Shown here in pieces: positions 1-64,000 of a stretch of DNA of 64,000 bases. Origin of the DNA: Phaffia rhodozyma. Its lineage: Eukaryota > Basidiomycota > Tremellomycetes > Cystofilobasidiales > Mrakiaceae. Numbering within the stretch: position 1 is the first letter of the stretch; each line of letters opens with the position of its first letter. Position numbers and translations under genes: made by a program. The notes beneath the pieces are model-generated. The model was given only the letters and a program-made list of their open reading frames with translations. It searched no databases and was not told where the DNA came from. Location of the stretch: the NCBI GenBank assembly GCA_014706385.1, contig JACGZH010000011.1, forward strand, positions 1 to 64,000, written 5' to 3'.

Positions 1-88
1 TCCAGAGCTTGCTAGAGAAATCACTGCCCGCTGACGTCTGAAGCCAGGGCGTACCCCTATTGTATCGCATGTCGATGAAGGTCGTGAG

Positions 89-1083
89 CTATGCTGAAAC
101 ATATACTCTCTTTAGGGAAACGAATGTGACATCCGGATCGACTTGATTATTGGCGATATATCTCCCATGAGTCTCTGCATCGGCAACCTCCGCAGCATAT
201 ATATAAGTCCTCGCACCCTCCTCGGCTGTTCTGGCCATGATCCTACGAGCAAGCCATAGGATCTGTTTCAAGCCGAAAGGAAGATTTTTGTCAAAGTCTG
301 TCAGGCACATTCCGGGGGTGACGTTGTTGATGATGACTTCGGAAGCTGGGACATGCGTAGCCAATTGCTCGACAAAGGCGACGACGGCTAGTTTACTGTC
401 TGGGTATCTATACATTTTCGAGTACTTGGTCTTATCGTCGAAGTGACCATATACGGTCTGGCCAGCGTCAATTCCAACTTTGGTAAGAGAATGACTGGCA
501 TGCATCTCAAAGCTGCTGATGACCAGGCGAGAGGCCTTCCCACGGACGGCGCTAGTCGCGCGGAGGAGAGGAAGAAGTTCGATAGCAAGGATAAAGTTGG
601 TCCAGCAGTTGACTTCAAGAGCAGACATCGAACGATGAATACATGTCCCTAGTGTTCTGAAAGCTCGCGTGATATGATGAGCTTACTTTGCATAACCCTC
701 TCGTGGCCGCTTTTGCTTGTTTCGTATCTCATCAAGTTGACGCCCACATTCAAGAGGAGCAAATCAAGCACCTTGAGCTCAGTAGTCACCTTGTTCGCGA
801 ACGCTATGGCGCTGGAGTAATCGTCCAGATCGAGCGCCCAAGCCTCAACCTTGGCCTCAGGATTCTTCTCCTTGACCTCGGGATCGTTCTTGAGCCGAGA
901 GACGGCGTCTACGCCTCGGATAAGTGAACGTACAGCGATAATGACGGAGCCGGCACCCAGACTAAGAGTTGTCGGGATGCTTCGAAACCGAGTCCTGCAT
1001 TTCCGCCGGTCACGATAACAGTTCGGCCAGCGATGGATGTATTGGGGGGGTGTAGGTGGGATATATGTTTGAAACAAGGTCAT
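89..1083 (-). pseudogene. Short-chain dehydrogenase/reductase, probably disrupted
   Basis: This is an SDR-family oxidoreductase gene in two exons (1083-687 and 612-89) around a 74 bp GT-AG intron. Visible SDR features are the start MTLFQTYIPPTPP, typical of fungal retinol-dehydrogenase-like SDRs, LNVGVN in place of the usual NNAG strand, the ISS serine region and the active-site YxxxK (YPDSK). The nucleotide-binding motif TGGNAGLG is encoded, but in a different frame from the rest. One frame slip lies at a run of seven G (1044-1050, C on the coding strand) and a compensating slip at about 959-968. The continuous frame therefore stays open but replaces the Rossmann loop with an unrelated arginine-rich stretch. 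Read literally, the protein could not bind NAD(P). It is either a pseudogene or two sequencing errors. The substrate cannot be predicted. Confidence 0.75.
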
Positions 1084-2440
1084 AATTGTGAATGTGAACG
1101 TAGACGGACTGATGTAGCACAAGAGATGAAGACAGGTCGGGGAAGATGATTTCCTGATGAGAGAGATCATAATATATCTGTTCATATCCCATCTCCGGTG
1201 AAACTACTCGAATTGGATTACACATCATACGTCTGAGCAGGAAGTTTCGATACATCTTTCGGTCATCGGCGTGCTCGACGTCCGGGAATCTAATGCCCGG
1301 ACGAAAGTCTTCCAAGCTCTGTCGTTCTTCCCTGTTTCTCATCTGCTTTGTCTTTAACTGGACATCGTTCGTATCATCAATCAGCCTAAATGTCTAGAAT
1401 GAGGTTCAATCAGCGTCAAGTAGATTGCTTCGGTCGATATCATGAGAATCTCGACCATGGTCAACGTTTTTTCTTCCCCTTTTCAGCCTGTTCTCTCCTG
1501 CTTCCTCTCCTTCCATATTTGTTCGGGTGTTACCCGTCATGGATGTACACTGGCTTTGACTCTTTCTGTCCTTCCTTGTGTTCCCTTGTTCTCTCCTAAC
1601 TTGGTGTCTCGATCAAAGGATAGTTGTCAAGGAGGACAAAGGGATGGCGTATGTGCTGAGAAGTTGACTAGCTGTCTGTCCTCTTCTCTCTCAAGCTTGA
1701 AACCTTTTTAAATTCTCATGGTCCCCTATCAGCGTTATCATTCTCCTGACTCTGCAATATCGCATGACCTCTTCCTTATTCAAAGCTCAAATTCACTGAG
1801 TACTTTTCTGTACTTGGTCCCCGCCTGAGTCCTCTACATATTCATCGATAGCTTACTTCTCTTCCGTAACCAGAAGAATGTGGGTCTTGTTTATAGCAAC
1901 GAGTCGCGAATCTCTTGAGACTTTCTGCCAGTGATCTGTATGACGGGGACCAGCTTGTGGAAACTGTCTGCCATATCCGCGTCGAACCGTGTATTTGCAG
2001 ATCTTGCAAGCCTGTGAAGTAGATTCACCAGTGCTGTTGTGATGAAGGCAAACACACCAATCCTCACCTAGCATGCTTCTCGTTGAGCTTAGGAGGTATG
2101 ACCACGACTATCTGACGAGCCGTATCGTTCATCGCCATCGCGCTCATGCTTTCCGTTTATCGTGAGAACACTAGCTGTACGAGCGTGTGTCGTACAGGTT
2201 GCAACACCAGCCCAATGCTTGAACCCTATCGATGATGATTGATCTTCATTTTGCAATCCACGTAGCTTGGGTTCAAGAGAAGATCCATAAACCCCTAGAT
2301 CCATCTTTGACTGGCTCCACGATCGGGGGCGCAGCCATATCATGTGATATATGGTATAATATATCATCGATACTTCATAGTTGTACAAAAGTCTTTGCTC
2401 ATCATGTAGCTTTTAGAAATCACAACTCTATCATAACCCC
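1084..2440. other. Intergenic, no gene recognised
   Basis: This stretch separates the start of the SDR gene from the end of the secreted esterase. It is pyrimidine-rich around 1460-1700. Short ORFs on both strands (for example 1390-1711 plus and 1853-2388 minus) have no recognisable domain and no coherent splice partners. Around 2333-2354 there is a small AT-rich inverted repeat in the 3' flank of the esterase. Confidence 0.5.
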
Positions 2441-3606
2441 TCACTTTAGGTATCCAATAGGGAGGGTATTGACTGAGAAGAAATCGAGAATACTGGGGTT
2501 CGTCAGATTGTAACTTGCCGTGTTGTTTGGTGCTCCAGATGAATCGAGCCCCAACGTCGTGGGCCAACTGTGGCCAAGGTCTGAAGTAGTAAAAGCCTCG
2601 AGTACGGCATTACATTGCCATACTTCCTCAGTTGCATTGGGATAAGGATGGATCGTGTAGGTTGGATCGGGAAGAGATCCGTTGGAATAACAACCATTTC
2701 GTATGGCCCATTGACGTCTCCAGAGAGAAACATTGATTGTTGCGGTGCCGACTCCATAATCTCCCGTTGCTGAGACATTTCGACCCTCAAAAGGAATCGT
2801 TTGATCGACTACACCGTGCGAGTTGATGATAGGTACCGGGCGAGAAGGATCACATCCCGAGAAAGCGAGCGTGCCGTTATACAAAGCAGGAGAGACCGGA
2901 GAGACCGGAGCGAAAGCGGCAAAGAGAGTCGACGTATCTGGGCGACATGCTAGATACGCTGTGAAGCCTCCGCCGTTTGATTTGCCAGAAGCATAAACCC
3001 GAACGGGGTTGATACAGTAGTGTGAAGAGATGTCGGCAACAACGTCTTTTGCAAATTGTACCTGGATGATAGCAAGGACAGAGGAAAGCAAAAGCAAATC
3101 AACACACATACATTCCAAAGAGGAAATACAAAAAATCTTACGTCATCGACAGTAGTATTTGCGTATGGCGCACTGTACCACACTCCTGTCCTCTTCTCAG
3201 CAGTATTGTCTGCCCCTTGGGGATATGCCGCAATGACAGGAAGTCCTCCAATTGCTATGCCGGGCACGGAGAACTGCGATAGTTTTTCCTGGTTGGCCGA
3301 GGTGCCTCCAGCTGAAAAGAAACTTCAGTCAGACGCCGCCCGTTCATATAGGAATGACAAAACGCTCTCACCACCATGAAAGCTGAGTACCAATGGATGT
3401 GATGCATTGGAATCGTAGTTTGAGGGGACGTGAAGTAGGTATGTCCGTCCGCTGGGAAGAGTACGATTTAGATGTCCCGTAGAGTCGAGTTTCAAGCCCT
3501 GGGCATTACAGCCCGAAGAAGAATAGTAGAATGCCGAATTTGAAGCTTGCGCTACTTGAGTCAAAAAAATGGCTGCGATCACTGCTGAGAACATTGTAGA
3601 AGACAT
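2441..3606 (-). CDS. Secreted feruloyl esterase / PHB-depolymerase-like (CE1-type) esterase
   Basis: The gene has three exons (3606-3372, 3311-3142, 3061-2441) that splice in phase to a 341-residue protein. It opens with a hydrophobic signal peptide (MSSTMFSAVIAAIFLTQVAQA). An alpha/beta-hydrolase core of the LpqC/feruloyl-esterase-B type follows: LVLSFHGGGGTS-like oxyanion strand, nucleophile serine in SGKSNGG (GxSxGG), acid in GVVDQTIPF and catalytic histidine in DLGHSWP. Several N-glycosylation sequons (NRT, NTT, NGT, NVS, NNT) agree with secretion. Members of this family cleave ferulate or related esters from plant cell-wall polysaccharides. Acetylxylan esterase activity is an alternative the sequence cannot exclude. 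A tannase-type gene lies divergently at 6330. Confidence 0.88.
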
Positions 3607-4609
3607 GGTGAGTTTCCTGGCCCCATCGTCACACCAGTCGTCCAGGATCTATATACGGATCAGTATCGGCGATGCCCGGCTCCGAGATCGGATCCTCGGA
3701 GTAAATTCGACAATGAGATATGCTTAAACAAGATGATGGAAGCAATCAACTCAGAGACATGTATGGAGATTCTAAAAGGGACATGTGAGGTGTACGGCAA
3801 ATCGGACATACTTGTATATGATCGGTTCTTGAAGCCGGGCAAAAGACAATTCAGAACGGAGGTATCGGCTTAAAGATGATCCAAACGCGGGTTGACATGA
3901 GATCAGCTGATCTAAGTCTGCAAGAAATACCTTCTTTTTTGATCTTGGATTGACGGGATGATTGACTTACAACGGATGACCCTCCGCTCCCAAGCTATAC
4001 ATAGAGCGGACTTGCATACTTCTGGACAACAGACCCATGTCGAACATCAATGGGTACCATGTGAAGACAGATGAGTTTGATGAATTCTAATAATGATCGA
4101 TTAGCCAGATATCAGGTTCACATCTGTTGTGATTCCAATGAGAAACTCGATTGTATGACGGTTTAAGAACTCTTCTTTCATAAGATTGAGGGGACAAAGG
4201 AAGATTTTCCCATAGGAAAAAAGAAGAACGCAGGACTGTGGGAGCATTGAGAACCATGTCCTTGTGTCAAGGTTTACAAACAGGTAGAATTTCAGTCACA
4301 TCTCTGACTATATGGGCATGAGCAGCACGTGGCTCGATCGAGCAAATGATCCCAACTTTACCTTCTTGTTTTTTTGTCTTTGTTAGCTTATCTATGTAAC
4401 CGTCCTATCTTCGTCTGTAAACTGCAATGCCATCGCTGATGGCCATCATGTCAATCTTCATCGTGACCGATGACTGGCCGAAGTGATCAATCGGGATCGT
4501 TGCAAAGAGCCAGGAATGATTTGATAGTTTGTAAGTCATAAAGAAGTCGGGGTGATGAGGACACATTTTGACATGTAGACAATCATCGGGTGCCTTTACC
4601 TTAATGACT
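3607..4609. other. Intergenic, esterase promoter side
   Basis: This is the 5' flank of the secreted esterase. I see no gene. The stretch nearest 4610 may hold further eroded Fanzor sequence, but similarity to the intact copy upstream of about 4610 was too weak to claim. Confidence 0.4.
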
Positions 4610-5475
4610 TCTGCTAGCTCGGAACGTCGTAAGCTTTGCTTATCGACTGCATAAGGGCTAGTCATGTTTTCGAACAGCGGCAGTCTGGCTCAATGGGGCT
4701 CGCAGTGGTCACTCTCTCTAGAGTCTTGAAGGTGCCTTGAGAGAATGGAACAAAAGCTCCGAAAACAACGGTCGTGGACGAAGAATGATACGGAAGTGTC
4801 GACAGCTCTCTGTGGTGAGTGTTTCTCATACTCACGCTAATTGTGCAGACGGCATTGCTCACCTCGATTTCTTTCTTTGGATCCTTCTCCGTTCAAAACT
4901 GCCAGTCTTGATGATCTCCGCACTGCTGTCAATTTGTATTCTCGGTCTTACTTATGGCTCTCCACGTCCTTCACTGCCCGACGCCGGAGATGTCAACGCT
5001 GGGGTGCGCACATCAGCCGTGAAAAAGCGTTTCACAAGCTGGCACTTCGTCTGCCACAATGACATCCACGTATATTTGTGGACTTCGGAGATGGCGCCTT
5101 CTCGTAGTCTTCTCGTAACCATGCTCATGGTCCTGTAAACACGCAGATTACCACGCTGAGAGTCTCCTCGCCGCTCAAGGTTCGTCAAGACCGGAAGTTC
5201 CAGACATCAAGGATGTGCTCCGAGTGCCATGGTGGGTTCTTGGGGAGGAGCAAAACGTGGGCGTCGGAAAAGTGTTCGAAGCATCTGTCTAGTAAGTCTG
5301 ATGTGTTGAAAATTTGTTGGATTTCTCAAGATAGTGCCTCGAGTACTGATCAATTTCCCTGTATTTTCTGTGCTTTATGCTTTCTCTCAGACGTGGTGGA
5401 ACTAGGTTGTCAATGCGTCCCGCAACATGCTCCACCTGGCTCTGCGCCAGGTGGAGCACAACATGAGATCTTGGG
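4610..5475 (+). pseudogene. Degenerate Fanzor (TnpB-like) nuclease fragment
   Basis: This is a decayed partial copy of the Fanzor gene at 38731-41376, matching its part from the RuvC-I motif to the C-terminus. The correspondence includes intron positions: a gtgagt donor at about 4816 and a final intron between 5291 and 5391. All three catalytic positions are lost. The RuvC-I GLDPGRR region is garbled by deletions, the glutamate of REYRTS reads lysine (RKF), and NRDVNAS reads N-stop-V-V-N-A-S. In-frame stops occur at 5060-5062 and 5103-5105. The acceptor AG of the first of these introns has become GG, and one extra base shifts the zinc-finger end. The CxxC pair (CSEC) survives. The 5' half of the gene and the conserved 3' non-coding block are not recognisable. 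It is dead and older than the intact copy. Confidence 0.85.
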
Positions 5476-6329
5476 GAAACCCCCTCCCCCCCCCCCCCCC
5501 TCCCCCCTATGTTCGTTGGCGTTCTCTTCTTCTGCTTTCAGTATCCAAACATGTCTCTGCGATCTGATCGATGTCTGATGTGTGTTCTTTCTCACGCCTT
5601 TTGATGCGATACAGATGAACGTACGAAGGCCGTAGGAGACTATCGATCCGAGACACGCTCACCGTCTGTTTCGTCGAACTCAGACTCATCAGCCTTGACC
5701 TGGTAAACATGTCTTTCTTTGTTCAGCCGACTGGCCCCCAGCCCATCAGAGCTACCGACCCAGATGGATACCCGTCCTGCCCTTTCTATCAGTCTAGTTT
5801 GTTCCTACCTTGCCTATGCCCGTACCGGAACCCCATCGGTTAAGTCGCCAGCGGAAGGAGGCCGCCCTCCAAACCCGGCCCGCAGCAAACGCTGGTGAAC
5901 GACGACCGGCCGATTACACCGGTGACGCCGGCTCCGAAGGCTATACTTCAACTCTGTCTCCGGTATATTACATCCCGGGGTCACTGACAGCGGCCGCGGA
6001 TACCGTTGTCTGTCTAGCGTGTCTTCCCGACCAATCGTTTACCATCTACCGTCTTCCATCTGGCGGGACGAATGGCAAAACGATTGACTGTCGTCATCAG
6101 GCTCTCAGACGTATGCTTCACTGCAGCGCCCGTCATGTTCGGTGAATCTCCTTTTAGACCTGTAGCATTCGTTGTCTGAACGAGCGAAGGGCGACATCTA
6201 TAGCAAGTGAGTCTCCTTAGGATACGGCTGAAAGCTTCTTGTTCCTCACAACTCCTCTCTCTCTCTCTCTGTCTATTTCCGGTTGTCCATTCTCTTTCAA
6301 TCTACGCTTCCCTTTCCTGTTCCCAAAAG
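5476..6329. other. Intergenic, with poly-C tract; tannase promoter side
   Basis: Directly after the Fanzor relic is a nearly uninterrupted C tract (about 5479-5507). An ORF at 5810-6145 has no recognisable domain and is not called. The 80 bases before the tannase ATG are strongly pyrimidine-rich (CTCTCTCT), common in fungal promoters close to the transcription start. Confidence 0.5.
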
Positions 6330-8253
6330 ATGCGACGTGCATTGAGTCCCCTTCTCTTGGGCTCTGTCGGCCTTGCTGCCTCTCTCTCCGAGATCTGCAC
6401 GACGTCGAACGTCCAGGCTGCCCTTCCAGCCGATGGCTTCATCGAGGGTGTCACCTTCAATGCGTCCTCTGTTACTGCAGCTCTCGTCTACAACGAGACC
6501 TACACCGGCGAGAACAACTTTCCGGATGCCACGATCTCCTACTGCAACGTTACCTTTGCCTACAGCCATGCCGGTCTGGGTGACAACGTCCAGGTTCAGT
6601 ACTGGCTGCCGTCCAACTTCTCGAACCGATTTTTGACCACCGGTGGAGGCGGATATGCCATCAACTCTGTCAGCACCAGTCTCCCGGAGGCCGTGTTCTA
6701 CGGCGCTGTTGGCGGTGCGACCGACGGTGGCTTTGGCGGGTTCGACAGCGAGTTTGACGCTGTCTTCCCTCTCCGGAACGGAACGGCCAACTTCCCTGCG
6801 CTCTATTCGTTTGTGAGTGGAGAGCGCTCAGAGCAGTGTCGGATCGTGTCAGACAGAAGAGCTAATGGCCATTGCTTTGACCTTTTTCTTTTTCCTTTTT
6901 TTCTTTTTTTTCTTTTTTTACGATCTTGTTTGACCTCTTCTTTTACCCTTTCACTGGCCTTTCCTTCGATCTTACCTGCCACAGGCCTATGAGTCCATCC
7001 ACGAGATGAGTGTGTTTGGCCTCGAGTTCACCAAGCAGATCTATGAGATCGGGAACGACACCAAGGTCTACACTTACTATCACGCCTGCTCCGAGGGCGG
7101 ACGAGAGGGGTGGAGTCAAGTCCAGCGGTACGGCGGCCAGTTTGATGGTGCCGTCGTTGGCGCTCCCGCCTTCCGGTTCTCCTTCCAGCAGTTGAACCAC
7201 TTTGGAGCGAACTTTGTTCAGCAGACGCTTGACTACTACCCTCCTTCGTGCGAGCTTGACAAGATCATCAGCGAGACCATCGCTGCTTGTGACCCTCTGG
7301 ACGGGTTCACCGACGGTGTCGTCAGCCGATCGGACCTCTGCAAGCTGGACTTCAACATGACATCCCTCATCGGCACCGCTTACTCGTGCGAGGAGAGCAG
7401 CGCATCGTCTGTCCCTCTGAGAAAGAGGCAGATGGTCACCTCATCGGCCACGCCTGCCCAGAACGGATCGATCACCGCCCAGGGTGTCGCCGTCGTGCAG
7501 ACCATCATCGACGGCCTTCATGACACCGATGGGAACGCCTTCTACTTTTCCTATCAGCCCGGCGCGGACATCTCGTTTGATGCTGCGACCGCCTATAACT
7601 CGACCAGCGGCGAGTGGGGGATCTCTGTTTCCGGCGTCGGTGCCGAGTTCTACCAGCGGTTCCTCAAGCTCGTTGACTCTAGCAGTCTGGACTCGATCGA
7701 GGGCTACACGTACGACACCCTGAAAGCATGGATGATCGAGGGTTGGTACAGGTACCAGGACTCGGTTCACACCACGAACCCTGACTTGACAGAGTTCCAA
7801 CAGGCCGGCGGCAAGATCATCCACTACCATGGCGAACAGGACAACTCGATCCCGACCGCATCCTCCATCCGATACTGGGACTCTGTCCGACAGGTCATGT
7901 ATCCCGGTATGTCGTTCAACGAGTCGACCGCTGCCCTCGCCGAGTGGTACCAGCTGTACCTTGTCCCGGGCGCTGCTCACTGCGCCCCAAACACGGCCGA
8001 GCCGAACGGTCCGTGGTGCCAGACTGCCCTGGGAGTGATGATCGACTGGGTCGAGAGCGGGATCGAGCCGGTCACTCTGAACGCGACCTACCTGGCGGGC
8101 GACTACATCGGTCAGAACGCTCAGATCTGCCAATGGCCGTTGCGACCGATGTGGTCGAACAACGGAACGAGCATGGAGTGCGAGTATGACCAGAGGAGCT
8201 TGGACGCCTGGTTCTACGACTTTACCGACAGCTTGAAGCTTCCTTTGTACTAG
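6330..8253 (+). CDS. Secreted tannase / feruloyl esterase family protein
   Basis: The gene has two exons (6330-6812, 6985-8253) and encodes 583 residues. The ATG at 6330 was chosen over an upstream in-frame start because it opens directly into a signal peptide (MRRALSPLLLGSVGLAASLS). The family is shown by the nucleophile region ACSEGGREG, the acid in HGEQDNSI and the histidine in GAAHC. These make the CS-D-HC arrangement, in which cysteines beside the catalytic Ser and His form a disulfide. A dibasic LRKRQ sequence in the lid region would suit Kex2 cleavage into two chains, as known for fungal tannases. Many NxS/T sequons suggest a glycoprotein. Members cleave galloyl or feruloyl esters outside the cell; which one cannot be told here. 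Confidence 0.92.
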
Positions 8254-8629
8254 ACAATGACGTTTGCTAGCTTTTGTATTGAAAAAGAGAGAAGGATCAT
8301 GATATAATGTGGCACTTTTGTTTTGTACACTCGTTTGCTGGAATCTAGAGTATTCAGTCAAACATTCTGTGTGAACATGCGTGTATTTTGTCGGACAAGT
8401 AATGAATCGAACAGAAGAAACTGAAGAGATTGTCATCAAAAAGAGACACATCTCTACAAACGTAGAGACGGCTGACTGCTGGTCTGGACGGCATCATTAT
8501 TCAGCCCACGACTGTAACCCTAACTCGCCCCGAGGATTCCTCAGTTATCTCTCCGTACTACGATCGCGCATTCATCCCTAACCTCATCTCGACACTTAAT
8601 GGTGGCACCACTGAACGCCTTCACCGACC
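8254..8629. other. Intergenic between tannase and R3H-type gene
   Basis: This holds the tannase 3' flank and the promoter of the downstream gene, including one telobox-like octamer described separately. No gene is recognised. Confidence 0.5.
8516..8523. promoter_or_regulatory. Telobox-like AACCCTAA octamer
   Basis: AACCCTAA, the complement of TTAGGGTT, lies about 107 bp before the start of the R3H-type gene. Such boxes are bound by Tbf1-type Myb factors in several fungi. Function here is inferred. Confidence 0.35.
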
Positions 8630-10322
8630 ATGCTTGACGAACCTCTTCCGATGTCGCTTCCGGCGATCCTTGTCAATCCCAAACCTGCAGCTGTCTCTTA
8701 TCCTCGTCTGGATTCCAGAGCGTCTGGATCCCGGTCGATCAAACCGCTTACATCCACCAAGCGAGCTCAAGGTCGGAGGGCTCGGCTGAGAAAGGAGAAC
8801 GGTAAGTGTTGTGCTTCAGGTGCTCAGTGTTGTTCTTTTCTAGTCTGGCAGGTACTGATCGTGTTGCCTGTTCTGTTTGTCTGTGGAAACATATCGATGT
8901 TCAGACTCTCTGGCTGGCAATCCCCATGCCGTCGCTCCTAGCCGGCACGATCTTCCACTTGCTCCTCAGAGGCTTCCGCCACCGATATTCCCTTCGCCTC
9001 TGCCACCATCCCTTCTTCCTCGAACCCGCCCAGCTCCTTCGCCTGCTCTTCCGTCATCGGAGCCAGGGTCGACAGAAGCCGGCTCTTTTTCGATGTCGCT
9101 CAAGGGGATCAGAAGAACACTGCAACGAAGAGGAGCTAGGGCTGAGGACCTCTGCAAGATCGTCGAGGACGAGCTGACAAGCTGGAAGAAGGAGGTTAGG
9201 CGAGAGGTGATCGTATTTTCCGGTCGACCGCACCAGTCAAACGAAGGCGGGAGGATCGTCGATGCTTTTCTGGTTCCCACACCCGCTCGAGACAGCCCGT
9301 CGACTCCATATCAGAGTGCCAGTGGGCGGGCCGGACCTCTGCCGCTGGACATGGTGAGCAGATCGTTCGACCATGACGGTTTCTGTCCGGCCATCGTAGA
9401 GCTTGCAAGAAGCGAAGGAAGCCTGACGTGGGCGATAGCGGAAGGTTTCGAAAGGTTCGTCTTGCACATCGCCTCTGCATGGGTCTCATTCGGTAGTACC
9501 TTTTTGACGTCATGACGACCATTCTATAGATACGTCGTACACTGTGTCGCTCGATACCACGGCCTTGTGACTTTCTCCAAGACATCACCTTATGGCACTC
9601 GACTGACATACATCCTCGTCCGGCCATCCCGTGTTCCGGCCAGATCATCGGACCGCACGGTCACAGCCGGCACTTTGGATACTCCTCCGACAACTGACAT
9701 GTCTAGTGTTGGTGGAAGCGGTACAGACACCGATCGAGCGCTCTTCACGGATGGGCAGAGCGAGAGCGAGGTCGAGACTGGATGGGGAGGGTGGGATTCG
9801 GAGAATGAGCGACTCGAAGAGGTTGAGACAAGAGCAGAGGAAGAGAAGGCTCGATTATTAGCGCGGCCTACCGGACTTGTTTCCACGGTTCCGAAAACCC
9901 TCGAGCTGGTCTCCCTGGCGAATCATCACGACCTGGAAGCTGATGTCGAATCTTCAGACGATGAGTCGGCCTCGTCTACGACTGATGCACTTGCGTCCTC
10001 TCTGGTGTCTCTGGACTTTGTTTCGACACCTTCCTCTCCATCAACCTTGAGTCATGACTCGTATTCCAGCTCGATGTCCCGTGTCATCCGACCATCATCT
10101 TTGTCATTCTTGTCTTCTGCCATAGCGGAGGACGAAGAGGAGGATGCTGATCAGACTCTTACCTCGAGTCCATCTTTCGAAACTTCCGCACACGTGGATT
10201 CACCGACGATCGATCGTACGAAAGAGGATGCTTCACCAGGCCCTGTGGACGATGAAGAAGGAAGAGGACGACACTTGAATGGAAAGAGCACACGTAGTTT
10301 TTGGCAGTACGTGTACGGCTGA
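8630..10322 (+). CDS. R3H-domain-like protein with acidic, serine-rich tail
   Basis: The gene has three exons (8630-8801, 8905-9454, 9530-10322), in phase for 504 residues. The conserved part is split by the second intron and reads FERYVVHCVARYHGLVTFSK. It contains the RxxxH signature of R3H single-strand nucleic-acid-binding domains, preceded by a helix (LTWAIAEG). The N-terminal third is proline- and arginine-rich. The C-terminal half (about 260-500) is low-complexity and acidic (EDEEEDAD) with long serine runs, probably disordered. This suggests a single-stranded DNA/RNA-binding role, but no family member is recognised by name. The exon 2 start (8905) was chosen because it keeps phase and avoids a stop at 8856. 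Confidence 0.72.
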
Positions 10323-10856
10323 ACAAGTGTCAACAGTTCTGTCAGACGGCGTGCATCAGCATCAATATCGGCATCAGCAGCATCAGCATCAGCATGAACA
10401 TCAATATCAATATCATTATCCAGCATTAGTGAAACAGTAGATTGTCATCAAGCTCATTATGGAATATTCCAGAAGGATATATGTCTGTCTGCTTGTGAAT
10501 TCGAGCTTCTTCTTATGAGATGTTGGCTAGCATAAGGACATGCCATCTTGTAGGTATGGCGTGTCTGGGTCTACCTTCATCATCGACATTAGGGCAGGTA
10601 ATCTAACATGAGCGGCGGACTCAACTATGTATCGAGCGTGAAACTAGAAAGAACAAAAAAAAGAGCAGAGAAAATATATATAAGAGGAGTAAAAAATCTG
10701 AGAGAAGATTGTTTGAACGTGAGCAGATGGAAGAAGTCATTGTCTGCGATATACAAGAGATATTCCAGACGCGATTGCATCTGCAGCACCTAGATAGATT
10801 CTCCTCTAATCCGGAGGATATCAGATCGAGTGATCTGCGCCTGTTCGCACACTGTT
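10323..10856. repeat. Intergenic with CATCAG/CATCAATAT short tandem repeats
   Basis: This lies between two convergent genes. At about 10345-10425 there is an imperfect array of CATCAG hexamers and CATCAATAT units. The rest is AT-rich, with an A-rich stretch near 10640-10690. No gene is recognised. Confidence 0.6.
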
Positions 10857-13800
10857 TCAGAAAGGGCGATGAGAAGAGTAGGAGATGGCGGCATGTATCA
10901 GTGAATGTACAAGAGTTTCTGATGAAAAATTGTTGCAGATAGATCGTTCGATCTGGCGCAAAAGATGAGGCAGATGAACAAGAGGGATACTGACTGCTTC
11001 TGAAGATGGAGTCTTTCTTGTCGAAAAGCTCTAGAGGGGGAGCATACTCAGCGACCTGACCAGCATCCATAACTTTGATTGGAAGGGCATAAAGTGAGTC
11101 AGTATCATCAGATCTTGCTTGCTTACTATCCGAGTTCAGCACCTGATGAGAGTGTAGGCATACCCAGGATTCGATCACTGGTATCATACAATGCGAAATG
11201 ATCGGTCAGCAAAGGTATATCTGAGGAGCATTCAAGAGCACGACTACAGAATTGATCGAACTCACTAGAACGCAATGGTTGCCAATCTAAAAGTGCAGAT
11301 AGAACCCATCGAGGCATATGTCAGTGAGAACAGCACAAGAGATGACTGAACTGCTGGGTGGACAAAGTCATACCTGTGAGCGATCGTGATAACGGTCTTA
11401 TCGCTGAACTCGTTCTGTGTGTCACGAATCGTGACCAGCATGTAGATGCAGATAAAACATGTCAGATAGATACCACACGGCCGACGGTAGGTGCTCAGCT
11501 CGTAGTTGAACTACCCAGACGGACGGAACACTGACTTTGATCGTGTCTGGGATCAACGAATCTAGAAAGGCGTCAAGCAACCACGTCCAAGACGTTAGGT
11601 CCAACAATGTTCAAGATCCCGAGCACAACAGCATGAATGGCGCACTCACCGGTCTCAACATCAACGGAAGATGTAGCCTCATCAAGAATGACGATCCTGT
11701 TGGTCAAAAGATAGTCTTGAATCAGACATCAAGATGTGGGTGAGATATTCAAGCAGGTGGATACTGACTTGGAGTCTCGGACGACAACTCGAGCGAGTGC
11801 AACCAACTGTCTCTCTCCTGCACTAAAGTTCGACCCGTCATCCTAGATATCACGATCGGCGACAAGGCAGGTGGTTGGTTCGACAGACGTAGAAAGCCAA
11901 TTAAAGGCGATCGACAATCGACGATGAGCATTGCATTTGGGTCCTCGAAGATAGAACATAGAAGGAAAGAAAGATGATAGATAAAACAACGGTGATTGGA
12001 AACTCACCTGGACCATGGCATCAAGCTTGAACTTTTTCAGTCGAGCATCAACCTCCACAGACGCATCAGCCGAGGCGATCAGGTGAGTGCGTTTCCTGTT
12101 TAAAGTATCAGGATGTGTATGCAGATTAAGTCGTAAGAATCAACGTGACCCGGAAGTTTGAGGCCAAAAGCACATAATGACCGAAAAGAGAAGAAGAGAA
12201 AGAGAAACAAGAACAATCAACACTTACAATGCAGAAATCAGCTGCTCTGGAGTGCAAGTGCCCTCAGGATCCAAGTTCGAGGCAACCGTTCCGTTCCACA
12301 GCAAGGGGTCCTATTTCACCGCGCGCACAAAGAAGACCCATGTCGCCTCTCTGCGTCAGTACTGAGCCACTTTCGTAAGGCTCATATGCCAAGGCTCTCT
12401 TTCTACAATCTTCAGCTGACGATCCTTACCTGTGGGACAATCCCGAGCTTTCGCCTAATCGACGTCAAACCGACATTGCGGATATTCACACCATCAATCT
12501 CGATCGTTCCCTCCGTCAGTTCAACCATCCGGAAGAGTGCTTGGAGTAAACTCGACTATCGATGCAAAACATGGATTGAGCACGGCAGTTGCAGATGGAT
12601 CGAACGATGTGGTATCGAGGATGAGAGGCAAGTGAGCATGATAGCAATGCACATCAGAAGCAGAAGTCAAAGCAAATGGTGGTGTCAATTAGCCTTGAAT
12701 ATCACCAGTACACAAATGCACCGAAAAGACGAAGACTGACCTTTCCGGCTCCTGTACGACCCACAACTCTGCAAATCACATCGGTCCATCCCATGCGAGA
12801 TACGAGTACATGAATGACAGAAGGATAGCAGGAGGATGAGAGAACGTAAATATGAATAGAAACAGCGACATCAAGTCAGCCAGTGCAAAATTCCTTTCCT
12901 TGCACACCCACACCTTCCCATCGGCGCGGTTTCTCGCTCAGTGACGCCACTCACCCGATCTTCTCTCCTGCACCAACCGAAAAAGACAGGCCCTTCAACA
13001 CAGGAGGCAAGTCCGCTCGATATTTCAGCACCACATCTCGGAACGTGATAGCACCTGATTGTGGCCAACTCTCAGGCGGATCTTCCAAAGTGGATCGTGC
13101 CGCTTCGGGTGACAGGTCGGCATAGTAGGCTACTCTCTCTGCAGTGTTCATGTCCTGTTCGACTGTGAAGTAGTATCACCAACAATGATACACGTAGTTC
13201 ATCCAGGCACGTCAGTCATGACCATGTCTATCCAAATCGACATGAGGACCAGAACATACCTTGAGCAAAGATACTATGTGTCCAATGAGGTCAGATCGAC
13301 ATTCCAGTCCCTTGTCGTTTATCATCCACGCCTATCAAATAGCCAGAGTGCAGAACAGTAGTACTCACTTGACGATTTGAGAGAAGATTTGCGACATGGA
13401 CAGAGAATAGGTGAGAACGACTCCAAGCTTGGCGGGAGACTGCCAACGACAAAACAACAAGTTTGTGAGCTACTCGACTATTCGCTATGGACATCCCAAA
13501 TGAAGCGACTGTTATGCGCACTGTGTTATTTCTGAACCCAACACCAAATAGTGAGACGCATAAAACAAGCAAGTTTCCGAGTGCTGCAAGACGGATACCC
13601 AGCCATCTGTGCGCCGACACGATGAATGTCATCAGTATGGTTGAGTGCAATGCTCAACGTCATCAAACCAACATATGACCGGGACTGACCTCTGAAGCGC
13701 GATGACGATGAAGTAGCATTTGTTCTCGATATCTATAGCGGCCTCGGTCCGGCGGACAAACCGATCTTCTGCCCCATAAGCTCGAATAGACGATAGACTG

Positions 13801-16800
13801 TATATATATGGTTGCAGAGCTACCCATTCAGTGATGTGATGTCAGATGAAGAACACACAAACAGCATATACTTACCCGCTGAGACTCTCTGCAGTGGTCA
13901 GAAGGTGAGAAACGTGACTGTGCGATCAGCTTCTATCCGTCAGATCAACATCGTTGGTCCGGCATCACCTCGAAGAACAGACTAACCTCCGAACTGAGCG
14001 TAGATCGTAGATCGGAAAATAGAGTCCAGTCGTTTTGCCTCTCGCGAGGATGCTCGGTAGTAGACAGCAGTGATGTAGTACAGCGAGAGCAGTGGTATGA
14101 AGATCAAACCCAGATAGGGGAAGGCTATCGAGTGAAGCGATAAGGCCATCGAACCATCAGGACATGCTCAGATTCGAGCCCACTGATCACATATACATCC
14201 AAGAAGAAAAGGGAGTAACTCACAGTAGAAGACCAAGGCGATAGTACCAAACACATTCAGACTCATAGTCAGGAAAGTGTTCCTGTTGATACAAAGAAAG
14301 TGATGTCTCAGCCATGGCATACACCTCATCACCCATCATTCGATCGGCGCAATGATCCATCTACAGTGATAGGAACTCAACATACCACTGCATCGGTAGC
14401 TGATCATCCAGCGTGGTTATATCTTTTGACAACCGACTAATGATTCGGCCGATCTGATCGATGATTCATGTCAGCTTGAACTTGTAATACCATATCGCCA
14501 GTGGATGAAAGACCGTGCTTACTGGGGTCGCATCGAACCACGAGACTGGGGTGGCCATGACGCCATCATAAGCCGAGTTGAACAAGTTGAAACTGGCATT
14601 GATAGCCGATAGATATCTGTTTGGGATGATGGATGGATCCCCATGATCACAGTCAGCCGGATAGATCAGTCGTTCGCCCACAAGAACAAGGTGAAAACCG
14701 ACAGGAGGAACGATCCAGCGACTGTCCGTCATACAACCGGTCGTTGGTGTGGTCAGTGTCGTTGATCAAGATACCAAGAGATCAAGTCCCGATGAATAAT
14801 GCTTACAAGTCAAGATAGTGTATGCCAGACCGAGCTGTGGGTAGAAACCATGGATGAAGAGGTCGATATGAGGACTTTGATCTGAGAGGAAACAATAAGC
14901 TGAAAGAAAGATAGAACGCGAACCCCAGCATACAACCCCATATCTGAGAGGAGGATCAGGCGCAGAGAGAAGGATTAAGAAGAGGCATTTCCTGATCAGT
15001 ATGATGTCTTCACATGTACAATCCCGACACAGCTTGACGTACAATCACTCTGAGACCATCCAACGATAGAGCTATCAGACCACTTTCCGAGGAAAATGGT
15101 GTTCCCAACGATGGAAGCCTGAGTGGTCGCGACGAGAGATCGTCGAGAGAACAGTCAGACGAGAAAAAGAGAGGAAGCCGACACAAAACACCTCAAGAGA
15201 ACAGGACTCTACAGACCTGAGCTAATATGAAGCATGACATGACTTCATCAATCAGCCATCGAAGATAGCCATCATCAGTAACAGATTCGGATGGTCAAGA
15301 ACACGCCAGCTACGTGCTACACAGAATCTCACAGACTCACAAGCGAGCGCCCACCAGACAGATCCCATACTGTTTATGTACCTCGTATAAACTTTCGAAG
15401 ATACCGCTCCGACCGCACGCTCTTCCTTCATCGTCACAAGCGCACCAGGAGCCTGTGATTTCGCCAACTCATCAGCCGTACCCTCGTTCGTTCGACCTTC
15501 ACCGGTTTGTTTCTCGAGCTCGTCCTCTATCGCAACCTTCTTGAGCTCGATATCCTCTTGCGTCTCGATGAGCCCTGCAGAATCTATGTCTAAATCCGGA
15601 TCAGTCACGGTCTCAGAACTACCATCATGCGCAACCGACATGTGCTCTGCCATGAGTTTTGCAAGCGCCCCGCTTGTTGCGAGTAGCTCTTGATACGTCC
15701 CTTTCTCAGCGATTTTACCATCGACCATCTTCCAGAGCAGCATTCGAGCCAAACGGACGCCGATAAGAGAGGGAGTAAGCAAAAACGCGAGACCGAAAGA
15801 CATCGTCATCGTCAGAAACGCTCATTCCGTAACTCGGCCTCACTCCTGGTCATACATAGAGACAGGCAATATACTCACCGTGATGATAAGATCAGCTTTC
15901 GAAAGCACCTCCAGGTGATGGGTGATCAAGATCCGAGTTTTAGTCCGCAACGGTCCGTTGACGAGGCCGTCAACTAGCGACTTGCTTACATGAGCATCAA
16001 CTGTGACACACGGAAACGTATGATAAAACGTATGCAAAGGCAGCGAGTTTCAGCCAGAGAAGGACGGTCTGCAATCGCTTGGACGGAGTATAGGCCATCA
16101 GCATTGGACTCACCGGCAGATAGCTGCAGGCGGGAAGGTTGTTTGTATCAGAGCAAAGCCGGATATATGGCGAGCACGTTCGAACATCACCGAAAAAATG
16201 AGATAAGGCAAAGACCCCCCATGATACGTCTCAGTCAACATCTCTCGCCTACATTGAGCAAACAGATGACTTGAGAAGGAAGCACGTACCGGATCATCGA
16301 AGAAATTGATCTCGTTGCCACAGTACACAGCTCGGGCTAGACACACTCGGGCCTGAGCGGATGAGTCGATGCGATTTAGGAAGAAGATAAGATAGAGAGT
16401 GCATTGGTCTTGTAAGCAAATCAACCCACCAACTGTATCGAAATAACTAGGAATCTGTCGATGAGATATCATCCTCTGCGCCTATCGCTCAGACTCACCT
16501 TCTGTCCACCGGATATGTTGATTCCTTTTTCTACAAGATTCAATCGTGATGTCCACCAGCAACATACATGACACAACCGATCCAAACAAGATGGACGTCA
16601 GCACACTGCCGGTCTAGTACACTAGCGTGCCCCCAAGAGCATGAGTTACCTCCGATCTCGGTGTAGATCCCATGGTTGAGCATCGCAATATCTCTCTCCA
16701 CTTTTGACCGTGCGCAGATGGAACACATGGTGAGAATGATGACCACGTAACAGAAACGTACAGAACCAACGATCAGAGCTGTTAAATCTGCCATCGAGCC

Positions 16801-19800
16801 GACATCGTTCCTGATGAACTGTACTCACAGGCACAGGCCTTGACAGCAGCGTCGAAACGCTTATCGTCCATCTCTGAGCCAAAAAGGATGTTCTCTTTGA
16901 GAGTCGCATTTCTGATCAGACGTTGATGCAGACCAGAAACAGGTGGAAAACGGCCATGGCAATATCCAACGAGAAAGTGCAAGAAAAAAGAGGTGGTGAG
17001 TCTGCATGGACAGTTTCTACAGCGACCAGACGTATCCGTTTCACTCAGTCTGACCACTGGGTAGACACATCACTCACAATATCCAAGGCGATTGAGGAAC
17101 TAGTTGCGCCCGTTCAGATAGTATGACAGTATCCGAAGATACAACAGAATGAAACAGAACATACCCCGGAAGAAGCGTCTCTTGTCAGTGGCTGTCTCAA
17201 GCACTCGCCAGGGGTAAGACAGACCAGGAATGTCATCTCGACACGTTGAACGATAACAGTGCAGACGTACAGTAAGCGGAAGTGCCTCCGAGATACTACG
17301 TGCAGTAGACAGGCAGACCCATGTGTATCCCCACTAAGTCAGTCACACAGTCACAAAAAAGGGACATAAAGAATCGGTCTACTTACAGCTTCACCCGACA
17401 CAAGCTTCATCTCTCCGAGCAGCGCCTGCATCAAACTAGACTTGCCAGACCCGACCCGACCGCAGACCACGACAAAGCTGCCTCGAGGGATATCAAGATC
17501 GATGTCCTTCAATGCGAATGGAACGACAGGGGGTGCATTCAATCGCTCCAGCCTCTTTCTCTTTCGCTCCTCCTTCTCTGCCGCCTTTTCTTTCTTTGAC
17601 TTCTTTGGTGGCTTGCCCTTTCCCATCGGCCCGCCCTTTCCTGGAGTCACCCTAACAGGCTCATCGCTTGGCTTCTCGGCACTCTCCCAAGAGTAGCTTC
17701 CATGAGCAGAGACAGCCTAGATGAACACAAATAGTACACGTTGCAACGATTCAGTCGGTGCACAGGCAAGGCTTTGTCACATGCAACACACCCGGCCTAT
17801 CAGAAAGCCACTCACATATTCCGCATCAGGATATACAGGTACTGGGTTATCGATCTCGTCTCCCAAAAGGCATAGGGACACTCTACCGAGTCCGACATAT
17901 GCATCTGAGACCGCCTGAATAGCAAGCGGAATGAGTTGCAGCGGTTGCCGGATGTTGTTGAACGACTGGAGGGCGGTGAAGATGATTGCCGCGTTCAGAT
18001 CATGGCCAGAGAGCGAATATGTGATCTGTATTGAAAGATGACATATGCGTTTGTCGTATCAGCAGCAGATCTCAGTAGCTCATCTCATTCAGTCGACGAC
18101 TCACGAATGACAACACCGCGGCAAAGACAGGAATGAACGCCATGACAGCACTCATTATAGCTAGCCGGTCCGAATATAAGTGGTCAGATCTACTGGTCAG
18201 CATGACACAATCGCTTCTCTGAGGTCTTCTTCCGTCACTTTCGAATCCTAGTCGACAGGAGCACACCAAGCGCAACATACCTCGCATCAAACAGTTCTTC
18301 TTTAGTTCTTCCATCTCGTCTTGTCGATAGTCCGAGATCCGACTGCCAAAGTATTCTTCGTAGGCCATGAACTTGATGACTCGGATGCCCGAGAGGATCT
18401 CCTGCAGCAACCTAACTCGAGAGTCGACGATCTTCATTTGCCGTTGTCGAGTTCCAATCATCCGCGAGAAGAGCCACGCTTGGAAGGGTATCCCGATGAC
18501 AAGCACCGCAAAGCCTACAAGGGCCGAGTACCCGATAGTGTGCAGCAGGATGATAAGTCTGTGACGTGTTTGACAAAGAGAAGCATGTCGGTCAGGCTGA
18601 TAAACTACAATGGAACGGTATGGGTATCGGATGAAACGCAAGACACACATACCCGACAATGACCTGCGCAGGTTGGAGATAGAGCTCATGGGTGAGAAGG
18701 GCAGCATAATCCATGAATGAGGCATCGGACGAGATGTGCGTGACGAGCTTTCCATTGGTATGCACCATTCTGGCTTCTCCGGACAGCCGAACGGACTTTC
18801 TTGAGACGACCGAGATGACCGCTGCTCGGAGCATGAACCTGAAAGCGAATGGAGATGTAAGCCGGTGTGTGAGTCTATCAGAAGGCTTGGTCTTTGTTCT
18901 GAGAACTGTGTCAGATGCTGAAGGTTCACCTACCCAGTGATCAACCCTCTCTGAAGAAACATATTCATGAACAGACTAGAAACCTGCTGCATGAGGTAGA
19001 GCGCAAAGCTTATCCCGATCCCATAGCCCACAGACTTCGGTACGGACACCGTTTCTCCAGTTTCTCGATGCGAGTATTCGTACGACTCGGTGATGTAGTT
19101 CAAGATCATCCGTGATACCAAAGGAGAAGTCGACGTTAAGGCGATCCAACACACTCCAAGCATTCCCCCGGTCCAGAACCTGTACATGTGTTCATAGAAA
19201 CAAATCACACCAAGATCAACACAGCCATAATAAGGAGCTCAACAACTCCGAAAGTCTGACACGTACCTCCACATCACTGTTCTGTGTATTGCCAGCAGCA
19301 AATTTTGATCATAGATCTTTCCATCCTCCTCGATTTTCTCCGGATGCGTCCGCTCTTTCTCGTCATCGTCATCTGTCTTCTTCCTCTTGCTAGTCTTTCC
19401 AGTCTTACCCAACTTGACTTGTTTTCCTGTAAGCTCGTCTTCCACATCCACGCCTTCTCCAGACTCCACATCCTTTAACTCCATTCCTGTAGGCTTCTTG
19501 TCAGTCACGTCCCGTTTAGTGGCAGGGCCAGTTGACGAGGGTCGTAGATGTTGGGGTCGTCGACTCGGAGGAACACGTCCATAGAAGTATTTCTCGAGCT
19601 CTATAGCCAGTCGAGTTGCTTTGAACTCGTCGGTGAGCTCCCTGTTGGGAAACAAATGAAGAAAAGAGTGGCCAGTGAGCATCACTCGATCGAGTTCTCA
19701 AGACATACATCGTCATGTCAGCAGACGACTTCGAACGACTGAAACACGCTGCCTCACCAGAAATCATCAATCTCGAACTATACCCCAGGTCATAGAGCAA

Positions 19801-20173
19801 TCAGTCAGACAGAGCAGTCTTCCATGGTTATGCAACTCAACAAGGGACTCACAGGTCTCGAAACACCGACCTATTGAGAGAAGCAAGATCACGTCATCCA
19901 GTCAGTATACCCCACGTATATGACAAGCCATAACAAGCGATGACAAGCCATGAGAACCTGACGGAGACCTACTCGTAGTAAAGGAGTCAACCATGAGAAC
20001 AGAACCCAAGAAAAGAAGTTGACATGGTTCTGAGGGATCTCTTTCCCTTCTGCGAACCCTGCCGGTCGAGGTTTGATCTTGAAACCAAGAAAGCTCTGTT
20101 GGGCGACTTCGGAAATTTCGCCTCTCTCGGCTTTGTCCGAAGTTCCCTGGGTCGCACTCTTGCCAGGCGACAT
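10857..20173 (-). CDS. ABC transporter, ABCC/MRP subfamily, YOR1-like
   Basis: This large gene is split into roughly 30 small exons and encodes a full-length ABCC exporter. It starts at MSPGKSATQGTSDK. TM domain 1 is introduced by NFFSWVLFSWLTPLLRVG, a Yor1-type opening. NBD1 has Walker A GRVGSGKSS (about 17440-17463), signature GINISGGQK (about 16500-16525) and Walker B INFFDDP (about 16290). The acidic linker begins after MVDGKIAEKGTYQELL. NBD2 has Walker A GRTGAGK (about 12742-12765), signature NFSAGERQLVALAR (about 11815-11850) and Walker B IVILDEATSSVD (about 11670-11700). Both sites look competent, although the NBD1 Walker B ends in Asp as in Yor1/MRP proteins. Lys/Arg-rich stretches (for example KKSKKEKAAEKEERKRKR before NBD1) are inserted relative to yeast. 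It would export organic anions or drugs from the plasma membrane. The last exon is uncertain: the tail after DKKDSIFRS may end at 10857. Confidence 0.9.
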
Positions 20174-20546
20174 GATCGATAGAAAATTGAGCAGACAGAG
20201 AAGCAAGCAGACGTCTATGGATCTGTTTCAGTGAAGTCGGGTCTAACTGACAAAGCTGAATCGAAAGACCACCGGGAATGATGAGTGTTGGTTGCCACAA
20301 CGAAGAACAAGACCGATCAGATACGTAGAGTCGAGTTTGGACTGATATCTGCGGCCCGGTCGTAATCTGATTGGATCTTGCTATCATGACCGCGTGGACA
20401 CTTCATTAAATCATACCCTCGCGGACACTTCATCAGGAGCGCTAATTTATCTTGACCTCGTCTGATCTTGTACCGCAGCTATTAGTCTCGTGTTCAACAT
20501 CTCCATACGCGCCAGCTAGTTCATCATATGGTATTCTATGTTCCCT
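20174..20546. promoter_or_regulatory. Promoter region of the ABC transporter with a duplicated 11-mer
   Basis: This non-coding gap precedes the transporter ATG. The sequence GGACACTTCAT occurs twice in the same orientation (20396-20406 and 20423-20433), each preceded by a GC-rich CGCG/GCGT context. This could be a pair of regulator sites. On the other strand the second copy reads GTGTCCGCGAG, which only partly resembles the pleiotropic drug response element TCCGCGGA. Confidence 0.45.
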
Positions 20547-22244
20547 TCAGTCCAAGCTCGCCAAAATCTCTCCTTCTATCGTCCATCCCCCCTCGGGCAC
20601 GGTGACCACGCCAGCTTTGGTCAGTGTCCTATCAGTACCGGTGGGATAAAAGAACAGTATGAAGCGTATCAGTCTTTGAACAAGCAATGTGAGATGTCGA
20701 ACGAGAGTCAAACATAGGAAACTGACTCGAGAGTGGTGAGGATCATGTTTTTGTCCATCCCTTCGAGCTTCGAGAAGTAAGAGACCGTCTGAAGCCAAGC
20801 CTCGACATCGGTTCTGAGTCGTTCAAGATGTATACAAGCGAAACGGTCGTCAGTCGTTGCATCATCCATCTCGCACCCGTCGCCTGCAGTGCTGTCCGGT
20901 CTCTCGATCGAGTAGTTGGAAATGACAAACCTGGGATACCCAAACTCCTTCTCGACCAAGTCGCCACTGTTCTTCTTCCGGCTCGTCTCAGAGTCAAACT
21001 CGTTCACCTTAGCCTCCAGCCTGTGCAAGATCTCTCGGACTTGACTCTTGGACGCCGTAGAGGCAAGCGTCGGGGCAGATGCAGCGATGGCCCATGAGGG
21101 CCATGGTGTTGGCACCGAGCCGATGAAGCGGACCTCGGACAGGTATGGCTTGGTGGTAAAATGCTCCCACATCTGACCATGCCGGACACACACAAATATA
21201 TGCAAGAAAGACAAAAGCCAAGGAGTGGAGTATGTCGAGATCAGTTGCAGCTACTGCTGAGCAGTAAAACACATAAGACAAGTCCTGCGCAAACATACAA
21301 AGTAAGCGGTCGACCCGTCGTTGACGGACTGGCGGAGTCTCTCGAAGGACCCGTTCACTGAAAGGGGTGTTCCCAGCCAGCACAGTGCATCAGTCTTAGG
21401 TATGAACGAAAGATGTACAAACATGCACAAACATGCAGAGACAAGTAGAGACACTTATCACATACCCACAAAGTCCATTGCTTCAGGTCGACCTTCGTTG
21501 TCCGTCCAACCCTGCTGGTCGGCCATGACTTGCGCCATGACCTAGAGAGATAACAGTCACATACCGCACATTAGCACGTGTGTCGCTGGCGTGAAGATCA
21601 AGTGATAGCTACGTTACTTACTTGAGAACCACTTCCAATCCGAGACACTCCACACTTCTGTCCCCTCAGGTCGGCTATCGAGTGGAACTGTGTGTCCAGC
21701 CCGGTGATCACAGCCCTAGAACATTCGGCAGAAAAGCACGGGTAAGAGCATGATCACCGACAGGCGTCTAGTCCGGAAGCAGAGAAGCATCTAACTGACC
21801 AGTTGAGAGGAGAGCTGACGTAGCTGCCGATCATCTTGTAGGCCTTGGATCCGTTGACGATGCCTGCGATCAGACTCTCCGTCAACGCGCTACACACATT
21901 CAAACCGAGAGGCAGCATGTCACATGTCAGAGCTGAGGAGATACAGGCGGATGGTTCCATACAGACAGACTGACATTGAAATATCGATCTCGTTGGCTGT
22001 GAGTCGAGAGATCATTTCTCCAGTTCCGGCTGGGCACTTGACCAGGGTGAACGTCTGACCGCCATCTTCCTTAGCTAGCTCAAGCAGAGGGGTACTGCAA
22101 TGGACATGGCAGGGCGATGAAGGGGAGAAAAGAAGGACAAATCAGATGCTGACGGAGGAGACGTTCGAACAGTTTGAATAAGACGAGCAAAGATCGCTTT
22201 TACCTAAAATGCTCTGGGACATATCCGATTCGAAGAGGATTCAT
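20547..22244 (-). CDS. Ca3427-like protein with type-2 periplasmic-binding-protein fold
   Basis: This is a multi-exon gene starting at 22244 (MNPLRIGYVPEHF, donor after 22204) and ending GEILASLD at 20547. The protein reads like a NitT/TauT-type substrate-binding protein: RIGYVPEHFSTPLLELA, FTLVKCPAGTGEMISRL, NEIDIS(I)ALTESLIAG, a GSYVSSPLNWAV strand, and GVSRIGSGSQVMAQVMA. Eukaryotic members without signal peptides resemble the Candida albicans protein Ca3427, a two-lobed ligand-binding fold related to thiamine-precursor and sulfonate binders. No signal peptide is seen, so a cytosolic role is likely. The ligand is unknown. Its start lies 115 bp from the divergent AMSH gene, so the two probably share a promoter. 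Confidence 0.78.
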
Positions 22245-22359
22245 GATGCGAGATGATAGTTCAGGATAATCCGTGAGCGTTTTCGTTCTCAAGTATTTGT
22301 CATTGGCAACGTCATCTTTCTTACTTCTACTCTCGTTCTGCCTCACACTCTATCTCGCA

Positions 22360-24390
22360 ATGGAACTCAGCCGAAATCGTCCTCATTCTGTTCAGGAGTT
22401 GGTCGAGCATGCATCTTCCTCAATCCATTTCTCTCCCCGTTATTCACTCAAAGCCTGGGTCAGGTCTTGCGAGGCTCTGACCAACCAGGCGAAAGCGTAT
22501 TACCATCAACAGGGTCAGCTTCACCTTGAGCGAGGGAAGGAACGAGAGAGGATAGAAGCAATGGAACGAGAGTTTGTCTGCATAGTCAGATGTTGCAGGT
22601 AAAACCTTGGATGTCTACGCTGGCATGTCATCTGGCTGTTGGTTTAATCGAGACATTGTTGCTTCGGTTTTCTGTATATCTGCATACAAATCTCTAGGAT
22701 CTTGATGGACCTTCTTCCATGCCATCCACAGTACAAGGATCTGTCAGCCGAAGACAAGGCTGGATTTTTGAAAGTGAGCACACCCTGTCGGGCATAATCG
22801 TTTTCCAGTGTCTGGCCAGATGCGCTCTGTATTGATAGTCTCATCTCTCATCAGCGAGGCCACACAGCCCTTCAGTCCCTCTCGCAGCTGAAGCCTCTGG
22901 TCGCAAAGCAATATGACTCCTGGCGGTCCCGAAATTTGGAACATGACTTTGTTCGTGAGAGAGCACAGATAAAGGAGAAGAGGAGAAGAGAGCTAGAGAG
23001 CGATCATCGGAGGCATATGCAACTGAACGGAGCTGAAGATGGAAGAAGGTCGCTAGAGGGTGAAGCTAGTCGGCCGGCCTCGAGAACTGTAGGTAATGAT
23101 TCTACAAACAAATCCTGGGCCGCCCATTCTCCTCCATCGGCAGCAGCCTACCCATCATACTCTACTCCTTCGTCCTCAACATCGTTATCAACATTCACGA
23201 ATCCATCTCCAGCTATCAACCGCTCACAACATGCAATCACCTACCCGAGTTTGCCTAGCGCATATCGTCGAAAGTTTCTTTCACAATCCCGCCCATCATC
23301 TTCGCCTTCTCCGAGTCCTCAATCTACATCTGATGTCGATCTCGTTGGCGGATTGCGGACGATTAATCTTCCGCCTAGTATAATATACAGGTTCTTAACG
23401 GTCGCCGAAAGGAATACCAGGCGAGAAAAGGAGACTTGTGGCTTCCTTTTAGGGTCGCTTGATAATGGAACGTTTAGTAAGTATGCATTTGATGGCTGCT
23501 ACCTGTGAGATTTGCGGACTAATCTGCTATAAACGATTAAAGCGGTTCGAGTACTCCTTATCCCTGTTCAAAAAGGCACGAGTAACACCTGCGAGTATGT
23601 TGTTCACTTTGTTTGTCTAATTCTTTCGAAGACCTTTATTCATCTGCGCATCATCATGGTCCATCATACACAATGACAGGACTCTGGAAGAAGAGAAAGT
23701 CTTTGAATTTCAAGATGCCAGAGGCTTACTTACCCTGGGATGGGTAAATAGAACGTCTCTTCATCACAAAAAGAAACATTCACAATATTGACACCTTTAC
23801 CTTGTCGATATTTATCTTTCTGTCGCGTTGCAGATACATACTCATCCGACGCAGACATGCTTCATGTCATCTCTAGATGTGAGTAATTCTGGACTCTTTT
23901 TCTTCCTGACGGAAAAAAGTTGTAACTGACGACGATCATCCTTCATTATAGCTTCACACGCATGCATCGTATCAGATGATGTTTCCAGAATCTATAGCGA
24001 TCGTATGCGCTCCGAGGAGCAACCCAGAGTGAGCACTTAAGTTTCGACGCTATACCTCCCAATATCTGATTTCTGACTTTGAGATGGCTTGGTGTTCTGC
24101 TTGTGATTAGTGTTGGGATTTTCAGACTTACAGACCCTCCAGGACTTCAAGTGATTGGTAATTGTACGCGAAAGGAGACTTTTCATCCTCACCCAGATCC
24201 TGAAGGAGGTATTTACACTGTAAGCCGATTGATACTTCATATTCCGTTGACTTGAGGATGTGTCTAACGAGCCTTTTCTTGATTTCTTCCTCTTTCACCG
24301 CCATAGGGCGGTTTCGGAATTCGAGATAAAGGTTTTGGACATGTGCGCATGAGGGAGGGTCAAGGGATAGAACTGGTCGATCTTCGATGA
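22360..24390 (+). CDS. AMSH/Sst2-type JAMM deubiquitinase
   Basis: Nine exons splice in phase (22360-22598, 22698-22773, 22855-23476, 23543-23594, 23680-23744, 23834-23878, 23952-24028, 24126-24219, 24307-24390). The N-terminal MIT/USP8-dimerisation-like helices (about 1-130) bind ESCRT partners in this family, followed by a charged helix and a disordered Ser/Pro linker. The JAMM metalloprotease domain is complete. The catalytic Glu sits in ETCGFLLG, and IHTHPTQTCFMSSLD gives HxH-x7-S-x2-D. The second zinc site typical of AMSH is present as the LHTHASYQ histidine plus CTRKETFHPH. It should cleave K63-linked ubiquitin on endosomal cargo before multivesicular-body sorting. It ends in the conserved VDLR. 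Nothing looks broken. Confidence 0.95.
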
Positions 24391-24640
24391 ACTACATAGA
24401 TGATTCATGTCGAATATATAAGATTGTGTTTCAGTCAGAGCTTGAAAAGTTTGATACGATCGAGCGGTCGAAGCAATTTGAAAAGTCTCTGAGAGTTGGC
24501 GGGCCATACACGCGTAACTTGTGCGACCCGAGCGTTTCGTTTCGAACATCCTTCCCAACATACAACCACCTCAGCTCTCACTTCACCCGCCACCTTCATT
24601 TAGTACACCTGGTCCTTCAACTTTTACTGCAATCGAAATT

Positions 24641-26731
24641 ATGTCTGCGCCAGCTCTTTCAAAGCAAGAGTCCACTCTTATTTTGTACGGCCGTTTGACT
24701 TTCTCATCCGTCTTTTCTTGTGATTATCCCACATCTCCTTATATTCATCTGTTTCTGTTGTTTTTTTTTCCTTTCTTTACACCTGTAGCAATCATCTGCG
24801 AAGTCAGAAAGCCAACAAGGTTCGTTGCTATCTTTATCTTTCCTTTCGGTCGAGCAGACAACATGCTGAGCATGCGGACCGTCAAACATGATCATCAATT
24901 CGTAATCCATTCAACGACATGTAGGTATGCTTCGATTGCAAAGCCAAAAACCCAACGTGGTCTAGTGTCACCTTCGGGGTCTACCTTTGCTTGGATTGCT
25001 CTAGCGTCCACCGAAACATGGGAGTTCATATCACATTTGTCAGGTGTGTCGCTTCAATTTTCCTCGATTCGAACCTTTGAGCACAGAATATCGTTTCGCT
25101 CTACGGGAAGATGTGAGCCATTATCGATTGACCTGAACGTCAATCGGCTAGACAGATCTCACTCTACGCTTTTTAAGCTTAATTGAGAAGAAAGAGTATC
25201 GCTAGCTCCTTCCGACCTTAGACTAAGCACACCTTGACGTTTTGTTATTTGTTTCAATACAGATCGACGAATCTTGATTCATGGAACGTCAACCAGCTGC
25301 GTGGTATGAAAGTAGGGGGAAACGGTGCGGCTACCGAGTTCTTCACAAAGAACGGGGGTTCAAACATTTTATCCTTACAAGACGGCAAGCAAAAGTACAC
25401 CAGCCGGGTTGCTCAGGCGTATAAAGATGAACTTGATCGCAAGAAGGCCGAGGATGCTAGGAGGTGAGTCTCATCTCTGTCGCAATCTTGTACGAAGCGA
25501 AACTCTTTCGATGTACTGAACTTTTTATACTTGGATGAATTATGTCTTTAGATATCCCAATTCTATCCACATCGATGGTCTGGTCGATACCTCTGTCGCC
25601 ACTTCGTCTTCAGCCGCCAATGCTGACGACTTTTTCTCCAGCTTCGATTCTGCTCCCGTCAAACCCCCCGTCACTTCGGCTCGGCCAGCTGGTCCCACTC
25701 CTATCGCTGCACCTGTAGTCGTCCGGTCTACATCTACTCCCACTGCTCCACGAACGACTTCTTCTGCTTCTCTAAGAACCAGTTCTGCTGTCCCCGGCCG
25801 GACTGCATCAGCCTCCTCGACTACTGGCTCGGCTCCGCGAGCTATGAAATTGGGGGGTTCGAAGCTAGGTGCCAAGAAGGCAGCCGCGCCCATCAACTTC
25901 GAAGAGGCTGAGCGAAAGGCTAAAGAGGAAGAGGCCAGGATTGCTCAGCTTGGATATGATCGAAAGAAGGAGGAAGAAGAGGAGAAGAAGCGAAAGGAGG
26001 CCGAAGCTAGAAAAGAGATGGGTTCAACTTCGTTGGGAGGAGCGCGATCGGTCGGCAGCGGGCGAGGGACATCCGGACCTAGTTCGGCTCCTCCTGTACC
26101 CAAGCTTGGGTTTGGGCAAACTTTTGCAGCTCCTGTGGCTAAAGCTCCGGCTCGAAGTGTAGAATCTCAGGCGGATGAGCGAACGTACGCTCGAGATAAA
26201 TTCTCTTCTCAAAAGGGTGTGTAATTGAATTTGTAGTCGTTCTCATTCAAAATTTGAGCTGATCATATCAATTTTCTGGATATCGTCATATCTCTGAATG
26301 CTCAGCTATCTCTTCCGATCAATACTTTGGTAGAGGATCATATGATGCAGCTGCGACTTCCCAAGCACAGACTCGGTTACAGCAATTCTCTGGAGCCAGC
26401 GCTATCTCGTCCAACCAATACTTTGGACGAGATGAGGAGGAAGAGCACATGCCTGGTAGCCTGGACGACGGAGAAGGGTTGGAGTCTGTTGAGAGAGCCG
26501 CGAGGGAGATTGTTGGTAAGGTGATGGCGAATGAGAATGTTCAGAACTTTGCAGAATCCATTAGATCCGGAGCACTCAAAGTAAGTTCAACTATTTTCGA
26601 ATGAGAAAATGACATCCAGTTTCATCTCTCTCTCAGTGAGCTCTATATCTCATGTGTATGATCTTTTTTTAACGGTTTTCCTGCTCAAACAGTTGTCGGA
26701 TTATTTGGCGGACATGTCCGTTGAGCGATAG
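24641..26731 (+). CDS. GLO3: ArfGAP of the Glo3/ARFGAP2-3 family
   Basis: The gene starts [15 protein letters not shown] and has about eight exons. The ArfGAP zinc finger is intact: CFDC, 16 residues, then CLDC, followed by the arginine finger in [13 protein letters not shown] and by [17 protein letters not shown]. The middle is Ser/Thr/Pro/Ala-rich, then a Lys/Glu coiled coil. The C-terminal part holds two ISSxQYFGR repeats (ISSDQYFGR and ISSNQYFGR), the Glo3 regulatory motif. It ends in an amphipathic helix region before [12 protein letters not shown]. The protein would stimulate Arf1 GTP hydrolysis on COPI vesicles for Golgi-to-ER retrieval. It is tail to tail with ISC1. Confidence 0.93.
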
Positions 26732-27038
26732 ATAGACACTCAAGGCCTTATGGTTTTTCAGCCATCAACAGTATCTTTCTTCCTTCATATCGTTTCTCTT
26801 CTATCTCTTCTGTGTGGAGATCGCCCGTGTTGTCGAGATTGTATTCCCTGGTCTAGACCAATCGGCAAGGTACTTCATGTCTTGTCGAAAACACCATCGT
26901 TTTGGATCTCACAGTGTCATAATCATCCTTTATCTGAAAATATATGCGCGTTCTTCTCTACAATTTTGTGTTCAAGCATCTTCGATTCCTTCTGGTGTTT
27001 ATGCTCCTCGCTCCGCATTGCCGTCAAACAATGTGATC
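26732..27038. other. Intergenic between convergent genes
   Basis: These 307 bp hold the 3' ends of the ArfGAP and phospholipase C transcripts. No gene is recognised. Confidence 0.5.
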
Positions 27039-29102
27039 TCAAAGATGGTCTGTCTCCTCTGCCAACTCTTCTAGCGATCTTCTCAGAGCACCGTCTTCCC
27101 ACCTTGCCCAAACAAATCCAGTCACCAAAGCCACGCAGCCACCAAACCCGGCGATGCCGGCAAAAAAGGCAAAAATAGGCGAGTAATATGAGTGATTGGG
27201 AAGGAAAGCGGTCGATATTGTGAAAGCTACCAGTAGGACGAGTGCTCTGTAAATACGTTGGAGCGTATCGGTAAGATAGCCAATTTGGAATATGAATCAA
27301 TATTACGACTTTTCTGACAGGCGAGAATAATACACGAGTAAAGATAACAGAGAAACGACGAACACAGGTACTCCGATCAACAAGTGCCTACCATGAGGAA
27401 CGTGGACCTCTCTGTGATGCTCGACCACGCGTCTCAATTCATTGAGCATCTGTCTCTTTTTTTCCCCGGAGAACATGGAGAGTGGAGTATTCGAGGAGGT
27501 CGAACGGTCTGATAAGGTGGGGGATGATATTTCACCATTGTATCGATTGTTGTTTGTCAATTCGGTCGTTGTAGCTGATGTTGCAGGCATAGAAGAAGAC
27601 AAGGAAAATGAAGCTCGAACGGCGAAATGGTCTGAATATGAATAATCTTTTCCTGGCACATGGCTGGTCACAACTACTTCTGATGATGTGCACTGAAGCG
27701 AAGGATTGATTCGGTCCGTCAAAGGCCAACGTGGAGGAGGTGAAGGATCTCGAAAGAAAATGTAGTCGAGACGTTTGCCAAAAGTCCTTTGAACTTCAAT
27801 CGGTATATTTTTCGTCAAGGTCCAACTATTCAGAGGAGCTTTAAAACAAAAGAAAGAAGAACCAAGACGGACAGAACGAACCACAGAAGAACACAAAGAC
27901 ATGTCAGCGTAGGCAGGGGTTAAAGAACTCAGACTTTACGTGCTCACAATCAACGGTGATGCCTGCCTCGCTTAGAGCCTCCATCGCACTCGAGCACGGT
28001 CTATCGACTCTGTCCGCAGTCTCAACATCTCGATTGTTGCGAGCTCGAGAACATATCCAAGCGTCTTTCACTAAACCATGGTCTCTCAGTACGGCATATG
28101 GAAGCTCATTGGATTGAAAGTTGAAATCTCCACACTGGTCATCAGGCAGGGAGTATTTGGTAAGGATACACTGTACTTCTGTCAGGTGAAGGAAGCAACA
28201 ATACCGAGGCAGAATGAACTAACCGCAATGACGTATCTTCCCTGAGATGATGCTCTTCTAATCTCGTTCGAAAGCTGCCAGGCCTGCAGGGATCGATAAG
28301 AGTTACCTATATGATAACCCTCGGGTCCTCCAGCGTGCATCTGAATCGTAGATTAGAAACCGGAACCGATGACTTGTTAGCACCGATATGTTTGGAACGT
28401 CAATGAATTGCATAAATAGATCAGTCAGGTACTGACATGGGTTGTGAAAACTTCAACCTGCCCGAGCTCTGGATGCTCGATGACCACGCTTCCAGCGGCT
28501 TTGTTGACGAAGAAATCGGAAAAGCCAAGAGGTCGGCCGGATAGGTGATAGGGTATAGTTTTTGTCGAGAGTATCGGATGTTTGGAGAAGATACAGAGAC
28601 CCGATCCTAGTGCTCCGCTTGATTCAGTACATTCATGAGTATGTGCATTTGGTGGCAGAAGACGACATGCAGTCAGACCAAATAAAACAGTGAAGTACAT
28701 CCGTCCAGAAAGACAAGAAGTACTGAAACAACAGGACATACGTTATAAAGAATTTACTATGGGGATAGTTTTGCTTGATGCGGGTATATATACGAAGAAA
28801 ATCCTCTCTAACCCACACCTCTTGAAGACAAATCAGATCATACTGGCGGGAAGCGAGCAGTTCAATTGCTATGGCCTGAATGACACAGGACATCAGGATC
28901 AACTTGATCAAGAGAACACAAAGAGCGACAGCAAGAGCATGATAACGACATACATTGACCCGTTCTATCCGATACTTTGAAATTGGTCGAAGTCCCCTGT
29001 AGGGCCAGATACAAGCAATGGTTAGTTGAGGAAGGACTTGTTTCAATGAGTCCAACGGAAGATGTTTCCTGACCAGCAGTTCAACGTCAGAATCTCTAGC
29101 AT
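27039..29102 (-). CDS. ISC1: Inositol phosphosphingolipid phospholipase C (neutral sphingomyelinase type)
   Basis: The first exon is only 35 bp (29102-29068, MLEILTLNCW). It joins exon 2 to give LTLNCWGLRPISKYRIERVN, the conserved start of the DNase-I-like fold. Further motifs are LICLQEVWV (metal-binding Glu), GLCIFSKHPI, VFTTHMHAGGPEG, CGDFN, LDYIFFRDP and the catalytic histidine in YSDHFAV. The C-terminus has two membrane segments (LLIGVPVFVVSLLSLLVYY, and ALVLLVAFTIS onward in the last exon), as in Isc1p. The last exon (ending 27039) was found through an intron beginning at GTCGTA; without it the second membrane segment is lost. The enzyme hydrolyses inositol phosphosphingolipids to ceramides in ER or mitochondrial membranes. 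Confidence 0.93.
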
Positions 29103-29436
29103 ACTTTGGTTTTAGTTGCCGGTCCTACTTTGGCTATAAGGCGACAACGGGATATTAAGATCTATCGTTGGTGTTGACTGATGTTGCGATGCACTTACGT
29201 CAGTCCCGGTTAGGGTTACACATTAGGGTTATTTTCAATTCAGACTCCGTCCGCCCCTGCTCCCTCCGTGCCTGTTTCCTCTGCCTTCTTCACCGTTCCT
29301 GTTCCTTCGTGTGTTTCCTAGTCTTTTTTTTTTCCTTCTTCTTTCCCTCATCAATAGATCTCCATCTTCTTCTTTCGTTTCTTTTCGCTCTTCCCCTTCA
29401 ACCATTGCTTCAAAGAAACACAAACACATATCCGCT
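29103..29436. promoter_or_regulatory. Divergent promoter with two TTAGGGTT teloboxes
   Basis: This region is shared by ISC1 (-) and phosphoglycerate mutase (+). TTAGGGTT occurs at 29210-29217 and 29223-29230 in the same orientation. A long pyrimidine tract (about 29240-29400) runs up to the mutase ATG, typical of highly expressed fungal glycolytic genes. Factor binding is inferred. Confidence 0.5.
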
Positions 29437-32400
29437 ATGACTACTGTTAACCGTACGCTAGTTTCTTCATATCTATCCCTTATCGTTTCTAACCTGAAAT
29501 TCTTTCCTCTTCTCTTGCTTTTGATATCACGTTCGTTGCCCGCGCACGGTTACGTTTGACCTGGCTTTTCGACCATTCTTTTTTGTTTATCCTTCTGTCC
29601 TTTTCGTCTGGTTCAATCCTCATGGTGACTTGTTTGTTCTACCAGACAAAGTTTGCTTGATGTTAGTACAGCATATGTGATGTGTTGATTATTCGAGCAA
29701 AAAAACTGATTTCGTGTTTTCGCCCCAATAACTCGCAGCGTTCACGACGGTTGGGGTATCGCTCCTGCGAAGGGTGACAAGGGAAACGCTATCGAGCACG
29801 CCGATACTACCGCCATGGACTCCATCGCTCAGGAGCACAACTACACCACCATCAAGGCCCATGGTCTTGCCGTCGGACTTAGTGACGGACTCATGGGTAA
29901 CTCCGAAGTTGGGTGAGTGTCTACAAATCGCGCCAATTATTTCTATCTCTATACTTTATTCTTCTTTCCTTACGTGTACTGTCGTTTCGCTGACTCTAAT
30001 GTTCTTATCTACCTGTTGACTGCGTTCAACTCGTACAGTCATCTTAACTGTGGAGCTGGTCGAGTCGTCTGGCAGGATATCGTCCGAATCGATCAGTGTA
30101 TGTACATATTCTTCTGATATCAATCACGTCCTCTTCGACTCATTCCTATCTCGGTCTATGCCCGGTTTGTATCGAACGATAAATCAGCTATCAAGACCAA
30201 GGAGTTCCACCAAACCTCCAACATCCTTGAATCCTTCAACCACGCTAAGAAGACCAATGGCCGACTTCATCTTCTCGGACTTGTGCGTTGACATGCCATC
30301 ATCCAGTTCTCTGTGCATGAGCTCTAGCTGAAGAGATTTGTTTTGTCCGACTTTCCACCGCTTCTTGCAGGTTTCCGACGGAGGAGTTCACTCCCATATT
30401 CACCACCTCAAGGCTCTCCTTGAGACTGCCAAGCAGGTCGGAGTTCCCAAGGTCTACATTCACTTCTTCGGTGACGGACGAGATACCGCTCCCAGATCTG
30501 CTGCTGGTTACATGAAGGATCTCCAGGCCTTCATCGCCGAGAACGGAGTTGGAGAGGTTGCCACTGTTGTGGGCAGGTACTACGCTATGGACCGAGACAA
30601 GCGATGGGAGCGGGTCAAGATCGCTGTTGACGGATTGGTTGGAGGTGAGGGAGAGGCTAGTGAGGATGCTGTCAAGACGATTGAAGAGAAGTATACTCAG
30701 GATGAGACTGACGAGTTCCTGAAGCCCATTATTTTGGGTGGCCAGGAGTCCAGGATCAAGGGTTAGTTTTTGAAATCCGTTCTGTAACCTCTGAGGCGAT
30801 CAGAATCAGCTTACGAACAACTTCTTCGCACCTCTATGGGATTCTCTAGATAACGATACCCTATTCTTCTTCAACTACCGATCCGACCGAGTGCGAGAGA
30901 TCACTTCTGTCTTTGGTATCGACCCTAAGCCTATGGAGGTCACCGTTCCTACTAACTTGGTGAGCGACTTTTCTGAAGAGCTCTTTATAGATCTTTCTAA
31001 GCTCAATTGTGGTTCTTTACTTCTAGCACATCACCACCATGTCTCGATACAACTCTGAGTTCCCTTTCAACGTTGCTTTCCCTCCTTCGTCGATGGAGAA
31101 CGTTTTGGCCGAGTGGCTTGCCAAAAAAGGTCTCAAGCAGTGCCACATTGCTGGTACGTTTCAGTTTCTACAAGTCCTCGATTCAACTTCTGCGCTCAAA
31201 TAGTGTATTGATCAAATATTTTTCACGACAACCTATCCAGAGACTGAGAAGTAAGTCTTCTTTTTGGTATCGTTTAGTTTAGGAACACTGAACTGGCTGA
31301 ACCAACTTTTCTTTCTTTGACGTCCTTTTCAGATACGCTCACATCACCTTCTTCTTCAAGTGCGTGTTTCAACAAACCTCTCTGGTATCGACACCACGTT
31401 TTGTTCTGCTGAGGATTTAATTTTTATATTGATTTGTCTTCCTTCCTCAGCGGTGGAGTCGAGAAGCAGTTCGAGAATGAGGTTAGGCATATGATCCCCT
31501 CCCCCAAGGTCCCCACTTACGACAAGCAGCCCGAGATGAGTGTCCAGGCTGTCGCCGACAAGGTTGCTGAGGTTGTTAAGTCCGATGAGTTTGAGTTCAT
31601 CATGTGCAGTAAGTGTTTAGAGTTCATTCAAAACTCGCACCGAGCTCCTAGTTGTTGATCACAACATCTCCTCAGACTTTGCTCCTCCTGATATGGTTGG
31701 ACACACCGGCAACTTGGAGGCCGCCATTCAGGCTATTTCCGCCACTGATAAGGCCGTCAAGACCGTTTATGAGGCCTGTCAGGCTGCCGGTTACGTGCTC
31801 TTGGTCACTGTACGTAATCTTGTATGAAACCACACGCCCGAGTACAACAGGAGCGCTTACTCGAACGTTCTGTATCACCTGGCCATCACAGTCCGACCAC
31901 GGAAACGCCGAGCAGATGATCAACCCCGAGACCGGAAACCCCCACACCGCGTTCGTTCTATCATCATGTTGGCTATGTCAAGCACATCCACGTACAATCG
32001 AGCCATTTGCTAACCGTTTGACGTTTATTTCCATACCTATTCTGTAGTCATACTACTGTTCGTCAACTTTTAATTTTCAACCTTCGATTTTACCTCACAT
32101 TTGTTGATCACTTGCCTATTCGTAGAACCCTGTTCCTTTCATCATGACCGGCAAAGATTCCAAGGGTCTTGGCTTCATCAAGGACGAGAAGAACGAGGGA
32201 TGCTTGGCTGATGTTGCTCCCACGATTCTCGACATCATGGTATGCTCCATCCAAAGCTCATGATCGAGACTCATGAACAGCACATGATGTTAATTGAAAT
32301 GTTTTTTTGTTGTCTGCCCTTTTCTTCAATAGGGTCTCGACCAGCCGGCCGGTATGTTTGATTCCAACAGCCTGTCACCTTATTTGAAGCATTATCTGAC

Positions 32401-32510
32401 ATGTTTTCGAAACTCTCTCCCTCTTCTATCTATTTTCATTGACCAACATAGAGATGAGCGGAAAGTCCCTTTTAGATAAGTCTGCTAACAAGAAGCAGCG
32501 AACCGAATAA
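29437..32510 (+). CDS. gpmI: 2,3-bisphosphoglycerate-independent phosphoglycerate mutase
   Basis: This intron-rich gene opens with two short exons (MTTVN, then HKVCLI) that join to give HKVCLIVHDGWGIAPAKGD. Diagnostic iPGM motifs follow: catalytic serine in MGNSEVGHLNCGAGR, SDGGVHSHIHHL, FGDGRDTAPRSA, GRYYAMDRDKRW, FFNYRSDRVREI, KYAHITFFFNGG, NFAPPDMVGHTG and SDHGNAEQM. These supply the two-manganese alkaline-phosphatase-type active site. It interconverts 3- and 2-phosphoglycerate in glycolysis and gluconeogenesis. It ends KKQRTE at 32510. Nothing appears missing. The dense introns contrast with its expected high expression. Confidence 0.96.
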
Positions 32511-33025
32511 GCGTCTATTGCTCCAGTTCTCTCAGAACCCTGGTTTCCTCAACAAATAGGAAGCCGGTCAAACAGCCGTCGGATTCAATCTTATCTAGTT
32601 TTACGTATCGTCCAGTCTTAGTCCTCTTCTCAATAGATTTCAGCAGCTCTTTTTGCCCATATCACCAACATTAAGGGATACTATATACAACAAAAATGAT
32701 CAATGAGGTGTTTTGGTGTATAAGCTCGTTGAGAGTTGACCGTTTTACAGAGTCACATTCGTTGAGAATTGTTAAACCTCGCAATCTGAGTGTGAGATTC
32801 GGTATACTGAGTCCATCCGCCCTTGCGTGTTTACAGTAGGTATGCTGCCACAAGATCATAGACTTTATACTCAGATGATATATATTCTATACACAAGCAA
32901 GTGAAATACAGCCTGGAGGAGTGATATGATGCCGCCAAGAGCTCAAGAGGTTCGTAGAAGATAGTGTCCATATGCGATCTGAAGGTCAATCCTTGGTCTT
33001 CAGGTTTGTGATATCCGTATCAACC
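32511..33025. other. Intergenic between mutase and METTL25-like gene
   Basis: This AT-rich gap holds the 3' flank of the mutase and the 5' flank of the next gene. No gene or repeat is recognised. Confidence 0.5.
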
Positions 33026-35169
33026 ATGGCTTCGAGCGTCATCGATCTAGCGCGATTTTGTGCAGAACGTCCACCATCGTCTCCCTCGTCAAGGTTGTCT
33101 CTGGTCAGGAGTACCTTCGAGATATGATCTTTCCTGTTGGCTTTGCAGATTCAGAGTGTTATGCTAAGGAGCTAGCCGCATTCGTCAACTCTCCTATCTT
33201 CCAACTCCTCACAGTGAGCTTCAATCAACTGATATATGATCAAAACATGCAGGTCGTTGACCGAGCTGTCCAGGTGGAGATCCATCATCTAGATTCATTT
33301 CTTACGGGTACTCCGAATGACCCCTGGCAAAAGCTACCAAGCGAATGGCGGGCTTGGTTTGAAGATGATTGTGAGGATATAGAGAGGCTGGAAATGAGGC
33401 TGCGAGACGTTCGAATGAAGGGTACTTCAAACTGTAAGCTGAGTAAATCGTTGTTCTGTGTAGAAAGCCAAATTTGACTATCTATATATCTTTATTGAAA
33501 TGAGCAAGTGCTCAACAGACCAAAGACACTCGATGATTTCTTGGCCAGACTCCGCGGTCTGGCCCTTCCTAGGCTGCGAAGAGAGTCACGATCCACGTTC
33601 TCTCAACCCCATATCGCTGAACTTTCTCCGGATCTGTTGAGAGGAATGTCAATCAAGAAGCAAGTTGAGGTTATTGAGTTTGCAGGGATTGTACAGAGTC
33701 TCGCAAACCGAGTCGGTGCAGAAAATGCTATCGTGAGTATCACCCGTCCATTCGCACAACCAGACATTCCTTTCTAGAGCTGATCAGGTCGAGGTGTATT
33801 CTACAGGATATTGGGGCAGGCTTTGGTGTGAGTCTTTCAAGCCCGTTGAAAATCAGCATTCGATCATCTAGTGATATCCAATACTCGTCATCTTGTGAGG
33901 AAGTATCTTAGCCGAACACTTGCTCATCCCGACACGTCAAAGCCTCTTCAAGTCCTCGCCGTCGATGGGTCACGATCTCAGATCGAAGGATCTATCGCGC
34001 TATCTGGTTCATCGGCATCAACGACTCTAGAGCCCTCAATAACATACCTACTGCAACACGTCTCCTCTGCTTCTTCTGGGCGAGTTGAAGTTGAGTGCTG
34101 GCTGAAGAAGAAAGGTCCAGCAGTGATAGTCGGACTGCACTGTTGCGGCAGTCTGACAGATGACCTTTTGGGTATGTTCTTGCAGACAGAAACGATTAGA
34201 GGAGTTGCTGTGGCTGGTTGTACGTTCAAGTCTTCTCGAGTGCAATCTTTGGTCTATTCTTGTACTCAATATTCGGGCTTGACGCACTAGGCTGTTTCAA
34301 TCATCTTCGGACCTCCGCTACACCCGCCGAGTCATGTATCGGGCAGGACAGTGTCGATGTTGAACCGAGCGCGTCGACTTTTCCCTCAAGTAGTCTACTG
34401 AAGTCGTACAGCTTACGTTTGAGCTCGACAGCAAAAATGGCTGCTTGTCAGAATGTGGGGGGTTGGACAGATAGTACCGGAAGAGAACTGAGTGAAAAAG
34501 AGAGAAAGAAGGAAGAGCAGAATCAACTTCTCAGCAGGAAAAGGTCTGTCTCCTGGTCAAGTTTCAATTAGTTTATGCAACCTTCGAGCTTTGTAGCAAC
34601 GTCTTTCGTGCTGATTCAAATTCATATCTCACTTGGACGGCTGGCTTAGAAAACATTACCGACGCTTGTTTACACGATTACTCCTTTCCTCGCACCTTTT
34701 ACAAGAGTCTCGCCCTCAACTGGAAACACTTCGACTAGGCTCCATTCCTAGAAACAAACTGTCATCCTTCACGCCGTATGCATCTTATGTTCTCTCTAAG
34801 CTCGACTTGTTGACGGAAGAGAACAATGGTTCATTGATGGAGGAGGCAAAATTGATCGAAGAGACATACTCTGGGTGGAGGTGGGACGCGAGAGGCAGGA
34901 CTATAGAGGCCCTTGGCAAGGCTATCGGAGAGGTTGTCGAATCGTTCGTTGCATCTTCCATTTTTCTTTTCATATGATCAACGATTCGAAGATATTGATT
35001 TAGACTGTTACATGCGTATTCTATATCCAGTACTATAGCGATTGATAGGTATCTCACTTTAAAGACGCACCATGCAGTAGATCCAGAAACTGTGGACATT
35101 TTCCAGACCTGGGCTTATGAGGATTCTCCTCGAAACTTGATCCTGGTTGCGCAAAAGAGGCCTTTATGA
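33026..35169 (+). CDS. METTL25-like class I methyltransferase (Methyltransf_32 type)
   Basis: This multi-exon gene encodes a METTL25/RRNAD1-like protein. The N-terminal part contains VEIHHLDSFLTG and KLPSEWRAWF. The SAM-binding motif is DIGAGFGVISNTRHL, spliced across a mini-exon. Later come VDGSRSQIEGS, VIVGLHCCGSLTDDLL, VAVAGCCFNHLR, a Lys/Glu helix, RKHYRRLFTRLL, LRLGSIPRNKLSSF and the end LILVAQKRPL. The substrate is not established from sequence. The 5' end is uncertain. The ATG at 33026 runs into a stop at about 33122 in its own frame, and the following segment (EYLRDMIFPVGFAD) is in the next frame. A weak donor at 33038 with the acceptor before 33110 would join them, but a one-base error is also possible. 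Confidence 0.82.
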
Positions 35170-35571
35170 ACCTCAATATATCATGTAGATTTAAGAAACA
35201 ATATATCGGCTTAAAACGATATCTGAAAAAGAAAGTCTGGTTCAGAGAGGCTAGGTATCAAAAAGAAAATAGCAAGCTGGCGCTACTCAGTAATGTGGGC
35301 AGATTATACCCATGACCCGTGAGATTTTGGATGTTTGTGGTTTGAGGTCTCAGATCACCCAGGCCCAAGAGGACCACGTATGGAGCATCATTGATTAGGA
35401 TTGCTCTCAGGCATCCAAAGCCACAATGAGTGTTCACGTATTTTAAAGCGTTTACCCAGAATAGCCTGTTCCCTTCTTCTCTACCACAGTCAATGAAAAT
35501 CGATAAACAACCAATGTATTAGTTGCTAAGTTACGATTAACTCTCTTTCTAAGTCAAACAAATGTTAGGAG
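35170..35571. promoter_or_regulatory. Promoter region of the Zn2Cys6 gene, carrying a Fanzor-end remnant
   Basis: This non-coding gap is occupied in its middle by the solo copy of the Fanzor 3' block (35308-35412). No other gene is seen. Confidence 0.5.
35308..35412 (+). ncRNA. Solo Fanzor 3'-end block, candidate omega-RNA scaffold remnant
   Basis: This is homologous to the block directly after the stop codon of the intact Fanzor. ACCCATGACCC is identical in both (35308-35318 and 41377-41387). Positions 35358-35395 match 41423-41459 at 31 of 38 alignment columns, counted by eye, and the stretch between also aligns with small gaps. No nuclease coding sequence remains beside it, only a trace of the final codons (GGCAGA). 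It is in the same orientation as the intact element, about 6 kb away, and ends about 160 bp before the Zn2Cys6 ATG. In TnpB/Fanzor systems the guide is the sequence just past this end. Whether it is transcribed is unknown. Confidence 0.55.
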
Positions 35572-37936
35572 AAAGTCTCTCTTCAAGCCCAGGCTCATCT
35601 TCGTCGCAGTATCCTGCCGGCCCAGTATCTCAGAAAAAGAGAGTATTGATCGGCTCAGCTTGTGACGCGTATGTTTTGGTCTAATCTTCTCCTTTCTGCA
35701 CAAAGCTTATTCTAATCAGATTACTTTCGGACTCCTCTCATCCCTCAAGGTGTCGAAGATGTAAGACCCGTTGTGACAAAACAAAGCCAACCTGCATAAG
35801 ATGCGTTGAGATTGGCAGGGTGTGTAAGTACAGTGTCGATGGCCGGAGGTGCGCTTTGATTGTTCTTTCCTGGATCGTATAGTCTTGACCGGTTAAGCTT
35901 GGGACGTCTGAGACTCACTTCGATTACCTTTATAATCTTCTCCCGAATACATCCTTCAAGTCTTCGTGGCGCAGAGAACGCCCCTACTGTACTCCAGGCC
36001 AGGATTGTGGATCTAGAGGCTCGGCTTGATGCTGCGTTGAGTGTGCGGACAAATCGATTAGATACTCTTTCCGCTCATTCAAGCAATGCCCCATCCCAGA
36101 CAAGATGGGTTCCGGGAGGATCACTTTCTCTTTCATCTTACGGAGCTCTTCGTTACCATGACCCAACCTCATCCTTCTTCCGGACGCACCACCCCAATAG
36201 AAGCAAAAAATGTCGAATGCTCCCATCATCACCTTCTGGCAATTTGACTCCTCCCTCGATCGAAGTCAATTATCTCCCCATTCAGTTAGATCATCAGCTT
36301 CATCGTCATATCATCGACCTGGCCTTCAGTCGCATTCTAGGCTATGGATCCTTTGCTCGGGAAGTCGATTTTAAAACGGATCTTGGCGCGTCTCCACTCT
36401 TAAGGACGAGTAATTATACCCCTTTTGTACATCTTGCCGTCCTAGCTATTGGATGTCGGTACTTGTCACCCGACAAACATCATCTTGTCTGTCCGCCAGG
36501 AGTCGACTATGAACAGAGAGGACAAATTTTTGCGGAGGCTGCTCAAGAGATGCTACGACGTGACGGCGCGGAACCTGATCTGGCGTTTATCAGAGGCGTC
36601 ACAGTTCTTTTGAAATACATGGTAGGAATGGGCCAAGAGTAAGCTACCCGCATGCGATCTTGAGAAGAGATCATTTTTCGGTATGAGAACTCACTCAGTT
36701 TTTTCCCTCCACTGTCAAGTAATTTGGCTGTGATGTATCAGGGAATTGCAACAACTGTCGCTCTAGATTGTGAGTCATTCTCTTGCATCTTGTCATCACC
36801 GAGAGTTACATAAACTGAGTTAACCAATTTCCACTCAAAAGTCCGACTACATCTTGCCTTTGACCCTAGCCATAAAGATCCAAATTTGCCAAATAATTGG
36901 CGAACAATTTGCGATGACCGCATCAAGTTGTTTGCCACCCTCAGTTGTGTAGACGTGATGTGGAGCGCCTACCTCGGCAGAGAATCTGATTTCCCTCGAA
37001 TGCATGTCACTCAAGCGAACTTGCCAATCCCTTTAGACCCGCAGTCTTTACCTCTTGTTGATCTCGCGCTGGCCTATCATTCTCGTCTGGCTGTTATCTC
37101 TTCTCTCGCGATTGAGGAGATCTACACCGACCCAATCTTGGACATAGATTCACACATTAAGGCGTGTTTACGCTATCTGGAGGAGCTGGACTACTGGTTA
37201 GTTAATTACAATATACTTCTGAGTTTCTCCACATGCTGATTAGTTCAAGATCTTTGATGAGGTAGGTTTCAGTCTCTACCATCATCGTTACGCCTTGACT
37301 CTGATATCAGCGTTACCATGACTGAATCTCAGTGAGTGCATTGATTATTCAGGGTATCGATTAGCGAGACTAAAGTTCGTCCTTTTTCGGCTAGTGTTTG
37401 TACTCTGATCATGTTTCATTACGCAGTTCGCATTCTTCTTTGTCAACCCTTCATTGGTACTCTTCAAGAGCATCGATATCTAGAAACTCTTTGCAAGGCG
37501 TGTGAGGACGCCACCTGGCAAATCGTCCGCATCGTGAGTATCTCCCCTTTTTTGGATTTTTCTTTTAGTTCTTTTGAGGTGCAAAACTCACGAGCGAGTT
37601 CTCATTCTACGATCACAGATTCGCCTCATCCTAGCTTCGTCAGGTCCCTCGAGTGGTCCGTTGAACAACCAAGATATTGCTTTCATAGCCGGTGGTGTCT
37701 TAGTTCTGTTAGCTTCCGGTCACTTTCCGCATACCTCCTCCAATTCAACTACAACGCAACCAAAATCATCTGACGAGTCCGTCCCACAGATGACAGAGAT
37801 ATGTCGACGGAACTTAGCAGTAGAAGCTCTCAAGGACATCTGTTCATTTCTACGTAATTTTGGACTCCAGGTGTGGCCGAATCCCTTACAATCTACTCAA
37901 ACATTGGAAACGCTACTAGCTGAGTTTGCACTGTAA
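35572..37936 (+). CDS. Zn2Cys6 fungal transcription factor
   Basis: The gene starts MLGESLSSSPGSSSS and its first intron splits the zinc cluster. After splicing it reads ACDACRRCKTRC then DKTKPTCIRCVEIGRVC, which fits C-x2-C-x6-C-x6-C-x2-C-x6-C. One basic position usually Arg or Lys is Cys (RRCK), an uncommon extra cysteine. A short coiled-coil dimerisation helix follows (VLQARIVDLEARLDAAL). A large fungal-specific regulatory domain (Fungal_trans type) comes next, with HIIDLAFSRIL and LAVLAIGCRYL. It ends AEFAL at 37936. It should bind CGG-type sites in DNA as a dimer. Target genes are unknown. A Fanzor 3' remnant sits in its promoter and the intact Fanzor follows it. Confidence 0.9.
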
Positions 37937-38730
37937 TTCTTGTAAAACGACCTTGTAAAACACTCATGACTCAAAAACCTAAGCCATATAGCTAGCCTGT
38001 ATAGTATGCTGTAAACCATCCCATACTCTTTCGAGAGCTTGAGCTCTTGGACATATCCCAATAGCCAGCCAACTAAACAAACAAAAGCTGATTTTGTATC
38101 AATCACTACTCCTGTACTTATATCCACCTCTATCTACAACATCCGGATGAATAAAGCTAGCGAATCCGACTCAAGGAAAAAAAAAATTAGCAAGCCAAAC
38201 ATCTGGGTATGTGCTGAACTTAGCATATACATATCAGAGATTGAGAACAGCCGCAAGACCATCGATCGATTCGACTCGACTACTTTGATGTTTACATTAC
38301 ATGCCTGGCATGGAGCGCTTAGATGAATACTGCTGAGATCAGCTGCAATTGGCCCGGTTGAACACTTCTTCTCCATCTCTTCGTTTGTCTGTTGTTTTGT
38401 CTGATGATCACCTTGGCTGCTCATGACTGTCGCTATGTCTCTTTGTCTCTTTGTCTCTTTATATGTTCATGTCTTTGTCTGTGGACGGTAGAGCGTTCAC
38501 CAGGTCGTTCATCATGACCGACAGCCAGTCGAACTGATCAAAGGGAAAACCGGTCAAAGGGGATTTCCTGCAAACAAGCAGACATCAATCCCAACAGCTT
38601 ATAAGACACAACGGACTCGAGATGATCAGAGCGCTCTTTCGTATCAGAACATCTCTTCATATCAGAACACTTCTCCATACCAGAACACTCACTAGCTGCT
38701 TTGAGGAGTGCCGCTCCTCTTGTGTTCGAC
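37937..38730. other. Intergenic between Zn2Cys6 gene and Fanzor; left end of element somewhere within
   Basis: No gene is recognised. TCTCTTTG-type repeats occur at about 38436-38460 and three direct repeats just before the Fanzor start. The left boundary of the Fanzor element must lie here or nearer the gene, but no terminal inverted repeat or target duplication is visible. Confidence 0.45.
38642..38695 (+). repeat. Three tandem 18 bp direct repeats upstream of Fanzor
   Basis: Three adjacent imperfect copies lie at 38642-38659, 38660-38677 and 38678-38695, each beginning TAT/TAC-CAGAACA. They end 35 bp before the Fanzor ATG. They could be transcription-factor sites or a sub-terminal repeat of the transposon. 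Confidence 0.7.
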
Positions 38731-41376
38731 ATGAAGCGCAAGAGGACGGCTCAGGCCTCGGCAAAGTCTTCTCTCGCAGCTAACACTACTACTACCACTA
38801 CTACTGCCACGTGCTCAGCCTGCGGTCAGGTTGGGCACTCAAGGCGATCTAACCACCTCTGCCCGTTTTACATCCCTCGTCAGGGAGTAGAGATCCGCGC
38901 CAAGTCAGCGGTCCCTATGGTGTCACGGACAGTGAAGATAGGCTTTGGTCCTTTACCCGCCTTTGGGCCACTGGCTGGCCCGATCGAGTCGGCCGTTGCC
39001 CGGCTAGGAAAGATAACATTCGACGCATCGCGACTACTGAATATCCACATGTCGAAAGTCTGCGCGGATGGAGGGGAGATACCGAATCTTCCCTCCATGA
39101 TGCGGCTCTACTTTCAGGCTGTTGGTTTCAACACGCGTGGAGGAAATCTGCACCAAGGAGCGCCAACACTGAACGAAGGGATCAACGACCTCCGCGACGC
39201 CTCTTTCCCTGCTGAGCACCAGTTCACAGACTCCAAGTGAGTGATCTCTTTGGCGATGACAGTAATGCAGCTGGCTGTGAACAGGGACTGACTGATTTGC
39301 TGTTGTCATAGATACATGGGCAAAATGATCAGCGCCAAAGCTCAGTCGTGGACCACGGCCTGCCAGAACCATGTCGTCCTGAACATGCCGCGCCGGGCTT
39401 CTCGGCTCATCTCTTGGTGGCTGGAGACACACGTCGGAGAAGCGATCCAGAGCCGGATCAGTATCAGCCAGGTAAGGAAGACGGGTCATCTGAGGAGGTA
39501 TCTGAAGAAAGGCTGCAGCAACGACTGACCTATCTGACATATCTGATCCATCTGTTCGTCCTCAGCGCACTGCCCTCTCCCATCAGCTCTGGGAGCAACT
39601 GTCCCCTCCCTCTCCTCGAGGAGGAGAAGAGGGAGAAGAAAGACAAGAGGGTGAAGAGGATAGAGAGGAGGAGCCACCACAAGCTGCCACATCCCTGGTG
39701 GCCCCGCCCTGGCTACTCAAACTCCTCCTTCCTGACCAGCGCACGGTGATGGAGGCTCATCTCCGAGGCTTGTTCGACTTCCTCACAGATCACATCTTCG
39801 GAGGTCTGCCTCTGACGGGTGAGGCCATCAAGAACTCGTGGAGGTCCTATCTGCGCCCTCTGTACCGGATACTGACCATCTTCGAGGAACATGGCCCCCA
39901 AGATGCGGCTGCAAGACGGACCACTCGTCGCCGGGGGCATGGTCTGCGCCTGTTCTCGCTTCTACCGCTCTCGTCCCACCGGTCATCCTACGTCTTTGTA
40001 GACACCATGGCTCTCTACGACCTTTGGTCCCAGCTCAAGTTGGAGGACGCGGATATGGGATATATGCGCGGGGTGACTGAGGAGTCCTTCCGGGCTGACT
40101 CTGACACTTGGTGGAAACGGTCGTTCCATATATCCAAAGTCAAGACCAGAACGCGACAGTTCGCCATGTCGCTCAGTACAGACGGCATCGGCGTGTCTGC
40201 CGGAAGGCTGAGACCCATATCGTCTTCATCTGGCATCGACGACTACGGGTGGAGATGGGAGGGCGAAGGCAAGGACCGTCACCGAGCAGAGTATGTTCCG
40301 TGGGGTGTGCGGCCAGAGGACGAGGTCGTGGGGCTCGACCCAGGCCGTCGGACGCTGCTCTCGACGACCGCCGGAGGGCTCGACATGTCTCTGGACAACG
40401 GCGGTCTGGCTGAGCGGGGCACGCAGTGGTCGCTCTCTCTCAAGTCATGGAGGCACCTTGCAGGGATGGACCGAGACGCTCGGAAACAGCAGCTGTGGAT
40501 GAAGAACCATGCGGAAGTGCCAAACACTCTCCGTGGTGAGTGTCTCTCACGCTTATACTCACACTCACACTCACACTCACACTCACGTTCAAGCTAACTG
40601 TGCAAACAGCATTACTGACCTTGCAAACTGCCTTGCCCACCTCGGTGTCTTGCTTTGGCTTCTTTCCTCGGTGTCTTGCTTTGGCTTCTTTCCTCGGTGT
40701 CTTTCTCCAGATCTTCCTTCGTTCAGATCTGCCAGTCTTGACGGCCTCCGCGCTGCTCTCGTCTCGCACTCTCAGTCCTACTCCTGGCTCGCGACCTTCT
40801 TCGCTGCTCGACGCTGGAGACGTCTTCGCTGGGGCGCACACATCAGCCGCGATCAAGCGTACCACAAGGTGGCGCTCCGTCTGTCGGCAGGACGTCCACG
40901 CACCTTTCTGGCCTTCGGCGATGGTGCCTTCTCGTCATCTTCTCGTGGGCATGCTTCTGGTCCTGTGAAGACGATGTATGCCAAGCTGAGGGCCTCTCCG
41001 TTGCTCTATGTTCGCAAAGTGCGGGAGTATCGGACGTCGAGGGTGTGCTCGAAGTGCCATGGCGAGTTCTCAGGAAGGAATAAAGTGTGGGCGATCAAAG
41101 AGTGTCGAAGCGTCTGTCGAGTAAGTGCTGTGTGTCTATTACATATCTTATGATGATGTCTCGATGACTGATCGTTCTCTGTGCTTGCTCATTGTTTTCT
41201 CTGCTTTCTCTTCTCTCTCTCAGACCTGGTGGAACAGAGATGTCAATGCGTCGCGCAACATGCTGCACCTAGCCCTTCATCAGGAAGAGAACGAAGGGGC
41301 AAGAATGCTGGTGTTTGATACTGCTGCTGCTAGTGGGGCTGAGGCTGAGGCTGAGGCTGAGGCTGGCAGAGACTAA
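38731..41376 (+). CDS. Fanzor RNA-guided DNA endonuclease (eukaryotic TnpB homologue)
   Basis: Five exons (38731-39236, 39312-39471, 39566-40535, 40711-41120, 41224-41376) splice in phase to 732 residues. It begins with a basic KRKR (2-5, possible nuclear signal), a Thr run and a zinc-knuckle-like C28xxC31-x4-H36-x7-C44. An acidic linker (about 235-260) follows. The RuvC-I aspartate is D480 in GLDPGRR. AFGDGAF is a Fanzor hallmark. E651 in REYRTSRVC occupies the alternative catalytic glutamate position reported for Fanzors, D688 in WNRDVNASRN is the RuvC-III aspartate, and the zinc ribbon is C658xxC661...C677xxxC681. It ends with an Ala-Glu repeat. Introns and the long N-terminus suggest the Fanzor1 type. 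It would cut DNA matched by a guide RNA from its own 3' end (41377 onward). No disabling change is seen. Confidence 0.9.
40556..40587 (+). repeat. CACTCA hexamer repeat in Fanzor intron 3
   Basis: About five consecutive CACTCA hexamers lie just after the intron 3 donor of the Fanzor gene. The dead copy at 4610-5475 has only one or two units at the same place, so the array grew after the copies diverged. Confidence 0.75.
40641..40710 (+). repeat. 26 bp tandem duplication ending at a splice acceptor
   Basis: The 26-mer beginning CTCGGTGTCTTGC occurs at 40641-40666 and again, identical, at 40667-40692. A partial third unit (40693-40710) ends in the CTCCAG acceptor of exon 4. The pyrimidine-rich unit lengthens the acceptor tract. 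The dead copy has a single unit. Confidence 0.8.
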
Positions 41377-41475
41377 ACCCATGACCCATGGGGACTTGAT
41401 GGTATGTGATCTGAGGGCACACCCCAGTCCAAAAGGGCCATGTATTGACCACCATTGATCGAGATCAACCTCACC
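41377..41475 (+). ncRNA. Candidate Fanzor guide (omega) RNA scaffold at element 3' end
   Basis: This conserved non-coding block starts at the base after the Fanzor stop. It contains two short perfect hairpins: CCCATG-ACC-CATGGG (41378-41392) and TTGATC-GA-GATCAA (41455-41468). A diverged copy exists at 35308-35412 without any coding sequence, so this part evolves as a unit. In characterised Fanzor and TnpB systems the scaffold RNA comes from this position, with the guide immediately downstream (here from about 41475). Transcription is not shown by sequence alone. Confidence 0.55.
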
Positions 41476-41736
41476 AAGCGTAAGGCTTATAACATATACA
41501 TGTTGTAGGGTCTGCCATGTCTTCATGATATTTGTTCAGAATATATAAGCCGAGTGGCTGTAAGTGTTCGGTCGAGGCTGCTGCTCACACCAAACATAAC
41601 ACTTTTCGGATAATACGCCCGATGATTTGCAAATTCTGAAATTCCATCTTTTCGACTTGGATTTTTCCCAATCTTTCATACTTCTTCCTTCCATCAACAC
41701 ACCATCATCCACCCATCCATCAATCACTGTCCAATA
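41476..41736. promoter_or_regulatory. Promoter region of NADP-isocitrate dehydrogenase
   Basis: This gap between the Fanzor 3' end and the IDH start has pyrimidine-rich stretches and CCATCCATCAATC-like repeats near the ATG. If the element end is correct, the Fanzor sits about 260 bp from this housekeeping start codon. Confidence 0.4.
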
Positions 41737-44525
41737 ATGTTTGCTTCTTCATCCAGACGAGCTCTCCTTTCTGCTTCTAGAATCTCTACTCCCGCCGCTA
41801 GGTCTGCCGTTCACCAATTTCGCCCACAAGTTCTCTCCCGAATGGATCTTAGCCGCGGTAAGAGTGGTTATCTGCACCCATGCTTATGATATTTACTGTA
41901 TTGAACCTTACTCATGATAATTCTCATCAATTCTGGTCGCCTTAGCTTATGCCACTGCTCTAAAGAAAATTCAGGTTGCCAATCCCGTCCGTAGAAATCT
42001 TCATCTGACAAGTTGTCTTCTGCGACCTAAGCCTGATCATGCTTGTCTTCGCTCGACTAAACGTAGGTTGTCGAGCTGGACGGAGATGAGATGACTCGAA
42101 TTATTTGGAAGAAGATCCGAGAGGAGGTAAACAGCTCTTTCCTCTCATCAGACACCCAAACAGGCAAGCGAGGTCAAGGTCTAACTTTGGACCTTCCCAT
42201 CGCTAGCTCATCCTTCCTTACTTGGAGCTCGACATTAAGTACTATGACTTGGGGTAAGCCTAATTACAGGGTTTCAAGTTGAAGTTGATTTTATTCAAAC
42301 TTATGCGTAAATTGTTTTAATGCGCCCGCTCTAGAATGGAGAACCGAGATGCTACTGATGACCAAGTGACCATTGACTCGGCTGAGGCTATCAAGAAGGT
42401 AAGCATCCCGTTTTGTCTGGTCCGGCCATCAATCAAGCACATCCATCTGATAATCATACTCTTTACATTTGCGTCCAGTACAACGTTGGAATCAAGGTCA
42501 GCGACGAAATCGATTCAGTAGAGCCAGAGTGCAAGTCAATGATACTCAACATTACCGATTTGTTATTTTATTAGTGCGCTACCATCACTCCCGACGAAGC
42601 CCGTGTCGAAGGTAAATCAAATTATCTTGAACATCTGAATCATCATTTCGCGGCTGACTTGATTCTTGCGAAATACTTGGGTCGGTTTAGAATTCAAGCT
42701 GAAGCAGATGTGGCGATCTCCCAACGGAACTGTGCGTATCCTTTTTTGAAACCAGAACCTTTCTACAACCTGCTTCTCGTCAGTTCAGTCGTTCATCTCT
42801 ATCTATGGCTGTATAAATATGTTCTGTTAGATTCGAAACATCCTTGACGGAACTGTTTTCCGAGAGCCGATCATCATTCCCTCTATTCCTAAGCCTGTGC
42901 CCGGTTGGACGAAGCCTATTGTCATCGGTCGACACGCCTTTGGAGATCAGTACAGATCGACTGACTATGTGGCCAAGGGTCCCGGGAAGCTAGAGATGGT
43001 TTACACGCCTGAGGCAGGAGGAGAGAAGGTCGTCATGGAAGTCTACAACTTCAAGGGGCCAGGAGTTGCTCGTACGTTTAGTTCTTATCAACTTGACTGC
43101 GTTTGTTCATAATACAGAATACGGTAGTCTGACACCAATATGCGTGCTGTGTCACCTCCGCACAGTGGCCATGTACAACACTGATGAATCAATCATCGGA
43201 TTTGCCCACTCATCTTTCAAGATGGCCTTGTCCAAGAAAATGCCTCTGGTGAGTGTCCTTGTTACTTGTAATGCTGTCTTTATTTCATGTACTGTTTTTG
43301 CGCTAAACACCTGTCTATCATGCTGCTCAATATATAGTACTTGAGCACGAAGAAGTAAGGACCCTATCTCTCAAGATTCAACACACTGAAATAACGGCTA
43401 AACGACGTTTCATTTCATTCAGCACAATTCTCAAGAAGTACGACGGAAGGTTTAAGGACATCTTCCAGGGTATCTACGAGAAGTATGTGCTCCACATTCT
43501 GAATACTAACTTTGAGGTTATAGCTGAATCTCAATCAAACTTCGTCATTCTCAGAACTTATCAGAAGGACTTTGAGGCTGCTGGTCTCTGGTATGAGCAT
43601 CGATTGATTGGTGAGTGTCTTGCATGTATCACTCTAAAATAAAAATGATTTCTGACCATTTGTCTGCTTCGTGTTGGCCAAACTTCCAGACGATATGGTT
43701 GCTCAGGCCATCAAGGGAGACGGAGGTTTCGTTTGGGCCTGCAAAAATTACGAGTCAGTCCCGGACGACGCTGTGTCTCAAAGGTGATAATGGACTCAAT
43801 TTGTCTGTATTTGTCTTTTCAGCGGAGATGTGCAAAGCGATATCTTGGGTCAAGGTTTCGGATCCTTGGGAATGATGACTTCAGAGTTGGTCACTCCTGA
43901 TGGTTTGGTCATGGAGGCTGAGGCTGCACACGGTTTGTTTAGAAGTTAACCTTCCCGCGGTTGACACAGTCTCAACTAAAAATTTCGATGTCTGTCGGGT
44001 TTTCTGGAAAAAATCATAACAACATAAAAACAGGAACGGTCACCCGGCACTACCGAGAGCATCAGAAGGGAAAGGAGACCTCAACCAACCCGGTCGCCTC
44101 CATCTTTGCTTGGACCCGAGGTCTCGCTTTCCGAGCAAAGCTTGACAAGAATGAGAACCTTGCAGCGTTCTGCAAGAGTTTGGAGGAGGCCTGTGTAGAG
44201 AGTATCCAGCAAGACGGAATCATGACCAAGGACTTGGCCTTGGCCATTCATGGAAAGAAGTATGCACACTCGCTCGTTCATGGCTTAGCTACTCAATATT
44301 CACTGTTCTTCGGAACCTTGTTTGTCTTGTTCTAGGATGACTCGAGAGAACTGGGTTACCACCACTGTTTACCTCGACCATGTGAACGTGAGTGTGTTTT
44401 CTTGTGACAGGCTGTGCCTGGACGCGTTGTGTTCTGACTCTACGGCCCTTTCCTCTACACCTCCTCATTTGCTGTGTCCTTATCAGGATCTCCTCCAGAA
44501 GAAACTTTCGACTCGACTCAATTAG
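41737..44525 (+). CDS. IDP1: NADP-dependent isocitrate dehydrogenase, mitochondrial
   Basis: The gene has many short exons. The N-terminus is an Arg/Ser/Ala-rich mitochondrial presequence ([19 protein letters not shown]). The mature part starts [21 protein letters not shown]. Typical NADP-IDH motifs follow: [32 protein letters not shown], substrate-binding [62 protein letters not shown] and [16 protein letters not shown]. It decarboxylates isocitrate to 2-oxoglutarate with production of NADPH. A second in-frame Met (MDLSR, about residue 36, before the first intron) could give a form lacking most of the presequence. No peroxisomal tail is present (ends STRLN). Confidence 0.95.
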
Positions 44526-45052
44526 ATAGCTCAAAAAATTTGAGACACCTGTCCCCCAGTCTTGGGCGGTTCAGGAGTCATCATCCTAGCCATGACTGAT
44601 GTAACTAATAGACTTATCCGATTGTAAATGGCATTTTCTTCGTGGTGATGGTCCCTTCCTAGAGCTATGGGTTTGCCGCGGCAGCCAGGCACGTCGCGTT
44701 CAAGACCAACAAACAAGAAACGCAACGTGGCCCAAATATACATTTCCCCCTCATTTTAAAAGGAAAAAAAATAATCGCGTCTTCTGGATACGGTCACATC
44801 AGTTTGTTTCTTCCAAGTTTCAATACATCTAACGCGTCGCTGACCAGCTCAGAAATGGATCGACACTAGTTGCGCAGGAGCGCGGTCAAATGAAAGAGCT
44901 TACTGTCATTTGCTCATGTATTCCTTGTCTACACCATAGCGCAACCTACATCATCAACTTCGACTCGACTGTCTATCACAACCCGTTCGCACTAACTTGA
45001 CTTCCAGTTACCGTTCCTCTCCCCTTTTACCCCTCACTCTTCTCCTATCCCC
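44526..45052. other. Intergenic between IDH and SAP-like gene
   Basis: No gene is recognised. The last 60 bases before the ATG are pyrimidine-rich. A short A-run occurs at about 44760-44770. Confidence 0.5.
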
Positions 45053-46222
45053 ATGAACCAAAAGGGTCCTACCCGCGAGTCTCTTCAGATGCTGAAGAGA
45101 GTCTCTCTTCAAAAATTGTGCAAAGTTCGTGTTCTCTTTCAACCTCCATGTTATTAGTTCGTATGTTCATCAGATAGAATTCTCGTCCCGATTCATTTTC
45201 AGAGTTTGTTCATTAAAGGAGCCAACAAGAAGTCTGTTGAAATTATTGAGGTCATTCTTGCTCACTACGCTCAGAAGGACATTGAGGTCGAAGAGGCAAA
45301 ACAAATCGCACCAGTCATACCATCAGAGCGAGCAGAAAGAGTTATACCAGCCAGTCGTATTGAGGCTACCAAACGAGCTGCAACGATCGAAGCGACAAGA
45401 GAACCAAGAACGATCGTAAGGGGTGAAGGAGCTGGACAAGCCATAGAGACAGATGTTAGAGAAACGAATATCACAAGGTCAATGCTGCTCTTCGAATCCG
45501 ATCTTGAGTTCTTTAACTGATGTTTTCCTTGCTTCAATAAATTTTCTATCTCAGGCATGAATCGAGTGGGATGGAGAATCCTCGCTATGAGGATCTACCT
45601 ATGTTGTCTGTAGTTGATGAAGACAAGGAGAGGTTGGATCTGTTGCAGACCCATTTCGACGTTAGATTAGCGGCTCATCGAAGAGATCTCGAGGAGAGAG
45701 ACGCTACTCAGTGGGGCCAGATTGAGAAGAGGACGGCCCCTCGAAAGTCAATCGTTTGTCCTCAGAAGAAGCCTATTTTTGAAATCTATAGGGATCCTTC
45801 AACTCCTGAACAAAATTTTCTCGCTGGACCTTCGATGCTTGGAGCGGCTCCGATACAGTTGCTGACCGAACAATTGTCTGTAAACAAGAACGTTCTGACC
45901 GTGATGGAATCTATCAGTTTGTCTTGTCCTCACATCATATCCCCTCTGTCTCTACGACTTAACTTTTTTCTCTGTACAATCCTTTCTCTGTACAATCCTT
46001 TCTCTGACAGTGCCTCTTCGAGGCAATAAGGTCAAGATTCGATCTCACCCATTTGTCGCAGCCTCCATGGCTTCCATGTCCAAGAGGACCAGGTGTTCTC
46101 GAGTTAAGAGCTCTAAACAGTCAGGGCTGAATGATACAGCCTTCGACACTGGCATCGATCTGGCTTTCTATGAGCAGGTCTCGGAAGTCAACTTCTGGCT
46201 GGTCGAATCCGGAAGGAGATGA
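45053..46222 (+). CDS. SAP-like-domain protein of unknown function
   Basis: The first exon and the second (acceptor before SLFIKGANKK) join to VSLQKLCKSLFIKGANKKS, followed by VEIIEVILAHYA. This resembles a SAP helix-extended-helix motif that binds AT-rich DNA. The middle is rich in charged and Ala-Thr residues (PSERAERVIPASRIEATKRA). The third exon begins RHESSGMENPRYEDLP. The fourth (acceptor before 46010, A+TG CCT) contains KVKIRSHPFVAASMASMSKRTR and runs to a stop at 46220-46222. Rather than a clean gene end, the stop overlaps the ATG of another ORF (46219). The function is unknown; chromatin association is a guess from the SAP-like motif. Confidence 0.7.
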
Positions 46223-46986
46223 ACGATCGAGATCAACGATTGCACCCTCGAGCTTCCCTCAGTGTTCTTGGTAAACGACAAAGGCTCAACGATGCAAAAT
46301 CCCTTGTTTTCAGAGTCTCCAAGCGCCTCTCTTCATTGACCGCCGTCGAACTTTCCAGCCACATACCAAAGACCCTATCTGTTCTTGGTAAACGAGCTCG
46401 GGAACCGACATTCTCTATTCCTGAATACGAATTCGCTGATGAGTTCAGCTTTCCTCTTCCTCCTGTTCTTCGACTTGCCACCCCTCCGATCATGGATCCC
46501 CATAAAGATCCCTGGCCCTCAGTCGGTCCTCTTTTATCAGAACCTCCGAAAAAATCCCCCTCTTTCTCCAAGAAGCCCAAGCGGCTTCTCGTTTTTGAAG
46601 GTTGTGCCCTCACTTATATAGGAATGATGAAGCCTGGGTTCGTTCCTTCTCTCGAACAAGTTGAGAGCAGAAAAAGCTTGAAGTGCTGGGTAGCGGTCGC
46701 CTCTGGTCAACGAGGTGCGCCTTGTTCCTGGATCCAGAAACACCGACCTCCTTTCGTCCAGTCCGAGAGGGAGGCGAAGGATGATGAGCGTCGGAGGCAG
46801 GAGGCTATATGCTGGCGGCCGAAGTCGGTCTTTTCGGATGGCCACGTCGAGTTCGCCGAATCCTATTATGAAGGCTGTAGTTTTAATAACTATCTCGAGA
46901 TGGTTGGTTATTATCCTGGTTTCCCTAAATCAATCTTGTCTTCGTCTGGATCGTCAAAGAAGACCCGACTCAATGATTTTTTATGA
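46219..46986 (+). CDS. Downstream ORF overlapping by ATGA, SVLGKR-repeat protein
   Basis: This 255-codon open frame starts with the ATG that overlaps the stop of the SAP-like gene (ATGA). It contains the motif SVLGKR twice (SVLGKRQRL, then SVLGKRARE), a proline-rich middle (PPVLRLATPPIMDPHKDPWPS) and a tail FNNYLEMVGYYPGFPKSI. No family is recognised. No intron with suitable phase was found to fuse the two frames. It may be the second cistron of a two-gene transcript, a separate gene, or the true C-terminus of the upstream protein after a one-base error. Codon use looks genuine and the frame is open for 768 bp. Confidence 0.55.
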   Translation: MNDRDQRLHPRASLSVLGKRQRLNDAKSLVFRVSKRLSSLTAVELSSHIPKTLSVLGKRAREPTFSIPEYEFADEFSFPLPPVLRLATPPIMDPHKDPWPSVGPLLSEPPKKSPSFSKKPKRLLVFEGCALTYIGMMKPGFVPSLEQVESRKSLKCWVAVASGQRGAPCSWIQKHRPPFVQSEREAKDDERRRQEAICWRPKSVFSDGHVEFAESYYEGCSFNNYLEMVGYYPGFPKSILSSSGSSKKTRLNDFL

Positions 46987-47632
46987 GACGCAAGCAAACT
47001 TGCAACCCCGTTCATCTCTCTTTCATGCTGCTCTTAGTATGAGGGCGCTGTCTCTGTCGTCTTCCTCGTCGTCTTCAGCTTGGTTGTCTTTTCTACCGGC
47101 TTCCAACCACAACACTTCTCTATTTACTCCCAATTCGCATGATCCGAAGAATTTTCCCAAATCGATCACTCATTACTTAGGGGATATCATCGTCACCAAG
47201 GTTCCTTGTAAAAAGTCTGGATGGTTCAAAAGAGTTCCAAGAGACCCCGGAGCTGATGGACCAATCCGGGGTCGAGTTGCTTGGGATGCCTAAACATCTT
47301 CCTTCCTCTCTCTTGTCTCTCACTCTTGGTTTGGGGTTTTTCTGCTTCGGTTCTGTATTGCCTCGACTCGCGCTTCTGCCTGTTTTGGGTCTGTTTTCGA
47401 TCGGTCCCACATCTGTACTTCCTTCCTGCCTGTATTTGTCTCTTCTGTCTGTTCTTATGTACTGTTCTTGTATAAAGGTTTGAACTGTGTGATGCTTTAT
47501 ACTTGCCTTCTCAAATACCAAATACTTCTCTCTTTCTCATTCTCTTTGTCTCATGTTGTCCTTTTCTAACACTCTATCTGGTCAGAATTGATGTATTCTC
47601 ATCGATCAGCGTCATTTCAAAGGATCATTGAT
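46987..47632. other. Intergenic between convergent genes
   Basis: This is T/C-rich, especially 47290-47480. The open frame through 46715-47293 is mostly a shadow of the preceding ORF and has no recognisable domain. No gene is called. Confidence 0.45.
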
Positions 47633-50600
47633 TTATTCGAGTCCTGCGCCCGCAAAAGAGAACATAGGTAGTTCGGCGAGCCAGGCGTATTGAACTTGAG
47701 AAACAGATCGGGCATATGTATTCGATGTATGGACCTTTGAGAATCAAGAGAACAAGATCAAGCATTGAGTCCATTAGACAAGAGCGAACAGAGCTACAGA
47801 GGTAGAGATGGACATACGATCTCGCCGTATAGAATAGCGTTTGCACGTCTTCCGAACATCGTGGAGGACGGATGGATTTTGACGATCTAGATTATGTGAA
47901 CGAGTGCGATACACAATTTGGTCAGTTCTAGTCGGATAGACCATCATCAAATGGAAGGGAAGGGTAAACTGACCGAGTTGCCGACCATTTGCTTATACTC
48001 TCCATCCCGCTCAATGGCGGTGTTCATGAACAACCCGTCCAATAGACTACGTAAGATTGGCTCTGAATCATCCCCTGCCGTCGTCTTCCAATCGACGTTT
48101 TCTCTCACACAAATTTCTCTCATTTGGTCCCTCGCCTGAATTGCCCTCTTCAAGTTTCTCTCGTTGACAAACCGATCTCGACACCAAAGCTTTCTACCTG
48201 CTGAGTCCGATTTTGGAAGTGCCTCGTAAGATCGGAGAACATTGAGCATGGTGAGATGGTCGCCATCTCGATGTCTGAACGAAGCCCTCGCTTCTGCCGA
48301 TTCGGCTCTCTTGTCGATGGGGTCTGTGAAGATAGGTGTTTCATTGGCGAGAGCTAGAATATCGAGAATATCGAGGGTGCATGAACGATCGATAGAAGCG
48401 AGGACGATCCGGGCTTGGGCGGGGTCGAGAGGAAACTTCAGCATGCGGGAACCAGTGGGTGTCAAGTGAAGTGTTTTATCAAGCGCGCCAAGCCCGTAGA
48501 GGGTCATGAGAGACTCGGTAACTGGCAAAAGAATAAGCATATAAGCTCGAGATTTTAATTGTCAAATACTCGAAAGACTAGGAAGAGAACTCACTGAAAT
48601 CAGGATGAGGCATATCAAGGAACCCAAACGACTGAACATCGTCCACACCAATCTCCTTCAACTGAAGAACAACACTTGACAGATTCGTTCTGAGAATCTC
48701 TGGTAGAGGGGCGGCAGACATTTTCTTGTATGTTTGGCTGGTGTACAGCCTGTAGCAGAAACCAGGACCCTGTATTGGTGAAAACGGAAAGAGTCAGTTG
48801 AGAACAAGCAAGCATAGACAGCAATCTCCATGAAGGGCGAACCTCTCGACCGGCTCGACCCGTTCTCTGTTGGGCAGCAGACTGGCTAACCAGCTTGAGA
48901 GAAAGTGTTTCAATACCTGAGTGGGAGGTGAAAGACGCTCCAGATACAGAATTAGCCAAGTGTAACCAGCATGCAGTCATCTAATGGAAAGAGACGAACC
49001 GGTCCCTCGTCTGCTGAGATAGTTTTTTTCTTTACAAACTCCAGTGTCGATGACATACTTGATTCCTGGGATCGTGATCGATGTCTCCGCCACATTTGTC
49101 GCCAGAATGACCTTCCGGGTCCGGGCAGGGGCAGGCTGGAAAACTCGAGCTTGATCCAGGGGGGAAGTAGAAGCCATGAAAGGCAAGACCAGCACCTAGT
49201 GGATGTCAAAGAGGGGGAAACGAAGTGTCAGAGTTGGAAAGCGCAACAGAGTTATCCCGCGAAAGATGCAGCCCACGTTTTGATAGTGGCGTTCCAATTG
49301 GTTGGATAGAAATTTGATTTGCTGAGCCAGGTTATCGATATCCTCTTGACCTGTGAGTTCCAGTGAACACGGAGAAGAAAACGAGTTTGCAGACGTAAGC
49401 TAAGCGCGTCGGATGTGGAATTACATAAGAATGAGGAGAAGAAACGTACCCGAAAGGAAGATAAGGACATCTCCATCAGGCCTAGCGGTATGTATCTGGA
49501 AGAAAGTCCGGACGGCGAGGTCCTCGTATTGATCTGAATCTTCTTCGGTATGATATATCTTGACTGGATGCTGTCGACCCCGAACATAAAGGATAGGGCA
49601 ACTGATTGTCATCAAAAAAGAGATTCTATGAGCATGATGTCTGCGAAAAGATACTTTGTACATATTTCAGAAAAAAGCGATGAGAAGAATACGAAACTGA
49701 TTGAAAAATGTAGAAAACCTCTCGGCGTCCAACGTGGCACTCATCACGATGACCTTGAGGGGCACTTGAGGATTTCCAGAGTCATCCGTCGCGCCAGGCG
49801 CATTTCGTATTTTTTGAATCTCGCGAAGGGAGCCGAGAAGGATGTCTGTCGATATGTTGCGCTCGTGTGCTTCATCGATAATGATGGCTGAGTATTGTCT
49901 TTATTATATGAAATTGATTAATTAAGCAGTGCTAAGAATGATCAGCGAGCTGGCTCAGTCTAAAGTTAGTGAACTGTGGTACCCTTACGATAGCATAGGG
50001 TCCCCGAGAAGTTCTCTAACAAGCATACCATCGGTACAGTAGACCAACCGGGTTGCCGGTCCGACTACTGTGTCGAATCTGACGCTGTGTCCAACTCGTT
50101 GTCCGACCTTGGTACCCTGTTCAGCGGCAACTCGGGTAGCAAGGGATAGAGCGGCGACTCGTCTAGGCTGGGTCACTGCTATCCGAGGTGGGCGAGGGGT
50201 GGAAGGTGTGTTGGGAAAGAGGGTAAGTAGAAACTGAGGAACCTGAGTGGTCTTTCCACTACCGGTTTCTCCCAGGATGACCACAGTGTCGTTTTCTTTT
50301 ACAGCCTTCTGAATAGCCTCCTGACCTGTTTCGTTGACGTTATCAGAATTGAGCACACACACACACACACACACACAGATATCTACGATAATCAGAGCAC
50401 AGTAATTGGGAACGAACCAGACCAAATAGGGAGCTCTGCTCTCTCCTTTGCCAGTCTCTCCCTCTCCTCTCGAAGTCGCTTGCCCTCTCCATGATCCCGT
50501 TTGCTGAGAGTCTTGCCCTTCTTGCCAACGGTCTCGAAACCGGATGCATCGATGTCCAAGTGTGCAGACTCTTGTCGCTTCCTTTTGTTGGACGACGTGC

Positions 50601-50805
50601 TGGTTGAGTTTCCTCCTCCCAGAGGGAACGGAAGATCGATTTCCTCGTCAGATGCCTGAAAATCGACTACCTTGAAGGCCTTCTGTTTCTCTGTCTCTGC
50701 TAAAACGGCCGTCGGTATAGGGGCAGTCTTGGGAGTGGTCTGTTTAATAGAATCCTGTGCTGGTGGTTGCGGATCGTCGTCGAATGTAAACTTTGTGTAT
50801 GCCAT
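47633..50805 (-). CDS. DEAH-box RNA helicase (DHR2/DHX33-type size class)
   Basis: The gene starts [12 protein letters not shown] at 50805. A charged N-terminal extension of about 140 residues precedes a full DEAH helicase core: [16 protein letters not shown] (Walker A), TQPRRVAA (Ia), [19 protein letters not shown] (motif II), [11 protein letters not shown] (III), [25 protein letters not shown] and QRTGRAGR (VI). The winged-helix and ratchet regions and the C-terminal OB-fold follow ([19 protein letters not shown], then [18 protein letters not shown]). The final exon, ending LE-stop at 47633, was placed by this conserved tail. Family members unwind RNA in ribosome biogenesis or splicing. The short N-terminus suggests the DHR2/DHX33/DHX40 group rather than Prp22 or Prp16. 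The exact orthologue is not resolved. Confidence 0.9.
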
Positions 50806-51232
50806 CTCTGATCAGATTGCAGGTAGGGTATATATGAGTGTATATTGGTGTGCGTGCGTGCGTATATGAGTGTGTATGTGCGATGCTTGCTCCGTTGCTC
50901 CTCCAATACAAATAACTGACCGAGCTGGATGGACGATGTAGGTATCAATTCTACCGGCAGCATGGGCAAATGAAAATCCTAGGCAGACCCGGTTAGTCAC
51001 CCGAAACATCGTCTGAGAAGCCTTGCTCAGGAGAACCTGAGGCAAGCAGCATTCATTCATCCATTCATCCATCAAGCATCCATCCATCGTCGTGAATCCT
51101 GGTGGTATAGTCCGTCTGGGTCTTTCGTTTAAAGGACAGGTCAAAAGAGGAGAGCCGTTTCTTTCTCACCCTCCATTCTTTCCGGATCTCGCCCTCGGTC
51201 TTTCTTCAAACATCTTTCCAAGTTCAGTTCAG
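50806..51232. promoter_or_regulatory. Divergent promoter between helicase and Ser/Pro-rich gene
   Basis: This 427 bp region lies between two start codons. It contains GTGTGTATATGAGTG-like alternating purine-pyrimidine sequence (about 50835-50880) and CATCCATTCATC repeats (about 51055-51085). A (CA)n run lies nearby, inside helicase intron 1 (about 50354-50376). Confidence 0.5.
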
Positions 51233-52987
51233 ATGAGTGACGGTCAGGTAAGTAAACAAGAAGCATGCCTTCTCTTGCCCACCTGTTTCTTCATTGGTGT
51301 CCCTTCGAGCTGGGTGGACTGTTTTTGAGCAAGCCATCGAACTACCTAGAGCATGCGGCGTTTCACGCAAGAGCTCTCTGTCCAAGACGGTTTGCCGAGT
51401 CCTATGGACCCAAACTCAGACGCCCCGATATTCTCACTTGCGCCGCCGAGCTGAGCCAACGAAATCTGAGACATTCGGACTTGCATCCTTCTGTTGTGCG
51501 CAATGCTCGACCATGTATGCTGATCATACTGTGTACTCTTTTCGTCATCTGCTGTTCTCCAACTATACATCTGTGTCCATCATGACATATCCTCCTCCCC
51601 CCAGCCGGATGGACTGGTGCCGTTGCCACGTCTACCCCCTCGGTCGAAAGCCCGTCTCGCGCTTGGGAATTCACCGTCCGGATCGTCAACACCGGTGTTT
51701 CATTCGACCCACTCGTCCCGAGACGATGTCGTCCACATCCATATCGATGACCACGACAGCGTTGTCGATGAAGGAAAGATTGTGGATATCCATAACAATG
51801 ACGGTCGTTTGGTAGAATCCGCGAATCTGTCCCCTCCGTTGTCGTCACCTTCATCTGCCTCCTCTGTCTCTTCTTTACAGGTTCGGTCTTCACCAGAGAT
51901 TCCCTCGCCTGCAGAATGGAAGTTTCCAACATCTGTTCCGGTGCACTCTTCTTCGCCTGACCTGGCTAGCAAACGATCGTCTATCCAGTCCACTTTCGTC
52001 CCTCTCTCGCCCGAGATCGATCCGTCCGGTCCGGTCCCAAAGCGACCAGCTTCTTCCGGTGTTTACACCCCTGCCAGCTTTCCAGGTCCCTCCGGATCAG
52101 CCCGCCGGCTGTCCACTCCGTCTACCAACAAGGTTGAGCCTAACGACGCCGTACGCCCGCCGCTGTCCACTTCAGGCTCATCTTCATTCTTCGCCAGAAG
52201 TCGATCATACTTGGCGTACATCAACCCCTCATCCTACCTGGGCCCTTCATCGGTCGATACTTCCCAAGCGCCTTCCGCGCTTGCCTCTGATTTGCCCTCA
52301 GCACAGCCAGCCGCCCTCGGCAAAGGCTCAATCTCACCTTCTGGTGTCTATACGCCAGTCAGCTACCACGAACAGCAAATTCGGATCGCTTCTCGAAATC
52401 TTACAGATCCGGCGGTGGGCAGTGCATTTGGAGGACCAGCTGGTTTCCCATTACTCTCGCCTAGAATCATCAGCCCCTCCCGAGGTTCCATCTCGACTTC
52501 CCCTTCTGATCCCATCGGCTCTGGCTTCTTCAGTCAGACTGACCAAGGTCCGCTAGATTACCGAGCTCGCGCCAGTTCAGTTGAATCGTCTCTATCTGTT
52601 GAAGAATCCCCATTGCGGGTTAAGAAAAAGACTTCCAACATCGCCAGAAAGCCTCTTCCTGCTACCCTTCATGCCGACAAGGAAGGAGAACCCGCCGTGG
52701 ATTCCGGCCCGGAAATTTCATCCGTTCAGAATGAACTGGCCTCCAGCTCGGTCCCTTCTCCGCCCTCGTCTGATAGTAGCAAGCCGGTTCACCTCGGCGG
52801 GAGTCAGATCACAGAATCTAAGCCCGTTGTCGAGCTCACGGCCACTTCCGAGATACCACCCGTTGTTCTTCCCTCTCACCCTGATCCTTTGGAAGGAGTG
52901 GGGATGAGTTTGTTACCTAACAAGGAGATGAGGCCGATGGAGGTTGATCGACCGACAGAAGAGATGGTAGTCGGCAGGGTATGGTAG
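51233..52987 (+). CDS. Disordered Ser/Pro-rich protein of unknown function
   Basis: The first exon is only 15 bp (51233-51247, MSDGQ). It joins in phase 0, across a 357 bp intron that is long for this genome, to a single large exon (51605-52987): PDGLVPLPRLPPRSK and onward, 465 residues in total. The whole protein is Ser/Pro/Ala-rich, with repeated SPSGVYTP / SSGVYTPASF motifs, several SP and TP sites and a basic patch RVKKKTSNIARK. No globular domain or membrane segment is seen. It may be a phosphorylated scaffold or regulator, but no family is recognised. The start was chosen because it gives a good ATG with a canonical gtaagt donor. Confidence 0.68.
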
Positions 52988-54410
52988 AGTTTGGGGGGTT
53001 GTCTTTCTTTACTTTTCTTTTCTCTATTTTCCTTCGGCTAGATTTACGTTTGTATTTCATTCTAGATATTGGCGAACAAGGAGGAGGCATGCTTTCTGTT
53101 CTTTTCTTTCATTTTCATCTCTGCTTGTACTATGGAATATGCTCTCACAAGGCCGTCTTTACACTCCTTCTTGCTTTCCCTTTCCCTTTAAATTAATTTC
53201 TCATAATTTGACCTTTTTTTTTTTTTGGTGTCCTCACATCCTTGTTTGTAAACCTATTCAAACTCAATCAGTAGGCTAGTCAGTCGGCGGAAGACTTCTT
53301 TCTTTGTTTCTTACCTTTTCGGATCCCTCTCTTCTTCACCCCCCAAGTGTTTCTTGCTTTGCGGGTGCACCTCTCCTTCTCCGTTTCTTCTCAACCTACA
53401 TCATCTTCTTTTCGACTCTTCTTTCTCTTATCGTTATTATTATTATTATTGCCATCATCACCAAGTTTCTTTACCTTGTCTCTTTCTCTTGATCTTTCTC
53501 CTTTTGCCTATACATCAACCAAGATCCTTCGTGTACCTGCGTCCCTGACTCCATCTGTGTAGCTTTTATTCGACGTTCTGATACTATCTCTTATCTCAAG
53601 CCCTCGTACTCGTGTCTCGTTTCTTGTGAACCTGCTCTGGATTGCAAACCCTTGCGTGATCAAAACGTTTCGTCCTGAAAGATACCAAGCTTTCGTCGTC
53701 CATCGAGATGCAGTGACGTGACGTGAGGTGACGGGATGATTTCCGAACGGAAGTTGAATCGTTCATCAGGATCAAAAGAAATCTTGTAAAGAAAGAAAAC
53801 ACTTGCCGAAGGGAAGGCCAGAGAGAGCCAAAGACAACAAAGGACGTAGAGATCGGAACAGAGAATCGAGAGGGACATTTATCGATTTGGAGTCAGCACC
53901 AGTCATGTAACCTAGAGCCGTCCTAGTAGTATGGATAGAGGGATGTACTTCGTATGTTCACGACAAGGCTTGATGGAAACGAATGAGATCAAATGAGATT
54001 AGTTGAAGATGAAGTGTATGAATGCATGACCAAACTGTAGAGTTGTAGAAACGAAGAACTGTAGATATGTAAAACAAATAGATGTGGTCGATAGAAACTA
54101 GATACTTGATTAAAAAGAAGAGAGAAGAGGAGAGGCGAAAATAAAGATGGACGGCTGAGATACAACGTATATTCGATCATGAGAAATGATAAAATCTAGT
54201 CATCAGATGAATTTCCGTATTGTTCGTAGATCACGAAACGAAGCGCAATTATGCCATAGCTGGAGATTAGGCTTGTACAAGAGGGTGGACGGAAAGAACA
54301 GAATGGAGTTTCTGGTGTGATGCAGTAAAAGACCAGAGGGAGAGAGGAGTTAGGGAGGGCCAAAAGGTGAAGACGCTGCCGATCGCCTTCTCCAGGGCAC
54401 GAACACAAAC
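52988..54410. other. Long intergenic region between convergent Ser-rich genes
   Basis: This 1.4 kb lies between two 3' ends. It is strongly T/C-rich at 52990-53560, with T runs (about 53214-53225) and an ATT triplet run (about 53434-53450), and purine-rich on the right. No ORF has a recognisable domain. It may hold long 3' UTRs or a non-coding transcript. Confidence 0.4.
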
Positions 54411-56003
54411 TCAGCTGATCGTTTGAGCAGACTGCGTTGGTCGTTCAAGACCTTGTTTCCCCTCCCGGTGCTCATCCTCCCCTTCGGTGTCGTCCTCCCC
54501 ACTGCCGAAACTGCGTATACTGCCCAACTTGGGCCTCATGCCTTCTATCCCGTGACGAGATTGATATGGAGGGATCGCATCGTTCGCGCTGGATCGACGA
54601 CCCGGTCTGTCATCCGCCGACAGCTTTCCTATTCCTGTCCCTGACGAGACGGATCTCAACCGAGGCTCTCTCGACGAATTGTTGGACACCATTGTCTGAT
54701 CGGATTGACGTCTCAGCCCAGAAGACGGGGAGGTCCTTCTATCATGGGAGCCGGACGCTGCCGAGAGAGAAGGTTGAAAGTTGAGAGTGTTGGCAGGAAG
54801 GGACCCCCGTCTCACTGCTAGATCCGAGGGCGGGGGATGCCTGCGAAGGGCTGATGATGTCGAGGCGAACATGCCTGCTTGGGGGGTGATAGGTGAATGA
54901 GAGGCAGCAGTAGATGAGTCACGAGTCGAGACAGATGCAGAGCTGACCGAGTGGGAAGCTAGTGCCGGGTGATTCAGTAACGACGGAGGGATCGGACCGG
55001 ACGTGATCGACGGTTGGAAACGTTGACTGATGAGAGGAGGATGGAAATGAGTCTGGGAACCTCGTCTATTAGACCGAAGGACGAACGAGGTTGAAGGGGG
55101 AACTGGGGATTGAGACTCTGGGATGGCTGTCGATGTTCGTTGATGGTTATTGAAAGACGATGCCCTAGAGAGATACGGCGGAGGGGACGAAGCTGGGAGA
55201 CTCTGTCTGCGGCTTTTGTTGAAAGTGGGCACAGCCGAGGTTGAAATAGCGGTCGCGAAAGGGGAAGTGGTCGGATGGAGATATTCCAAAGGAGCCATGG
55301 GAGACACCGGGTGAGACGCTGCGGAATAGGACGAATCTTCTTCGTTCCCGGTCGACGATAGAGAGGAGAAGGAAGAAGAAGAGGAGGTCGACGGAAGAAG
55401 AACAGCACTGGATGTGGTCATTACGTTCGGTAACGAGATCGAACCTCTTCTGTCTGTCGGTGCTGGAACTGGTTGCGGCCTGATTGGGATTTGCAAGCTG
55501 CGACTGGTGCTGGCTCCTTGTTGGTCCCGTCCGGAATGACTTGAGTAATAGGAGTTTTCCCTTGTGAATTCTGGGTATTCAAACTTTTCCCGTTCGGCAA
55601 TCGGCGTGCCAGGACACTGGTTGATTGGGTCTCCGTTCGCGTCCAATGGAGCATAGACTGGAGATGGATTGACCATGTCCCCGTCCAAGTCGTTTGAGTC
55701 TGACGCATCCCAGCTTGGAGTGAATGATGTGGACGTCTGTGCGGACGTCCTCTGAGGAAGACAATACGACGGGAAGGACGATGGAGGAAAGACAGGGGTA
55801 GCTCTTTGAGTAGAAAGAGACGAAGAAGACGACGAGGACGAGGAAGGGCCAGGGATGGACCCAAAGGCGCTACCACCTCCGAAGGAGAACGAGGTGAGGG
55901 AGTTGATGATGGCCTCGGTATCTGAGTCGACAAACATCGGCAACGTTGGAGTCGAAAGTGGAGAGTCAGCGAGTGTCTCCCGGTCGTCCGAGGAGGATGA
56001 CAT
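54411..56003 (-). CDS. Serine-rich disordered protein with seven RRxS motifs
   Basis: This is a single open exon from MSSSSDDRETLAD (56003) to PTQSAQTIS (54411), 530 residues. The frame stays open upstream, but this ATG lacks the transmembrane-like junk of the longer reading. It is rich in Ser, Pro, Thr and Arg, with no globular domain. RR-x-S occurs seven times (RRGSISLP, RRQSLPAS, RRGSQTH, RRGSLPAN, RRTSPSS, RRQSDQ, RRSSAND). This is the consensus for protein kinase A and related basophilic kinases, and several sites resemble 14-3-3 sites. The C-terminus is acidic (GSGEDDTEGEDEH). It could be a signalling target in the cAMP pathway. The protein family is not recognised. Confidence 0.7.
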   Translation of the reverse strand: MSSSSDDRETLADSPLSTPTLPMFVDSDTEAIINSLTSFSFGGGSAFGSIPGPSSSSSSSSSLSTQRATPVFPPSSFPSYCLPQRTSAQTSTSFTPSWDASDSNDLDGDMVNPSPVYAPLDANGDPINQCPGTPIAEREKFEYPEFTRENSYYSSHSGRDQQGASTSRSLQIPIRPQPVPAPTDRRGSISLPNVMTTSSAVLLPSTSSSSSFSSLSSTGNEEDSSYSAASHPVSPMAPLEYLHPTTSPFATAISTSAVPTFNKSRRQSLPASSPPPYLSRASSFNNHQRTSTAIPESQSPVPPSTSFVLRSNRRGSQTHFHPPLISQRFQPSITSGPIPPSLLNHPALASHSVSSASVSTRDSSTAASHSPITPQAGMFASTSSALRRHPPPSDLAVRRGSLPANTLNFQPSLSAASGSHDRRTSPSSGLRRQSDQTMVSNNSSREPRLRSVSSGTGIGKLSADDRPGRRSSANDAIPPYQSRHGIEGMRPKLGSIRSFGSGEDDTEGEDEHREGKQGLERPTQSAQTIS

Positions 56004-56874
56004 GATGTTTGAGTATCTGTTGTAGTGCTTTTTGTTTTTCTTCCGACCAAGTATCTGCGAGCAAGAAAAAAGCCACCGAGAAGAGAAGAAAGAAAGACGA
56101 GGAAAAAAGAGTCCAGAGATGAACAACAGGAACACGATATTCCTTTCAAGATCTGATGACTGACCAGTAGGACGACTCGAACTCTACACAGACCGTTTGA
56201 GCAAGTTCCAACTCCCGATAGTGATGGTGTAGCTTTCGGTCTCTGCTTTCTTGTCGCCACTGACGATGACGGACGGTGAAGAGGATCGGGAATATCAATG
56301 TTGACCCAAAAGCGATGGGGAGAGAAGTAAGGCGGAGAAAAAAAAATTGATTAGGGAAATCGCCTGATGGATTAACAATTTGTGTAATCAGAAAGTGTAA
56401 CGGGAGCAATATAGGAAAATATAGTCAGAGCAAGCCGCAGCAGTGTGCCCTGAAATTCTGGGCCTGCGGTCTAGAATCACACGTGTCCGGGCAGTTAGGC
56501 AGTTCGGCAGTCAGGTAGTCAGGCTGCCCGGAAGGCCGGCAACCCGGCCGATAGATCGATCAAGCGGACGGGTTTCCACAGACCACGTAAACGTGTAGAT
56601 CTCTCTTGTGAATGATATCATCACTTTGCCTTCTCGTACGAGATAGAATCAACATTATGATACTTGAAACACTAGTACAACCTATTAACACAGACGGACA
56701 AAGATCTCGTTTTGGGTGCGTTCTTGTTGAGGACAATTCAGAGCCGTCGTCTAGAAGAAGTGGGCAGAGATGCAAGAAGGAAAGAAAAGAAAAGAAAAGA
56801 GAGGCAAGGTAGAGAGACCGAAGAAGAGAGATAGAGAAAAGAAATGGATATAAGTATGAATGATATTGAAAACC
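56004..56874. other. Intergenic with GGCAGT-type short repeats
   Basis: This contains the 5' flank of the Ser-rich gene and the 3' flank of the permease. At about 56492-56535 a run of GGCAGT/TCAGG units (GGCAGTTAGGCAGTTCGGCA and onward) ends in a GC-rich stretch of CCGG sites. An A-run occurs at 56339-56346. No gene is recognised. Confidence 0.5.
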
Positions 56875-59139
56875 TCAATCGTTTTTGACCTTGTCGAACT
56901 GAGTAACCCTCGTGCCGTCCGATAGTGTGTCCACCCTAGAGACCAACTTATAATTGCCCAATCTCGGTAACAACACTCGCCACACGAACCACCACACAAT
57001 GCCCATCGCAAACACGGCAATACCAATGATAGGGTAGAGCCAGTAAGGAAGAGGAGGGGTGTCTCCGATTCCGCCTGGCGGTCGCAGGAACGGTGCGACG
57101 AGTAAGAAACAAGCGGCCGCCATGAAGAACACGGCCACCGGCAACCAAACCTTGAACGGTCGGTTGATATTGGGGTATTTCCATCGGAGGTAGAATAGGC
57201 CAACAACGACGAGCAAATTGATGATCTGACCAGGATATCCTTCGATATCCAAAATAAAGTTGTATGCGATTCCTGGCGGAGGGGCAAGGATGACGATGAC
57301 AGAAGGAATCAAATGAACGATCAATCCTGCGAACGGAGAGCCGAACGGCCAGTTGCTAGCCAGTGCTTTCGACCAGGGGAGAATTCCTTCCTTGGCGAGT
57401 TCCTGGTTGACTCTGCTCTGTGCGAACGTCACGGTGATGACATTTCCTAAGGCCGATAGCGCGACGAACACAGAGACCGCTTTCTTTGCTTGGGCGTTGA
57501 ACACAACTCCGAAGAATTGAGAGGCGACAGTGAGGGATGTAGTCTTGAGAGTCGCTACAGGTGTCGCAGCAAAGTAGGCAATGTTGGCAAACAGGTAGAA
57601 AAAGAAGCACAACGTCAACCCGGCTGGACCGGCGATCTTCAACGTTCGGACCGGATTCTTGACTTCGTTCAACACCAAAGCCGAGTTCGACCAGCCAGAG
57701 TAACTGTTAAGGACCTTGAAGATCGCGGAGGCGAACCTGAATGTAAGAGAAAGAGAGCGTTCGATAGTTTCGTTAGAGCCTCAAAACTAACCAAGCAGGA
57801 GAAAGAGGAAAGGAATGAGAACTAACGCATAAGAACTCGAACTGGTGCCCTCAAAGGAGTTTCGGAAGCTAGAATGGGGATCCGCGACTTTTGTCTTTGA
57901 GATTCCGCCGCCCAAGACAACCCAGCCAGTGACGACGACGAAGGACAAAAGGGCGATCTTGACTATCGTCAGGAAGTTCATCACCTTGATTCCGAAGCCG
58001 GGTCGAATGGTGTGAAGCGCAGTGACAAAGACTGGAGGGGGGACGACCGTAAAAGGAAGACAAAATATATCAGCATGATGCCATTGGGAAAAGTACCGGA
58101 AGGATCAAGGATGAACGAAGAGGAAGGACAAACAAATGACACCGACGGCAATTCCTCGAGCATTCCATTGACTGGCGGTAACGCCAGCAGCGGTCAGAAT
58201 ATTGTTTGCAAACACAATACATCCCGACTGGTTGATGCATTCATCACACAAATCGCATCAGAACGCCTATATCGAACTTGTTGTGATCAATTCCAAGAGA
58301 GAGAGAAAACTAACAGCAGTGAAACCAAGAAAGATGGCATTGACGGCAAAGAGGATGGTCATCAAGTATTTTGGGTTTTTGTACGCTGCCTCCAGGTAAA
58401 CCTTTTCTCCTCCACTCCGAGGAAACATGCAGCCGAGCTCTGTGAACGAGGGGGGGGGGGGAAAGTAAGTATGGATCGTGTGTAGAGGCGCGCGCGCACG
58501 TGACATTCGTAGATGTCAAAAGATATGATACACATACCTATCCAGACAAGAAGACCAGACATTGAGAGGAGATACCCGAAGACCCCTAGAATGGACGAAA
58601 TTAGAGCAGACGACAGAGTTTCCTCGCCTCATCAGCAAGAGCGCCGGCGCATGAAACAAGGGGCGTAGGCTAAGACTCACATAAGCAGAGGGCTGCTCCG
58701 GGTGAGCCGACACCTTTGAGGATGGTGGCTGGAGTAGAAAAGATACCGGTACCAATGATCCTACCGACGACAAGGAGCTAAAAGCAAGGATGCAGATGGA
58801 AGGGAAGGTGAGTATCAAGGACTATACAGAGGCTTATCGGTCGAAAGGCGGGCAGAGTCGAACAATAGAAAAGAGAAAATAGACGGAAAAGATAAGAGAC
58901 AGTTTGCGCACCGTGGTAGAGACCAAGCCGAGATGACGGCCCAAGCCGCCCTGGATAGAATCATCGAAACCGAGTTGACCGTTATGAATGGCATTCCCTG
59001 CACTATCGAGTTCGGATACATGAATGTCTGTAAGAACTTTCTCGTCGACGATCCCATCCTTTTCATCGGTGTAAGACGCCTGGGAGCCTGTGGGACTCGC
59101 CGACGCCGGGGCTGAATTTGCTCGTCCGAAGAGAGTCAT
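56875..59139 (-). CDS. Amino-acid permease, MUP1-like (APC/LAT family)
   Basis: This multi-exon gene runs from MTLFGRANSAPAS to FDKVKND (56875). A cytosolic N-terminal tail of about 65 residues precedes the APC core: GRIIGTGIFSTPATIL (TM1 substrate loop), ELGCMFPRSGGEKVYLEAAY (TM3 region), NFLTIVKIALLSFVVVTGW, FKVLNSYSGWSNSALVLNEVKNPVRTLK (TM6 region) and several further hydrophobic segments to about 12. The PRSGGEKVYLE and YSGWSN signatures are typical of fungal high-affinity methionine permeases and LAT-like transporters. It imports amino acids across the plasma membrane; the substrate is inferred. One intron uses a run of 12-13 C as its polypyrimidine tract (58449-58461) directly before exon ELGCMF. 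Confidence 0.9.
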
Positions 59140-59965
59140 CGGCAAAAGTGTGAAAGAGGAAAGAGGAAGTGGATGGTGGTATGAGGAAAGGACACGAAAA
59201 GAACCCCTTCCAAGTGATCAAAGGCAATGATATGTGTTCAGACGATGAAGAGAGAAGAGGATGGGAAAAGCAACGGGAACGAGAACGGGTCGTCAGACTT
59301 TATAAGACTGCTAACTAAAAGGGATTGCATCTCTCATGGCTTCGAAGATCAACATTCTTGCTCATATTCCTACTTCGGTTCCTGCTCCTGTTGCGACAAA
59401 TAAAAAAAGAAAGGTTTGTCCCAACTGAATCGGAGAACCCAGCTCAGCAGCAGCAGAGGTGAGGTCTGACAGACTGAGAAGCCTACAGAAGAGCGAAGGC
59501 ATAAGGCATAGATAAGAGTTTGAGATCACAACTAGCACAGAAGCTTGCACGCCATAAGATCTCATCAAACAGGTGGTGGGTATTTATAGATTGTAGTCGA
59601 CATGTAGTCTGACGTGCTTTCTCTATTAACTCTCGACTGATCAACATATTATTCCTCTGTATCCGTTGATTAATGACATGTCCAACATGGTACACCAGAC
59701 GACGGTCGACCGGGCACAGCACATAGGGTGCTTGATGGATAGGCGACCGACTTAACTCAGGCGTACATATGACTGGGCGGGCAAGTGATCAACCAACTGG
59801 ACGAAAGTAGAGAGGATACGCAGGCTTGGGTTTCCCGGCTATGAATTTTAGTCACCTTCTGGTAACGGTCTAACCTGCCGATGTATGTGTTTGTATGTGT
59901 GAGAGTGTGGCACTCGAGGCTTTTCCGTTGGATAACATATATCATTCAGTTCTCTCATCAAAGCC
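59140..59965. promoter_or_regulatory. Divergent promoter between permease and methyltransferase
   Basis: This 826 bp lies between two start codons. It is AT-rich around 59570-59660. No gene, repeat or recognised site is seen beyond a few A-runs. Confidence 0.4.
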
Positions 59966-61161
59966 ATGCCTCCGTTGCCTTCACCTCAGACCAAACATCA
60001 GAGCTTGATCGTGAGCTCTTCCAAAGGGTTGCTTAGCTATTCTGGCTTTCTATTCTTTTCTTTCTTTTTTTCTTTCGTTTTCTTGTTTTTTCTCCATCTT
60101 GTTTCTTCTTTGCTCTTCCATTGTGATGTATCTTTTGTGTTGATACCAATGCCATTCTCCCATACAAATACAATCAGGATTACCCGCTGAGCACGTCGAT
60201 CAACCTTCGACTGAGTCAATCTCAGCAAAATTCATTCCCCACAACGGGAACAACCCTATGGCTATCCGCACAGGTACTCTCCGCGTATTTGATGGACACC
60301 TACAACACGGGCAAACAAGGAAAACCTAAACGGTGTATTGAGCTCGGGGCAGGCGTTGGCCTCGTTGGGTTCGTTCTCTCACCGTTTGAAAGCTCGCCAA
60401 ATTTTCTTGTGGAGGAGATTTATTTTGTTTTATTTCCCTTTTTTATTTTTATTTTTATTCACCTCATTTGAATTCTTATCCTATCTAATCGCATTTTTTC
60501 ATATCTCTCCTATTCACACTCCCCTTGCAGCCTAACCCTCGCCAGTCTGTCGTTCGATGTCGTCATGACGGATATCCCATTCGTCCTTCAGTCGGTTTTA
60601 CTACCCAACATCCGACGGAGCAAACCGCTTTTCGCACCGTGCCCGGCTTCTGACGATCCCTCCTCAGCTCCCACGCCATCTTCCGATCGTCCGACGCAAG
60701 GAGGTTCTGTCGTAGGCAGAGAATTGGATTGGACAGTCGATCCGGCCGATTGGAATTGGGTCGAGAACCCATCAAGTGTCACCAGTCAATGGGTCGATCC
60801 TTCGAGCGTCACCTCTGTCGGAACATGTTCTACCAGATTTAGTCCCGCCCCGGCTGGACCGCCGTTCGATCTGATTCTCACAACGGATACGATCTATCTA
60901 CCGTCACTCCTACCTCATTTGTTGAAAACACTCAAAACGCTCTCCTCTCTGTCTGGCCATCCACCGATCTTGTTGGCACTCGAACGAAGGGATCCAGCTT
61001 TGGTCGACCGGTCTCTGGATGAGTTTCTCAATGCGGGCTTCGAGGCAAAGATGGTCAACAAAGGGAGGTTGAAAAAGTCGGTCGACAGACATCTTGGCTG
61101 GGCCAAAAGTGATTGGGATGGCGTCGAGGTTTGGAAGTTTCGCTATAAAAAATTAGAATGA
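59966..61161 (+). CDS. METTL21-like protein lysine methyltransferase (Methyltransf_16 family)
   Basis: The gene has three exons (59966-60010, 60178-60368, 60531-61161) and encodes 288 residues. The first exon (MPPLPSPQTKHQSLI) joins DYPLSTSINLRLSQSQ. Motifs are TGTTLWLSAQVLSAYL, SAM-binding motif I ELGAGVGLVGLTLASL, post-I MTDIPFVLQSVLLPNI, and FDLILTTDTIYLPSLLPHLL (the position of the family's (D/E)xxY motif, here DTIY). The WxxSxxLxxYL-like helix and motif I place it among the METTL21/22 and Efm/Rkm5-type methyltransferases. These modify lysines of translation factors, ribosomal proteins or chaperones. The substrate cannot be assigned. An insertion of about 70 residues between post-I and motif II (PASDDPSSAPTPSSDRPTQ region) is longer than usual. 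Confidence 0.87.
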
Positions 61162-61324
61162 ACGTTGTATCTGTAATTTTTGCCTTCCTTTCTCCGTCTT
61201 CCTCGTTCGACCGGTTTTTTTTTTCCTTGTCTTTTCGGACAAGTCACGTCCGTCTTTAGAGGTTCATTTCTATAGAACAATCTTCCTTTTCTTTTCCCAC
61301 AATCAGATGACACACATTGCCAAT

Positions 61325-63541
61325 CTACTGTCCACACTTCCAGAACTGTTCAAGAACAGACGGCACAATAAAGTGGATAGTTGTCAGCGCGCGAGTCCAA
61401 ACGCTTTCACTTTTACAATCAAGGAGAGACAGAAAACTGACGCAAATATCTCCATCGACAATCTCGTAGAGCTTTCCCTGCTGTCGCTGCTTACCAGCAG
61501 CCTTCACCGCGGTCTCGGTTCCGTACTCCTGGAGATCAGCATATGAAAAGATCTCTCCACACACGAACTTCTGCTCGAAATCAGAGTGGATCACTCCGGC
61601 GGCAGCGGGCGCCTTGATACCCTGCTGAACTGTCCATGCTCGAACCTCCTGAGGACCACACGTGAAGTATCGGATTAAGCTAGAATGAGGAGAGACCGGG
61701 TCAAGCGTTAGTTGATCAACCTTTGTGTGAAACAATTGATCGCTCATTTGCAAAATGAGAGATTTCTCTTATCAGACTCACTTCAACGAGGCGTAACCGG
61801 CGGTGGTGCTATAAGAATGGGAAGAAATCAGAATATATCAGTCTCCGTTCAACGAGACTAGACAACCTCTCCCAAGCACAAAACACTCACATCTTTCCCA
61901 AACCAGGGGTAGCACCCTTGGCCTTGGCCTTCTCAAGACCGAGAGACTCGAGCTCGGCTCCCTGCTCCTCGAAGCTCATGGTGGCCAATCGCTCCTCGAG
62001 CGCAACCGAGAACGGAATTAACAAATCTCCCGGGTTGTTCTCGTCAATCCATCCCTTGATCTTGGGGAGCCACTTGTTCTTCTTTCGGATGTAATCCCTC
62101 TCCGACAAGTTGACCAAGTAGATAACCGGCTTGGCGGTCAACAACTGGAGCTCGTTAATAGTGTCAATCTCCTTCGGCGTCCACGTTCCCTTTCGGACGT
62201 CTCGCTTGTCGGCAGCGAGCAAATCAAGAACCTTCTGGCAGGTGACCAATTCCTCCTTCTTGGCCTTGTCGGCAAGAGAGGTACTGCCTGCTCCACGAGC
62301 GACCTTCTGCTTGGCCGCGATTGCCTTCTCCATCCAGTCGATATCCTTCAATCGAAGCTCGTTCTGGATGATCGCCATGTCTCTCAACGGGTCGACATCT
62401 CCCTCGACGTGAATGACCTCGGCGTCGTCGAACGCTCGGACAACCTGGAAGATACCATCGCAAGCTCGAACGTGGGACAAGAAAGCGTTTCCGAGACCGG
62501 CTCCGGTAGAGGCACCTAGTCGAGTTGAATCGACGGGTATCTCACGATTAGATTCACAGTGCTCGGTCAAAATTTTTCGAGGCACATGATAGACACTTAC
62601 CAGCAGTAAGACCAGCGATATCCACGCAGGTCAAGAAAGGAGGAACCACTGACTTGGGCTTGAACACATCCGTCAGCCAATCGAATCGAGCGTCGGGGAC
62701 AGGGATTCGGGCTATCAGGAAGGAAGGAGGAATGGAAATGTAGATAAGAACATGCTCGATCATTAAATATTTTCTCGCCAAATTGACACCTACTCTCTTC
62801 AGGATCACTATGGAAATAAACGAAGAATTAATGGTTCAAAGAAAGAGGTGAGCATGCGAAGATGAATGAGCGAACGATCAAACGAGGCGCAAAGACGTAC
62901 ATGGTAGCGTAGGGGAAGTTGGCGGCCTTTCCAAGATCTATGTTGTGCGATCAAATTGAAATCAGCATGGGAAAGCTACTTGGAGGTTTGGGCGTCCAGA
63001 TTTTCACGCGATCTTTATGAACGAACCAGACTGGGAAAGCACGTTGCTACAAACGATTGAAAGACAAACAGCATACAGTCAGTAGCAGGCAAATGAAGTC
63101 TTGATGATATGTGCTGACGCCCGACTCACAAGAAAGAGGATTTTCCAACGTTGGGGAGACCTAAAGTTGTGGAGGATGGACAGACAGAGCGAGTGTATCA
63201 GTCAAGATGTCTCGACAAGATACTCGTCGATGGTGAAACGCTAGGTAAGGTGAACCATAGACTCACCAACGATACCCATCTTCAAGCTGAAAGACGAAGA
63301 ATGAATTTGGCAAAAGACAGTAGTGAGGCAGGTACATTCGTCAGCTTTAATTCTGCACAATCAGGCCATTATCTCCAGTCAAACTGAACCAGAAGGTGCA
63401 GAACGACGACTAGAAAAGCAGAAGAAAACGAGCAAAAGACATAGATACAAGGAGAAGAAGAAAAAAGATGAGACGCAACTTGTTTCCGGGTCGACCGAGG
63501 ATCGACTTTTTCTCAGGGGCGGCGGCTTTCTTGGGAGGCAT
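61325..63541 (-). CDS. OLA1: Obg-like ATPase 1 (YchF family)
   Basis: This is a multi-exon gene. [20 protein letters not shown] joins [14 protein letters not shown], giving the P-loop. [29 protein letters not shown] (G3 with YchF-type insertion) and [10 protein letters not shown] follow; the last is the altered G4, Nxx(E/D) in place of NKxD, that makes these enzymes ATPases. The TGS domain closes the protein: [44 protein letters not shown] and [17 protein letters not shown]. The final intron, between DGDIC and FWKCGQ, has no in-frame stop and a length divisible by three, so its retention would only lengthen the tail. The protein is a cytosolic, ribosome-associated regulator of translation and stress responses. 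Confidence 0.95.
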
Positions 63542-64000
63542 CTTTCCTTTCTTTTTAAAGCAGGCGAGAGAGGTAGAGAACGTTCGGATTGAACTGGGAG
63601 TGACGTAGGGCTGATAGAATGTGAAGACTAGTCTTGTAGACGAGTGGTTCATTCAAACCTGAAAGTTGATGAGCGTTGAGAACGAGGAAGAATGACCGGA
63701 AGGAAGGCTGAAGGCTGAAGGAGGGAAAAAAACGAGCGAGTGGTTACAACGTGAGAGCTGTGCGTCGTAGATCCGCACATGACTGTGGCGCTCAGCCTCG
63801 GTGGCTCATAACAGTACTCTGTTCGAATCAATCCCAGAAGAATCCTTGGCTTGAAAGAAAGGAAAAATCCAGCGCATACGAGTGAAGGAGAGATTGAGTG
63901 CACGATCAATGCATGCACCGTTCTCCCTTGATGTCACCCATGACGCAAAGAGGAACAAGCGAACATATAGGAGCAAGGATCGATAGAAGGCTGGCTGCAG
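63542..64000. other. OLA1 upstream region to window edge
   Basis: This is the 5' flank of OLA1. No gene is recognised. Short ORFs here lack domains, and a GTTCGAATC sequence near 63819 does not sit in a tRNA fold. Confidence 0.5.

Follow-up and report, generated by a model that had tools for sequence, protein, structure and literature searches.

An apparently intact, probably transposon-borne Fanzor-family gene in a fungal nuclear genome, and its broken relatives

The start of contig 3 of a fungal nuclear genome carries what is, to judge from its sequence, very probably an intact, transposon-borne gene for an RNA-guided DNA endonuclease of the Fanzor family, probably a Fanzor1. The window analysed here is the first 64,000 nucleotides of that contig, and the genome searched with it amounts to 19,772,070 bases in 15 contigs. 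Its many short introns give the host the look of a fungus, and genome size, gene structure and the reverse-transcriptase arrays at chromosome ends suggest that it may be a tremellomycete such as Cryptococcus or Kwoniella. With the window copy undamaged and every other near-complete one examined found broken, it is a sensible candidate for an activity test; the protein, at 732 residues, is small enough for testing, and the broken relatives provide a natural set showing which residues were kept. Fanzors are common in fungi and few have been tested at the bench, the number being four orthologues in the available parts of one study (PMC10432273). In the literature searched, from which most subscription papers are absent, none joined Fanzor with basidiomycete, Basidiomycota or Tremell, and Cryptococcus appeared with it in one paper that, to judge from its listing, is unrelated, which is no proof of novelty. 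The initial annotation had already read an intact Fanzor-family gene at this place, a reading now backed by profile, motif and gene-structure tests; added here are the family of broken copies, the past selection on one copy and a one-ended pattern among the family's ends.

The gene, its protein and its neighbours

The five exons of the gene (38731-41379; Table 1) join in frame to encode 732 residues, in line with the earlier claim that they keep phase. All four introns run from GT to AG, and the retention of any single one brings in an early stop.

Table 1. Features of the window copy and the element around it, in window coordinates
Feature	Position	Strand	Remarks
Exon 1, with ATG, basic start MKRKR and zinc-knuckle-like C28/C31/H36/C44	38731..39236	+	
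Exon 2	39312..39471	+	Splice sites compared among copies
Exon 3, with RuvC-I GLDPGRR	39566..40535	+	D480 codon 40337-40339
Exon 4, with E651 and C658/C661/C677/C681	40711..41120	+	E651 codon 41025-41027
Exon 5 and stop, with NRD including D688	41224..41379	+	D688 codon 41239-41241; coding to 41376, TAA 41377-41379
Mobile element, approximate extent	38090..41487	+	Both bounds set by homology to other copies; true termini not proven
3' UTR and family-common 3' end, candidate guide-RNA scaffold, imperfect hairpin	41380..41487	+	Structure without covariation support
Flank, putative guide supply if the Fanzor/TnpB rule holds	41488..41520	+	Inferred

A profile search placed PF07282 (Cas12f1-like TNB, a zinc ribbon) above its Pfam cut-off at residues 646-695 (34.7 bits against 26.3, E 2e-8), and the NCBIfam TnpB-family profile NF040570 gave a weak match to that C-terminal stretch (E 6.6e-5; 22.3 bits, cut-off 100). 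The residues on which that annotation had relied, namely D480 in GLDPGRR, E651 in REYRTS, D688 in NRDVNAS and the cysteines C658, C661, C677 and C681, all lie at the positions given for them. They also fit the Fanzor motif set out in the available parts of Bao and Jurka (PMC3627910), D-X(125,275)-[TS][TS]XX-[C4 zinc finger]-X(5,50)-RD, which is found here as D480, then T654 S655 R V C658, the four cysteines, RTWWN, and R687 D688; the motif was worded loosely, with the second cysteine pair as CxxC or CxxxC, and 14 aspartate positions fit it, D480 among them. Two further signs are described in the available parts of Yoon et al. (PMC10711439), where a DPG in RuvC1 is near exclusive to Fanzors and the alternative glutamate, a RuvC2 glutamate six residues ahead of the zinc finger, is likewise a Fanzor sign. 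Both are present, the first as D480 P481 G482 and the second as E651, followed by YRTSRV and then C658. The same source gives DPGx(120,160)Ex6CxxCx(12,18)CxxCx(4,8)D, a pattern for finding TnpB and no definition of a Fanzor; in its strict form this fails because the spacing from DPG to E is 168 and the second cysteine pair is CxxxC, and it matches once spacing up to 200 and CxxxC are allowed. For the zinc knuckle proposed at the N-terminus, the residues are there, with a weak profile match (zf-CCHC_6, 16 bits; cut-off 22).

The protein resembles TnpB of IS200/IS605 and IS607 in its C-terminal zinc ribbon and RuvC signature, and differs in the alternative place of its glutamate, the DPG in RuvC1, a spliced gene, its length and its home in a eukaryotic nuclear genome. 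None of the solved Fanzors was matched by sequence, the sole match being a weak one to the zinc ribbon of TnpB-like L79 (E 0.63), nor was any found with a profile built from three sequences. The Fanzor1 label is therefore taken from size, introns and divergence, no sequence relation to the solved Fanzors having been seen outside the zinc ribbon. A structure predicted for exon 3 alone was unusable (mean pLDDT 39.6) and was dropped before any fold search, and of 180 stretches fitting two peptide patterns for viral relatives, none was confirmed.

On its 3' side, the gene is followed by an exon of NADP-isocitrate dehydrogenase, which bears out the housekeeping surroundings described earlier; the likely start codon of that gene, placed by eye, is at 41737, about 250 bases beyond the end of the element. 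The 5' neighbour is a probable fungal transcription factor gene, its Fungal_trans match being weak and below cut-off (E 0.03). The span first annotated, 38731..41475, holds the gene but proved slightly short at its 3' limit, as homology between copies runs to about 41487, and the element also extends left: genome-wide repeats of the element segment start at about 38090 and stop at about 41487. Just outside, at 37981-38009, a short stretch resembles, by eye, the tail that follows the 3' end in the copy at locus L044, and is perhaps a remnant of another insertion beside the window element.

Broken relatives and selection on the window copy

The gene belongs to a dispersed family, of which at least 29 loci have the C-terminal part (residues 580-680) and at least 14 the N-terminal part, the window included (loci were counted by hand from the match table, and the N-terminal part was taken as present where a match began no later than residue 130). 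Searching the genome with the protein gave at least 100 exon-level matches with 61 of 125 candidates scored, and nucleotide matches number at least 40 for the 3' end of the window copy and at least 39 for its 5' part, again with the window included and with some of the 5' matches being two pieces of one place. Twenty family stretches with long flanks, plus two smaller additions, were compared. The window itself holds two other members: a solo piece of the family 3' end at 35300-35423, about 68-73% identical to several copies, and at 4622-5278 a decayed fragment, with stops, of a more distant relative. The latter equals in its match scores a copy found at C14:1178573-1179229 (locus L051), pointing to a duplication from one chromosome end to another.

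Eight copies, the window copy among them, could be aligned over the whole gene. While the window copy has no premature stop, the other seven, with coding identities to it of 88-92%, each carry three to eight in register, and in five of the seven (L035 to L039) indels also shift the frame within exon 1 or exon 3. Of their 28 introns, 24 keep GT..AG and four have lost it. L040 and L047, more distant copies that cover most of the gene, have stops too. RIP-type mutation as the origin of the damage was rejected, the C-to-T rates by context showing no CpA excess. At the level of single residues, the RuvC positions are retained in 11/14 (D480), 15/22 (E651) and 18/24 (D688) of the other copies that cover them, and the zinc-ribbon cysteines in 19/22 (C658), 20/22 (C661), 20/22 (C677) and 16/19 (C681); among the copies in these counts are L051 and the 4622-5278 fragment, whose readings are the same. 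The knuckle residues are retained in 9/9 (C28), 8/10 (C31), 8/10 (H36) and 9/10 (C44).

The changes private to the window copy show past purifying selection. Set against the majority of the other seven, they comprise 72 synonymous and 59 nonsynonymous changes where the noncoding spectrum predicts 38 and 89 (P 8e-10), and five stops would be expected where none is present, the chance of none being 0.005 under the neutral spectrum (one change that alone would make a stop sits in a codon changed more than once). These figures bear directly on the possibility that we are looking at the same gene in an inactive state, either an old insertion that has by luck acquired no stop so far or one that has lost its function through missense change. 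In its overall divergence, the window copy does look like its dead relatives: it differs from the majority of the other copies by 6.4% in the CDS and 6.0% in introns, within the 5.4-8.3% and 5.5-14.4% of the broken copies, and its terminal branch of 0.071 falls in their range of 0.043-0.103. The improbable absence of stops, the synonymous excess and the retention of every motif residue nevertheless speak against inactivity, which we consider improbable. The tree itself is nearly a star with end branches of 0.043-0.103, which suggests an old burst.

Selection could instead have kept the gene for a function in the host at this one place, and no longer as the gene of a transposon. Such domestication would fit a copy that is the sole unbroken one of the eight aligned, that has the lowest omega-like value among them (0.35, against 0.44-0.63 in the broken copies) and whose element ends 0.25 kb ahead of a housekeeping gene. 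The pooled difference in the omega-like value is modest (Fisher P 0.04), and the broken copies show a synonymous excess of their own, being less constrained than the window copy and not free of constraint, as would be expected if they were active before dying. The window copy still bears the 5' and 3' ends of the mobile family, which counts against domestication, and this seems to us a shade less credible even than inactivity. An intact gene still carried by its transposon stays the preferred reading.

The 3' end as a candidate guide-RNA scaffold

In the Fanzor systems tested by others, the 3'-terminal flank of the RNA is the guide, according to the available parts of that work (PMC10432273). 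If the window copy follows suit, its protein would bind RNA made from the element's own 3' end, with a guide taken from the DNA just past 41487. A matching empty allele could then be cut and repaired from the filled chromosome, so that the element would be kept or copied. As the Fanzor gene fills most of the element, the latter presumably has no transposase of its own, and a helper in trans would be required for it to move elsewhere. Within the flank, the 20-mer at 41494-41513 has a single place in the genome, no second one appearing with as many as three mismatches allowed.

The 3' UTR could plausibly hold a guide-RNA scaffold. In a hairpin predicted from 26 of 27 family 3' ends (the solo end in L041 was left out), 94.0% of cells are paired, against 31.4-50.3% in slid controls, a sliding control that favours a structure derived from the consensus in any case. 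Covariation in the hairpin did not rise above shuffles, its five measures being reached by 46 to 198 of 500; among them, the number of pairs changed on both sides was reached by 97 and the number of such cells by 46. The 3' UTR of the window copy alone folds no better than shuffles (z -0.24), and a search with Rfam at gathering thresholds gave no match in the window. The idea of the 3' UTR as an unusually conserved stretch was rejected, its mean pairwise identity in the eight close copies being 0.815 against 0.892 for exon 3 and 0.900 for exon 4.

Ends of the family and routes of spread

Across the family, left ends vary from the 5' region to mid-gene, while the right end is common, in a few variants. 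The surplus of C-terminal over N-terminal loci reflects the same 5' truncation with an intact 3' end, and detection bias may add to it, exon 4 being well conserved. This one-ended pattern points to a helper of either the rolling-circle (Helitron2-like) or the reverse-transcription kind.

Exact repeats of 12, 13 and 17 bp flank three of 24 copies, and each length was reached by none of 23 swapped right flanks; two of the three lie where homology stops, and the third 218 bases beyond that point. The other 21 copies, including that in the window, have no exact flank repeat. In a test of 18 copies that permitted mismatches, L038 (score 10) and L045 (score 9) likewise beat all 17 swapped flanks; their matches being short, and placed 245 bases beyond the boundary and 30 within it, respectively, they were left uncounted. 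L053 and L054 share no longer string between their flanks than 7 nt each, and so have none. No pair of terminal inverted repeats common to the family was seen, and a candidate beside L042 was set aside as part of another repeat. Short hairpin-like sequences were noted by eye at right ends; the left ends are too ill-defined to compare, and that of the window copy is not sharp.

The search for a helper named neither kind. PF14214, used for the RepHel protein of Helitrons, gave no match, in a search whose control was blind (0/14 genomes), and, in a comparison by eye, not one of the 42 listed RVT_1 places came within 4 kb of any of the 40 listed 3'-end places, both numbers being lower bounds. Reverse-transcriptase elements do stand near an end of contigs 2, 8, 9, 10, 12, 13 and 14, in arrays on 2, 10 and 14, and many of those at chromosome ends have open frames of about 900-1190 amino acids.

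The closest parallel comes from Chlamydomonas reinhardtii, whose Fanzor1 elements CRe-1 to CRe-3 are assigned to non-autonomous Helitron2, with one-ended transposition, in the available parts of Bao and Jurka 2013 (PMC3627910). As described there, they likewise have a gene split by introns (into five exons in CRe-1), copies that are often cut short on the 5' side but whole at the 3' end, and internal deletions. Their target duplications vary in length, at about 7-19 bp with some longer, compared with flank repeats of 12-17 bp here; insertions with complete 5' ends are reported in those parts to have no duplications found. The present family differs in that such repeats are seen in only 3/24 copies and, by eye, not after a T-rich tetranucleotide, that its host is a fungus, that its copies are old and that no Helitron with matching ends was found, with the blind control noted above. 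Likeness to the Helitron2 Fanzor1 pattern is accordingly shown, and membership of Helitron2 is not, no Helitron having been found in the search with the blind control, nor a LINE next to a listed 3' end. After Chlamydomonas, the family gives a second instance of the one-ended Fanzor pattern, and it offers a way into what moves such elements.

A rival to a rolling-circle transposon is target-primed reverse transcription of unspliced RNA with a LINE-type helper. Variable 5' truncation with a common 3' end, the exact flank repeats and the chromosome-end arrays of reverse transcriptase would all suit it. Against it stand the retention of all four introns in the seven other copies aligned over the gene, the distance of every listed RVT_1 place from the listed 3' ends, and the publication of the same pattern for Helitron2 Fanzor1 elements (PMC3627910, in its available parts); on balance, it appears rather unlikely. 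A far bolder scheme, to which we give very little credence, would have a one-ended fungal Fanzor element spread through copies that are unspliced, truncated at the 5' side and flanked by long target duplications, with priming perhaps by the RNA-guided cut of the Fanzor itself. Selection would then hold its lone unbroken copy in place upstream of isocitrate dehydrogenase, the rest of the family having died. Our preferred account remains that of an intact Fanzor gene borne by a transposon.

A fungal comparison is afforded by the element SPu-1, whose protein we take to be SpuFz1 of Spizellomyces punctatus. The window gene, if its probable label holds, shares with SPu-1/SpuFz1 the standing of a fungal Fanzor1. 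RNA-guided cutting of DNA by SpuFz1 has been shown, in the available parts of PMC10432273, and SPu-1 is described in those of PMC3627910 as having one uninterrupted frame, 33-bp inverted repeats, putative TA duplications and 9/17 full-length copies intact. Here, by contrast, there are introns, no inverted repeats common to the family were seen and one of eight aligned copies is intact.

Smaller members accompany the long ones. At no fewer than eight places, a 5' piece is paired with a 3' piece within 0.7 kb (by eye; three of these were read), as in small non-autonomous derivatives. L054 and the second element in L035 (L035:2235-2990) have the same deletion point at two places; what both retain, by eye, is the 5' region and the stretch from the end of intron 4 through exon 5 to the 3' end, and L058 may be a third such derivative. 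A tRNA-like sequence was noticed by eye at L037:3050-3140, just upstream of a broken Fanzor copy. On contig 15, the left ends at L034:6500-6842 and C15:550127-550467 (L053, L055) agree at 99% of 343 bases, yet the 3' ends of the two elements belong to different types, which would fit a recent exchange of ends.
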